From NCBI GenBank assembly GCA_037783545.1, contig JBBELK010000572.1, forward strand, positions 186,001-250,000: DNA of 64,000 nt. Reading direction: 5' to 3'. Both the position numbers and the translations under genes were made by a program. This DNA comes from Henricia sp. BOLD:AAB3569. Lineage: Eukaryota; Echinodermata; Asteroidea; Spinulosida; Echinasteridae. Shown here one piece after another: positions 1 through 64,000 of the stretch. Each line of letters begins with the position of its first letter. The first letter of the stretch is position 1. The notes under the pieces are model-generated. The model did not search any database. It was not told the DNA's origin and saw only the letters and a list, made by a program, of their open reading frames with translations.

Positions 1-298
1 CCACACAAAGAAAATTGTTGGCCATGATCTGATATATAAGCCTGCCAAATACGAAGATCATGAGTCACGTGGTTTTCCAGACGGAAGCATTTTAAAACAT
101 GCATATTTTGGTCATTTTTTTGTTGTAATTTGATACCCGATGACGTCACGGTGACGTCACACTTGTATGCACACCTTCACATTGGGGTTGATGTTCCTAC
201 CAAGTTTCAAGTTGATAGCTTGAACCGTTTCGAAGAAAAGCTCTGGAAACGTTTGAGTGGAAAAAGAAGAAAAAAAAAAAAAAAAAAAAAAAAAGACA

Positions 299-456
299 AA
301 GAAATCGTACGATATCAATAGGTGATCGGGTTGAGCCCGATCACCTAATAAAGAAATCGTACGAGAGCAATAGGTGATCGGGCTGTTGGCCCGATCACCT
401 AATAAAGAAATCGTACGAGAGTAATAGGTGATCGGGCTGTTGGCCCGATCACCTAA
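299..456. repeat. Three tandem 53-bp hairpin repeats
   Basis: The unit aagaaatcgtacgagag...taggtgatcggg is repeated three times. Each carries an inverted repeat TAGGTGATCGGG with a 5-7 base loop and CCCGATCACCTA, so each can fold into a 12-bp stem. The word cccgatcacct recurs just inside the two Helitron-like 3-prime ends at 688 and 2383, which links them as one family. Confidence 0.85.
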
Positions 457-683
457 AAAGATTCTTTTACCACATATAGGCCTACGCCTACATGTCAAAA
501 CTTGTTCTTCAGTAGATACTTGAACAATATGTGCACACAATAGTAAGTTTATGATGAGATTGACAATTTTAGCGTTGAATAGTCAGAGTCATGTCTTGAG
601 AATTCCAATACTTTCTCAACATCAAACAACTCAAGTTTTCAAACAATCTCAAAACTGTGTCGTCATCATCATTTCAATGTTTG

Positions 684-731
684 TCACCCGATCACCTTGC
701 GTTTGTAAAAAACACAAACGCGAAGCTCTAG
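684..731 (+). mobile_element. Helitron-like 3-prime terminus 1
   Basis: The order is cacccgatcacctt, then hairpin GCGTTTGT...ACAAACGC (8-bp stem), then gaagct, then CTAG (728-731) followed by T. A short hairpin a few bases before CTRR is the Helitron 3-prime signature. The 5-prime end of this copy is not identified. Confidence 0.5.
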
Positions 732-902
732 TTTTTTTCTTTTTCTTTTTCCACTCAAACGTTTCCAGAGGTTTTCTTCAAAACGGTTCAAGCTATCAAC
801 TTAAAACTTGGTAGGAACATCAACCCCAATGTGAAGATGTGCATACAAGTGTGACGTCATTGTGATGTCATTAGGTATCAAATTACAAACCAAAAATGAC
901 CA

Positions 903-1600
903 AAATATGCATGTTTTAAAATGCTTCCGTCTGGAAAACCACGTGACCCATGATCTTCGTATTTGACAGGCTTATAGATCAGATCATGGCCTACAATTTT
1001 CTTCGTGTGGGCATTTTCATCTGACCCTTCCTTCTGGGGTCAATCTGAGGTCAAAGTTCAACGAAAACGAAAATCTCAATTTTTGCACTTATTGAGCAAC
1101 AATGCCCATCAAACCAAGCTGAATCTTTAAGAAACTAAGTACAGGCATAGGTCCTATAGCAGACTTTCACCAGCGTGTTTAATATTATGATGGCATCAAG
1201 CGTGACGTCATCGTGACGTCATCAAGTATCAAATTACACCTCCCAAAAAACCTAAATATGCATATTTTAAAATGCTTCCGTCTCGAAAACCACGTGACCC
1301 AGGATCTTCGTATTTGGCAGGTTTATAGATGACATTCTGTGCTACAACTTTCTTTGTGTGGGCATTTTCATCTGACCCTTCCTTCTGGGGTCAATTGGAG
1401 GTCAAAGTTCAACGAAAACGGAAATCTCAGTTTTTACACTTACCAGTAACAATGCCCATCAAACCAAGCTGAATCGTTAGTAAATTAGATACAGACATAG
1501 GCCCTACGGCAGACTTTCACCAGCATGTATAGTATCATGATGGCATCAAGTGTGACGTAATAATGACGTCATCAGGTGTCAAATTACAAAAATTCAAAGG
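903..1600. repeat. Direct repeat of about 350 bp, two copies
   Basis: 903-1250 and 1254-1600 are roughly 80-90 percent alike by eye. Both contain aaaatgcttccgtct, ccttctggggtcaat, caacaatgcccatcaaacca... and end in tandem TGACGTCA words and caaatta. A further weaker relation is seen between 1540-1640 and 2035-2115 (caaaggttattatttt). Confidence 0.75.
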
Positions 1601-2193
1601 TTATTATTTTCAAAATTCATATCCCAAGAACCGTAATAGATACTTAAACAATTCTTTCACAACATGATAAGTCTAAATGAACTGAACAAATCATACGATG
1701 TCATGACCCCTGTGTGACGCCTACTTCCGGTCCAAACCGGAAGTTGTTCGAAAATGTGCAATTTTTTAGCATTTTGAATGCAAATAGATTCAAAGTGGTA
1801 GTGAATTTGACCATATTTCTACGGAACGAAATGTTTCCACACATGTGGACCTTTTGACTATACCATTGGTGACGTCATTACATGGACGGTGGTTACGTAA
1901 TGTGGTGTCAAATCACGCAAATTTGGAGCTGAGATGTTTTAAAATGCTGTATCTTGAAAACTACAACAGATATTGGTATGATTCCTTCGCCACATTTAAG
2001 AACTTGATGTTCAACATATTGTTCAACAATTTGTGCACAAAATTGTGACGTCATGATGTCGTCACAGGTGTCACATTACAAGATTTCAAAGGTTATTATT
2101 TCAACAATTAATATCTCAAAACGGTGCAAGCTATCAACCCCCAGCTATGGCGGATATGCAGGGAGGAGATATTAGTTACCGGATTAGTGTATA

Positions 2194-2316
2194 CAGCAGC
2201 CGATTTCACGAAACTTTACGCAATTGCGCAAGTCCACTTACGCCATAAGTTATTGCGCAAGTAATGGCGTAAGTGGACTTGCGCAATTGCGTAAAGTTTC
2301 GTGAAATCGGCTGCTG
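2194..2316. mobile_element. Perfect 53-bp hairpin (foldback MITE)
   Basis: Arm 2194-2246 starts CAGCAGCCGATTTCACG and ends CTTACGCCAT. It is repeated as an exact reverse complement at 2264-2316, with a 17-base loop. I found no mismatch in 53 pairs. No target-site duplication is obvious. Such a stem implies recent formation or sequence correction between arms. Confidence 0.9.
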
Positions 2317-2382
2317 AACTTCCATTTTTGCCATTCCACAGGTGATAACAACGTCTGAAATTCATCACAAAATGTTCATTTA

Positions 2383-2426
2383 GCCCGATCACCTGGCGTT
2401 TGTAACAACAAACGTCATACCTCTAG
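2383..2426 (+). mobile_element. Helitron-like 3-prime terminus 2
   Basis: Same layout as the copy near 700: cccgatcacct, hairpin GGCGTTTGT/ACAAACG, a spacer of about nine bases, CTAG at 2423-2426, then T. The region 732-2382 may be the body of this element, since it shares TGACGTCA-rich repeats throughout, but a TC 5-prime end was not pinned down. Confidence 0.5.
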
Positions 2427-2718
2427 TTTAATTTTATTTTTTGAAAATCCTTTTTGTTTTTAGTCAGGCTTTATACTCTATGCAAAATTCAATGGATTTC
2501 AGATGGATTTTTTTCCCAACATAAATTTTTTTTTTAAATGTACACAGACGGAAGAATATTTGTGCAATAACAACAAATTCCCAAAACAGTAAAAGTTACT
2601 GTTCGATTTTGACTTTTTCAACAGAAAAATATCTGTGACTCAACACAGTTTTCTACAGTGTACAGAGGGGTACGGACACTACATTTGATAGAATATTGTG
2701 CTGTATTTTTCAATAACT

Positions 2719-3493
2719 TAAAGGGAGACACTGTTTACATAATGTAGCGATCTAGCATCTTTGACAATAATTTTTAAATGGTCGTTAATAAATTATCAAA
2801 ATGTCACGTAATTAACTAGAAATGTTTAAAATTAACAAAAGAGACAAATGTTGGGCTATACGCTTTACCAGCCGTACGTCGCGATGTATTATGTATCATG
2901 TGCTTGTAAATAAAGGTGGCGTTCGATATGGGTCGACACGTGTATAACCTCGTTTTCTTGTTTTTCCCGACTCATCACACCTTGCATGATCCCTCAAGTA
3001 AGCGCTGACTCGAGGAAGCAACTCGAACGCAACTTTTTTGTGTCTTTAGCGCCCTCAATTATAGGCCTAAGCTGTTTTTTCTTCGGATATTATTTATCGC
3101 CGCGAAGCGAAGACGCGAAAATCTGAGAGATTCTCTCATCCATATCAACTCCCAGATAACCTTCTTATGAATTTTTTGGCAGATTTGTGTACAAATGTGT
3201 TCGTAGACATTATTTTCCAACAAGAAAATAAACCAACCGCGAATGACAAAAGCAACTCCCACTAAACTTCGCGCTGGTTTCTACTGCTGGAAATAAAACT
3301 AACTCAAAGACCACGTGACCAGATTCTGGATAAATCACGTGACCTTGACTTTTTTGAAAAATGTTCAAAAAACGGCTAAATTTGGTGGTTTCTTTTCAGG
3401 TTTTCTTCAGTCTATTTCGAAAAGACTTTCAGAATTATGTATGGGTCTATTTCGAGCCAAAAATACCCCGACAAAGCCGGTATGTCCCTTGAA
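2719..3493 (-). mobile_element. TTAA-flanked MITE, family M1 copy 1
   Basis: Reverse-orientation relative of the element at 27527-28352. It shares ggctatacgctttaccagccg, aatggtcgt, the GGGTCTATTTCGAGCC block and terminal AAAGCCGG-ATGTCCCTT. It starts after TTAA at 2719. The far end reads cccttgaa, so one TTAA is altered. The short open frames inside are not conserved between copies and look non-coding. The 290 bp before it (2427-2718) is AT-rich with nothing recognised. Confidence 0.7.
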
Positions 3494-3539
3494 CAATATG
3501 GAACAAATAAATACCACATTATTGTATGAAAAATGCCCC

Positions 3540-4645
3540 CACATATACATTTATTTATTCCATTTATTTACCCAGGGTGTGCCCTGCATTGGGGCCCTGC
3601 AAACACACTAAATTGAACAACTTCACAATTATCACAAACAAACTGGAATAAGATACATTTGTACAACAACTACAACATCAAAAAACTAATGGTTACAGAA
3701 GAACAACATCACAAGTAATTATTATACATGCACGTGACACTAAAATTTACGCTAATTACGGGAAGGGCGAAACCCCCGCAAAAACCCTTTTAAGAGGAAA
3801 ACAAAACAAATGGGAAAATTCCCCTCCGGCTCCAAAATTAAAGTCATACGACTCCGTAAATTAGCATTTCTCACTTGAAGTTGATCATGTGAATATTATG
3901 TGTATGTTTGGCGAAGTGCCGATTTGAATGAGCTCAAAGAAGACATAGTTCTAAGGTATGCACTAAGGCTGTTCCAAATTGCGGCGCCAGTTACAGCAAA
4001 ACTCGAGGCGTAAGACCCCTTTCGTGCAAAGGGAATTTTCAGTGTCTTTTCGGCAGATTGACGAGTTACTCGAGTTTGTACGTAAGGTGCATGTAAATAG
4101 ACTTGCCATATACTGCGGGGCCAAGGAATTGATGCTTTTAAAGACAAATATAGCTTTCTTGTATTTAACTCTCTCTGGATAGGCAAGCCAGTCGAGCTTT
4201 TTAAACATGTCATCGATGGCGTTAGGAAATCGCATTTCAGTATTATTCTGGCTGCACGTTTGAGGCATTTGTTCAAGACAGTGTTATGAGATGCGTAACG
4301 GTCACCCCATACTGTGCAACAATAATCTAAACTAGGCATGACTAAACTTAACATAAGGGTGCTTTTGAGTTACACAGTCCCGAATTCTTTTTAACATAGC
4401 TAATTTCGAGAAAACTGTCTTCTTTACATATTCGACATGTTGGTTCCAACTTAAGGTTTCGTCAATAATAACACCCAAGCATTTAAACGATTTAACGTTA
4501 TGCACTTGATCATTATTGACGTTTACTCTGAGCTCATGCGCGCTTATCTTTTTCTTTGAGCCAATTAGCATACATTTAGTTTTACTGGCATTAATTTTGA
4601 TTTGATTTTGAGTTGGATGACTTAAAATATTTAACATGAAGAAAA
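3540..4645 (-). pseudogene. 5-prime-truncated LINE: 3-prime part of reverse transcriptase plus 3-prime UTR
   Basis: On the minus strand 4640-4332 encodes INASKTKCMLIGSKKK and FKCLGVIIDETLSWNQHV, then a -1 frameshift near 4350. It continues 4354-3896 as PSLDYCCTVWGDRY, LNKCLKRAARIILKCD and AAIWNSLSAYLR...SSFKSALRQ. These blocks, in this order, are the connection/thumb region after the catalytic motif in CR1/L2/jockey-type non-LTR retrotransposons. The catalytic F/Y-A-D-D is absent because the copy is truncated at about 4645, as usual for LINE insertions. The 3-prime UTR ends near 3545 with gggcacaccctgggtaaata and short TAAA repeats. It cannot make an active protein. Confidence 0.88.
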
Positions 4646-4649
4646 TTGC

Positions 4650-5630
4650 AAGTAGGGGTACGGACACTACTGAATTTTCCGGGAAATTGGTAAATTTCAA
4701 GCTGCCACTTGGAATATATAGACTATTTAGAACTTTCTAATTGTGTACAGATAGGTTCTAGAATTATTTTAATTGACAAATTATTCTTAATTGTCCAGAA
4801 AATCCAACTAGAAATTTCAACAAAAGTCCGTAACACTGTGATTGTTAACAAAATCTCATGAAACCTGTATGAATTCTCAAAGTATCCTCAACAGGTGACC
4901 TGCAAATATTGAACAACAAGTGTTGTCTTTTTACTTGCATATTCAGCCCTGGAAAATGTATAGAAATAAAAGTGGTTGTTCGTAACAATGAAAATTGCCA
5001 TTTTTTAATGCTTCAAATCCTTGTATTTTTGTCAAAAATGCACCGATCTTTGTTTGATCAGCAACTGGTGCAAACAGATTGTCTTATTTGATTGGAGCAA
5101 CAATTTAACACCTGCTGTAAATGAGGGATTATCGTAATGTATGCAAGTTCCATGCATTTTACCTCGAGGGAGCGTGACATGATTTTTTTCCTTTAAAATT
5201 ACCTCCCCAAAGTATTATCCATGGGAAGAAAATTCGCAATCTCAATTTTGATGTGGTATAATCACTGCACTGCTTTTTGTCAACAGATAAATTAGATAAT
5301 CAAACATTTGTGGTTTTTTGATGATATCTTTGAAAGTACAGAATGAGAGCGCGAAATTTCAGAGTGGTAATGAGAAAAATATGACACACGATAATGGTAT
5401 CAAAACTCGTCACTGGTCAAGCACCTGTGTAGTAGGCCTAAGTAAATAGAGGAAATTAATTCGTATTTGTATTCACCGTGAAAAGGGACCTGACCCTACA
5501 GATAAAACATTTATCCAATAATATTGAAGTACATGTATATCATACTGTGCACGTCATGTTTATTTCCATTTTCAAGTATTAGTCTTTGCAACCTCTTCTC
5601 ATGAACATGAAAACGTATGAAAGCTTATAG
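4650..5630. other. Non-coding stretch, nothing recognised
   Basis: AT-rich DNA with no long or family-like open frame. The word ggggtacggacactac at 4653 is also at 2667, both next to mobile elements, so it may mark another repeat family. Confidence 0.5.
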
Positions 5631-6599
5631 TCCATGGGCCAATACCCCTAAAAATGGATGTCGGTACCATATTGGGGGACAAAGGCTCATCATATTTTTT
5701 TGAAAGATGACCACCTTGGGCACATATTTTGGTATGATGGACATTCTCAAGTGGTAGTTTTATACTGATGATTTTGGTGAAAAAAACATGGTTTTTGGGA
5801 CAAAATCACGTTTTTAAATATTTTCCTTATAAAAAGAGTGCAGGCTTAAATGAAAAATCTAACAAGTGGATATTGTGAGCAACAGCCGTTTTGGGGCAAA
5901 AAAACACAATGTTTGGTAATAAAACTTTAATAATTTATATCACAGGATTCATATGGAATATTTGGGTACTTCCAACGTCAAACCCATTCTGGGATACCCA
6001 GGCAGTTTTTCGGTACAGTACATGTAGGCGGAATTGTACATTTTGAGACAAAAAAACATCATGGCCGTTAAGGAATATACCAAACCAGGAGCGTTTAAGC
6101 CCCGCCCCAAAAATGTCCACCAATTAATCATTCTGAAGGACAATGCTAATCTACTTGGTTAATCTAATGATTATGCGCACTTCGACGTTGCTAGCCGCGT
6201 TTCTACGTGGGCGGGGCTTACTGGATCGGTCTATGGCCGAGGAGAACGGTTGCTTGAACTGAAGACCGCAAAGGATTTCAAAGGATTCTGGGTAAGTGAC
6301 CTGCCCGCATATGATGTGTGTGCCCTTGAGCAAGGCACTTTTATATTAATATCATCTGAGGTGAAAAAAAAGAGTACATGTAAGCCTGTGAAGGAGATGT
6401 TTGATAATTAACTGTTGTGTGCATAACATGCAACTGGGCAGTAATGTATACCTGTAGGTTTTCGGATTGATTTAAAGTGATTGAAATGACCAGTAGTAAT
6501 AATCCAGTGCGCAAGCCCCCGTCAGATCGCCGTCGGCTGGGAGGCGGCTGATCGGCATCGACATGCTGACCAAAAAACCACCGGCGGTATCTGAAGTGG

Positions 6600-7250
6600 C
6601 AGCGTTTTACTGCTGCCAAGCCACAGACCACTAGCAGTAGTCAGCGGCCACCAGTGGTCTGCCACATATAAACTGCCAGCGGACAACTAGCGGTGGCCAG
6701 CAGCAAACCACCAGTGGTATGTCGCACCTAAACCGCCATCAGACACCTAGCGGCAGCGTCTGCCGCTCCTAAACTACCAGTGGACCACTAGCGGTAGCCA
6801 GTAGCAAGCCACCAGTGGTCTGCCATTCTAAAACTGCCAGCGGACCACTAGCGGTAGCCAGTGGCAAACCAGTGGTCTGCCACTCTAAAACTGCCAGCGG
6901 ACCACTAGCGGTAGCCAGTGGCAAACCACCAGTGGTCTGCCACTCTAAAACTGCCAGCGGACCACTAGCGGTAGCCAGTGGCAAACCACCAGTAGTCTGC
7001 CACTCTAAAACTGCCAGCGGACCACTAGCGGTAGCCAGTGGCAAACCACCAGTGGTCTGCCACTCTAAAACTGCCAGCGGACCACTAGCGGTAGCCAGTG
7101 GCAAACCACCAGTGGTCTGCCACTCTAAAACCGCCAGCAAACCACGAGCGGTATCCAGCAGCAAACCACAAGTGGTCTTCCGCGACAAAACCGCCAGCAA
7201 ACTACTGGCCAGCCATTCTAAAACCACCACCGGACCACAATAAAACCAGC
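6600..7250. repeat. 60-bp GC-rich minisatellite
   Basis: The unit contains accaccagtggtctgccac, then tctaaaactgccagcgg, then accactagcggtagccag. It is almost perfect from about 6776 to 7140 (six units) and degenerate on both sides. Because 60 is divisible by three and the unit lacks stops in some frames, open frames of 142 and 175 codons appear on opposite strands. These are not taken as genes. Confidence 0.92.
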
Positions 7251-7510
7251 CGGTGGCATATACCACCAGTTGCCTGCCACTCACACTGCCTGCCACTCAC
7301 AGTAGTGGTTGACAGGGGTATGCCTCGCCATTATGATGACCTGTCACTCCTAATATGAACTGTCATCAGCGGTTCACTGTCACTAAATATACAGGGTGTC
7401 CAAAAGAAAGCGTCCAGGTCAAACCTGGCAACCTCAGAATCTATGTTTCCCCGGATCCTGATAGGGAATTTCTTACATGAAAAAATAGTCTTTATCGCAT
7501 CTTTATCTTT

Positions 7511-8330
7511 AAAAAAATCAACGATTCCACTGCTCACAATATCCACTCGTTCAATTTTTCATTTAAGCCTGCAAACTCTTTTTATAAGGAAAATATTAAA
7601 AAACGTGATTTTGTCCCAAAACAGCAATTCTAAAATGTTGTTTTTGGCCCAAAATGTACCTTTATGCCTACATGTACTGTACTCTAAGGTACCTAAAAAC
7701 TGCCTGGGTATCTCACAATGAGTTTGCTGTTGGAAGTAGCCCAATATTCCATATGAATCCTGTAATATAAATTTTTAAAGTTTTATTACCAAAAATGGTG
7801 TTTTTTGGCCCAAAACGGCTGTTGCCATGGCAACCATTGAAAAAAAGATGAAACAAACCATTGAAAAAAATCAACGATTCCACTGCTCACAATATCCACT
7901 CGTTCAATTTTTCATTTAAGCCTGCAAACTCTTTTTATAAGGAAAATATTAAAAAACGTGATTTTGTCCCAAAACAGCAATTCTAAAATGTTGTTTTTGG
8001 CCCAAAATGTACCTTTATGCCTACATGTACTGTACTCTAAGGTACCTAAAAACTGCCTGGGTATCTCACAATGAGTTTGCTGTTGGAAGTAGCCCAATAT
8101 TCCATATTAATCCTGTAATATAAATTTTTAAAGTTTTATTACCAAAAATGGTGTTTTTATTCCCAAAACGGCTGTTGCCATGGCAACCATTGAAAAAAAG
8201 ATGAAACAAACCATTTTTAAAAATCAACGATTCCACTGCTCACAATATCCACTCGTTAGATTTTTCATTTAAGCCTGCAAACTCTTTTTATAAGGAAAAT
8301 ATTAAAAAACGTGATTTTGTCCCAAAAACC
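7511..8330. repeat. 353-bp tandem repeat, about 2.3 copies
   Basis: Copies start near 7511, 7864 and 8217 with aaaatcaacgattccactgctc. The first two are nearly identical for 353 bp and include gttgccatggcaacc; the third is cut after about 110 bp and runs into the outer inverted-repeat arm. Identical 61-codon frames at 7559 and 7912 are by-products of the repeat. Confidence 0.9.
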
Positions 8331-8484
8331 ATGTTTTTTCACCAAAATGGTATAAAACTACCACTTGAGAATGTCCATCATACCAAAAAATGTGCCCAAG
8401 GTGGTCATCTTTCAAAAAAATATGATGAGCCTTTGTCCCCCAATATGGTACCGACAAGTGTCTTGGCCCATGGACTATAACGAT

Positions 8485-9015
8485 GTTTTGGTTACACAGA
8501 GTTACACACAATTTGTAGAAATTATCTATTAAACCCGATATTTTACCAATTTATCTAACCCATTTACTCTGCATGTTTGAAAATATTTGTTTGATCTCTC
8601 CCCAGATTCAAAAATTGCAAATAAAAACATCCAAAGTTGTCAAGTAAACAGTTCGTAGGGTTTTAGACAATCAGAAAAAAATAGTATTACCCCTGTGCAT
8701 TTGTACAAATTTGTGAACTCCGGGCATTGACAAAGAAAAATATCGCAGACTTTTGTTTGGGTAGGGATTAGTAGTTAATAGGGAACCCACTGTGTCAAAC
8801 AGCTGTAGTATCAGTGGTCATATTTGAGTTGAACTCTCACTGACATCAAGTGATTTGGATTTCCTATTCCTAAACGCTGACCTCGTTTGGACGTCTGCGG
8901 TAAGTTTTTTGGCGTTCCTCTATTTACTAACATAAAATAAGATTAAAACAATACTTTCACAACATTTACGCAAAACGAATTTTCGTATTTTCTTTTTACA
9001 GAACTCGATATAATA
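8485..9015. other. Non-coding stretch, nothing recognised
   Basis: AT-rich, no open frame of note, no clear repeat. Confidence 0.5.
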
Positions 9016-9140
9016 TTAAAGGCAGAGGCTCGTCAATGCGCGCGTGCCACGAAATACGCAGCTCCATAGCAAAAGGCATGGAGCTGCGTATTTCGTGGCA
9101 CGAATTTGGCCTCATGAGCACATTGACGAGCCTCTGTCTT
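9016..9140. mobile_element. Hairpin MITE, family M2 copy 1
   Basis: The TIR AGGCAGAGGCTCGTCAATG pairs with cattgacgagcctctgtct. An inner arm CGTGCCACGAAATACGCAGC (9049-9073 with its extension ctccat) pairs with its mirror across a 10-base loop. TTAA precedes the left end. A second copy is at 39065-39193. Confidence 0.85.
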
Positions 9141-9141
9141 C

Positions 9142-9522
9142 AGTGTTGTGGTACTCGAGTCCGACTCGATTCACAATTTTCGTGACTCGGACTTGACCCG
9201 AGTCACATTGGAAAATGATTCGGACTCGACCATGATGACTCGTGACTCACAAGTCACATATTTAAAAAAATATATATGTTTGCCCGCTTAATGCAGGATT
9301 CTTGGGAAAGAAATAGTCCGATGCGTGAATAGGTACACTGCCCCACCGGGCCGGCAAGGAGCGCATGAGTACGTCATCCTTTCACATATTGTGTGAACGA
9401 AATATAGCAGATTCAGTTTCATTAATTTAGCGAACAATTGACTCGTGACTCATGCTCGTGACTCTGACTCCTCCTCGATGAAAGTGACTCGTGACTCGAT
9501 ATTGGTGACTCGACTACAACAT
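9142..9522. mobile_element. ACTCG-rich MITE
   Basis: Ends tgttgtggtactcgagtc and, inverted, tgttgtagtcgagtcac. Clusters of gactcgtgactc and related words lie inside each end, with AT-rich DNA between. These are short subterminal repeats of the kind transposases bind. No coding capacity. Confidence 0.65.
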
Positions 9523-10720
9523 GAATGTACGTTATCACTTTCTGTATGATTTACTGTTGAAAATACAAAACACATTAGTCTTATTTTTATTGAGCACCAT
9601 GGTTATAACCAAGTCATTCTGTCAGTTCAAGTCAAGTTAGAAATCAAATCTTCCCCAAATCAAGTGCAGGTGGTTTTATTTTTCACAACTCCGGTATAGA
9701 GTCTCACAAAATTGTTCATCTTATGACCTTCACGACATATTATGCTAGGGATTGTGGTTAGTGTAGCGGCGTTACACGACCAGAAAATCCCGGGGTCTTC
9801 TGTTGCGAGTAGGTACTCTGGGATCCCGCATCATACGACGCACAACATCCCATCCGTGGTTGGAGCAAGTGTGCTTAAGCCCTGTGCTCAAGAGCGCAAG
9901 TATATAAGTATATATACCACAGCTAAGAACATACCTCACGTTGTGTGGTGTCCATTCGACGTTTACAGGACAACTTGTATCTAACGATTACCTAAAAGGT
10001 ATAATAATCGCAAGACTGTCAAGAAAAAATGTAGGCCTGCCTTTAAGAAATAGGGAAGCATCCAGCTGTTACTCTGTCTCATTTTTACTTGAAGAGGTGT
10101 GGCAAAGAAACAGTTGTCAGTGACTAATCGAAACAGCAGCCTTATCTCGGTAAACCAGATGAATTCTGAATGTCCGATGAGCGTGTTGACAGTCGCGAGT
10201 TAGTTGCAATGCTGGACAAGTACCCGGGCTGTCTTACATTAGCCTTATTTCCTGCGGGCAAATTTGGTTGCTTTCCCACTGAGGGAGGAAACATTCTATA
10301 AACAAATCGGCAGTATCCATCCGAATTTGTCCCCTAAATTCCCCAGTCAATTAGTCTGTGTTTGTGTTCGCAAACATCTTTGGAAGGAAATATAGTGTTG
10401 CCTGCAGAAAGTTAGCTTAGCCACTGCTTGGACATGTAACACGATATGCAAACTGTCCTGGTTTGCCAGTATAAGGTCACGGCCGAGCCAAGATGCATGG
10501 CCGAACCAGGATGCATGGCCGAACCAAGTTTCGGTCAAACCAAGTTCATTGCATGTCTCTGTCAGCCGTGGTCTTGACCTTGGCGCAATCGTCCCATATA
10601 CATTTGATTTTTTAATGACAGTGCCCTTTGTGAGGATCAATTTAAATGGCAATCTCCACTGCAAACCACAGACTTAGCACGGGCTGTTAGTCAATGGCAG
10701 TTAATTAAGGAGTCGTCCAT
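9523..10720. other. Non-coding stretch with a short tandem repeat
   Basis: No gene recognised. At about 10478-10550 a roughly 21-bp unit (ccaagatgcatggccgaa) is repeated three times with variation, which makes a small repetitive peptide in one frame. Confidence 0.5.
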
Positions 10721-10724
10721 GACG

Positions 10725-11090
10725 CTTGCACATGGGGACACGGTGGTCTAGTGGATAGCACGTCGGGTGAGAGCTCTATGGTTCGGCGCCTGATGACTGA
10801 AATCGTGTTGTGTTCTTAGACAAGACATTGGCTCTTTCCACCTAGGTGTATGTGTACCAGCAAATATTGGAAAATCCAACTAACTGCTTGGAGTAAAACC
10901 TGCGATGGACTGGCATCCCATCTAGCTAGGGGAGTAGCAATGTTCCTATTCACTCCCCGAGGAGATTTTTCCTCCACTTCCGAAAATGCGTCTCATTTGT
11001 CGTCGTAAGTTGATAATAAAGAGAGCTAATGTTGTACCGCATATCTGATGGCATAAAGGGCCTTACTTGTCGAAGATGCCATACAAAATT
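10725..11090 (+). mobile_element. tRNA-derived SINE
   Basis: The tRNA-like head is ggggacacggtggtctagtg (box A region) followed by a degraded box B (ctatggttcggcgcc). The body contains cgatggactggcatccc and the tail gagatttttcctcc...gttgataataaag and ggcataaagggcctta. The gagattttt-to-end part is shared with the SINE at 11660 and with a tail fragment at 27465. Confidence 0.7.
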
Positions 11091-11640
11091 TAAAAACATC
11101 AGCTTCAACTTTGTTCAAGTGCCAATTTTTCCTCGCTCTCAATTGACATTATTTTACTGGGATGTTAATTTGCAAATTTTTGATGTATGACCAGATCCTC
11201 TACCTGATAACAACGACCTTCCCCTTCAGGCTGGCTATACGGCCCCGGTCCTCAAATTACAACAGTTACTGTGAACCCGGCAATATGGCCTACATTTTCA
11301 TGTTCCAAATAGCGTGCAAGTACCAAAACAAACAACTGTAGTAAAGGGAAGACCCATTTATAATAATCGGATGTTTTCAGTCAACTCCCCCGTCTTTGAT
11401 TTTAAATCGTGTCCGAAATCTGAAACTAATGTGTGAAAAAATGGATTGCGTATAATGAAGTTGTCATCATTGGCTTCCGCGGATGGAAAACAATGTTAAT
11501 GGCATGCTGCCAACAGCCAATGTGACGTCCTCATAATGTGGTGCTAAAATTATTGCTTCGAATTCTTTTAACGCTAGAAGATCAGTGTTTTTATGTATTG
11601 CTGCAATTTTTATTCCAGCTATTATGATTTGTCCATCCTG
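11091..11640. other. Non-coding stretch, nothing recognised
   Basis: No convincing frame or repeat. Confidence 0.45.
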
Positions 11641-11644
11641 CCAA

Positions 11645-11865
11645 GGGCGGTCATAATGGCACAGTCTGGCGTCCTGGGTTCGATACCTGGGCGTGTATGT
11701 GGATTGGGTTTCTTTGCAGTCCCCACTTGACCGCGTGGGTTCCCCCCCCCCCCCCCCCCCCCCGAGAGATTTTTCCTCCGGGGTTTTCCTCCTACTTGTA
11801 AAACTGCATCTCCGTCTTCGCCATATCAAGCTAATTACCTTATAAAGCTTATAGTTAATGGCAAC
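11645..11865 (+). mobile_element. tRNA-derived SINE, family S1
   Basis: The box B-like word gggttcgatacctgggcg is followed by tgtatgtggattgggttt, gcagtccccacttgaccgcg, a 20-odd base C run, gagagatttttcctcc and ctacttgtaaaactgcatct. The same ordered words occur on the minus strand at 28362-28556 and partly at 55925-56020. Confidence 0.8.
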
Positions 11866-12301
11866 GTCATTAGTGGCGTTTATGTATCTGCCGTTGCCAT
11901 CGATCGTTGGCGTCATAGTGTTAATTTCACTGTCATTGTTGAGAAAGTTCGATTCATGAATAGTGTTAACAACTTGTCAAATGTCCTCCTAAGTGTGGAC
12001 GCCTTTGGTATAGGTCAACTGTGCCCTGTGAGCTGGTTCCAACTGGTCGACTATAGTCGTGAATCGAACTTGCCCGTTGTTGCTGGTGTTGTCATAACTG
12101 TCGATGCTGTTGCCATTGCTAGAGCTGCGCCACACTGAAGTGAATTGCGACGGAGACGGCGGCGACGGAACGTCAACGTCAGCGGCTACCGTTGTCGTTT
12201 CTGTGGACGTCCACACTGTAAACGTCAACAATTGGGCGCGCGCCCAAAATAAAACGGCGTCGGAACGGCAAAATGCTCCAGTGTGGACCGTATTTAACAC
12301 T

Positions 12302-12455
12302 GCCTTTTCCGCCGCTGCCGCTGCCACCGCCGCGGCTGCCGCCGCTGCCCCTGCCATTTCTGCCGCTGCCGTTGCCACCGCTGCCGTTGCCGTCCCTGCC
12401 ATTGCTGCCGCTGTCGTTGCCACCGCCGCCGTTGCCACCACTGCCACTGCTGCAT
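12302..12455. repeat. GCC/GCT trinucleotide-rich repeat
   Basis: Imperfect gccgctgccgttgccacc triplets. All frames stay open and give poly-Ala, poly-Leu/Pro or poly-Gly/Ser/Arg peptides on the two strands. This pattern indicates a simple repeat, not a protein. Confidence 0.85.
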
Positions 12456-12499
12456 GCTGCCATCGTCATTTCTGCCACCGCCATTGCTGATCTTCACAT

Positions 12500-13750
12500 T
12501 CTTTCCATTGCATTGTCACTGCTCACCTGAACATCCTCAGCTGTAACTGTCAACTCCGTCGCCACTTCAAAAATCAGTCAGCACCACATGCATTGCTATC
12601 TGCTCTTTTTACATGCCCCTAGACCTGAATCCTAAGCCTGCTCTGTTCAAGACATGGGCAGTCCCTGTCAATTCCCTGTTGGTTTCAATAAACATTCTGT
12701 GACCGGAGGGGTCTCACTGCACCGATATGCAGGCTTCCGGATCAAAACAGTTCATCTGGACCCGCTTCAGTCTGGCTGGAGATTCGGAGCTTCCTCTCTT
12801 GTTTATTCAACGCAATTGGGGTTAATTGGCCCTGCAGACAGACTCCCAAAACAAAAACAAGTGGGCCTTTCTGTACCGCGTGCCTGTCAAAGGTGTGGGT
12901 GACAAGGGGAAAGGGGTAGCACGTGCCACCCACTTTCAACCACGTCGGGTTGGTAAGGGGCACTGTTTTCCTTACGCCTCCCACATTTCCTAGCATGCTT
13001 GTCCACTTACTTTATATGATTATTAATTTTGTTGATAATTTACACTCCCCCTTCACCAGACACAATTGGACCAGCCACACACTGTACAAAGTGCACTAAC
13101 ACATTTTGTCCCAAAATCATGAACGCATGAGGCAGGTAACTGTTTATGGATGAGGTACCCGATATGGTTCTGACAAGAACCCCAAGTAGCTCAAGTAGAT
13201 CAAACCACTGTTCCTATTGTACATGATCTAACTCGCGCCTCGTGCACATGTTGAGCCGAGCAATTGAACAAAAGTAAAACTGAATAGTCACGTCAGGTGC
13301 GTGAAGTAGTGATCAAAGCGTGCTCAGCAGCATTTGATGCACCTGAAGTGTAAGATAATTGGCCATGAAAACGTTTTTATCGAAAATCATTTCTTCACTC
13401 TCACATGACGTGTTTCCAAGTAAGATTTGACTATCACACCAGGCACATGAAACACTGGAGGTGACACTCGCCTCAACATGTAGGCGTGTGCATTGCACAG
13501 CCGCAACACTTCATGGGCATGAGCTTGGTATAGAATCTCTTCGTTGAAACACAAGAAGGTCGTACTTTGTTGTTAGAAGGCCCTACTTACGATACTGCGC
13601 GCAGGAAATCCTAGGGGTGGTATTCCCAAGGGACAGAAAATTTAAATTAACTCTGACATACAGCAAGTGCTGGTTCTAGTTCCAAATAGCCTTGACCATG
13701 GGGCATATAAAATGGCGACGGGGATTAGGCCTATCAGCGGCGTAGCTATG
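12500..13750. other. Non-coding stretch, nothing recognised
   Basis: Several short open frames but none protein-like. A G-rich run (13758-13790) closes the stretch. Confidence 0.45.
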
Positions 13751-14117
13751 GTTCTCTCCATAGGGGGGGGTGGGGGTGGGGGGTGGAGGTGGCGACTGGG
13801 GGCTGGACGTTTCCGTGGGAGGGCGGCAGTGTAGTGCCGAAAAATAAGTCCATGCGAGCGACGATGTCGCTCAGCTGGGAGGGGGGTGTTCAACCCCCAC
13901 CCAATTTCATTTTCCTCAATTTTGTATATATTACAATCACACCACCGTATATTATAACAGAGAAGCGGCAATTTATACAGTTTTCATGAAAAAAACATTA
14001 CAATTTACAAACAAATTCAAATAACATAAACAAATGCGGTTCTATATATAGGAAATCCATGACGCAAACATTTTTTTCCGTTTGCCAAATTTCCAGTTGG
14101 GGGCGACTATCCAAGAC

Positions 14118-14790
14118 AGGGCGATCGCCATAGGCCTGCTAGAGACCAGCCCGTAGGATAGAAGTCTGGCCAAATAAACAAATTGCATTAAAAATTCGAA
14201 TTGATTGGGGCTGTCGCAGACTTGCCCGTCCACATAGGCTGAGGGCAAGAGTTGTCAATGACCTTTTAGAGATTCGAGAAACTGACCAGATGATATGGCC
14301 AGCAAACCTCCCAGATCTCAATACCATAGAACATTTGTGGGATCAATTGAAGCGGACATTTGATCGGAGAACTGGTGATCAAACAACACTCCAGGACTTG
14401 CCCCGGATGCTGCAGGAGTGGATCACCCTTCCGCAGCGGAGGATCACCCGTCTCATCAACACAATATCGATGTTATCATGCGTTACAAAATCATGGTGGC
14501 TACACAAGATACTGAGGACCAAAATTGTACTTGTCATGTGTTGAAATAATTGGAAATCATTTGTTGACTGTATTTTGCAATTTTTGAAAAGTGTTCATTT
14601 CACCTTTAAATGCTGCTCATTCATGCATAACATTAAGTATGGACCCACCACTTGAAATGCACATTCTATGCATTGCACTAATCATTCACACCAAGTTTCG
14701 TGTAATTCCAAAATTTACTTTGAGAGATATAATGAGTTGTTTAGGGGGGGGGAACTTACTTTTGTTGAGGTGTTTAGTAACAGAATCTTA
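14118..14790 (+). pseudogene. Internally deleted Tc1/mariner-like transposase relic, copy A
   Basis: 14290-14460 encodes MIWPANLPDLNTIEHLWDQL. This is the Tc1 catalytic-domain block around W-P-x-x-S-P-D-L-N-x-I-E-x-x-W-D, with L replacing the usual S, followed by RRITRLINTI. Upstream (14118-14240) are remnants of the N-terminal DNA-binding part (ccataggcctgctagagacc..., ctgccgcagacttgcc). The two parts are joined by a large deletion that removes most of the catalytic domain. The right end ttgttgaggtgttta and a subterminal block (agatactgaggaccaaaa) match the copy at 53.5 kb. Inactive. Confidence 0.85.
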
Positions 14791-14807
14791 ACACCCATCG
14801 AAAATGG

Positions 14808-14836
14808 GGGATTATTATTATTATTATTATTATTTA
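14808..14836. repeat. (TTA)n microsatellite
   Basis: About eight tandem ttatta triplets. Confidence 0.9.
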
Positions 14837-15679
14837 TTCGGCCAATACATCAAAAAAACAAGCACACACAAATTACATGCTGTGAACAATAAACAAAAGT
14901 TACATAAGAAAGCGCAATTTACGATGTAATACTGAATAATGCAGAGAAAAATCGACAGGAGTGAACTAGGACAAAACAGTCCAAGCCGGCCAGGGTAAGC
15001 AAAAGTGAACCTAAACATGCACTGTAGCCCTAAAGCCTGCTTATCCAAGCTTTAACTGTTCACATAAAGGATAGACAAATATAAATATTTAAATATATAT
15101 ATATAAACTTGTACACAAATCTGTGATCTGGTCACGCTGCCATTGGTGTAGCTGCCATTGTATTCGCCGTCAATGTGCTCCTGGCAAAATATCAAGTAAC
15201 TCCCCTTTCATTGACAGAGGTGGCTCATTCAAAGTTTAAAGACATTTACACAAGAAGTTCACATTAAAAACACACGTGTGTTTCTTAAAAGATAAGAATA
15301 TCTCTTGTGAAAGTTCAGTGTACTTTACTTCACACCTCGTCCACTGTATCACAGTGGGTGATTCAACGACTGGCAATCTCATTACAAACAATGTTTGGGT
15401 TAATTCAGGTCAAACGCTGGTATGGCAACTGCAACCTAAGGATTACGGGTGGTATTTTTTTTCACTGGGACATGTAGGTAAAGGTTACAACAGTTGCAAA
15501 TGCTGTAACCTGCGGTGCAAGAGCATGTAAACTTTTGAAACTCAATAAATAGCTTCTGAGAACAGCTGGTTTACGAGGTCTGTTGGAGGAATGTCTTTAA
15601 GTGGTAATTAAAGGAAGACTGCGAAGCAACGTGATTGTTTATTTCTTGAAAGGAACCCACAGCGACGCTAAACATTATT
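14837..15679. other. Non-coding stretch, nothing recognised
   Basis: AT-rich with atatat runs; short frames only. Confidence 0.45.
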
Positions 15680-16206
15680 TTAAAGATAGTATACATGATT
15701 TGGTAAACTGTTACAAATAGTTTTATCCCCCTGTGTGATTGAAGATATGCATGATTAAAACCAACCTGACCAAAAACCAGCTCCGTACTTCGTCTAACTT
15801 TAGAGAAAACAGTCAAAAAAGGGTTTGCAGTCATTTTGCCCCAAAACCACTTCGCCCTGAACCATTTTGCCCTGAACCACGGCATGTGCACGAAGTGGTT
15901 TTGGGGGCGAAGTAGCATTTGGGCGATGTAGTGTTTGGACGAAGTGATTTGGGGCGAAATGGCACTCGGGCGAAGTGGTTTGGGGGCGAAATAGTACTTG
16001 GGCGAAATGGTTTTGGGGCGAATTGAATTTTCGTCTCATGAGACAAAAACTAATTGTTTTACTCGTTTCTCAAAGACTATAGCACTTTAGACAAAACCAT
16101 TTCAGGGGACGTTTTCTACGGTCATCATATTTATATTGTGTACGTTAGGCGTAAATCTGTGAACATTTCTGATTTTCGAGATACCAATCATGTATACTGC
16201 CTTTAA
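15680..16206 (-). mobile_element. TTAA-flanked MITE, family M3, uninterrupted copy
   Basis: TTAA at 15680-15683 and 16203-16206 flank TIRs AAG-ATAGTATACATGATTTGG and its mirror (ccaatcatgtatactgc-cttt). The centre is a roughly 20-bp minisatellite built on cgaagtggttttggggcg (15840-16020), which gives frames rich in P-K-S-F-R-P. Its sister at 57637-63496 is split by the Helitron-like insertion, so this copy serves as the empty site. The equivalent insertion point lies between 15695 and 15696. Confidence 0.9.
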
Positions 16207-17384
16207 AAAAACAAAGACACCCACGAGGTGCACCACTTTAAATAAGTGGGAAATGATTGTAGTGAAAAAAATAAATGTTGACACACGGCCTGGTGTGTGA
16301 GATTTGCAGCTCTGGGAATTGGGGGTGAAAAGTGCACTTATAATGGGCCCCGTATAGTGGAGGAATAATTTGTAGACATGACTGCCTTTTGGGTTGCGGT
16401 TGGTGTTAATTTTCTGGGAAAATTAATAACAATCATCCAAAAATGAAAGTTTATGCGGCGGTCACACATTCAGGAATTTTACCGCCGTCCTTGATAGGAC
16501 CATTCCCGATTAAAATTTGTCAAAAGTCTGATCAAGATCCTGTGATTTGTGACGGGAAATTCAAACTTTTTATTAAAATTTGTAAAAACATTTATTTAAT
16601 CACAACAACAATCAGATATTGTTCTAGCCTTGTCCAAGGCCGTCTGCAGGTTATTTTTGCTGTACAAGGGAATATATCTAGCGCATGCAAACTGCATGCA
16701 CATGGCATCAAAACGAGCCACTTTGAGATAACGACTTCCGTAGTAAACCCGTACGGCAATACATACTGCGTACTAACTGCGTACGGCCTGGCCTAGCTCG
16801 TGGAGTCTGTCACTTGGGTTTAGGACCGTGCCGATACATGTACGTGCATGTGTGCATAGTCGTAGCGCGGCGCGTTGTGAGCCAATACGTGCAACAAATT
16901 CCGTAGCTCGTAAGCGCTTTGTTCAGTTTTATCTTCAGCGGCCGTCTAGAAGACAAGCCCAACGCCTTCGTCAAGGCTAATATTGTTCAGGAAATGTCCC
17001 GATTCAGCCGTTCCCAGCCGAATTCATCCCGATTCTCCAGTTCTCAATCCGATTCTGATCCGATTTGTATCTTTCGCAGGGTAAAAAAAACGACCGAATA
17101 TGTCATGACAGCGTCCCGATTCTCCCGAATGCGATCCGACAGAAATCAGACAGTGACCCGACGCTCTGGACGCAATCTGGACTTAATCGGCAAGAAACGG
17201 CAATGAAAATGTTCTCGAGACATGCCCGTTCATCACGACAGGGTCCCGATCCACAGGACAACGTCCAAACACCGTCCATACAACACAGGACATTGTTACG
17301 ATTTTGATCCGATACAGCATAATCGGTCACGACATAGTCACGATTGTAATCCGACTAGACAAAATTGGCAGAGTTTCCCGAATG
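16207..17384. other. Non-coding stretch with CCCGAT-rich low complexity
   Basis: 16980-17380 is rich in cccgat, tccgat and gatccgat words on one strand. It yields serine/arginine-rich frames that I do not take as coding. The rest is unremarkable. Confidence 0.45.
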
Positions 17385-17387
17385 TTA

Positions 17388-18370
17388 AGGGGTCATTTCA
17401 CCAAGGATTGTTTTTTCCAATCGGCCCGATCTGGACCAGATTGTCCCCGATGAATCAACTTTTTTTGATCGGCCCGATTGTCGTCATGAATCGCCTCCAA
17501 TCGTCCCTTTTTTTTTACCCGATTGAGTCCCGACCAATGGACCATGGCGGGGGGACGAATCACGGACGTTCCTCGCGCGATCGACACGTTTCCGGGGCGC
17601 AGGTATGCGAAAGTACGCGCAAGTACCCGCAGGTATATACACGGCAAAGGTCCGATAGAGACCCGCTTCTCGCGCGCAAGTGAGCGATCTTCGCGCGTTG
17701 TTCGGCCGAGAGCGGGAGAGAGAGGCCGAAAATGGGCGATCCCGACTCGAGAGAGGACGCTTTCGCGATGTACGCCGTTCTTCGCGCGAGAGTGGCCGAA
17801 TGTAGGCGTATGTTGACGCTGCGAGCCGCAGGAAGCCGAAAGTAAACGGTCTTCGGACGATTTAAACGATCTTCTGATGTTCTTCGGCCAACCAAATTTG
17901 CCTAGATCGGCCGGAAATCGGTGTTTTGGGGGCCCGACTATATAAATCGAAGCCTTTCATCACTTTCTGACCAGCCATGCAGGTCGGTCGTCCGAGGATC
18001 TGGTGAGGGTCGGGTGCTTACACTCCGCCGACACTACGCACGACCCTCGGTAGAGAGCGGCAGAGGCTATACGAAAGCTCCAGAAGGCGGGCGAGACAAG
18101 GGGACCTTCAGGGGACCAAGACGACCACGGGCCGACGGTTTTGGATCGGCTACTGTTTTTCAACATGTTTAAAAACAGTAGCCGATCACTTTTTCGGTAC
18201 CCGACCCTCGGATGACTGAGGCGATCGCGCCAGATCTTCCCCCGAAGGTATAGGGTAGTGCTCGACAGTGCGCGCAGGTTCCCGACTATTTTCGCAAAAA
18301 TGCGGCCGATCGACCAAAAAAAGGATCGGGTACTATCGGGACCAAAACAATCCTTGGTGAAATGACCCCT
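17388..18370. mobile_element. 983-bp non-autonomous DNA transposon with TTA duplication
   Basis: The TIR begins AGGGGTCATTTCACCAAGGA and continues ttgtttt. It is exact at both ends (17388 rightward, 18370 leftward). TTA at 17385-17387 and 18371-18373 is the probable 3-bp target duplication, as in PIF/Harbinger-type insertions. The interior is GC-rich with many gcgcg and cgatc words and a hairpin GATCGGCTACTGTTTTT at 18143 mirrored at 18187. No transposase is seen. Confidence 0.85.
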
Positions 18371-18373
18371 TTA

Positions 18374-18960
18374 CGGGACACACTAACTGTCGGGAGTGCT
18401 TAGCCGACCTCTCCGGACCTCTCCGGACCATTCCCGATCCGTAGGACTCTGTTACGAACGTATAAGACTACGTTCAGACAAAGATAGGACATTCCAGATC
18501 ATTGAAGATAGTAACTTTTTCACTGTTCGTGTCGTAGCGCTGTCTGACGGGAGCCATAATCGGCACTGTGATCCCGGGATATATTACCCACGGTTGTCAA
18601 TTGACATTCAATGGGAAAATATACATGTACCTAAGAAACAAATGACATTATGCTAAGCAAGTACAACTTGTACACTATAGACAGCCGAAGTGTGACGTGT
18701 TGCCATGACAATTGGCTCTAAACTAACATGGCCGTCGGCAAAAGTAACATTCTAATAGCACAGGTACACGGTTCAGTGATTTTTTGTTCAGAGCAAATCG
18801 CCCAAGCAAGCAACAAAGGGTGATGTATTCACTTCGGCAGTCTGTTGTTATACAAAGAAAAAAATGTGACCATCGAAAAGCCGGTACGTACTTCATAAAG
18901 AATGGACGTGTTAGTGTTAGTGTTGAAAGTCGTGAGTGAGTGCGCAATGTGTGTTACGTC
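18374..18960. other. Non-coding stretch, nothing recognised
   Basis: No protein-like frame. It ends with gtgttagtgt words that also flank the next element. Confidence 0.45.
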
Positions 18961-19020
18961 GTCGTGTTAGTGTAAGTGCAACAGATCTGTTAGATCGGCG
19001 TCTCGGGAAATCGTGTTGGT

Positions 19021-19523
19021 ACGAAGACCCAGAAGGGACATTTAAGTATTATGCTTTTTTTATTTTTAATACGTACGTACGTGATAATAGTACGTACGTA
19101 CGTGATAATAATAAGTACGTACGTATTATTATCACGTACGTACGTGATAACAATACGTACGTACGTGATAATACTACGTACGTACGTGATAATTTATTAC
19201 GTACGTACGTGATAATACTACGTACGTACGTGATAATAATACGTATACGTACGTATTATTATCACGTACGTACGTGATAATACTACGTACGTACTTAATA
19301 TTATCACGTACGTACGTATTAAATTATCACGTACGTACGTGATAAATTATCACGTACGTACGTGATAAATTATCACGTACGTACGTATTAAATTATCACG
19401 AACAAACGTAGTATTATCACGTACGTACGTAGTATTATCACGTACGTACGTACTATTATCACGTACGTACGTATTAAAAAAATTAAAAAGGAAAATACTT
19501 AAATGTCCCCTCTGGGTCTTCGT
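19021..19523. mobile_element. Foldback element built of ACGTACGTACGT palindromes
   Basis: 30-bp TIRs (19021-19050, acgaagacccagaaggga...; 19494-19523 its mirror with one mismatch) enclose about 440 bp. The interior is made of tacgtacgtacg palindromes separated by gataat, gataatac or attatcac spacers, arranged so that the left half mirrors the right half. The 60 bp outside each TIR (gtgttagtgtaa...ctgtt...gggaaat) resemble each other in direct orientation. Confidence 0.85.
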
Positions 19524-20397
19524 ATGGTAGTGTTAGTGTAACAGGTCTGTTGACTCGACGTTTTGGGAAATAGGGTGGTAGGGTTTTGCACGACTTTCTA
19601 CACTAACACTAACATATAATTGTGACCTCCGGGCCTTTTTACGAGCTTAACCACTAAATGATTGCAATTTTCAGAATCATCACGGAGCAAAACAATTTCT
19701 CAATTGTGGGTAGAATGTAAGATCAAACACATTTATAAGTTGTGCTGAAAACTGAACCTCAATTTACTGAGAATTACGAAAGTTTTAAAATAATCCAAAT
19801 TGACACTACCCACTTCGTTCATATTTACTTTTAACAGATCTGTTACACTAACACGGTCTGTTACACTAACACGGTCTGTAACAAGAGCTGTTGAACTAAC
19901 ATGAGATGTAACACTAACACGTCCTAAACACCATATTAACATCAAGTTAACACGGTGTTTGTTCTAAGGGCACAGTTCTGATTAAGTTAACAGATGTGTT
20001 ACACTAACACTAACACGTAATACAGAAATGTGACTTCGCCCTGTGTAGAGTAGTGAATTACATGTAATATGGTGTTAACACCGTGTGAACATATCTGTTA
20101 ACATGGTTTTAACCTGGACATTGAGTTAGAGGTCGAGATTAATGCCGTGTTAACATACCTGTTAAGGGGAATGGACGAGAAAGTGTAGATTCGTTAAAAA
20201 GAATGGGCGAGGCGAAGTCGAGCCTTTTCTTTCCTACACTTTCGAGGCTATTTGTACACTTTCGAGGCTATTCTCCGACTTAAGCCATTCCACCATCGAG
20301 AACAAGATAAAAGGAGCCAGAAAGTCATTCTGTCACTAATTAGTGTAGATTCGTAAGGAACAAAATAATTACGGTACGTAAACAAAAAATATTTCCG

Positions 20398-21080
20398 CAC
20401 CATTGTCACCCAAAAATCATTATATCCGCACCATCGTGTCAGAAAAATATTATGTCCACACCATTTTGTCCGTTTGTACCATTATGCCTGCACTACTGTG
20501 TCCATTTATACCATTCTGTCTGCACCATTGTGTCCGTTTGTACCATTATGTCCGCACCACTGTGTCCCAAAACAATTATGTCCGCATTATTGCGTTCCAA
20601 AAACCATCTTCTCCGCACCATTGCGTCCGTTTGTGCCATTTTTTTCTGCACCGATGTGTCCGCAGCATTTCTTCCCCAGAAACAGTGTCCGCAACATTGT
20701 GGCTGAAGAAACCATTGTATCCGTTTGTGCCATTATGTCCGCAGCATTGCATCCCAGAAATATTGTGTCCCAGAAACATTGTGTCCCAGAAACATATCAT
20801 GGCCATTGTCATTATGTTCGCCGCATTGCGTCCCAGAAACATAATGGTTTCTTCAGCACCACTGTGGCTGAAGGAACTATTATGTCCGCACCATTGTACA
20901 CATTTGTGCCATTATGTCCGCACCATTGTATCCGATTGTACCATTATGTCCGCACCGTTGTTTCCGTTACTGCCATTATGTCCATACCATTGTGTCCATT
21001 TGTACTATTATGTCCGTACCCTTGTGTCCCTTTGTGCCATCGTGCCTGCACAACTGCGTCCGACAAACCATTTGCGGACA
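20398..21080. repeat. Minisatellite of accattatgtccgcaccattg words, copy 1
   Basis: Irregular 20-25 bp units such as tatgtccgcaccattgtgtc and cgtttgtaccat tile about 680 bp and recur at 22385-23065 in the duplicate. Translation gives C-P-H-H-C or V-R-T-I-V-S repeats in all plus frames, the sign of repeat DNA and not of a Cys-rich protein. The same words form the array at 28557. Confidence 0.88.
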
Positions 21081-22384
21081 CAATGATATATATGGACATA
21101 ATTACCCTGTACATACCTTTGTTATTTGTAAAGGATATAAACTACAAGTGCGACTATAGCATAGCATATGAAAAAAGGGTTACAAATAGTGTGACAAAAT
21201 GCCTTTCTAAAATCCCCGTGTACAAATTTCCAATACAACGCTCGTAACCGGGACGTACGTGATAATACTACGTACGTACTTAATATTATCACGTACGTAC
21301 GTATTAAATTATCACGTACGTACGTGATAAATTATCACGTACGTACGTGATAAATTATCACGTACGTACGTATTAAATTATCACGAACAAACGTAGTATT
21401 ATCACGTACGTACGTAGTATTATCACGTACGTACGTACTATTATCACGTACGTACGTATTAAAAAAATTAAAAAGGAAAATACTTAAATGTCCCCTCTGG
21501 GTCTTCGTATGGTAGTGTTAGTGTAACAGGTCTGTTGACTCGACGTTTTGGGAAATAGGGTGGTAGGGTTTTGCACGACTTTCTACACTAACACTAACAT
21601 ATAATTGTGACCTCCGGGCCTTTTTACGAGCTTAACCACTAAATGATTGCAATTTTCAGAATCATCACGGAGCAAAACAATTTCTCAATTGTGGGTATAG
21701 AATGTAAGATCAAACACATTTATAAGTTGTGCTGAAAACTGAACCTCAATTTACTGAGAATTACGAAAGTTTTAAAATAATCCAAATTGACACTACCCAC
21801 TTCGTTCATATTTACTTTTAACAGATCTGTTACACTAACACGGTCTGTTACACTAACACGGTCTGTAACAAGAGCTGTTGAACTAACATGAGATGTAACA
21901 CTAACACGTCCTAAACACCATATTAACATCAAGTTAACACGGTGTTTGTTCTAAGGGCACAGTTCTGATTAAGTTAACAGATGTGTTACACTAACACTAA
22001 CACGTAATACAGAAATGTGACTTCGCCCTGTGTAGAGTAGTGAATTACATGTAATATGGTGTTAACACCGTGTGAACATATCTGTTAACATGGTTTTAAC
22101 CTGGACATTGAGTTAGAGGTCGAGATTAATGCCGTGTTAACATACCTGTTAAGGGGAATGGACGAGAAAGTGTAGATTCGTTAAAAAGAATGGGCGAGGC
22201 GAAGTCGAGCCTTTTCTTTCCTACACTTTCGAGGCTATTTGTACACTTTCGAGGCTATTCTCCGACTTAAGCCATTCCACCATCGAGAACAAGATAAAAG
22301 GAGCCAGAAAGTCATTCTGTCACTAATTAGTGTAGATTCGTAAGGAACAAAATAATTACGGTACGTAAACAAAAAATATTTCCG

Positions 22385-23065
22385 CACCATTGTCACCCAA
22401 AAATCATTATATCCGCACCATCGTGTCAGAAAAATATTATGTCCACACCATTTTGTCCGTTTGTACCATTATGCCTGCACTACTGTGTCCATTTATACCA
22501 TTCTGTCTGCACCATTGTGTCCGTTTGTACCATTATGTCCGCACCACTGTGTCCCAAAACAATTATGTCCGCATTATTGCGTTCCAAAAACCATCTTCTC
22601 CGCACCATTGCGTCCGTTTGTGCCATTTTTTCTGCACCGATGTGTCCGCAGCATTTCTTCCCCAGAAACAGTGTCCGCAACATTGTGGCTGAAGAAACCA
22701 TTGTATCCGTTTGTGCCATTATGTCCGCAGCATTGCATCCCAGAAATATTGTGTCCCAGAAACATTGTGTCCCAGAAACATATCATGGCCATTGTCATTA
22801 TGTTCGCCGCATTGCGTCCCAGAAACATAATGGTTTCTTCAGCACCACTGTGGCTGAAGGAACTATTATGTCCGCACCATTGTACACATTTGTGCCATTA
22901 TGTCCGCACCATTGTATCCGATTGTACCATTATGTCCGCACCGTTGTTTCCGTTACTGCCATTATGTCCATACCATTGTGTCCATTTGTACTATTATGTC
23001 CGTACCCTTGTGTCCCTTTGTGCCATCGTGCCTGCACAACTGCGTCCGACAAACCATTTGCGGAC
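22385..23065. repeat. Minisatellite of accattatgtccgcaccattg words, copy 2
   Basis: Duplicate of the array at 20398 with a one-base deletion that moves the long open frame between registers. This again argues against coding. Confidence 0.88.
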
Positions 23066-23247
23066 ACAATGATATATATGGACATAATTACCCTGTACAT
23101 ACCTTTGTTATTTGTAAAGGATATAAACTACAAGTGCGACTATAGCATAGCATATGAAAAAGGGTTACAAATAGTGTGACAAAATGCCTTTCTAAAATCC
23201 CCGTGTACAAATTTCCAATACAACGCTCGTAACCGGGACGGCCTAAA

Positions 23248-23512
23248 ACGTACACTCCAAAAACTGTGGTGTTAAATTAACACCAGTGGTGTTGTCTTAT
23301 ATAGATACCAACCTGGTGTTAAGTTTTAACACCACAAGTATTATTTTTAACACAAAGGGTGTTCAAAATAATGCATTTATTCCAAGTGTGGAATTAAAAC
23401 TAACACGTATAAGACAACACTAAACCAAGTGTGGAATTAAAACTAACACGTATAAGACAACACTACTGGTGTTAATTAAACACCACAGTTTTTGCAGTGT
23501 AACATAAGTGTC
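23248..23512. mobile_element. MITE with ACTGTGGTGTTAA ends
   Basis: The left end tacactccaaaaactgtggt and the inverted right end accacagtttttgcagtgta form TIRs of about 30 bp continuing into gtgttaa. The inside has two copies of ccaagtgtggaattaaaact. A relative is at 48275-48420. Confidence 0.8.
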
Positions 23513-23845
23513 CGTCTCGGTTAGGCGCGTTAAATTGGAATTGTGTACACGGAGTTTTTAAAAAGGGCATGTTGTTGCACTATTTGTAACCATTTCTCGG
23601 CCTAGGTTATCTATTCAGAACAACTGAAACTTATTTCTTTTATTTTGAAACCAGACAAAGGTATTTTCTGTTGCCAAAATTCCCCCTTTACCGTGGAAAG
23701 GCTCATTTATAAAGAAATCCGAAAATGTCATCTAAAGACAGTAGTTATTCTTAGTACGATTTTATCAATAAAAGTGATTGTGAGACACATATGAATTTGG
23801 AAAAATAAGTCAAAAACTTTCAATCTGTTATCTTGGAATTTAGAC
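23513..23845. other. Non-coding stretch, nothing recognised
   Basis: AT-rich; no MCT-like exon is present next to the inverted copy of the 3-prime region. Confidence 0.5.
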
Positions 23846-25085
23846 CTATGACATAATGACGTCACGCAATGTTTACCGCGGTGCATTATGGGTAAAATAT
23901 CTGCATCGCTAGTTTGCGTGCGTTGTATGCATAGCGCCTATACTATTGTATTATGCACGTATTGTGAATTTACTAACCGCTTCGCTGGCAAAAAAAAGTC
24001 AAAAACAAAGACCGTAAATTTTTAAAATAGTTCATGTCAACTTAGTTGTGCCTGCGTGAGTTTTAAGCGCACGACGGACGCCGGAACTATAGTTTTAAGG
24101 CCTAAAAAACAGCGAAAATGGCCCTGCAATTATTGTGCAACTGGACGCGGAGTGCGCGGTATGCTTCCAGGGGGCCGGGCCGGGCCTGCGGGCCGCGCCG
24201 CGGGCGAACAACTATGACCCGTGGAAATGCAAACCCCTGAAATCCCAGCACATTTCATCCAGTGGGAAGGTACATAAGATCTTGTGGGTAAGAATAATCA
24301 GAGTTTATCAAGATTCAAAATAGCGTATCATATCAAGCATCATATCAAGTATTGTTTTTGAGTCTTGAGAGAGAGAGAGAAATTCAAGACCGCACAATTT
24401 TCACCCCGTGTCACATGTTTTGCACACTTTTTTATGAAACTATATGACAAACTAAAATTTAAAATGCTATAATAAGAAATTCTGAAGACATGTTAATGAC
24501 AAGATTAAAAACTATGAATTGTAGGTTAGGGCGACAAATCGTGTGTAAAAAAGCTATATTAGGGCGACCTGCTCAATAGGGCGACATTTTGGTGTCGCCC
24601 TAATATTTTTGAGTTTAAAATTAATTTTTTTAGGTCAAAAACCATTTTTTTTAGGTCGAGAACCATTTTTATCGGGACTGGAGCTGTTTCTCTTCGGTCT
24701 GGAAGCATCTCCGGAAGCTTCGGGTAAAAAAATAAGGTGTCATTTTGAGTGACTCTTGCCGAAATTTCGGTGGTCCCCGGTGAGAGTCTTCCCGAAATGT
24801 CGCCCTATTGCGGCATTCAGCGTTCTTTAAACCCTTATACTGATGATTTTTTTTTTAAATTAGGAATCTAGCACTGTGACATTGAAAGACTGTGATGACA
24901 ACAATAATTGATGACAGCAATCAAGAATCAGCATCCAACACCCAAAGGGTATTGTGCAAGTGTTTTCCCCCTGTATCTAATTTAAATTAATAAACACAGA
25001 CTGTAGCTGAAATATAATTTTAACCTTGACGGGTTCCTCTTGTACATGCAGACAAACTAAAGCGAATTACTATTTTTCATTGAGT
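23846..25085 (+). repeat. Inverted repeat, left arm (mirror of the MCT 3-prime region)
   Basis: Matches the reverse complement of 26120-27125 in blocks: tagacct...taatgacgtcacgc, gcgtgcgttgtatgcatagc, ccgcttcgctggcaaaaaaa, caacttagttgtgcctgcgt, gcacatttcatccagtggga and tctagcactgtgacattg. The left arm carries an extra segment around 24500-24830. The outer limit falls just inside the MCT terminal exon copy, at the stop codon. The region between arms (25086-26119) holds a MITE fragment and a tRNA relic. Confidence 0.85.
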
Positions 25086-25435
25086 ATTATGTTGGTTTTT
25101 GATTTATTTTATTAAATAGTGTAGGCCTAATCTCGATTTCAATCATGCATTTTTTTTAAATTATTTTTTCACTTGGCGCTTTGATATCCAGTATACATGT
25201 ACCAGGATGTCGGAATAAATATCATTACTTTTTCTTTGCCCACAGGAAGACCCGAGTAAATCAAAAGCCAAAGTTCATGTGACAATGGAGAACATATAGA
25301 ATCCTCAAGCGCACGACCCCCACCCCCCCTGAGGTAAAACTATTGTAAATAATTGACATGTTTTACCGGAATCTTCTGGTAATTTTGTAATAACATTAGT
25401 GGTACAGTGGATTCCATTCACAATCCACCCATTTT

Positions 25436-25640
25436 AAAGGAACACACCGGCTTTGTTGGGCTATTTTGGGCTCGAAATAGACCCATACATTATTCTGAAG
25501 CGCCTTCGAGAGTAAATTATATATATCCTGAAAAGACGCCGTCAAATTTGGCCGTTTTTGAGCACTTTTGAAAAATGCAAGGTCACGTGACTTTTCAGAA
25601 CCAAATTCAGTTCATTGTCTCTTGTTGACCCCTCCTACAA
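25436..25640 (+). mobile_element. MITE family M1, truncated copy
   Basis: Only the left end is present: TTAAAGGAACACACCGGCTT, tgggctcgaaatagaccc and ggtcacgtgacttttc, matching 27527-27720. The right end is missing. Confidence 0.8.
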
Positions 25641-25920
25641 ATCAAAGACACCAGAGGCACTGTGTGTTGAAATGCTTCAGTGTAGCTTGCATCTCTTGTG
25701 ATGGCCTGTCCATCGAAATGTCTCAGGTTGTGCAGTCAATAACCTAAACATGGGGAGGGTGGAGAGGTAAAGAAAAAGTAATGAGATCCTGATACATGTA
25801 CATACATGTATGAAGACAATCACAATAGTATGCTGGATATCAAATGCCAAGTGAACCAATCTTTGGTGCCAATCCCAATTAGTAAGAAACAACTGCACTA
25901 CTGTGATTCGAGACCACCAG

Positions 25921-26013
25921 TTGGCTGCATAGCTCAATTGGTAGGGCGTCTGCACATTAAGCAGAAGGTTCGCGGTTCGAATCCATGTTCGCGGTTCAAA
26001 TCCCGGTGGAGCC
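25921..26013 (+). pseudogene. tRNA-derived relic with doubled T-arm
   Basis: ggctgcatagctcaattggt gives a D-arm. The anticodon stem tctgc/gcaga encloses acattaa (nominal anticodon ATT, but C in place of the invariant T33). Two T-arm-like segments follow (ggttcgaatcc and ggttcaaatccc). The end tggagcc pairs with the 5-prime ggctgca except one base. The doubled T-arm and C33 argue for a tRNA pseudogene or SINE head, not a working tRNA. Confidence 0.6.
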
Positions 26014-26119
26014 AAATTGCTTTTCACTGCATCCAGATTTCCCAAACTCATCATGGACATTTGTCCACATTTGTATCTATTTAAAATGAATCTAAAACCA
26101 AAACAATATTAAATGAAAA

Positions 26120-27125
26120 ATACTAATTGGCTTTAGTTTGTCTGCATGTTCAAGAGAATTTAACCCATCAAGGTTAAAATTCTATTTCAGCTACAGTCTG
26201 TGTATATTCATTTTAATTAGGTTTAGTGAGAAAACACTTTCACGATACCATTTGGGTGTTGGATGATGATCTTGACTTGTTGTCATCACTTGTTATCATC
26301 ACAGTCTTCCAATGTCACAGTGCTAGATTCCTAAAAATAAAAAAAAAGAATCATAACTTTTAAATCTTGGCCGTCATTTCCTTGTCTGTATAATTTCTTA
26401 TTAGCATTTTAAATGTTAGTTTGGCATAAAATTTCATAAAAAAGTGTGCAAAACGTGAGAAAGGGTGAAAATTGTGCGGTGTTTCCCCACAAAGTCTTAA
26501 TTTTTCTCTTTCAAAAAATAAAAAAATAAAAAAATATTGGTTTTTCATCAAATCCCCACTTGACGCGTGCTTGATATGATAAGCTATTTTAAAGAAAAAC
26601 AATCCTGATCAACTTCTAATTATTCTTACCCACAAGATCTTATGTACCTTCCCACTGGATGAAATGTGCTGGGATTTCAGGGGTTTGCATTTCCACTGGT
26701 CCTAGTTGTTCGCCATCGGCCTCCCCGGCGCGCGCGCCGCCTGCCCGGCGCGGCTCACAGGCCCGGGCCCTGGAAGCATGCCCCTCCGCGTCTGTTGGTG
26801 GTTCCAGTTGCACAATTGCAGGGCCATTTTCGCCGCCTTTTGAGGCCTTAAAACCATAGTTCTGGCGTCCGTCGTGCACTTAAAACTCACGCAGGCACAA
26901 CTAAGTTGACATGAACCATTTTAAAAATTTACGATCTTTGTTTTTGACGGATTTTTTTTGCCAGCGAAGCGGTTAGTAAGGTTCCCAATACGTGCATAAT
27001 ACACTAGTATAGGCGCTATGCATACAACGCACGCAAACTAGCGATGCAGAGATTTCTGTCCCCACTTTTCACCCATAATGCACCGCGGTAAACATTGCGT
27101 GACGTCATTACGTTTCAGGTCTATT
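26120..27125 (-). repeat. Inverted repeat, right arm (contains the MCT stop codon and probable 3-prime UTR)
   Basis: Mirror partner of 23846-25085. The arm reaches 27125 and so includes the last codons (about NRPET) and the TAA of the transporter. The GC-rich centre (26700-26780, ggcgcgcgcgcc) corresponds to 24170-24200 in the other arm. The transcript of the MCT gene would probably run through this arm and could pair with the other if it is transcribed. Confidence 0.8.
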
Positions 27126-27238
27126 CAAACATCGGATGAGTAGACGTTCAATCGAAAGCATCAAAAGGGTCACCGCTGATATTCCCCCGAGCATGAGGAA
27201 AGCCACCTCGTAGCTCCTAGTGGTATCGTAGACAAAAC
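27108..27238 (-). CDS. MCT-like gene, terminal coding exon (TM12 and stop)
   Basis: Starts after the acceptor ccacatgcag with GT, which completes GGT from the previous exon. It encodes FVYDTTRSYEVAFLM, a hydrophobic TM12, then a short basic tail SIERLLIRCLNRPET and TAA. The motif G-[WF]-[LVI]-[YF]-D-x-x-x-S-Y is typical just before the last MCT helix. The cytoplasmic C-terminus is only about 11 residues, short for the family. The TAA runs straight into TGACGTCACGC, the start of a stretch repeated in inverted orientation at 23.85 kb, so the 3-prime UTR lies in duplicated repeat DNA. Confidence 0.9.
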
Positions 27239-30200
27239 CTGCATGTGGAAATGGAGAAAATGGGAGTTGGGACAAAATGTTGAATTATATCAACCCAGAA
27301 AATAAAATTGAGCAACGCGGAGTGCAACGATGAGATTTCACTTTACTACCGTACCGGTACGTCGGTAAACACTGCGAGCTACTCCACATACACATCGTGA
27401 CGTCCATGGGTTACTGCTTGGCTACCACAAAGACAACATCTGTGGTTGTTGTTGTTGTTGTTAATTTATGGCATATCCGGCAACTAAGGCCCTTTATGCC
27501 ATCAACTACTAGTATACGGTTTTAGCTTAAAGGGACACACCGGCTTTGTTGGGCTATTTTGGGCTCGAAATAGACCCATACATTATTCTGAATGCCCTTC
27601 CGAAATAAACTGAACATATCTTGAAAAGAAACCACGGAATTTTGCCGTTTTTGAGCAATTTTCAAAAAACAGAGGTCACGTGACTTTTCGAAACCAGAAT
27701 CTGGTTCCAAAAAGTCACATAGTCTTGCGAGTTAGTTTTGTGTCCAGCCGCATGAATGTTTTCTACTGCAGAACTGCACCAAATTCAACTCTGATTTACC
27801 CCCAATATTTATAAGATATTGACAAAAGAGAGACTATTTCTTCAAGTATGAAACAAAGTTGAACATATGTCTGAAAATTCGAACATAAATGTTTGTTTCG
27901 AGAGTGCGGAGAACGGGAGCGAGCGCGTGCTACGGCAGGCTACCGTGGAGTGTAGGATATTTGCCCCGCGCAGCACGGCAAATAGCCTGAGTCCACACAG
28001 CCATACGTGTGTTGCTTCGGTGTACGTTTGTGCATGAAGACAAAACATGATGCCAACTCCCGGCAAAGGAAAACGGAAATTCCTATTCGGTCGTCCGGGC
28101 TGTCTAGTGAAATCGTGAGCAGACAATTGGAGATATCCTGAGTAGGAGAAGAGCGAATCGTTTGTGACAAAGTCGTCAGTGAGGCTCGCGCGTAGTTGGA
28201 ACGGCTGGTAAAGCGTATAACCCGTATTCTGACCGTTTTGGTTAATTTTGCACTTCTTTAGTAAATTACCAATAATTTTTCACAACGACCATCAAAAAAG
28301 TATTGTCAATGCTGCTACATCTCTAAATCAGTAGGCCGGTGTGAACCTTTAACTATACTTTATTATCAAATTGAGATGACGAAGAAGGAGTTGCAGTTTT
28401 AGAAGTGGGAGGATAACCCCCAGAGAATTACCCAGGGGAAAATCCACGCGGTCAAGTAGGGACTGCAAACCCAATCCACATACACGCCCCGGATTCGAAC
28501 CCGGGACGTAAAAGGTAAAAGGCGAGGAAAGAACCATTACGCCAACCCGACCGTCCCACAACCATTCTGCATGATTGAACCATTATGTCCACACCATTGT
28601 GCCCACACCATTGTGTCCCATTGTACCATTCTGCATGATTGAACCATTATGTCCACACCATTGTGTCCACACCATTGTGTCCCATTGTACCATTCTGCAT
28701 GATTGAACCATTATGTCCACACCATTATGTCCACACCATTGTGTCCCATTGTACCATTATGCATGATTGAACCATTATGTCCACACCATTATGTCCCATT
28801 GTACCATTCTGCATGATTGAACCATTATGTCCACACCATTATGTCCACACCATTGTGTCCCATTGTACCATTCTGCATGATTGAACCATTATGTCCACAC
28901 CATTGTGTCCCATTGTACCATTCTGCATGATTGAACCATTATGTCCACACCATTGTGCCCGTTACTGCCCTTATGTCCGTACTATTGTGCCCATTTGTAC
29001 CATAATGTTTGAACCAGCCCTTTTCATTTTGCGTCCACAGCTCCGGGGTTACTTCTCTTCTCAGTTAACCCCCACATCCAACCCCACCTCCATTCCCCCA
29101 TCATCAAGTACAAAGCTTTTTTTTTTGGCGCGAAAATGCTCAGTGTGAATCCATCTACACTGAGCCTTTTCGCGTGTCGCTTTCAGAAAACAAACGGTTT
29201 GGATTGAAATTGGAGCTAAACAACACACTGAAAATCACTAATACTCCCAATTTGATTTTGTGGTTTATAGTAAGTCGTTTTACTCCAAATTCCCTCAAGT
29301 TTGTTAAAGCGACGCGCGTCGAATTTACGCACCAAAATGGCTCAGTGTGAATTCACTGTTACTGAATATACAATGAATTGCCGTGTTCTACATTTGCATA
29401 CATTGCACACATTTTGTGTTTTTATCGTCCAAATTACTTAGTTTTGGGACGAATGTTCCTTCATGCGACAGAGGAAAAAGGACAGTTCAGCCAGGTTAAA
29501 AACTGCTTTGTATCTTTGCTTAGGGCATACCTGCGAGAGCTCCTCCGGCAACTTCCCCGATCGCACCGAAAACTCCCAGGGTACACCAGGCCCGGCTGGC
29601 AATCTTACTGTCGAGGACCTCCTCCGATAAATAAAGATTCATACCGACCATCGTCCCAATACACAGACCGTTAACCACGGCCAAACACAAAAGACAGGGA
29701 TAGTTAGTTGAAACCACCGGGTCTAACATAAACGCAGCAACATTGACAGTGCCGAGGAGGATATACATCTGTACAGGTTTGAGGACTTCGAAGTGCAGTA
29801 TTGGACTGTACAAAATCCGACCGACTAAACTGCCTACTCCACCCGCTGTGGAGAGGAGACTGGCCCACTGACTTTCGAACCCTCTTGCCTCTGCGTGGGG
29901 AACTAAATAGATAACCCAGGCAGCGTACAAACATGCCGTTGTAAAAGCGGAAAAACAATACACTGAAAACATTGGCGCATCTCTGAGCACGTCCAAGGAC
30001 AGAACTGTGCAGATGCCTTTAACGGCCTTTTTACACCAGTACCAAAGTATGTTGTTGTCACGGTGAACGGTCTGCTGAGAGTGTTTAGTATTTATCTCGT
30101 CATTGTCACGATCATCTGAGACAAACGCCATATAGGTTGGTGGTGGTGGCTTCATCAAAGCCCCAAGAACGCAAATGTTGGCATTCAAAGCTGTAACTAT

Positions 30201-33200
30201 CATCAAGGCCCATCGCCATCCGTACAGAGATATCAAGAAGTCCACCAGTGGAGGGTATATCATGATCCCGAAAGGCACCCCCACGCCCGCAATTGCGAAG
30301 AGAAGCGACGAATTGGGGCAATACATCAGCAGAGCAGTAAGAGGCGGTATGTAGGTCATCGAGACGCCAATCCCTGTGTAACATTAAAACATATAAAGGG
30401 TAATTGTATTCTTTAAAAGGGGGTGTGCTTTGTTTACACACACGCAAGGCAGAAATTCACCAATAGTTAAATAGAAATGATAACAAAAGCAAATTAACGA
30501 ATTATAATTAATTGCTCTTTTCAAAATGGCAAAATAGAACTGATTCCAATTGTCCGATACAATTACCCCTTCTGAGATGGTATATTTTTATAAGGTAAGT
30601 TACTAAAGATAAACTTATGTAAATATGTTTGCACAAACAATTGTTTACAATGGCGAACGAAACCAGGCCCCGGACTACCGTGGTGCTATGGCTTCGCTTT
30701 CCGTGCAATATGGCCAGGAAACCAGCCTAAATAGGGCAGTGGCTTTGCACAATTTCATCAAAGCATAGACAAAGTATTTCATTGTGACGTGTGACCAATA
30801 GTCTATACAACGAAAACTCTCAACATGTAATTGTTTTTATTTACAAAAACTCTGGAATTTAGGTGTGCGCCTAATCATCGTTTCTTTTTTACGACGTCGC
30901 TTAGTATGGCAAACAGCGTGCGGTTGAATCTTTCAATCATGCTGTCCAAATGAGGATCGTATCAAGTGAAACTTGTCTTCTGCACACACACCAATAGGCC
31001 GTATTCCTGAACGTGGAGGGCGCTGTCAAGTGGTCCGCGCCTGGTCCGCGCTAGTCCAGATTCTGGACTATATTATTGCGATATTGGATCGTAGCGCGGC
31101 CGACTATAGAGGGCGGAATATCGATATTATTTGGACAGCGCATAATATAGTCCAGAACTTAACCTCCAGTTCCCTGAGAAATTTCAGGGAACTATAGCTC
31201 CGCCCACCTAGTCTGATTGGACGCAGCGCTTATCAATCATGTGTGTGAGGCGCGCCGAATAATCGACGGTCGGGAATCGATTCTCGAAAATTGTCCGCGC
31301 AATACATCGCATAGTCATTATAATATTATAATGTATACATATCGGCCTCCTATATGCCGGCTATGCGCTGTGCATTGTGAAACGAACAAACATACAGTAT
31401 ACACCTGCATGCGTGGCTATAGCCACGCATGCAGGTGTATACTGTATGATTGTATAGTTGGAAAGAGTTGAGAAGTTGATCAGATTTTGTATTCAAAATT
31501 ACTCATCAAGCATATCTGTACGTGCAGATTTGATGAAAAAAATATATATATAGGAGTGAGAAAAAAAAGAAGATTTTGTGCGGAAACACTTCTTCATCCT
31601 GCCGTGCTCAAATTTTCTCACTTATAATTTCAGGTTTTTCCCATCAAATCAGTGCACTTCATTTTAAAGAAACAAATCTTATCTACTAAATTATGACCTC
31701 TTGACCTTAAAAATAGCTATTTTTAAGGTCAAGAGGTCAGAATTTAGTAAAATAAAGACACAGTACGTGTGCTTTGTGTATTTTGTTGCATGGTATTTAA
31801 GAAAAATTTACATGGTAAAATCCTTTTCCTACCTCCATGATAAAATAAAGCCAGTTATTAGTTCCAACAAAAGCAGGTGTACTAAATTTGTTGACTAATA
31901 TATGGCCACTTTAGTACAAAATCCTCTAGTACATGTGGGCATGAGGAAATTTAGGCTCTATACACAATAGGCAAAAATAGGCCCATATATACTGCAGTTT
32001 CTATTGCAGTTATACCCATAAGAAAAACCCGACTAAAAGTGTAGATAACAATAACAAACTTTTAAACATCACATAATTTTTTCCCGTGTAATTGTACATT
32101 TGTGGAAAAAATTGCCAACTAAAGTATTTCAACAAGTATTCAACACAAAAACCATACATGTATTTTTTTAGGTTTTCTGAAGTATTACTGCCTGCATGCA
32201 TCATTTGCTGAAATTTCTACCAGGCATTTTATCAACATTATTCTTTTAAAGCTTGACAGGGTGCTCCACATTACCACCTTTAACAAATTTGCAAAGCAAA
32301 TTGCACCCTGTTTTAAAAGCCATTAGCTTTTTGTTTATATACAGACATTGGTGCTGTTCATTCCCTTTTTAAATGAATAAAAGACAACATTTTCAACTTT
32401 CAACAATTTGTTTACAAAAACTAAGAGAAAGTATAGAAAAACATGAATTCAAACTGGAGTTGTGGCAAACTGCTGCGTTTTTTATTTCCATTTTTTTTTA
32501 CAAGCAACATGTAAAACAAACTCAAATGATGCAGCCATGCATGGGTTACAACTTAAAGTTTCATCAAAGTTGGAGAAAATGGTGCAATATTTTGTGCAGA
32601 GTTTAGAGTGATCCTGTGTTTGCCTGATGTGATGTCATAACTTTGCTCATGAACATACAAATTCAAAAGCTTGATTTTTTAATACCATTTCAAGGACCCC
32701 TCAAATATTTGTTTCCACTGTTCCAATATTATGGACCCATAAAGAGGCAGGTTGGGGGGGGGTGGGGGGGGGGGGGGGGGGGGGGGGGTCGGGGGGGCGT
32801 GTCAGCTCTTACTCCATTGCAACAATAGAAAATGTACATGTATTGCATTATATGTGTCTTCCTTTCTGAGCATTCTGACATACATGAAATTATATGTATG
32901 AATGATCACTGCATGCCCCGATTTGAAAAATCACTGACTATATATATATATAGTGTTATGTTTTTGAAGATGGTTCATTGTCTGTGCACTTTATCTCACC
33001 CTGAAAATATGTTACATTTGAACAGAAAATGCGGCATACCTTTCTGATTTGCTCTGCAGCTTTTTGGAGAAATTCCTGTACAAAAAAGGGGCAATTTTTA
33101 CAACTTCCTGATCTGTGCAAAGCTGCATTAATTCTACACTAATACATTTTGTTTTCTACAAAGTAATTTTGCTCCAAATTTAATTACGGCAGATGCAGAA

Positions 33201-34399
33201 ATTGTTCATATTCCATTCACAGACAGTAATCCTCTGCAGCAGCACGTATATGAACATTCTGTACATGGCTGCAGGTTACATTGAAAAATGAGTGTGAAAG
33301 GCCAAATTGAACACTGTATAGTAATAAACTCATGTGTGTAGCTCATTATTGCAGTTGTGTAGCTCAGAATGCATGTTTTTTGAATCTTGATGTACTCCTA
33401 CTGAATTCAGTTTTGTTAAAAATTGCAACTGAAAGATTAATAATTTCTTGTTTTGCAGATTAACATTCCATTCTTTTGAAAGTACACTGTTAATTAAAAC
33501 CCTCATTGCAATTCAAGAATACTCATAATTGATTAGTTTTGTGTTTCACATGTTGAGACACTGAAAAATATGAGACTTTCTAAATTTAAAGGATTGGAGT
33601 GCTCACTTGCAGTTTTGCTTCACACCCCATGCCATTTTTAAATGAATGTTCAGGTCATATAGGCCTACCTAGGCAATTATACTGGCTGAGGATTGTTGTA
33701 TCAACTATATATTAGGCCTAATTTGAAATGTTTGAACTTGAATAAATGTCTGGGAACTTATTTTGTTGAGTTTGTATTGAGGTGGCATAGTCATGAAGTC
33801 CCCCGGCCTGGCATTTTTTTCCTGTAAAATGTGTGCCTGCTTATTTGCACATTGCAAAAAAATGTATGTTATCTGAAAGGTCCCTTCAAAAATACTGGAT
33901 CATGCAAATGGAATTGAAGGATTTAACACAAATAAACTCAAGTGTGTAACTCAGTCTTATTCAGAATGCATTTTTAAAATCTTGATGTACTGTCATACTG
34001 AATTCAGTTTTATTAAAAATTGCAACTGAAAGATGAATAATTTCTATTTTTTTTGTAGATTAACATTCCCATATGTTAAAAGTAGGGATGGGCATTTACG
34101 GTTAATTCAGAAACCGGTTTGCAATTCTTTCCAGTGTCGGTTAACCGGTTAACCGTTCAGCCGACACCAAAGTTGTTGGTGTTGTTTTACTTTAGGCCTA
34201 TAGGTGCATTTGCAATGCACACAATACCCCAGGCCCCAAAAATATATTATTTTTGTTTTTTTGCACTTTTAGCATGAAACTGAAATAAATGGCACAGCAA
34301 GGAATAAGCTATCCAAATGTTGTTTTCCCATGCAGGACCCCACCCAATCACTCCACCCCCCCTCACAGTAATGCACCTATCAATTGTTTCCCCCACCCC

Positions 34400-34437
<38 letters not shown>

Positions 34438-37400
34438 CCCCCCGCGCTACCCCACCCCCTAGGTGGGGGTTTGGTCACATTTTTCATGCCCCATAGCAGG
34501 GTGGGGCATTTGGCCCATTATCTGTGCATTTTTGTGCATTTTTGCGCATGTTTTGCACCCGAGGGTGGGGATTTTTGTCACCTAAATGTTGCCCCAGGGG
34601 TGGGGATTTTGTCACGCAATAAGGGACAATCCCCACCTCGGGGGGGAGGGGTGGGGGAAACAATTGATAGGCGCATAAACCTCCCAGGTACACCAGTCCC
34701 CCTACGCCCACCCCCAAAGTGACCTAGCCATTAAAACGTTCGTGCTAGCTATTCTCGCTGCATGAGCTGAGTCACATACACACTGCATGCAATACGCGCT
34801 ATGTGTACAGTACAGTGATGTCATTAGCACCCAGAAAAAAACAGGAGAAAAATACCCTTCCCTGCTATTTATTCTAATAAGGGATTTTAGCATTCTGCTG
34901 CCATCTTGCAAAAAGATTGCCCCATGCCACAGTGTGGGGACTTTGACACATAGAAATTAAATTTTCAGCGCACCTGGGGGAAAACATCACCCAAATTGTG
35001 CCCAGGGGGAGGGGTGGAGGAAACGATTGATAGACCTGTGCATTATACCATTTACTTCCTCCATGATTTAAACCCAGCATAGTGATTTTGAGTCAACTCA
35101 GTCCGAGGTCAACTTGGTGCCGAGTCAACTCGGTCCTCTTACTTAACTAAGGCCCAGGACAACTGGACCACACTTGGAAAATGTACAATGTTTCCAAGCA
35201 GCCGATCTAATTTTCTGGATCATTTGACGCAACATGCGGTCACGCTCGTTTCCTTCCTCCATATGTTTTCACTCCAGGCTTGTGCGAGAAGAACCGATGA
35301 CCTGCCGCGATACGCCAAATGAAAGGGCTTGCGAAAGCGAACTTGACGCGAATCTGACAATTTGCACCACACATTCGCTTAAGTACAACTATGTAATTAT
35401 GCAAATGTTCACCACAAATTGTTTGACGTCAGGTTTGTGTGTCTCGGCAGGCAATTGCTCAAGCAATTAGTCAGTTGCACATTGCGGGGATGCGGTTTTG
35501 GTGGGGCGGATTGCATTAAACGGTATAAACATGTTGGGTTGTACTCTCGTTTTACGTATGACATGTGTGAACCATGCCACAAACCTTGATTATTGATATT
35601 TTCTTGGGCCCGATGTCGTGCGGCGTTACTTCTGGCAACTGTCCACGCCGACTATGATCTTCAAACTTTTCTAAACGTAGCCTACGTTTATTTGCCAATG
35701 ACGGTCGAGTTGTCCTGGGGCTTAGTTCGTTGGGACCGAGTTGACTCGGGACCGAGTTAATCTGCAGTACGCACTACGCAGTGAGCATGGGTACAGGTCA
35801 ACTCGGTCCCGGTCAACTCGGTCCCAAGTCAACTCGGTCCCAGGTCAACTCGGTCCCAAGTCAACTCGGCCCCAAGCCAACTCGGTCCCGACGAACTAAG
35901 CCCCAGGACAACTCGACCGTCATTAGCAAATAAATGTAGCCTACGTAAAGAAAGTTTGAAGATCATAATCGGCGTAGTCGCCAATAAAAGTAACGCCTTA
36001 CGCCGCACGCGCACAACATCGGGCCCAAGAAAATATCAAAGTTTGCGGCACGGTTCATGCTAAAAACGAGAGTACAACCCAAAATGTTTATACCGTTTAA
36101 TGCAATCCGCGCCCCACCAAAATTGCCCGTAAATCTGACGTCAAAGATTTGCAGTGAACATTCGCCTATAACTTAGGCCTAAACAAATTTGTGGCGCAAA
36201 CTGTCAAATTCGCGTCAAGTTCGCTTTCACAAGCCCTCGTGTATGAATTTGTCATGTACAAAAATTTAAAGTAATTCGGCATATTGCGTCAAATGAATCG
36301 GAAAAGATCGGCTGCTTAGAAATCTTGTACATTTTCAAGAGGGGTCGAGTTGTCCTGGGCCTTAGTTCGTTGGGACCGAGTTGACCTGGGACCGAGTTGA
36401 CCTGGGACCGAGTTGACCGGGACCGAGTTGACTTGGGACCGAGTTGCTTCGTGCACTTCCTCCATCATGTACGTGTCCATAGACCTTATCGCAAATACCG
36501 CTTGGGTGAGTTTTCACAAAAGCAGCAATGTTTTGTGGGAAGATTTTCGGGGCAGACTTTGCCCCGTTTTCCTTCCCATTATACAGTTGTGCTTTTGTGC
36601 AAACTCGCCCAAGCGGTATTTATAGCGATAAGGTCTATGTGTCCATGTTCGTGCATGCAATCTGGAATTCTCAAGTTCCGTTTGGAAATTCAACCATTAA
36701 TTTGTCGTTGTACCTTTCTCTCGATGTCTGATCTACTTCTCTGACGTAGGAAGACGACAAATCCAATGGATTTCCTCAGAAAAATACGAATGATCTTCGT
36801 TGATTTGGTCGATGCGTCGTTGGTGCGCCAGGGTTGGCAAAGTCCCATGCGATATATGCCAAGTACTTTGCCAACCAGAGAATGCGCATGCGTCAGTTTC
36901 CGGCCAATGTTTACAAACAAAAGAAAGGTCTATACGTACGTACGTGGGGAAAAGTCGCGTACGCGGAGCGCGCAGACCTGTGTCGCGCGGACAGATTTCC
37001 ATTCAAAATAAACGTTTGGAAGGCGTGTGCGCGTAGCGCGCTTTGTGTTCGAACATAACGCACGATGGGCGCGGACCTAGTCCAGATTCTGGACTATATT
37101 ATTGCGATATTGGATCGTAGCGCGGCCGACTATAGAGGGCGGAATATCGATATTATTTGGACAGCGCATAATATAGTCCAGAACTTAACCTCAAATTCCC
37201 CGCTGGGGTCAAAGGTCAATCGAGCTCATAAATATTCATTCACGTCGCGGTGTTCGATACCGCGATATCGATATCTGCAGCGCAGCATGCATGTACGTGT
37301 GCGCAAACTGCATACGAGTACTAATGACATCACTAATGATGATTCTGTCTGGGCAGCACGTCAGGACAAATCAGCTATAGTGGAAAACACTGCTCTTCCA

Positions 37401-40400
37401 ATTTCGCCTAGCTGTACTTACAATTTGTCGTTTTTGGATTGGTGGGGGAAACATTTGACAGAAGATTGTTTTGTAAAAAAATTCCACACCCAGCCACTGC
37501 CTGGAACTCCATGTGCAAAGCCTAGTACATGTATGCCGGGAACAGTTTTTAAGTAAAATCTTGAAATTTTGCTCTTTCTTTTGTTTTTATAATCCAGCTT
37601 GCACTTTTACATCGGGTATACGCCTGTCGTAACATTTTCATGTATGCTGACATCATTACTTGCGGACCAGACCGAGGCTATAGTTCCTTCAGCAGCTGCA
37701 GCATGTGACGGCGGTGGGCCTACATATTGATGTGTGCTCTAACCAGTGGTACCGTAGAAGTTTGTCGTTGGACTTCCCTAGATCGGAGCAGTAGCTAATC
37801 AGAATCATGAGAGACGGTGGACAGTTCTTCAAAGTATTTTTAAAAAAAATATTTTAGGAGCATTCTAACCGTGTACGGAAATGGCCCATATGCAGCAAAG
37901 ATGAATTTACGGACTTTTCTTAGTAAGAGTTGGGAAGTTGATCAGAATTTTAGTTTCTTTAAAATGACTGGATGCAGATTTGATAGAGGAAACATGTTTC
38001 CTCGTGTCTCATGTTTTGCACACAAGGACCGTCTGAAGCCATGATCAACTTTCCAATTATTTCCGTCCATGTATGGAATGATTTTTCTGGGAATTAAACT
38101 GATTGAACAATTTCAAATTGTCATCAATATTGAGGGTCTCTGTGCTTTCTTCAGTGATAGAAAAGACATGTGACGTAATACAATTATCACTGAAGTTGAG
38201 TTATTCCTTAATTATTACAGCTCACTGTGGTACAGTGAAACTTGTTTATACCCTCGGGACCGTAAATAAAAAACTGGCCACTATAAAGAGGTGGCCTCTT
38301 TATAAAAGTTGTTAAAGCATTATACACATGTGGGCACTATATGCAGGTGGCCTGTTTATCGGGGTGGCCCTAGTTAAGTAGTACTAGGTTTCACTGTACA
38401 TCGGTGCAGGCACATACATTTTACTTACTTTTTTTTTTCAACAGAAAAATAATAATTAATTATCCCTAGCATGATGACTATACATGTACGTGTAAAGAAT
38501 AAACGAATCTCGGAGGCCAGAGTTAAATTGTTATTGTAGGATTTATTTCGTGTAGTCAGAGGCATGCCAATTTTGTTCATGTGTGTGCTTGTCTGTACAG
38601 GACCTGGGCTGAAATTCATGCTGCTGTACTAGCAGAAAACATTTCTTTAAAATTCTTTTAAAATCTCTTGGATGTTTGAGACACAATGGGAGCACCCTCT
38701 GTCACATGCTGCATATGCAGGACTGGTGTAGCACACAATAACAGATAGGAATTTGATCACAATTTACTGGCATTGTATAGTTTAATCTCATTTTAATAAG
38801 GGATTTTTGAGAATTTGCATACCTTGTAGAACCTTGTACTGTCGGCAAAGAAAACAATTATAAGAACAAGGAATTGTGACCTAAATGTGTCCTTGTTTTA
38901 AGGAGAATGTTGTATTAACAGTCCTCTTATTATTGTGGTTCATCTATACGCACTGAATCATACTGACGCTATCACTTACAAGGGTGACACAAAAAAGATA
39001 TTCTGAAATTATCCTTTTTAATTAATATTAGAATGTTGGTCAATTTACCGGTGCATGCACCTCTTTAAAGGCACAAGCTCGTCAGCAATGCGCGCACCAA
39101 ATTCGTGCCACGAAATACGCAGCTCCTTGGCTTTGCTACATGGAGCAGCATATTTCGTGGCACGAATTTGGCGAGCCCCTGGCCTGCCTTTAAAATTAAT
39201 CTACATGTATTTGCCCCTTGCATGAAATAATTAAATTACCCGGCATTCGCACCAGCTACCTATTAGTGGCAAACTTGGTGGTAGTATGTCTGCGTACATG
39301 TACACGTAGAGGCCGGCTTCACGCTGTCACAGGTGACTAAACTCTATCTGCCGTGTTTGTCTTCCAGATTGGTGAGACATCTATTTTTATTTAATGACCT
39401 TTAAGTTATCACACAGGCACTTGCATTCTACAGTGTAAGTACACTGTACATGTAAAGTCTTGCACGTGAACCAGTCTTTTGCCAGTAGGAATAGGCAAAT
39501 GTTTGTTTTATTTTTATTCCAGTTCTCTGAGAACACACTATGGCCAGGGCTATTTTTTTAAAAATTCATCGATGGTCACCGTTTTTCATGTCATCTTGTT
39601 TCTCATCTTTTTTGATCCTCTTTTGGAAAGGCGACAAAAGCAAGCTGTTGAGAAAAAATACAGAAAAACTATGCTAGCGAAAACACAATTAAAATTTGCC
39701 TCGTTTTGTGCATTAAAACGGGTTGCATAAGCACTTTAACATAAAATAAATCCATGTGATTAAGCAAATTGAAATTTAAATAAAATAGGCCGAGACCTAG
39801 CCCAGGCAATTAGGACAGGTCATCATCATGGTCATGTACCGCATAGGCCTATTACATCCCTAGCCCTAGGCTAGGTCTAGGCTAGTCCAGGTTGGACGTC
39901 GCCTTTATCATGTTCATTGACATTAGAAAAAAAGTAGCAATGCTAGCATTAACGTTTAGCCCATACAAAACAAATAAAACAACGATCACACCTGTCATGC
40001 TGATGCGATAGGTATTCTGATGGCTGTGCTTGGACTTTGTCTTGGTCGATAGACGATGTTTATGCCGCCCAGTGACGACACGGATCCAGCATTCCAGGCC
40101 TCGCGTTGATCAGGATACGTTTCCGGTTCCAGAAAGCGGACAAAATTCTTTTCTGTGCCGACTGCACTGCAGCAGCAACAACTTTGAAATCGAACGAGAC
40201 AAAAACCGCGGCGTAATGTGTCGACTAGCGTAATAAATTGCGCGGGAAGTTTTGTTTACACGGTCACTCTGCCAACCAAAATGGCTAATTTGTTTTATCA
40301 CGTGATTCGTGACGTGCAAAAGAGAGGTCTATGCACATAACCCCACTTTTCTACTGTCGTCTATGGACATTTTCCCCCAAAACACCTTGTTCGAGCGCCC

Positions 40401-43400
40401 TCACGCGTTCAGGAATACGGTATATTGACATACTCAAGAACACTGCTTCCTCAAACCCGCGCTAACGATATGTGTATATTGCAGATGGTGCCTTTATTAA
40501 TGATAACATGCCCCAAACCCCTATATTGTGCCACAGTCCTATCTGAGGTTAGGATTGTTTGAATTTAATTTTCTATTGTATGTCAGAGTTCCTATTTGCA
40601 TAGGTATGCAGAGGTGTTGAGGTAGTTTAAGGAAGGCGGGAAGGTCACTTGACTGTTTTCGACTACACGCATCGGACAGCCCAATTTTTTCTTCCGCGGA
40701 AATGTCTGAATGAAATGTTAAGTTCACTTGATATCCCGAAAGAAGATTCGCTAGGGACTGTTCAACGTACAGCAACAGCAACTTTGATGGGGCTAGTTGA
40801 TCCGGCAACTGGATAAAGCCATAGTGAACTAATGAATTTTTGCCGTTTTCACGGAACAACACATCGGTACTACCCATGTACCGCGTAAGCTGCGTGGGAC
40901 AAGAGAAGCGAGCGGAGAAGTGCTAGGCTACATGCACACTGAGTTAAGTACGCAGAACAAAGAAACAGATTAGATAAAAGAAATTTTGTGCAGATTCAGT
41001 TACGGTAAAATGGAACTAAATATCCAGTATAAATTTTTGTTTACGTCTTGGACGAATATGTTGAATTTCTTAATAAATCGGCAATACACATTGCAGAGAA
41101 GAATTAAGCTGATACATGTATATATAATAGGGGATTTCAACATTCCATATATTCAGTTTTTAAACATGGTTAATGGTGCACTACATGTTTTGGTCACAAT
41201 TAGTTCGCGATTATGGCGACAAAGAAAGGGCCGAGATAAGCTGTAGTGGTAAGAATTTGGAAAATTACCATGAAAGTTATTCTTTAAAATAACTAATCAA
41301 ACTTGCCGGTGGGTGCAGAGTTGATGGAGTAACACTAATTGGCAGTGTGAAACATTTTCTTAGAAAACACTTAGAAAAGTTTCAATCAGTCTCATATGTT
41401 TTGTACACGAGGTTTTTCCGTTGATGTTTCAAAAAATCATGATACTGGTTACTATGCCACTAATTTTGAGCAGTTTTAGTCCTTTATCGTTTTCTATGTA
41501 TAACGCAAATGTATGTATAACGAAGCCGGTTGTAGTGATATTTGTTTGGCGTATGGCCCCTGGAGGGAATACATAAACGCTGAGAAATCAACTCCGGCTT
41601 TAAACAAGATGGCGGCGCCCAGTAGTCCAGTTACGCACGCAGTTCTGCTAAAACGTTGAAGGTAAACTATAAAGGTATGACAATGGTTTACTTGTATTTT
41701 TTTGTCTCCATTGGAAAGCGGGTGAAAGCGACTCTTTAAAGATACGGTTTGCATGATTGGATTTCAAGCACATTATAATTTATATTGAAACAAATATTAT
41801 TGTTGCCCTCGATCAAGTTGTTGGGAAGCATAAATCCCAGTAAGGCATAGTCAGATAGCACAGCCACAATTATTATCAAAGTGGGATTTTAATAGGCCTA
41901 TAATACTTGACTCCGGGTTGTTTTCTGATTATGATTCGCATATTTCTAAATGGATTTACCCCGAAAGAAATGTTAGGTTATTCAAATTTGCCCCAGTTCA
42001 GTTCTTTTGAGTATGAATTTGGCTGGTCGAGCCCATCATTGTCCAGATTTAAAACATACATTGAACTATATAGTAACAATTTAGCAATATAATTAAGTAC
42101 TTTGTTTGTATGTACAACGGCACTGACTGTCATATTAATCCTACATACTATTTTAATATTTCCACAGGTTTTCGTACCATCCATTCCAATGTGTAACATG
42201 GCGGATGAAGAGTCAAAACATGAGGTTTCACCAGGACTGGAATCATATGTTGAAGAGTTGCAGGAAACTAACACCAGCATAGAGAAGGGGTATCCCTTGC
42301 CATTGAAACATATCACTGGCCTTCGTGTAAAGGTGTTTTATCGATACTGAAATGTTCTGACAATTGACAAACACCAACGCTTGACGTTATAGCTGCTAAA
42401 TAGTTTATTGTGAGAAGGTAGAAGTAGTATGTTTAGGTAGAGAGGAAGATTCGCATGTTTCTGTATTCTATTGACATGTTGCCAATGAAATGTTAATCTT
42501 CCAATTCATTCTATTTCCAAACTTTCCTGTTCTAGACAAGGTAATTGTATTCACACATGATTCAGAGTTGTTTAATACTGCAGGATTTGATCTGCAGCAC
42601 GGCAATGACGCCTTATCATACATGTACATGTAGTTCGTTATATACATGTAATTAGCATATTTCCATTCCATTATGGATCTATAGGGGTTGCAAATTCAGT
42701 GTAACCCCAAATGCCCACATGACATGTATTGGACGAGAATGGTCCGTATGACAGCTCTCGCATGTTCACATGACATGTTCGAGTTTGAAAGTGAGAAAAC
42801 TGCATGTTCTTTCATATGGTCACATGCGACATGCATAAACAATTTGTGTTGGTTCAGATAAGCTTGTGGTGAACTGAACAGAAAATATACTTGGGACTAA
42901 TATCACAACAGAAGTCGGTCCTTTTCTGTAGATTGAAAGTGAACCACATACAGGTACATGTACATGTACAGCAATTATTTGCCATATAAGGGCATATTTC
43001 TTCATTTCACAAGATTCAGAGCTCTTAAACCACACCGATGTCTCATACGTTGCAAGTCATTGAGACATACAGTAAACTTAATGCATAGTCTCACTTTACT
43101 GTACTCTATAGCCCAACCCACATGGTGTTCTTTCACCTGCTCGCATGACAGATGTTTTGAAATTGATTACAACCCACATGTTCTTATTCGATTCATATGA
43201 CATGCATTGACTAAGTGATTCATTGTGTTCTTGACATGTTCACACGACAGGCGGTTTGAATTCGATATTACAAATTCGCATGTTCTCTTATTTGGTTCAC
43301 TAGACAAGCAATGAATGAGTACATGTATTATGTATGGTTTTCTTAACATATATACGCAAGGCACATGTTCTATCATACGAATTATGTAACATGTATTGAT

Positions 43401-46400
43401 ACTTTGAAATTTGGATATAGAACATGTATTGTAATATACATGATATGCTTCAACATTGTTCAATGAGATTGCGTTCTCTCACAATGTTCACATGGCAGAA
43501 TCTTGAAATTGATTACAAACCTGCTTGTCCTCTATCTCATGGGGTTCACATGATAGACCTATCCAGATTAAAATAATGATTCTTGATATGCTTTTTTCAC
43601 AGTGTCACTGTCACGTAACAAACGTGAGTTTAAATTGATTAATTAACCCGTATGTTGCCTCATACGATTCACATGATAAACATTGAATGAGATTCGCTTG
43701 ATGTTCTCGCATGTTCTCATGGCAGATAATTTCAGTTCTGATAGTTAAAATCCGCATGGTGTTCTGTCAGGTGGTTAAAAGATAAATGTTTTGAATTCGT
43801 GCACTTAAAATCCACATGGTGTTCGAATTCTACCAGGTGATTACAAGATGAATGATTTGAATTCTGATAGTTACAAATCCGCATGGTGTTCTATCAAGTG
43901 GTTAAAAGATTAAGATTTTGAATTTTGATAGTTATAAATCCGCATGGTGTTCTATCAAGTAGTACAAGATGAATGTTTTGAATTCGTGCACTTAAAATCC
44001 ACATGGTGTTCGAATTCTACGAGGTGATTAAAAGATGAAAATTTTGAATTTTGATAGTTATAAATCCGCATGGTGTTCTATCAAGTGGTACAAGATGAAT
44101 GTTTTGAATTCGTGCACTTAAAATCCACATGGTGTTCGAATTCTACCAGGTGATTACAAGATGAATGATTTGAATTCTGATAGTTACAAATCCGCATGGT
44201 GTTCTATCAAGTGGTTAAAAGATGAATGATTTGAATTTTGATAGTTATAAATCCGCATGGTGTTCTATCAAATTGGTACAAGATGAATGTTTCGAATTTC
44301 TTACACTTACAAATCCGCATGGTATTCTATTACTAGTTGCAAGATGAATGTTTTGAATTCTGATAGTTATAAATCCGCGTGGTGTTCTATCAGGCGGTTA
44401 CGAGATCTATGTATTGAATTCTGATAGTTATAAATCCGCGTGGTGTTATATCAGGCGGTTACAAGTTTAATGTTTTGAAATCATATACTTACATATCCGC
44501 ATGGTCGCAAGATGGATGTTTTAAATTATTACACTAATAAATCCGAGTGGTATTCTATGCAGGCGGTTACGAGATCTATGTATTGAATTCTGATAGTTAT
44601 AAATCCGCGTGGTGTTATATCAGGCGGTTACAAGTTTAATGTTTTGAAATCATATACTTACATATCCGCATGGTCGCAAGATGGATGTTTTAAATTATTA
44701 CACTAATAAATCCGAGTGGTATTCTATGCAGGCGGTAACAAGATGAATCTTTTGTATTTTCTGATAGTTATCAATTCGCATGATATGGTCACGTGACATT
44801 CGTTATAATTACGTGAGTGATCCGTATGGTGTTGTCTCACATGGTCGCAGGAATACGCATAAGTTTGAGGGTCGTATTTTGTGTGCTCTTGCATATAAAT
44901 GCGAATTGTTTGCGATAAAATATTTGGCTCCGATTTCAAATTATCATCGCGAATAGCTTAAAGGATTACAATTACAAAACTGTTGAAAGTTATAAACCCA
45001 AGACGCATGGTCGACAACATGAGTGATGGGTTCTCCAAGATGACAGATATTTGAGTTGGAGCTGGATAGTTACAAAGACGCATGGTATATACGCTGTTTT
45101 GCCCTTATGTCAGGTATTAAAGAGCGACGAGCCCGAAGTCCTATTACATGATCGCATGACAGATATAATATATAGGACTGTATTCACCATGTTCACATAT
45201 AAATTCGGCTTGACACCCATTGGTGTTGTCTTGCATGTATATGCTCGCATGGCAGATATCTTGGAAAGTCGTAATTCTGCATACTATCGGTAAAACTGTG
45301 CATTTAAACGATTAGCATAGATCCTCAATATAGCGGGGATAGTTTCACAGAAAGCGAATGTGTGAAGGTACGGTTTTACTTGAAATATTGTTATATATTG
45401 ACATTCATGGAATGATCCAGAGAAAGTATGGTTTTTTCTACCCCTTGCATTATGTATTATTTTAAATATACATATATTTCAAACGGCGAGTGAATAGGTA
45501 TTGATAGTCTTGTGTCCATAACGACGCACAAATATGATCAAGTAATTACTGTCAATTTACTGGAACTTGCAGTATAGAATTTTACACCAACTAGGAAACG
45601 TTTTAGTGGTACCTCGTACGGTATGCATAATGTCCAAGGGACATCACAACTGCTTAACCATTATTTAAGTTAACACTTGCCATTAATTTCAGATACAAAG
45701 ATTAATTATTCAGCAATAAAATCAATGGTTCCACGGACTCATGTTCCCGTTCTTTGACCTTGAGGTGGGGAGCATTGTGTATTGAGCATTGCTTGTCGTC
45801 GGAGTACGGTGCTCCCCAAACAGTGTGTATAATTTGTTGTTTCTCTCCACAGGTTGCGCAGGGTTGAAAATGGGAAGGGGGGACACAATAGAAAATATTT
45901 TATTGCCGTTTGAGCAGGGCGAATTAGGAAATAATTTAATTTTCTATTGTATGTCAGAGTTCCTATTTGCATAGGTATGCAGAGGTGTTGAGGTAGTTTA
46001 AGGAAGGCGGGAAGGTCACTTGACTGTTTTCGACTACACGCATCGGACAGCCCAATTTTTTCTTAAAATGAGGGTCCGTCTGCCGATTGACGGTGTATTT
46101 ACGAATCTAACGGCCTTGAGCTTTGCAGTTTTTGTTTTCTTGCTGCAGCTGGCACCCCATGCCAACGCAAGAGTGCCAATAAAGAAAGGCGCCCAAACAG
46201 GTATCATAACCTGTGAAAAGGTAAGTCTACGTGCAAGGCTAGCAGCATTTAGCATTGCGTCCTGGACGCGCGCGTCCGTTGCTTGTCGTCGGAGTACGGT
46301 GCTCCCCAAACAGTGTGTATAATTTGTTGTTTCTCTCCACAGGTTGCGCAGGGTTGAAAATGGGAAGGGGGGACACAATAGAAAATATTTTATTGCCGTT

Positions 46401-49400
46401 TGAGCAGGGCGAATTAGGAAATAATTTAATTTTCTATTGTATGTCAGAGTTCCTATTTGCATAGGTATGCAGAGGTGTTGAGGTAGTTTAAGGAAGGCGG
46501 GAAGGTCACTTGACTGTTTTCGACTACACGCATCGGACAGCCCAATTTTTTCTTAAAATGAGGGTCCGTCTGCCGATTGACGGTGTATTTACGAATCTAA
46601 CGGCCTTGAGCTTTGCAGTTTTTGTTTTCTTGCTGCAGCTGGCACCCCATGCCAACGCAAGAGTGCCAATAAAGAAAGGCGCCCAAACAGGTATCATAAC
46701 CTGTGAAAAGGTAAGTCTACGTGCAAGGCTAGCAGCATTTAGCATTGCGTCCTGGACGCGCGCGTCCGTTGCTTGTCGTCGGAGTACGGTGCTCCCCAAA
46801 CAGTGTGTATAATTTGTTGTTTCTCTCCACAGGTTGCGCAGGGTTGGAAATGGGAAGGGGGGACACAATAGAAAATATTTTATTGCCGTTTGAGCAGGGC
46901 GAATTAGGAAATAACCAGCTTTGATAATTAGTTTGCACAACTTGTATCCGTATTTTCTTATTGGAAAAAACATTAGACCTGCCTTTATATGAATGCTTCG
47001 AGCTTTTAAAGATTTTATGGGAGCGCGTGTGGTCTAGTGGGTATGAAGCGGGACTCCCAGTCAGAGGTTGGGGGTTCGAGCCCCACTTCGACCAACGTGT
47101 CTGTGTCCCTGGGCAAGGCACTTAATCCCAGTTGCCTCGTCAACCCAAGCGATATATGGGAAGCTGTTATGGGGAATGCCACAATCTAACTGCTGATAGG
47201 ATTGTGCGCCTTGGCCGGGTTGCACACCTAGTTGAAGCGAAATGGTTCTGGTGATTTCCTGATGGCAGCGGTAATAATGGCAACATTACAAATGCGCGCT
47301 TTACAAATGGCGCTTTACAAATGCATGTGTTATTTATTATTATTATTATTATCACCTACACCAAAATAACACACTGAATACACAAAGCACACCGTGTAAT
47401 CCATGTACATCTAGCAGTCCAGCTCGATTAAAATGCAACTGAACGCTTTAAAAGGGGCCATAACTACTACGTGTCAAAAAACGTCTTACTTTGATCCTCA
47501 ATAACTTTGTCATTTTATGTAAACAAGGCCTGACAAATTGTATTGAGAGACTTACATCAGCTTTGTCCGATAGGATGAGATTTAAAAGCCATACAAAAAA
47601 AATTCAGAAATGAATGAAATGCCACTTCCTTCTCGACGTCCTCGGCCTCCAATGTGGATACATCGTTGGAGATGGTGGCATAAACCGCGTGCTGCAGCCG
47701 AAAGCTTCTACAAAATGATGGGTCACCCCAAGGTCATTTCATACCTCTTTGATCGTTTTGCGCAACTCATCAAGAGATACCAAGGGACCTGTGACATAGG
47801 CAATTCCTTTGACATTGGAGGAAACATATAGTTGTATTATTCTACATACCCCAAATACTCATGACGGCTGCAAACAAGATGGTGTTTTCTGCAAAGGCAG
47901 CTGCTAGAAATGACAGGAACATGATGACTCCTCCCGCGATGACGAGCCATCTCGGTCCGTACCTCATGGTCGTTAGGTTTACAAAAGGGGCTGTGCATTG
48001 AAAACAGATATCATTTGCAGAAGAAACCTGTCTACGAAATCCAGGAACAGCACTACTAAAGAATAATGTCGATAAACTGCCTTGAACAAGAACAATAACA
48101 TCCGGGAATGTTTGGGTGTCACCGGTGTACATGCGCGCGCCAATAGACGCACATGAACACGCGTAAAGAATACTCACCAGCTTATTTTCATTCGAAAATG
48201 AAGCACGCCCACGTTGCGATACGTTCAAATTATTGAGCATGTATAGTCAGCTTGTAAAAACGAAAGTTTTTTTACACTGCAAAAAATGCGGTGTTAAATT
48301 TCTAACACCAAGGTTTTTTAGTTCTTTGGGTGTTACATTTGTGTCAAACGAACACCGGTGTAATAGATTAACAGCAGAAAAAGTGGTGTAGAATTTGCAT
48401 GGTGTTAAACTTGATAAACTGCGCATGATCACAATGCATGACGCTTAGTACTCTAATCACATTGGTTGATCTAGAGAAAATTATGGGATGTCGGTCATGT
48501 GTTTACTGCCAAAAATAAGGTTTTGGTGTTATAAATTAATGCTAAGAGAGCATGCGCGGAAATCCAGCTATTTGATTGGCTACAGGCGTTTCTGATCATT
48601 TCACCACGTTTGAGCATACAAACCCGTAATCACCACGTTGTACTTATGGCTAGACTACTATCTGAATTTTTTTTCATTATCTCTTAGGGGGTTGTGTATA
48701 ACAAAATAAATTATCCTTCGCTGATTCCCTTGTGATGTAAACGTTGCTCATTTGAGTGGCCAGTACGTCTCTGGGAAAGGCGGTGGATAATTTTGGAACA
48801 CGATTGGATCCGTGTCTGTGGTCTTGATGATTGCTTGATCTGGACTGGTAACGATTGTGTAAGTTGGAATGACTGGATTTAAGACCAAACCAGTGGCTGC
48901 GTGTTTTATTCGGACGAATAAAACATTTTAGAAACCAATCTTTCGCTGATTCCCGTGTGATGTAAACGTTGCTCATTTGAGTGGCCAGTACGTCTCTGGG
49001 AATGGCGGTGGATAATTTTGGAACACAATTGGATCCGTGTCTGTGGCTCAGATAGTAATCAGATAGTAGGCTCAGATATATCAGAGGCGAGATGTTACTC
49101 ATTAATTCTTTATGAAATACATCCCAGCAGCGGTAAAAACCCTATTCTTCTGCAGTGTTCAAAGGTCAGAAAAACCTTTCATAACAGCTATTTCAGGCTG
49201 ATATTCGTGCTTCGTGAAGCACATGAGCTCTAGTTTCTGTAGCTATCAATTTTGGCTTGGAATGACGACGGGCTAAGGAATTTTGCAACCATTGCGTTCG
49301 GTTTCGGGATATTTTAACAGCAAGTCACTTTAAGCGCGGTAATCGCTGATAACACTGCCGAGCAGAGATCGCGCATGTTCTCATTAATGCGCCACGCGAT

Positions 49401-52400
49401 TGTCTCACATAGCGTAGATCTATTTCCCGTATATCACGTCTAAAAATCAGTGTCGCAAAGGATAGCGATTCTACATTAATATACTTTGGAGAGCGGTTGG
49501 GAATGTTTACCAAATTGCAGAGATTTCATTAATTTTCATTACACCGCAACCAAAGACCAGACTGCAGGCATGATGCGTCTACGCGGATTGAATTTGGTGA
49601 ACCACAAATCACGATTTACTCAAAGTTACGAGCTGGAAGCTAGTTTAAATATAGGCCCTATGCTGTACCATTTAGCGCCCGAGTCGGCGGGTATACGACA
49701 GCCAATATATGGTCCGGAATACAAAATTTGAGTTACACACTTTTTTAAGGGCGGAATTGCCTTAATCTCGTTTGTAGTTTGCAAAGCCCACGAGGGGCTT
49801 TCGTTGTGTATAATAGTCCACGAGTGACATCTTCAGACTCTAGGCGTCTATTGATAAGTTGATCAAGCCAGACAATCCGTACGTTGCAATGTTTGCATGT
49901 ACACATGTATATGTATTCGACAATGAAAACCTTTGAAATTTTTAGATTCGATCCGTTTGTTTTATACACTGTTGCGAACTTAAGGTTTAAGTCTGTGTGC
50001 TTGATACACCGTTGGGAGGTAGGGATGATCCCCATGTGTTTTATACGTAGTTATAATTGATTTTTGTGAATCACAAATCACGATTTACGCAAAGGCATGA
50101 GCTAAAAGCTACTATACATGTTGTAGGCTACGCTGTTTTATTTAGCGCTCGAGTCGACGGGCATGCTCAGACAGCCAAATTAAGGTCCGAATTACGATAT
50201 TCAAGTTATACAACGTAAGGTCGGAATTGCCTTAATTTCGTTTGTAGTTTGCAAAGCCCACGACGGGCTTTTGTTGTGTATAATAGTCCACGAGTGACAT
50301 ATTCAGACCACGAGCGTCTATGGCAAGTTAATCAAGCGAGACGGACCGTATGTCGCAATGTTTGCGTGTGCATGTATGTATTCGACAAGGAAAACCTTTG
50401 ACATTTTTAGACTCGATCCGTATGTTTTACACACTGTTGCGAAGGTTTAAGTCTATATGCTTGATACACTGATGCGGGGTAGGGATGATCCCCATGTGTT
50501 TTATACGTTGTTATAATTGATTTGTCAATCACAAATCACGATTTACGCAAAGTCATAAGCTGAAGTTAGTATACATAGACGCTGTTCTATTTAGCGCCCA
50601 GACAGCCAAATTATGGTCCGAAATATGAAATTCAAGTTACACAATGTAAGGTCGGGATTGTTTTGATCTCGTTTGCAGTTTGCAAAGCCCACGACAGGTT
50701 TTCATTGTGTATAATAATACACGAGTGACATCTGCAGACCATGAGCGTCTATGGCAAATTGATAAAGCTAGACGGGCCGTTGCAATGCTTGCACGTATCG
50801 GATATTCGACGGAAAAGGAAAATCTTTGATATTTTAGTCTCGATCCGTATGTTTTATACACCGTTGTGAAGGCCTAAGCCCGTATACTTGATACACTGAG
50901 GGGTAGGGATGATGTCCATGTGTTTTATATTTTATAAACATTTTAGTCCCACGTGGTTTTACGCAGTGTTGGGTATGGGTGAGCATGAATTTAGACGATG
51001 AGCTCGGATTACCCCAGCCTGGTCTGGGTTCGTATCGTATAGGAAAACCATGGTCCTTTCAAACCAAGACATATGGTTTTCGTATGTTCATACACAGAAG
51101 TGGACCCAGTGACATGATATGAACACACGAGTCCCGTGTGACATTCGTTGGTGAATTCGGCAGTCCCGATTGACTGTTTTTGGACGAACATAGCGGACAC
51201 GCTAGTATAATATAATTGATTTGTTTCTTCCCTAAAGTTTTGTCTTTTACTTCCAGTCACTATGGAGGATGACATTTGAAAGGAATTCCGATTTCATCAA
51301 AGCCGAGAGGGCGACACTTATCCAACCGCACGGACCGGGGAAAGAGCATCAGCTTCAAGGCCTTCGCAATCGGCATTATGTTATGGTCCTACATTTCAGT
51401 CAGCACTGGTTCCTGAAGAAACTTTCATTGAGTCAGTCTTGGGCAGCACGCACGACGCCGTCTCTAATCCTAACGTCTCTAAAGGGTGCCTTTACGGGGA
51501 GAAGCTGTCAAATTTAAGACTGATCCTCTACGAAAGTGGCCAACATGTATCATTAGCAGACATTCACAGTGCGTTTTGAGTCAACTGGTTGATCATCCCT
51601 TTGCCGACCTCATGGTATCACATTCAGTAAAAGGAAGATCGAACAAGGACAATTTTGCAAGGTCGGGCATCCCCCACGCATTTATACCCGGACGCGGGTT
51701 TATGGAGTCTTGAAAACGAGCTTCGTACATTACTAGTCACAGACAGCTCGTTGGCCGTCCTATAGTCCCGTACGCCGGACGTGCACCTTTTCCCGAGTAC
51801 ACGCAGTTGTACCTCCGAGGTGCATCGGAAACCGATTTAGTATCACACGCCAATGCGGAAGAGAGCCAGTGGCAGAATGGATTTCTAGTATTCTAACAAG
51901 TTATCATTATCTCTTGATATAAAATGTTAAGGTGTTGCATGGAATTATTACCGCTAGAGTATAAACAAATCAGTTTTCCCTCGCCTTCCATGCGAACTTT
52001 GTCCTCGCAATATAGAACAATCTACTTAAAGTGGGCGTAGGTGACTGCAGCATCCCAGAATAAAACATATAAAATATAGTCCTGATGTCACGTTGTTTGA
52101 TTTGATGTTACGTACATCGGGGCTGAAATGAGATTTATAAATTCTCTTAGCATGAACATAGAAAGAGAATTGCTATCTCATTGAAGTGTGAGAGCACCTG
52201 TTGGTGGGTGTGTTACGTAAGGTTGGAAGGTTTGTGCACTGGTGCGTGGAATGTGACGTGCTAAGCGGCACGCATGCTGGGCTGTTGCAAGTCATTCGCA
52301 GTCACCGCGTCGTATAGTCCATTTTTTCAAGAATGAGGGTTGCACTCTTGTACGATTTTATATCACTTCCATCTTTTATCTTCATCTAAAAAGGTCTTAA

Positions 52401-55232
52401 TTCCATGTCCGCATACTTTTGTTCTTTTAACCCCGATTCCCCGGGGAATATGGTTTAACACAAGATGTGTATTAATTTGATTACGTAACTTTTCGGTATT
52501 AAGCACATTTGACAAGTTCAGTAGCCAAAGATTCCCCGAGTATACTGAGCACAATATTTAAAGAGTCGTCAAATTAGTGTGCGCATGACGCATATAAATT
52601 GAATTAGGGTGCGTTTGCAAAAGTGTCATCTTAACACTGAAGTAGTATGTGGTTCATCGCATGCATTTTCTTTCAATATTGAGGGGCAAGTTGGTCACTT
52701 CGCAGATAGGACACCGCACAACACAGGCCGTGTAGTCTTTTCCACAGCCTCTGTATTGTCATAAATGAACAACTTAATAATAGTGCTTTAACAGATAACG
52801 TTATATTTCGTTCGTTCTTATTTTCTTCGAGAAAGACTACCCTGGAGTCAACCAGTACGATTCTGGCTATTCGATCGCCTGAGGGGGTCAGATAGGAATT
52901 TTACAGAGTATTTTTTCCCGCATTATCAATTTGCAGGTTTTATCTCTGTTTTTTCGCCTATCTCAGGGTATAGGGGCAGATTGGTTGGGTTCGGACGGTG
53001 TGGTTTGTGGATGTGGGTCCGGCTGGTGTGGTGGTTAGGGTAGCCAGTTGTGTTGGTTGGGGTGGCCGGTCGTATTGGTTGAGGTGGCTGGTTCGTATCG
53101 ATTAACCAATGCGGATCGGGCATTTTAGCCGATGTGATTGGTTGTTTTGACCCATTGGTCGGGCGGGCATTATCTACCGGCCGTGTCGGTCGGATTTAAC
53201 CCGTCTGTTTTTGGAGTGTATTTTTGTGCCAATTTTTTCTTTTAGAAATCCACTAAATGTTGTTTCAACTTGTTTGATAAATCGCGATTGAGTTTTTCCA
53301 GAGCGAGATTTTTTATTACGTGTATAAAGTTTTAAGTGGGCCTACTTAAAGTGGGCGTAGGTGACTGCAGCATCCCAGAATAAAACATATAAAATATAGT
53401 CCTGATGTCACGTTGTTTGATTTGATGTTACGTACATCGGGGCTGAAATGAGATGTGCAATGCATGGAACGTGCATTTCAAGTGATGGGTCCATACCTTG
53501 TGTCATGCATAAATGAACAGCATTTAAAGGTGAAATTGACACTTTTCAAAAATTGCAAAATGCAGTCAACAAATCCCTAATTCTTTTCACACTGACAAGT
53601 ACAGTTTTGGTCCTCAGTATCTCGTGGTGTTCGTGCACCGTGACTGCACTAAGCAGTTTAACTTAAGAAAATGCCACGCATGTCCATTCAAAACAGGGAC
53701 ATTGCCATAGGCCTGCTAGAGACCCTTACACCTGTAAAACAAGTAGCCCATATGATGGAAGTCTATGCAATAAGAAAATTGCGTTCACAATTCGAATCGA
53801 TTGGAGCTGCCGCAGACTTGCCAAGAACTGGTCGACCAAACGTTACTACCCCTGCAGACGATCACTTTATGACAATGCACGTCCACACAGAGCAAGATGG
53901 TCAATGAGCTTTTAGAATTTCAAGAAATTGACTGGATGATATGGCCAGCAAACTCACCAGATCTCGATTCCATAGAACATTTGTGGGATAAACTGAAGCG
54001 AACATTTGATCGGAGAACTGATGATGAAACAGCAGGACTTGCCCCAGATGCTGCAGGAGTGGATTACCCTTCCGCAGCGAAGGATCACCCGTCTCATCAA
54101 CACAATACGCGTGATTCATGTCACGGTGGTTACATAAGATACTGAGGACCAAAACTGTACTTGTTATGTGTAAAAGGAAATAGGGAATAATTTGTTGACT
54201 GCATTTTGCAATTTTAAAAAAGATTCCATTTCACCTTTAAATGCTGCTTATTCATGCATAACTTTAGGTTGGGACCCACCACTTGGAACGCACGTTCCAT
54301 GCAGTTCACTTATCATTCACACCAAGTTATGTGTAATTCCGAAATTTACTTTGGGAGATATAAGCAATTACTAAGGGGGAAATTACTTTTGTTGAGGTGT
54401 TTATATTAGGTCCGGTCACACCAAAGAGTTATATATAGAAAACTACAGTGCGCACTCCCAATACACCCCCGCGTGTTTTTGTTTACACAAATATATGGGT
54501 ACACCCCAATTTTTAAACCCGAATAGAGTCTACTAGGTTTTCGATTACTGATACTTCTCAAATGACAACCTTGGAAATAACCAGAACTCTTACTCCCACT
54601 ATTAGAGAAAAAGAAGAAACCAAGAAATTTCAAAAAACCCCAAACAACACTGAGATTCGAACCAGGGACCCTATGATTGCAAGTCGAGTTCTCTCCTAAC
54701 CAGACCACGAAGCTAACCCGACCAATCCTAAATCCTAAACCTAAACCCCATACCTATTATATAGTCTCCTCTCCAGACGCTAAAAAGGTACAAAACCCCT
54801 CATTTTCCCCTCGCAGTGGTGTAAAAAAAATTACGCGTCCCGATATGGACGCCGTCATTTTGGCTTAAGGCTATGGGGTGCTCGGTGGGCAAAAGGGTTT
54901 TGCGGACTTTTCCCAATTTGCACTCATAGCGTTAAGCAAACATGGCGCCGCCCACATCGGCACGGTCCACAAACGTGACTTGAATAGCCAATGCACACTC
55001 TAGTTTTATATATATAATTCTATGGGTCACACCTTGTTTTTCATATGTCCAACGTTCAGTCTTACCCACAAAAAAGCACATGTCGTGCGATACAGCTAAA
55101 ATAGTTCCCAACGTAGCCATGGAGCAGTCCAACGATTCGCGAATGGGCAGAATGAAGACGCCGAAGCTCTTGAAGGTTCCCATTTCAATCACAGCGGAGA
55201 GGAACGCTATGGCTGTCAGACGCCATCCAAAC
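27108..55232 (-). CDS. Monocarboxylate-transporter-like (SLC16/MCT family) gene, four 3-prime coding exons
   Basis: Spliced model join(55066-55232, 47850-47990, 29531-30373, 27108-27238) on the minus strand. The joins are phase-consistent: GTG-G/CC-CCT, TGG-G/GG-ATT and GCA-G/GT-TTT. Introns use gtaag, gtatgt and gtatgc donors and cag or tag acceptors. The product is 426 residues with about twelve hydrophobic segments split by a hydrophilic loop of roughly 55 residues after TM6, the MCT architecture. Family marks: FGW at the start of TM1 (end of signature 1), KSFGVF, RYGPRWLVIAGG between TM2 and TM3, GIGVSMTYIPP in TM4, a TM8 arginine in LVGRILY, and GFVYDTTRSYEVAF before TM12. By family it would be a plasma-membrane carrier of monocarboxylates or related small organic solutes with or without protons; the substrate cannot be told. 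The basic K-R-R cluster of signature 2 is replaced by N-S-S. The first N-terminal residues are missing, so this is partial. Paralog unknown. Confidence 0.88.
27429..27515 (-). mobile_element. SINE tail fragment with (GTT)n
   Basis: Reverse orientation: gatggcataaagggccttag ... aacaacaacaac. It matches the tail of the SINE at 10725 and ends in a triplet run, like other SINE tails here. Confidence 0.55.
27527..28352 (+). mobile_element. TTAA-flanked MITE, family M1, complete copy
   Basis: TTAA (27527-27530) AGGGACACACCGGC ... GCCGGTGTGAACCT TTAA (28349-28352). TIRs are about 15 bp and the body is 818 bp, with no transposase. Relatives lie at 2719-3493 (reverse) and 25436 (truncated). It lies in the MCT intron between the last two exons. 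Confidence 0.85.
28362..28556 (-). mobile_element. tRNA-derived SINE, family S1
   Basis: Reading the minus strand: ggtcgggttggcgtaatggt (box A region), ccgggttcgaatccgggg (box B), cgtgtatgtggattgggttt, gcagtccctacttgaccgcg, then cttctaaaactgcaactcc and a short tail. Ordered match to 11645-11865. Confidence 0.85.
28557..29010. repeat. Minisatellite of ccattctgcatgattgaacc units
   Basis: Units of about 60 bp combine cattctgcatgattgaacca, ttatgtccacaccattgtgt and cccattgta with loss or gain of a 17-bp subunit. The sequence type is the same as the arrays at 20.4 and 22.4 kb. It lies in the MCT intron. Confidence 0.9.
29108..29360. mobile_element. Possible MITE with CTCAGTGTGAAT motifs
   Basis: A hairpin GCGCGAAAATGCTCAGTGT / acactgagccttttcgcg at 29129-29177 and a partial third copy (gcaccaaaatggctcagtgt) at 29330 in the opposite half. 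Confidence 0.5.
29531..30373 (-). CDS. MCT-like gene, large central exon (TM4-TM11)
   Basis: 843 bases: GG, 280 codons, then G. Acceptor gttacacag, donor gtatgcc. It opens with GIGVSMTYIPP (TM4-TM5), then the position of MCT signature 2 as MYCPNSSLLFAIAGVGVPFG, TM6, and a hydrophilic loop rich in D, N and H (about DDRDNDEINTKHSQQ). TM7 starts near MFSVYCFSAF and is followed by AGGVGSLVGR in TM8, where the arginine is the family residue. The segment ends GAIGEVAGGALA. A long internal exon is usual for MCT genes. The ATG at 30357-30359 is an internal methionine, not a start. The acidic residue four positions before the TM8 arginine in classical MCT1-4 is absent here. Confidence 0.93.
30374..31050. 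other. MCT intron, nothing recognised
   Basis: No exon-like frame; AT-rich DNA with a few GC words near 30660-30720. Confidence 0.5.
31051..31166. mobile_element. 116-bp repeat, family M4 copy 1
   Basis: Bounded by ctagtccagattctggac and cagaacttaacctc. It contains TIR-like TTCTGGACTATATTATTGCG facing cgcataatatagtccagaa. The copy at 37077-37192 is identical over all 116 bases. Confidence 0.88.
31391..31448. repeat. Perfect 58-bp palindrome, no loop
   Basis: Arms of 29 bases with no spacer: CATACAGTATACACCTGCAT continuing gcgtggcta, followed directly by its exact mirror. Centre ggctatagcc. No mismatch. Confidence 0.95.
31684..31749. repeat. 66-bp palindrome with one mismatch
   Basis: TGACCTCTTGACCTTAAAAA and its mirror meet at ATAGCTAT; arms are 33 bases. 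The only mismatch is in atgacc against gtcag. The tgacct half-sites in it are of the nuclear-receptor type, but function is unknown. Confidence 0.9.
31750..34080. other. Long AT-rich MCT intron segment
   Basis: No convincing exon. Contains a G run (32754-32810) and an imperfect duplication of about 150 bp (33320-33476 and 33925-34075, sharing tactgaattcagtttt and attgcaactgaaagat). Both copies end tttgcagattaacattcc or tttgtagattaacattcc, which resemble acceptors but are not followed by a shared open frame. Confidence 0.5.
34085..34165. mobile_element. Possible hAT-type element end
   Basis: tagggatgggcatttacggt followed by tandem ggttaaccggttaaccg. A TAGGG-type end with inner GGTTAACC repeats is common in hAT MITEs. 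The partner end was not found. Confidence 0.35.
34371..34680. repeat. C-rich inverted repeat with long C run
   Basis: cctatcaattgtttccccca at 34377 is mirrored near 34650-34675 (gggggaaacaattgataggcg). A C run of about 35 bases (34401-34436) and gtgggg words lie between. A third related word is at 35005-35040. The proline-rich frame here is a repeat product. Confidence 0.7.
35085..36450. mobile_element. Long inverted repeat with 14-bp GTCAACTCGGTCCC repeats
   Basis: The left half (35085-35795) and right half (35800-36450) mirror each other: gcccaggacaact, gcagccgatc, tttgacgtcag and acgcgaa appear inverted at matching places. Runs of gtcaactcggtccc or its mirror lie at the left end, in the centre (35700-35890) and at the right end. 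Two back-to-back copies of a smaller element with these terminal repeats would explain it. No transposase. Confidence 0.75.
36479..36638. mobile_element. 160-bp MITE with 6-bp target duplication
   Basis: ATAGACCTTATCGC ... GCGATAAGGTCTAT TIRs extend inward through accgcttgggtgag (imperfect). GTGTCC precedes (36473-36478) and follows (36639-36644) the element. Confidence 0.85.
37077..37192. mobile_element. 116-bp repeat, family M4 copy 2
   Basis: Identical to 31051-31166. Flanks differ (gggcgcggac on the left, aaattcccc on the right), so the unit boundaries are well defined. Confidence 0.88.
37918..38068. mobile_element. MITE with AGTTGATCA ends, family M5
   Basis: gtaagagttgggaagttgat at the left and gatcaactttccaattattt at the right, with gcagatttgatagagg inside. 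Relatives: 31465-31640, 56195-56345, and pieces inside the inverted repeat at 24.3 and 26.55 kb. Confidence 0.65.
38231..38398. mobile_element. MITE with TACAGTGAAAC ends
   Basis: tacagtgaaacttgtttata ... aggtttcactgta; short TIRs that begin and end in TA, in the style of Tc1/mariner MITEs. The inside has repeated ggtggcct words. Confidence 0.7.
38399..39064. other. MCT intron, nothing recognised
   Basis: AT-rich with no protein-like frame. Confidence 0.5.
39065..39193. mobile_element. Hairpin MITE, family M2 copy 2, with TTAA on both sides
   Basis: TTAA (39065-39068) aggcacaagctcgtcag ... ctggcctgcct TTAA (39190-39193). Inner arms are cgtgccacgaaatacgcagc and mirror. Same family as 9016-9140. 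Confidence 0.85.
39194..40560. other. MCT intron, nothing firm
   Basis: Short frames only. ATGGCTAAT at 40280 starts a 19-codon frame in accaaaatggc context, too short to call. Confidence 0.45.
40562..40693 (+). repeat. Dispersed copy of the 5-prime flank of the 490-bp unit
   Basis: About 132 bp match 45933-46064 almost exactly. The match stops at cccaattttttctt, a few bases before the start codon of the signal-peptide exon; here the sequence continues ccgcggaaatg instead. So the upstream (possibly promoter or 5-prime UTR) segment is present without the coding exon. A minus-strand open frame of 112 codons covers this segment, but nothing in it is recognisable. Confidence 0.75.
41590..41661 (+). 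promoter_or_regulatory. Candidate 5-prime UTR exon with YY1-type AAGATGGCGGC motif
   Basis: AAGATGGCGGC at 41607-41617 matches the downstream YY1 element often found in first exons of animal housekeeping genes. The short frame from its ATG (41609) ends in TGA after 16 codons and would be an upstream ORF. A splice donor follows at 41662 (gttgaag/gtaaac). Splicing to the acceptor at 42167 would place the ATG at 42198 downstream. This pairing is inference; no transcript is available. Confidence 0.35.
42198..42332 (+). CDS. Possible N-terminal coding exon of an unrecognised gene
   Basis: An acceptor-like tract (tattttaatatttccacag) ends at 42167. The following exon has ATG at 42189 and, in the same frame, a better-looking ATG-GCG-GAT at 42198. 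It encodes 45 residues, acidic at first (MADEESKHEVSPGLESYVEE) and ending KHITGLRVK, then AAG/gtgttt, a weak but possible donor at 42333. Without splicing the frame stops after five more codons (42350). The composition and the ATG-GCG-GAT start look protein-like. About 500 bases upstream is an AAGATGGCGGC promoter/5-prime-UTR motif (41608). The gene would run antisense inside the MCT intron. I do not recognise the protein and found no certain further exon. Could be a chance open frame. Confidence 0.4.
42700..45290. repeat. Degenerate tandem array, about 66-bp unit
   Basis: The core 43730-44760 repeats tttgaattctgatagttat, aaatccgcatggtgttctat and caagtggttaaaagatgaat about 15 times with drift; a larger period is seen where 44390-44545 is repeated at 44571-44735. 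Outside the core (42700-43700 and 44760-45290) the words catgttc, cacatgac and catggtgtt continue in decayed form. No coding frame. Confidence 0.85.
46068..46220 (+). CDS. Signal-peptide-like exon, tandem copy 1, unknown secreted product
   Basis: ATG with A at -3, then 51 codons ending GAA-AAG/gtaagt, a perfect consensus donor at 46221. The peptide has a short N-region (MRVRLPIDG), a hydrophobic core (ALSFAVFVFLLQL) and a plausible cleavage site near APHANA/RV, followed by RVPIKKGAQTGIITCEK. This is the layout of a secreted precursor's first coding exon. It sits in a 490-bp unit duplicated in tandem. The next acceptor downstream (ctctccacag, 46342) leads to VAQG and a TGA in frame. I do not recognise the family. 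A neuropeptide or other small secreted peptide is possible but unproven. Confidence 0.5.
46558..46710 (+). CDS. Signal-peptide-like exon, tandem copy 2
   Basis: Identical in sequence to the exon 490 bp upstream, including its gtaagt donor (46711). Spliced to the acceptor at 46832 in the partial third unit it would continue VAQGWKWEGGTQ and stop at TAG (46869-46871), giving a 63-residue precursor. The same position in the earlier units reads TGA instead of TGG, so only this copy yields the longer tail. Exact identity means either very recent duplication or homogenisation; an assembly artefact must be excluded. Confidence 0.5.
46833..46871 (+). CDS. Possible second exon of the signal-peptide gene
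   Basis: Follows ttgtttctctccacag, a strong acceptor. In phase with the upstream donor it reads VAQGWKWEGGTQ and stops. The equivalent segments at 45853 and 46343 stop earlier (TTGA instead of TTGG). This short terminal exon is a model based only on splice-site strength and phase. The true partner exon could lie elsewhere. Confidence 0.3.
   Translation, partial: VAQGWKWEGGTQ
47022..47352 (+). mobile_element. tRNA-derived SINE with (ATT)n tail
   Basis: The head gcgtgtggtctagtgggtat, with gggactcccagtc (CCC-type anticodon loop) and gggggttcgagcccc as box B, is followed by ctgggcaaggcacttaatcc, ggaagctgttatgggg and a body ending in ttattattattattatta. Not a functional tRNA: the anticodon stem is poorly paired. 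Confidence 0.85.
47353..47845. other. Unassigned region with protein-like frames on both strands
   Basis: The plus strand has a 73-codon frame (47610-47831) ending ESFYKMMGHPKVISYLFDRF.... The minus strand (47820-47748) reads NVKGIAYVTGPLVSLDELRK... to a gtatga that looks like a donor. Both look plausible, neither is recognised, and MCT does not contain such a segment. Left unassigned. Confidence 0.3.
47850..47990 (-). CDS. MCT-like gene, exon for TM2-TM4
   Basis: Encodes 46 full codons plus split codons at both ends (CC at the start, G at the end). The acceptor is ttttcaatgcacag and the donor gtatgt. The product runs from APFVNL through RYGPRWLVIAGG to FAAVMSIWG. It matches the MCT stretch that ends TM2, carries the short RxGxR-type loop, then TM3 and the start of TM4. 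Small size and exact phase compatibility with both neighbouring exons support it as real. The open frame continues past both splice sites, but that extra peptide has no family resemblance and is read as intron. Confidence 0.9.
48275..48425. mobile_element. MITE related to the 23.25-kb element
   Basis: tacactgcaaaaaatgcggt followed by gttaaatttctaacaccaag, and an inner ggtgttaaacttg mirror at the other side. Only the left TIR is clear. Confidence 0.6.
48712..49045. repeat. 105-bp direct repeat, spacing about 226 bp
   Basis: cgctgattcccttgtgatgt ... ttggatccgtgtctgtgg at 48718-48822 recurs at 48944-49045 with three or so changes. The minus-strand 141-codon frame is produced by the repeat. Confidence 0.88.
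49046..49598. other. MCT intron (between exons 47.9 and 55.1 kb), nothing recognised
   Basis: Mixed DNA, no gene signal. Confidence 0.45.
49599..50960. repeat. About 460-bp tandem repeat, three copies
   Basis: Copies start at accacaaatcacgatttac (49600), atcacaaatcacgatttacg (50069) and again at 50527. Each has tttgcaaagcccacgacggg...cttt (short hairpin), gtgtataatagtccacgagtg, agcgtctat and tcgatccgtatgtttta. Divergence of roughly 10-15 percent suggests an older array than the 490- or 1985-bp ones. Confidence 0.85.
51255..51900 (+). pseudogene. Degraded coding-like region, unrecognised
   Basis: After a pyrimidine tract and cag (51254), protein-like segments sit in three plus frames. A hydrophobic stretch ISFKAFAIGIMLWSYISVST is near 51340-51405. 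Next comes VPEETFIESVLGSTHDAVSN with NVSKGCLYGEKL near 51408-51500, then HPFADLMVSHSVKGRSNK near 51592-51650, and PYAGRAPFPEYTQLYLRG near 51765-51820. TGA, TAA and TAG codons and register changes lie between. One membrane segment then a Cys-containing domain would suit a type II membrane or secreted protein, but I cannot name a family. Could be a decayed gene copy or chance. Confidence 0.3.
52022..52134. repeat. 113-bp direct repeat, copy 1
   Basis: ctacttaaagtgggcgtagg ... acatcggggctgaaatgagat, identical to 53342-53454, offset 1320. It contains gaataaaacatat, a possible AATAAA polyadenylation signal. Confidence 0.9.
52135..53341. other. Unassigned DNA between the 113-bp repeats
   Basis: No gene. 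52975-53180 is a TGG/GGTTGG-rich low-complexity stretch (ggttggggtggccggtcg), translating to P/T/N/H repeats on the minus strand. Confidence 0.5.
53342..53454. repeat. 113-bp direct repeat, copy 2
   Basis: Identical to the copy at 52022. It abuts directly the broken left end of the Tc1-like element at 53455. Confidence 0.9.
53455..54405 (+). pseudogene. Tc1/mariner-like element, deleted transposase, copy B
   Basis: 53671-53900 encodes a Tc1 N-terminal paired-type helix-turn-helix region: SIQNRDIAIGLLETLTPVKQ, then LPRTGRPNVTTPADD. 53936-54050 encodes the catalytic-domain block WPANSPDLDSIEHLWDKLKR. The roughly 150 codons between, with most catalytic residues, are deleted and the frame shifts near 53900. 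Long TIRs of about 170-190 bp flank it (53458-53630 and 54130-54305 inverted; shared core agatactgaggaccaaaact). The right side continues about 100 bp farther to ttgttgaggtgttta; the left side is truncated at 53455. Same family as 14118-14790. Inactive. Confidence 0.88.
54540..54722 (-). mobile_element. tRNA-derived SINE with Cys-type head
   Basis: Minus strand: ggtcgggttagcttcgtggt, ctcgacttgcaatcatag (GCA in the anticodon position) and ccctggttcgaatctcag, then a T-rich body. Unlike the S1 family after the head. Confidence 0.65.
54723..55060. other. MCT intron, nothing recognised
   Basis: No feature beyond an atatata run near 55008. Confidence 0.4.
55066..55232 (-). CDS. MCT-like gene, most 5-prime exon visible (TM1-TM2)
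   Basis: Encodes 55 full codons beginning FGWRLTAIAFL and ending DMCFFV, then one base G before the donor gtaag at 55065. I place the acceptor at cttctag (55233-55234), giving G-TTT-GGA-TGG. The preceding exon would then supply the D-G-G part of MCT signature 1, and FGW is its expected end. The frame also stays open upstream to an ATG at 55298-55300, which would give an N-terminus with no D-G-G, so a start there is less likely. A second AG lies 11 bases upstream of the preferred acceptor. No upstream exon carrying P-D-G-G was found on this strand up to 64000; it may lie beyond the window. Confidence 0.82.
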
Positions 55233-55300
55233 CTAGAAGCGTGCTTTGAGTTACACGGGGAAGAGGCATATGAATATTTTTTTACGAATTGATAAAACAT

Positions 55301-56190
55301 ACAGAAACAACTCTACATAACTAAAGAGTAATGTTGATAAACTTTCTTGTACAAATTTCAGCCACGTAGATGCAGTAATACTTCAGAAAATCTGAAAAAT
55401 CCATGCATGGTTAGAGACTTAGAAATCCGTGACGTCATCGCGCGCGCACAGGGTACACTCAAAGTTGTCAGATTCACAGCGGATTCTGGCCGTCCTTGAA
55501 GTTACGCATCATGACAAATGCTCTCTAAAACATCTGAACATTATGTAAATCAAACTATTTTAATAGAGTTGAAAGGAAAGTGTATTTTCTGCCAATATAA
55601 ATCTATTTAAAATATTTTTTTAATTAAAAAGAGTCGAAGCAAGGTGTTTATTTTATGGTGAAATTATTGTTGATGTTTGTGCCACATTTCACTGTAATAA
55701 CCACATTCTACGGGTATTGTTCTTGACCCACAAAAATGATTAACGGCTATCTTGGCGAATATCGTTGTCTTTATGAATGAATTGTCTTCATTCCAGTTGT
55801 AAATATTTTAAACCATGCGTGTGATTTTAAACCCACGTGTGATGCAGGTATACTCTTCCTGAGCGCTTCTGCACAAGCCTAGGACTGGTAAATCTTTAAC
55901 ATTTTCTTTGTTTTGTTTTTAAATCTAAAATGGGGAAACTCACGCGGTCAAGTAGGGACTGCAACCACAATCCACATACACGCCCCGGAATCGAACCCCG
56001 GACGCCAGAGGTGAAAAGCGAATCCATGTTGTCTAGGACGTATTCTATACATAAACACACTCCGAAAAAGCTTACTATAATACCTGCACTTCTTGTGCAC
56101 AACTAATAATATGGACCAGTAAATTATTTATAGGTAAAATCATGGTTTCTCGTCAGAATCTCAGTTTTTTGTGTTTGATAAGCTGTAATA
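55301..56190. other. Upstream of the visible MCT exon: intron or 5-prime region
   Basis: No P-D-G-G-coding exon on the minus strand. An S1 SINE fragment lies at 55925-56020 (minus strand: gttcgattccggggcgtgta, gcagtccctacttgaccgcg). The remainder is AT-rich. Confidence 0.5.
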
Positions 56191-56194
56191 AAAG

Positions 56195-56345
56195 TAAAAG
56201 GAAAGAATTTGGTAGTTGATCATGGCCTCAGACTTTGTGTATACAAACTCCTAAATTTGGGTTTTTCCATCAAATCTGCACTTATCGATGCTTGATGAGT
56301 CATTTTTAAAAAAAGTCTGATCAACTTCTCAACTCTTACCAAGTA
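56195..56345. mobile_element. MITE with AGTTGATCA ends, family M5
   Basis: aatttggtagttgatcatgg at the left and gatcaacttctcaactctta at the right. The centre tttttccatcaaatctgcac and gcttgatgagtca match the copy at 31465 inverted. Confidence 0.7.
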
Positions 56346-57239
56346 AAATATTACCTAACTGGAAATTAATGTCGCTGCCAACTTGTAAGGTTTACATACA
56401 ATTTTTAGGGATTGGTCGAGAATTAAGAAACAATCAGCTGTTAAAAGCAAATGCGCCACAAAACCTTTAGTGGGTGGCCAATGTACTTCCGTCGGCATGA
56501 AATGTTAATTTTTGGCAATTGCTTGGACTATCTTCTATAGGATGTTTTAACTTACCAAAACATGTTGCTGCCATTATTTTCTGACTAGTTTCTAACAGGT
56601 TAATCTTATTTTCTATACCATAAATCTCCTGTATAAGGCACACCATTGTTCATGTATAAGGCGCACCCACAACTGCTGACAGTCCGTTTTGATTGGGTAG
56701 ATAAATATAAAGTTACATTGAAAATATAATTTTTCCTAATGGGTCATTCCATGTCAATTCAACGAGCTTTTAGACCTGACCCTCACAGATTGAAATCAAA
56801 TTCGGTGTGCTGATTGGACTCCTTGAGAAACCCCGAGAACTAAAATATTATATCATTTGGTCAATTAATTTTTGAGATACGGGTCAACGAACTTTGACTA
56901 ATTAGCATGACCTGCTATGTTTGGACAGTTATATCTCTAAAAGTAATGGACCTAGAGGGATAAACTTTACGTCATTTAAAGCTCTTGAAATGGCCTTCAT
57001 TTTATTTTTAAAAAAACATCAAAATTGTATCTCGTACCACAAACAAGTTATGCGTATTTGTCAAAATGCGTAATTTGTTTTTATTTGTTAGCTTAAGATG
57101 TAAGGAACCTTTTCAGAAAGATTTGGGATGGGCACTCTTACAGTTTTTGAGTTATGATAATCAATAACATGTAAATAATATGTAAATAACAAGTACATGC
57201 TATTTACATGGTATTTACATGTTATTTACATGTTAGACA

Positions 57240-57566
57240 ATGTTATTATTATTATTTATTATTATTTATAATTATTTCTTTCTGGTATTCATACTAATGA
57301 TTCCTCAATAGTGCTCATTGCACTGTCACTCGTAAGCGTGAGGAAACCCATGAAGAATTAGAATTATAAATAGCCAGAGACATTGGGGAATCCCCTTGCT
57401 CTTCACAATATAATACTCTGGGATCTTTAGAGTGCGTTACCATTACCTAACACACTGGACCAACGGCTTTACATCCCTTCCGAAGGATGGAGCAAGTGTG
57501 GTTGAGTGCCTTGCCCAAGGGCACAGGTACCGCAGCCAGATTCGAACCCGGATTCGAACCCGCATG
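57240..57566 (-). mobile_element. tRNA-derived SINE in the foldback loop
   Basis: Minus strand: doubled gggttcgaa box B words, ctgtgcccttgggcaaggca, ccttcggaagggatgtaaag, gtaacgcactctaaagatcc and a tail of ataataataaataataata. Same style as the SINE at 47022. Confidence 0.8.
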
Positions 57567-58042
57567 TTAAAATTATCATAACTCAAAAACTGTAAGAGTG
57601 CCCATCCCAAATCTTTCTGGAAATGTTCCTTACATCTTAAAGGCTGCAGTATACATCATTGATAATCTCGAAAATCAGAAATGTTCACATATTTACGCCT
57701 AACTTACACAATATAAACATGATGACCGTAGGAAACTTCCCCTAAAATGGTTTAGTCTGAAGTGCTATAGTCTTTGAGAAATGAATAAAACAATTATTTT
57801 TCGTCTCATGAGACGAAAATTAAATTCGCCCCAAAACCATTTTGCCCAAGTGCCATTTCGCCCCAAACCACTTCGCCCGAGTGCCATTTCGCCCCAAACT
57901 ACTTCGTCCAAACACTACATCGCCCAAATGCCACTTCGCCCCAAAAACACTTTTTGCTCAGGTTGGTTTTAATCATGCATATCTTCAATCACACAGAGGG
58001 ATAAAACTATTTGTAACAGTTTACCAATCATCTATATAATAA

Positions 58043-58343
58043 AGTAAGACTTCTGTCACGTGACCCTGACGAATTCGTACCCTGTGCCGGCGCCGCCGCG
58101 TGTGCGACCCCGCGGTTGTCCCGTGCTTTTCTGTGCCGCGGCCGATCTTGATTTGGGAGCGGGGTTGCGAGTAAGAGTTCTGTCACGTGACGCGCCCATG
58201 GGCGCCGCCATCTTTGCTCTCGAAAGTAAGACTTCTGTCACGTGACCCTGACGAATTCCTACCCTGTGCCGGCGCCGCCGCGTGTGCGACCCCGCGGTTG
58301 TCCCGTGCTTTTCTGTGCCGCGGCCGATCTTGATTTGGGAGCT
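58043..58343 (+). repeat. 118-bp GC-rich direct repeat in the Helitron 5-prime part
   Basis: agtaagacttctgtcacgtg ... cttgatttgggagc at about 58043-58160 and 58226-58343, spacing 183 bp, with one visible difference (gaattcgtacc against gaattcctacc). Open frames here are CpG-rich artefacts. Confidence 0.88.
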
Positions 58344-60184
58344 TTGATTTTCACCCCAAAATTTACAGCTGCGACTGATTGTCCACACCGGTAGATTTCG
58401 GCTTATGTTTGGTGTCGATATTGTACGTGAGGTAGTATTTTGGTGGCTTTTCGGTTGTCCAATCGACGACGTTGTTACAACGCAACATACCCTTCCAAGC
58501 CGTGTCAGGCATGATGTGAATAGTAACCTTGAGGGCTTTCGGGCTCACATAACTAGACACGATTTGAGGTTAAAGGGCATATGTCGTTTCATTGGACGTA
58601 TCTCTTCACGTGGTTGAACCCACATGTTGCGGGGTCATAAATAAGCATCTGTCAAGCCCTGGCCTCGGGGAAACTGTACAGCGAATCGGGAGGGAAGAAA
58701 ATGATCATTTACATATACACAAACATTACAAATGCTTTGTACCGTTGGACTGATTGTGATTTTGTCATTATTCAAGTTTTTGTAATCATAATGATATTTA
58801 TGGTGTTCATTATGGTTGTTTAATTTGTATACTGGTACAAAACAAGTCCCTGAGTTTGTTTATTTTTCGGCAGGTGGCAAAAAATTCTGTTCATTTTGAT
58901 TCAGCGTTTGAATACAGACCATAAACGCTATGTTGTACTTCTCTGACACTATGAGCAAGAACATGTACATGTTCATTGTAACCCCATTGTTAGTAACAAT
59001 GGTGTGTGCCTAATTTCCATTGTTAGATGTTCATAGTGTGACTAGACCACCTTTGTCGAGTCTGAAACAATAACTTCCACAGGACTACATTGCACAATGG
59101 TAGTCTGGAGGGGTACTCGGTCAAGTTTTCTGCTGCTCAAAACCGAGTGGTTCAGTCGAGACTGGTCGCCTGGTGCATGCTCTTAACGGAGTAGTCCAGT
59201 TGAGGCCGGTTTCCTGCGCTGCTCGCTTTTGAGTGGTTTAGTTGAGGCTAACTCCAGGACTTATGCAAATACAAGTATATCATGCAACTGGTCTATTGCA
59301 TGATGTATATGTTTAAGGAGAGTGACCATGCACATCACATTTTGTCCCACCCCTTTTCCTATGGGTTTTGAGATTTTTTCACAATATCAATTCATTACCA
59401 TTCTAAAATCTCGAGTTCTCAATTCGTATCACAGCCTTTTGCGTGTTTGACTTGAATTATATAATAAGGGTATACTGCCGTAGTGCCTGGACTAAATGTT
59501 GTTTAAAATATAATGCTATTGGGTGGCTTGCACGCAGCAGGTAATAAGTGCAAAATCAAAACCGATAAAAGAGAATGACATAAAGCAACTGTACTGTTAG
59601 TTGATGGGCATGCACTCGCGTGCATCACGTAGCAACAACAACATTTGAAGGCAACAGTCATGGTGCAAAGAATACGTGAACATTAAATTATTTCAGCACT
59701 TGGTCAAAGTGAATACTTTGACGTTCCTAGAAAATTATCAGTTCAATTTATTTTTGAGGTGCCACACCCAAAACGCACGGACTGTATAAAATCAACTTTA
59801 AAAATACATGTAGGCCTACGTGTCTAAAAATATTCTTTACAGGGCAAAATGAAGTAGGCCTACCCCTCTAAACTGGTGGTCGCCCTCCCTCTCTGCCCCC
59901 TCCTGGGATCTCAATTTCCGCTCTGCTAAGCAGCGTTACAATCCCCTGAGGAAATACGCAAATCTGTAAAAGTAGGCGGGTGTTACGCGTATACCGAACG
60001 CACAAGTTAGTCATCTTGATAGAATTTAATCAATTGTGCCATGTTTTGCTAAAGAGAAAAACAATGATATGCTTTCCAAAAATTGGAATTGCTGTTTGTT
60101 CTTCATTGACTATCCCTTCCTACCGACATTATTGGCAACGTTACAGAATTACGTGCATATTACATGGATTTTCTCGCAAGTTCA

Positions 60185-60247
60185 TGTGCCTTACAGCTCA
60201 GCTGGTAGAGCATCTTCCCGGTGAGTCAAAGGTTTCCGGTTCGAATG
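60185..60247 (+). pseudogene. tRNA-like segment in Helitron unit 1 (second copy near 62632)
   Basis: gccttacagctcagctggta (D-arm), gagcatcttcccggtgagtc and ttccggttcgaatgatgatg (T-arm-like). The anticodon stem does not pair properly and the acceptor stem is poor. The copy in unit 2 (about 62629-62695) has the same defects, so this was a relic before duplication. Confidence 0.6.
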
Positions 60248-61043
60248 ATGATGAGGCCCTTACGATTTTTCCCTCATCCCAACTTGAAGTTTGGTCGTTT
60301 AAAAAGAAAAAAATCTGCAGTTACCGCGCTCATTAAAATACCAAAACACAATAGAAATTCTAGGCGTACTACAGACATTCCATAGGCGGTATCTGGGCAC
60401 CGCCAGGAATTTCCATTGTTTTGGTATTTTAATGAGCGTGGATCTGCCGCAGATTTCTTACTATGGTCGCGACAACTCGACCTATCCTGTACGACTTATG
60501 TTACCTTTTCTCAGATCGGGTCACAAATAAACATTTGCAGATTTCCCAGCAAAAACACATTTTCAGTCCATCTCCAAGACCTAACTTGCCACCACATATA
60601 CAAGCATTCTTTAAAACGTAAACTACGCTTTTTAAAACTTTCGCTATGCATCTTTATTCGCATCGCCACGACTGCCAGTGATAAGACTGATAAAGTCATT
60701 GATCGCTACATTATGTATTGGGAATCTCGAACAATCATAAATGTTCACAGACCCTAAAACAATTATTGTCCGTGTCATGAGACGAACCATTGGCGGTCCG
60801 CCAATTATTCAACTCGCGGTTAGGCGTAGACTTGCCCAAGTTGACTCCCGTGTTTGGTCCGCAACGCGCAGCGCACAGTGCGGCCTGCGGGCCCTCGGCC
60901 TGTCTAATCTCATATCTTCTGTTTATTCTGCTGTCTCAGAAAGTCTTCCGATGCATGATAATTATGTGGAATATGTGTAAAATATGTTGGTCGAAAACCA
61001 GTCGCCCTAGCAGATGGCCGCGCGAAGCGCGGCCATCTGCTAG

Positions 61044-63480
61044 TCTATTGAAAGGTCAACCTATATACCCTGCATGCTTGCTCTAACCACATTCCATCTG
61101 TCAAGCTTGCCAGAACCCACATGTTGCGGGGTCATAAATAAGCATCTGTCAAGCCCTGGCCTCGGGAAAACTGTAAAGCGAATCGGGAGCGGAGAAAATT
61201 ATCATTTACATATACACAAACATTACACATGCTTTGTACCGTTGGACTGATTGTGATTTTGTCATTATTCAAGTTTTTGTAATCATAATGATATTTATGG
61301 TGTTCATTATGGTTGTTTAATTTGTATACTGGTACAAAACAAGTCCCTGAGTTTGTTTATTTTTCGGCAGGTGGCAAACAATTCTGTTCATTTTGATTCA
61401 GCGTTTGAATACAGACCATAAACGCTATGTTGTACTTCTCTGACTAGACCACCTTTGTCGAATCTGAAACAATAACTTCCACAGGACTACATTGCACAAT
61501 GGTAGTCTGGAGGGGTACTCGGTCAAGTTTTCTGCTGCTCAAAACCGAGTGGTTCAGTCGAGACTCGTCGCCTGGTGCATGCTCTTAACGGAGTAGTCCA
61601 GTTGAGGCCGGTTTCCTGCGCTGCTCGCTTTTGAGTGGTTTATTTGAGGCTAACTCCAGGACTTATGCAAAAACATGTATATCATGCAACTGGTCTGTTG
61701 CATAATGTACATGTTTAAGGAGAGTGACCATGCACATCACATTTTGTCCCACCCCTTTTTCTATGGGTTTTCAGATTGTTTTTACAATATCAATTCAGTA
61801 CCATTCTGAAATCTCGAGTTCTCAATTCGTATCACAGCCTTTTGCGTGTTTGACTTGAATAATAAAATAAGGGTATACTGCCGTAGTGCCTTTCATGGAC
61901 TAAATGTTGTTTAAAATATAATGCTATTGGGTGGCTTGCACGCAGCAGGTAATAAGTGCAAAATCAAAACCGATAAAAGAGAATGACATAAAGCAACTGG
62001 ACTGTTAGTTGATGGGCATGCACTCGCGTGCATCACGTAGCAACAACAACATTTGAAGGCAACAGTCATGGTGCAAAGATTACGTGAACATTAAATTATT
62101 TCAGCAGTTGGTCAATGTTGTTTTCCTTTTCATGTCTCATTTCAAAGTGAATACTTTTACGTTTCTAGAAAATTATCAGTTCAATTTATTTTTGAGGTGC
62201 CACACCCAAAACGCACGGACTGTATAAAAAAATCAACTTTAAAAATACATTTAGGCCTACGTGTCTAAAAATCTTCTTTACAGGGCAAAATGAAGTAGGC
62301 CTACCCCTCTAAACTGGTGGTCCCCCTCCCTCCCTGCCCCATCCTGGGATCTCAATTTCCGCTCTGCTAAGCAGCGTTACAATCCCCTGAGGAAATACGC
62401 AAATCTGTAAAAGTAGGCGGGTGTTACGCGTACCGAACGCACAAGTTAGTCATCTTGATAGAATTTAATCAATTGTGCCATGTTTTGCTAAAGAGAAAAA
62501 CAATGATATGCTTTCCAAAAATTGAAATTGCTGTTTGTTCTTCATTGACTACCCCTTCCTACCGACATTTCCGGCAACGTTGCAGAATTACGTGCATATA
62601 CATGGATTTTGTCGCAAGTTCATATATGTGCCTTATAGCTCAGCTGGTAGAGCATCTTCCCGGTGAGTCAAAGGTTTCGGGTTCGAATGATGATGAGGCC
62701 CTTACGATTTTTCCCTCATCCCAACTTGAAGTTTGGTCGTTTAAAAAGAAAAAAATCTGCAGTTACCGCGCTCATTAAAATACCAAAACACAATAGAAAT
62801 TCTAGGCGTACTACAGACATTCCATAGGCGGTATCTGGGCACCGCCAGGAATTTCCATTGTTTTGGTATTTTAATGAGCGTGGATCTGCCGCAGATTTCT
62901 TACTATGGTCGCGACAACTCGACCTATCCTGTACGACTTATGTTACCTTTTCTCAGATCGGGTCACAAATAAACATTTGCAGATTTTCCAGCAAAAACAC
63001 ATTTTCAGTCTATCTCCAAGACCTAACTTGCCACCACATATACAAGCATTCTTTAAAACGTAAACTACGCTTTTTAAAACTTTCGCTATGCATCTTTATT
63101 CGCATCGCCACGACTGCCAGTGATAAGACTGATAAAGTCATTGATCGCTACATTATGTATTGGGAATCTCGAACAATCATAAATGTTCACAGACCCTAAA
63201 ACAATTATTGTCCGTGTCATGAGACGAACCATTGGCGGTCCGCCAATTATTCAACTCGCGGTTAGGCGTAGACTTGCCCAAGTTGACTCCCGTGTTTGGT
63301 CCGCAACGCGCAGCGCACAGTGCGGCCTGCGGGCCGGCGGCCTGTCTAATCTCATATCTTCTGTTTATTCTGTCTCGGAAAGTCTTCCGAGGCATGATAA
63401 TTATGTGGAATATGTGTAATATGTTGGTCGAAAACCAGTCGCCCTAGCAGATGGCCGCGCGAAGCGCGGCCATCTGCTAG
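61044..63480 (+). mobile_element. Helitron-like element, unit 2 (tandem, shorter)
   Basis: Starts TCTATTGAAAGG immediately after the CTAG of unit 1 and ends with the same 17-bp hairpin and CTAG (63444-63480), followed by host T. From 61113 on it matches 58616-61043 of unit 1 with few changes, including a loss of about 95 bp near 61443 between ctctgac/gtgtgac words and a small insertion near 62115. Its first 70 bp do not match unit 1. Confidence 0.75.
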
Positions 63481-63851
63481 TGTATACTATCTTTAAGCTA
63501 ACAAATAGTTTTGACAAATTTTGACAAATACGCATTTTTGCAAAGGTTATAAATTTATATAACTTTTTTGTGGTACAAGATACAATTTTGATGTTTATAA
63601 AATCAAGCCCATTTCAAGAGCTTTAAAATGATGTAAAGTCTATCTCTCTAGGTCCATTAGTTTTACTGTCCAAACATAGCAGGTCATGCTAATTAGTCAA
63701 AGTTCGTTGACCCGTATATCAAAAATTAATTGACCGAATGACATAAAATTGTAGTTTTCGGGGTTTCTCAAGGAGTCCAATCAGCACACCAAATTTCATT
63801 TCATTCTGCGAGGGTCAGGTTCAAAAGCTCGTTGAATTGACATGGAATGAC

Positions 63852-64000
63852 ACATATGGCGGCAGGTATAGTATGCATATTATGCAAATTTGACACCTTT
63901 CCACCAAATATATTTTGGTAAACTTTTAGTATTGTGTTACAGAGACTTTACTAGAATGCATACCCCTTACAAAATGGAACCCGATAACTTTGATCTTCGT
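63852..64000. other. Right edge of window, nothing recognised
   Basis: Short AT-rich flank outside the foldback element. Confidence 0.4.

Follow-up and report, generated by a model that had tools for sequence, protein, structure and literature searches.

Several mobile elements lie one inside another in a 64,000-nucleotide stretch of the sea star Henricia sp. (contig JBBELK010000572.1, here C572, positions 186,001 to 250,000), which we call the window and whose numbering is used below. The locus raises two questions: in what order the elements arrived, and how two Helitrons came to stand end to end at its core. The second belongs to a long-standing debate: do abutting Helitrons arise as rolling-circle concatemers or by repeated insertion? 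Most layers carry their own empty control on one contig, and this lets one place the element families and two block duplications in time relative to each other without recourse to a molecular clock.

The mobile elements of the nest are of ordinary non-coding kinds, stacked so that each lies inside its predecessor. We hold it to be very probable that the nest is real and that its layers formed in the order foldback element, M3 MITE, duplication of the surrounding block, SINE and Helitrons, and separation of block copies A and B. This judgement covers the nest and its order and is separate from the route to the Helitron pair. The features are as follows.

56741 to 57165, plus strand: left arm of the foldback element, terminus GGGTCATTCC, with a TTAA at 57093-57096
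57240 to 57245 and 57564 to 57569: ATGTTA, target duplication of the SINE-like element
57246 to 57563, minus strand: SINE-like retroposon within the foldback loop, with a tail of AATAAT type
57574 to 57640, minus strand: inner segment of the right foldback arm, up to and including the first TTAA copy (57637-57640)
57641 to 58030, plus strand: left part of the M3 MITE, AGGCTGCAGTATAC directly after TTAA
58031 to 61043, plus strand: Helitron unit 1, 5' end TCTATATAATAAAG, 3' end CTAG with hairpin
58948 to 59038, no strand assigned: inverted-repeat element of about 90 bp, CACTATGA...TCATAGTG
61007 to 61043, plus strand: 3' hairpin of unit 1, 17-bp stem including the terminal CTAG, 3-base loop, letter-identical to that of unit 2
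61044 to 63480, plus strand: Helitron unit 2, TCTA, then TTGAAAGG at 61048, ending in CTAG
63444 to 63480, plus strand: 3' hairpin of unit 2, 17-bp stem including CTAG
63481 to 63492, plus strand: right end of M3 past the Helitrons, TGTATACTATCT
63493 to 63853, minus strand: second copy of the TTAA (63493-63496), then the outer segment of the right foldback arm
15680 to 16206, minus strand (reverse to the nested M3): uninterrupted M3 copy, empty reference with the Helitron site between 15695 and 15696

The foldback element spans 56741-63853, GGGTC termini included; its ends and those of the two Helitron units are small corrections to a preliminary description of the window. M3 entered the right arm at a TTAA, as had been proposed: once M3 is removed, the arm closes via a single TTAA. 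The left arm is the corresponding empty site, with its TTAA at 57093 unfilled (each arm has four TTAA). Alignment of 56743-57165 with the reverse complement of 57574-57640 plus 63497-63851, in which one TTAA is retained, gives 372 of 397 identical positions and no gap at the join, and the 51 gap columns lie away from it. The alignment first suggested ended the inner piece at 57636; it omits both TTAA copies and produces an exact 4-base gap at the join. The arm has at least 66 genomic matches; out of 971 candidates, 40 were scored.

The TTAA is duplicated at both ends of M3 in the nest. Among other M3 copies, a left TTAA is present in 12 of the 12 shown and a right TTAA in 16 of the 18 shown (exceptions L031 and L040). 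The termini, TTAA-AGGCAG and TTAA-AGATAG, share the TTAA target and a terminal AG, which fits the RR of Kolobok, with T2-MITEs and Kolobok-type elements as PMC6004289 defines them in the portion consulted; the ends AGGCA and AGATA differ from the AGGRR motif given there for T2-MITEs. By its sequence, M3 is probably a Kolobok-like MITE.

The Helitrons were claimed to have entered M3 between A and T, and M3 indeed closes exactly there when the pair is removed. The uninterrupted copy (15680-16206) and the reverse complement of 57637-58030 plus 63481-63496 agree at 382 of 406 positions, with no gap at the A/T join. Nearly all of the 125 gap columns form one block; at 410 bases, the nested M3 falls 117 short of the 527 of the uninterrupted copy and lacks this middle block. 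A 1-base gap 3 bases from the join stems from an additional T that the 15680 copy carries and that occurs in none of the 18 other M3 ends shown (15 read CCAATCATG and 3 differ otherwise).

The outer termini of the Helitrons in the nest are A/TCTATATAATAAAG...CTGCTAG/T. They share with canonical non-autonomous Helitrons a 5' TC and a 3' CTRR (TCTATATAAT...CTGCTAG), a 3' hairpin, and insertion between A and T without target duplication, as seen against both the M3 reference and block copy C. The hairpin of canonical Helitrons usually lies some bases upstream of CTAG; here the stem extends into CTAG, a variation on that plan. For unit 2 the hairpin has a folding energy of -25.9 kcal/mol as DNA (z -8.3 versus 200 shuffles). 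A T follows 32 of 33 3' ends of the family (G in L079), and an A precedes 5 of 6 distinct non-abutting 5' ends (G in L046). In unit 1, bases 18-138 of its 5' region are repeated at 193-312. Open frames in 58031-63480 all stay below 170 aa. A stretch near 60195-60255 resembles a tRNA, but a tRNA gene in the Helitron was rejected, as ARAGORN calls none (0 genes in 57000-64000). An RNA gene in the nest was likewise set aside: none of 10 Rfam matches at E ≤1 reaches the gathering score, and most lie on inverted repeats. Nothing observed points to a function other than transposition.

A SINE in the foldback loop, also part of the preliminary description, is borne out as a SINE-like insertion by ATGTTA on both sides, a simple-repeat tail and a single uninterrupted ATGTTA in copy C; the ARAGORN run over 57000-64000, which takes in this element, gives no gene. 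Partial relatives were seen at two of the loci compared (L040, 92%; L006, 79%). The term "four-level" is generous for this nest, since the depth through foldback, M3 and Helitron is three, with the SINE off to one side. A fourth link does exist in the 90-bp inverted-repeat element within unit 1, which is found only in that unit of copy A and is missing from unit 2, from the units of copy B and from other Helitron family copies covering that place.

Three tandem copies (A, B and C) of a block of about 56-71 kb stand on the host contig, starting at C572 209425, 280397 and 336723. Copy A has two Helitron units and the 90-bp insertion. Copy B has the SINE and the Helitron with the same outer boundaries, an array of four units of about 2.05 kb with junctions shortened at one common point, and within M3 an inverted-repeat element of 5.8 kb. 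In copy C, which lies 125 kb downstream, the foldback is present, as is M3 at the matching TTAA with matching flanks. Helitron and SINE are both missing there, which makes copy C a paralogous empty site for the two insertions. That the foldback came before the MITE and the MITE before the Helitron is given by the nesting itself, and copy C confirms it. SINE and Helitron, in either order, both came after the block duplication and before copies A and B separated. Divergence is 4.1-6.3% between A and C and 0.4-1.6% between A and B around the nest. The arms of the foldback differ by 6.3% (25/397) or, with a different aligner, 8.75% (35/400) in copy A, and by 9.4% in copy C. The values rank in the expected order (foldback arms, A-C, A-B) and agree with the layers, although they are a weak clock; the 6.3% arm divergence of one alignment overlaps the A-C divergence, a point against the reading.

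That the whole nest is an assembly chimera has a negligible probability in our view. The region is rich in repeats and the evidence is an assembly rather than reads, but the joins sit exactly on transposon target sites and recur in copy B, the M3 join recurs also in copy C, and C572:186001 to 372000 contains zero N. The concern voiced earlier about a chimera is answered in this way within one assembly. It is likewise very improbable that copy C once held the Helitron and then lost it. Five extra bases (GTATA) adjoin the Helitron site in C, and putative somatic excision of Helitrons has been reported in maize (PMC2267711, in the part available to us). Against a loss, the SINE is missing too, with a single ATGTTA; C is empty for two independent insertions and therefore looks like the older state. 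The M3 copies L026 and L035 also have small insertions at this palindromic spot, with no Helitron there, and we rejected GTATA as an excision footprint because the spot varies among other M3 copies. Copies A and B could instead be two haplotypes of one locus set in series by the assembler, which we think unlikely though worth weighing. Their differences are small (0.4-1.6% around the nest, and 0.06% over a 10.9-kb stretch), and near-identical locus pairs on other contigs (C809/C684, C553/C142, C285/C32, C184/C133) hint at retained haplotypes. On the other side, the copies lie on a single contig that has no N between 186001 and 372000, and there are three block starts, as expected of a tandem triplication. 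The layer order is independent of this question.

How the Helitron pair arose is a separate matter. The preliminary description spoke of a Helitron-like tandem pair. Two head-to-tail Helitrons are indeed present, joined at CTAG/TCTA, but their 5' subtypes are unlike and they probably record two events; their number is not fixed either, being 2 in A and 4 in B. Unit 2 belongs to a long subtype, which at 6 loci (L043-L048) has 740-761 bp from the 5' end to TTGAAAGG, and lacks about 750 bp of it between TCTA and TTGAAAGG. The unlike subtypes and this loss speak for consecutive insertion or circle recombination rather than a simple rolling-circle concatemer. Abutting is not confined to this locus: 5 of 25 independent Helitron 3' ends touch the 5' end of another copy (at C572, C117, C648, C32 and C184/C133), and the 5' subtypes are unlike in both pairs in which both units could be typed (C572 and C648). 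The 25 ends are 33 ends less 8 that share following sequence with another listed end (C684/C809, C142/C553, B/A, C133/C184, one C7 end and three of four C233/C62 ends); a partial 34th match, C293:687075, was omitted. These come from 40 scored of 174 candidates, and the sample may lean towards abutting copies since the query crosses the window junction. A pattern search for a junction with the TCTATATAATAAAGT subtype (≤3 mismatches), which is blind to other 5' subtypes, found one place, at C117.

We give about even odds to consecutive insertion at the A/TC boundary of a resident Helitron. Entry of the pair into M3 in one event, through 3'-end read-through with later divergence of the units, is rather improbable. 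The head-to-tail CTAG/TC resembles Helraiser circles and reported arrays (excerpts of PMC4778049 and PMC5876387), a one-time event is compatible with a match across the junction at the window locus only among the 40 of 174 candidates scored, and over about 2 kb the two units of A (2.03%) are a little closer than unit 2 is to C60 (2.22%) or C648 (2.63%), which weakens a reading from two sources. But the 5' regions differ and each has relatives elsewhere (for unit 2, L043-L048), the unit 1 interior at 312-509 has relatives at 83-87% (L052, L054), over the 3' 1.1 kb or so unit 2 differs by 0.86% from C293 against 1.53% from unit 1, and the second pair (C648) also consists of unlike units. Somewhat less doubtful, though still unlikely, is the joining of a Helitron circle to a resident Helitron by homologous recombination, which would leave CTAG/TC between two complete, chimeric units. 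Exact head-to-tail circles are known intermediates (PMC4778049, in the portion consulted); such a route is compatible with different 5' subtypes and would help to account for the 5 of 25 abutting ends. The mosaic 5' region of unit 1 can be explained otherwise, and the unit data bearing on a crossover are pairwise distances. In the unit tree, unit 2 of A groups with the fourth unit of B (support 0.95) and unit 1 of A with the second and third (0.997), so that the two units of A are not sisters. The first unit of B is a mosaic and deeper branches are weak (supports 0.05-0.76), so copies have exchanged sequence, and A could be a contracted longer array.

The history that we favour is a series of independent transpositions. 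A foldback element with arms of about 420 bp inserted, and an M3 MITE with AG-beginning termini entered a TTAA of its right arm. The surrounding block then duplicated, with copy C branching off first. In the lineage of A and B, a SINE entered the foldback loop with a 6-bp duplication, Helitrons entered M3 between A and T, and about 750 bp just inside the 5' end of unit 2 were probably lost afterwards. Copies A and B then separated, followed by further insertions and a change of the array, probably by unequal exchange. One unlike pair exists as two sister copies, one of two units and the other of four, which may show how a transposon pair can turn into a satellite-like array. More speculatively, resident 5' boundaries may steer new Helitrons: a transposase nick at A/TC would accept the circle of another element, and arrays of unlike units would build and later expand by unequal exchange. 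We regard this as an unlikely but possible generalization. A general preference for sites starting with TC was rejected, as TC opens 6 of the 20 distinct 3' flanks that are left once the five abutting ends are set aside, which is near chance.

All the kinds of element in the nest are already known, and the locus is a clean, well-controlled case among them. The foldback element shares with others of its kind long inverted arms, a small loop and repetition across the genome; of the 5 distinct copies in which both ends are visible, 3 have clean target duplications of 4 bp (L006 CTAT, L007 GGCT, L008 AAAG; L004 and L005 are not clean). The one in the nest has no clean 4-bp duplication (TAAT/ATAT) and carries no superfamily assignment. 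Abutting unlike Helitrons are not new. The maize pair, as the available part of PMC2267711 describes it, likewise has CTAG directly followed by TC at a G/T junction and consists of unlike elements; tandem replication is discussed there against consecutive insertion between host A and resident 5' T. Head-to-tail Helitrons of Myotis lucifugus also read CTAG then TC (Pritham and Feschotte 2007, as cited in PMC2267711 and PMC5876387). According to excerpts of PMC3288121, which cites earlier work, Helitrons insert near or into other Helitrons in maize, so that such a landing preference has been described before. PMC5148889, in the passages at hand, describes three tandem copies in Metarhizium acridum, and Fusarium Helitrons with a repeated short 5' segment (<200 bp) and a single 3' end, like unit 1; those are of the non-canonical Helitron2-like type, unlike the units here. 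Compared with the maize and bat pairs as described in these sources, the present pair differs in that its second unit lacks about 750 bp from four bases in, and in that a sister copy of the same insertion holds four units with shortened junctions.

The nest in the window (C572:186001-250000; 740.7 Mb of genome were searched) stands up to checking, and the proposed order of ages is correct. When the M3 MITE is taken out but a single TTAA is left in, 372 of 397 aligned bases are identical between the two foldback arms; the 51 gap columns lie elsewhere, and the join, one of those claimed in the preliminary description, is gap-free. The same is true of the nested M3. With the Helitron pair removed, 382 of 406 bases are identical to the complete M3 at 15680-16206, and the A|T join closes without a gap. 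The nested M3 is shorter by 117 bases, a middle block being absent. The coordinates first proposed were mostly right; both TTAA copies had been omitted, the foldback ends were off by a few bases, and the Helitron unit boundary lies elsewhere, at 61043|61044. The order proposed (foldback oldest, then M3, then Helitron) is borne out by a sister copy, C, which has the foldback and M3 without the Helitron.

Three tandem copies of a block of about 56-71 kb start near 209425, 280397, and 336723 on C572. They span 209425 to about 370000 (window 23425 onward, sampled loci L009-L021), and there is no N from 186001 to 372000. Copy A is that of the window. In copy C (C572:367789-369226), the flanks and foldback are as in A, and M3 is in the same TTAA. 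Copy C also lacks the SINE; a single ATGTTA is present, versus two flanking the SINE in A. The Helitron site reads CCAATCATGTATAGTATACTATC in C and CCAATCATGTATACTATC in A with the Helitron out, C having an extra GTATA. This is read as probable local slippage, because the M3 copies L026 and L035, Helitron-free at that spot, carry other short insertions there. GGCCTA-like short insertions are observed in the M3 terminal repeat of L026, L035, and L037. Copy C is a better control than other family members. All four elements (foldback, M3, SINE, and Helitron) are present in copy B (C572:294720 to about 311240), where the outer limits of the Helitron coincide with those in A.

The A-B block stretches are mostly 97-99% identical. 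Identity reaches 99.945% over 10,875 bases (258020-268894 vs 314366-325240), thus suggesting a recent exchange or an assembly effect. Near-identical locus pairs (L055/L056, L059/L060, L004/L005, and L070/L071, each on different contigs, and L075/L076) are either retained haplotypes or segmental duplications. The window also carries two head-to-tail repeats (19268-21255 and 21253-23240; period 1,985 bp, 99.8% identical) and a 287-aa open frame on the minus strand (29520-30383) matching MFS_1 (PF07690, E 1.9e-18).

The divergence between foldback arms is 8.75% in A (6.3% by another aligner and gap treatment) and 9.4% in C. Between A and C, the left arms are 4.1% apart, and the figure is 5.1% for sequence upstream of the foldback and 6.3% for that immediately downstream. 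The A-B difference is smaller, at 1.6% upstream and 0.4-0.5% close to the nest. The insertion pattern fits this divergence order. The foldback and M3 insertion predate the splitting off of C, the SINE and Helitron entered, in either order, after that split and before the A/B split, and the private insertions followed. These are a 5.8-kb element with ~1-kb inverted ends inside M3 of copy B (295848-301625) and a 90-bp inverted-repeat element inside Helitron unit 1 of copy A.

The last 37 bases of units 1 and 2 are identical and form a hairpin.

Helitron 3' hairpins in the window
61007-61043, unit 1, 17-bp stem including the terminal CTAG
63444-63480, unit 2, 17-bp stem including the terminal CTAG

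Unit 1 starts TCTATATAATAAAG, has bases 18-138 of its 5' region twice, and has an interior of its own. Unit 2 starts TCTA and resumes at TTGAAAGG. In six other loci, which carry a long subtype (L043-L048), TCTATATAAY and TTGAAAGG are spaced 740-761 bp apart. On the simplest reading, the junction would first have been a canonical CTAG|TCTATATAA, with about 750 bp lost afterwards. No open frame in either unit reaches 170 aa. Both contain an imperfect palindrome (60316-60440 and about 62758-62882), which may be a small element captured earlier; close to that of unit 1 is a tRNA-like stretch (60195-60255), on which ARAGORN made no call.

Abutting Helitron ends occur in the window and at four other places, 5 of the 25 independent 3' ends examined.

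Abutting Helitron ends outside the window, by contig
C117, TCTATATAAC
C648 and C32, TCTATACAATTAAAG
C184/C133, TCACAATTAAAG

This frequency seems well in excess of what random insertion across all AT sites would be expected to give, although the sample may favour abutting copies. Because of it, we propose either that new insertions are directed to the 5' ends of resident copies or that Helitron circles enter such copies by recombination. A tendency of maize Helitrons to land close to one another is on record (PMC3288121), and three tandem copies in a fungus have been explained in the same two ways (PMC5148889). Less likely than either of the proposed routes is a plain concatemer. The two units (A1 and A2) are of differing 5' subtypes, and over the 3' ~1.1 kb A2 is nearer a relative on C293 (0.86%) than it is to A1 (1.53%), so that A1 and A2 are not sisters there. 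When ~2 kb are compared, on the other hand, A1 and A2 (2.03%) are a little nearer to each other than A2 is to the only two outsiders used, on C60 (2.22%) and C648 (2.63%), which speaks somewhat for a concatemer. In the C648 pair, one unit is of the long subtype and the other of the TCTATACAATTAAAG subtype, so that they are unlike, as in the window. A junction-spanning query matched at full length in the window only, and thus we see no sign, among the 40 of 174 candidates scored, that the pair has spread as a pair. Four other Helitron 3' ends (L068, L079, L080, and L083, on C233 and C62) are followed by a common sequence, GTCAATGAAATGG..., reflecting either a longer composite element or duplications.

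In copy B the Helitron is an array of four ~2.05-kb units. All three of the junctions between them have been cut short at one and the same place (window 60993 to 61371), with 377 bases missing across CTAG|TCTA in each. The partner of A2 is B4 (0.54%), and those of A1 are B2 and B3 (0.74-0.84%, as against 1.39% for B1); B2 and B3 are 0.2% apart, and the sequence of B1 is mosaic. This pattern fits an ancestor of two (or more) units followed by unequal exchange, in which A may have shrunk or B grown.

M3 is an abundant element, with 3499 first-look candidates, of which 40 were scored. In another foldback copy, the same TTAA is occupied by a second M3 (L036, C119:45299) that lies in the opposite orientation relative to the arm. 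Each arm offers four TTAA sites, and this insertion into one of them is independent. Duplications of 4 bp are present at foldback copies L006, L007, and L008; no clean one was seen at L004/L005 or the nested foldback. The TTAA target and AG ends of M3 are shared with Kolobok, but M3 does not have the AGGRR motif by which PMC6004289 defines T2-MITEs.

All parts of the nest are of known kinds. It adds a set of true empty sites, all on one contig, a sister copy differing in Helitron unit number, and evidence that Helitrons lying end to end need not be alike. Helitron-linked satellite-like repeats are known in oysters (PMC8268682, PMC7492417).
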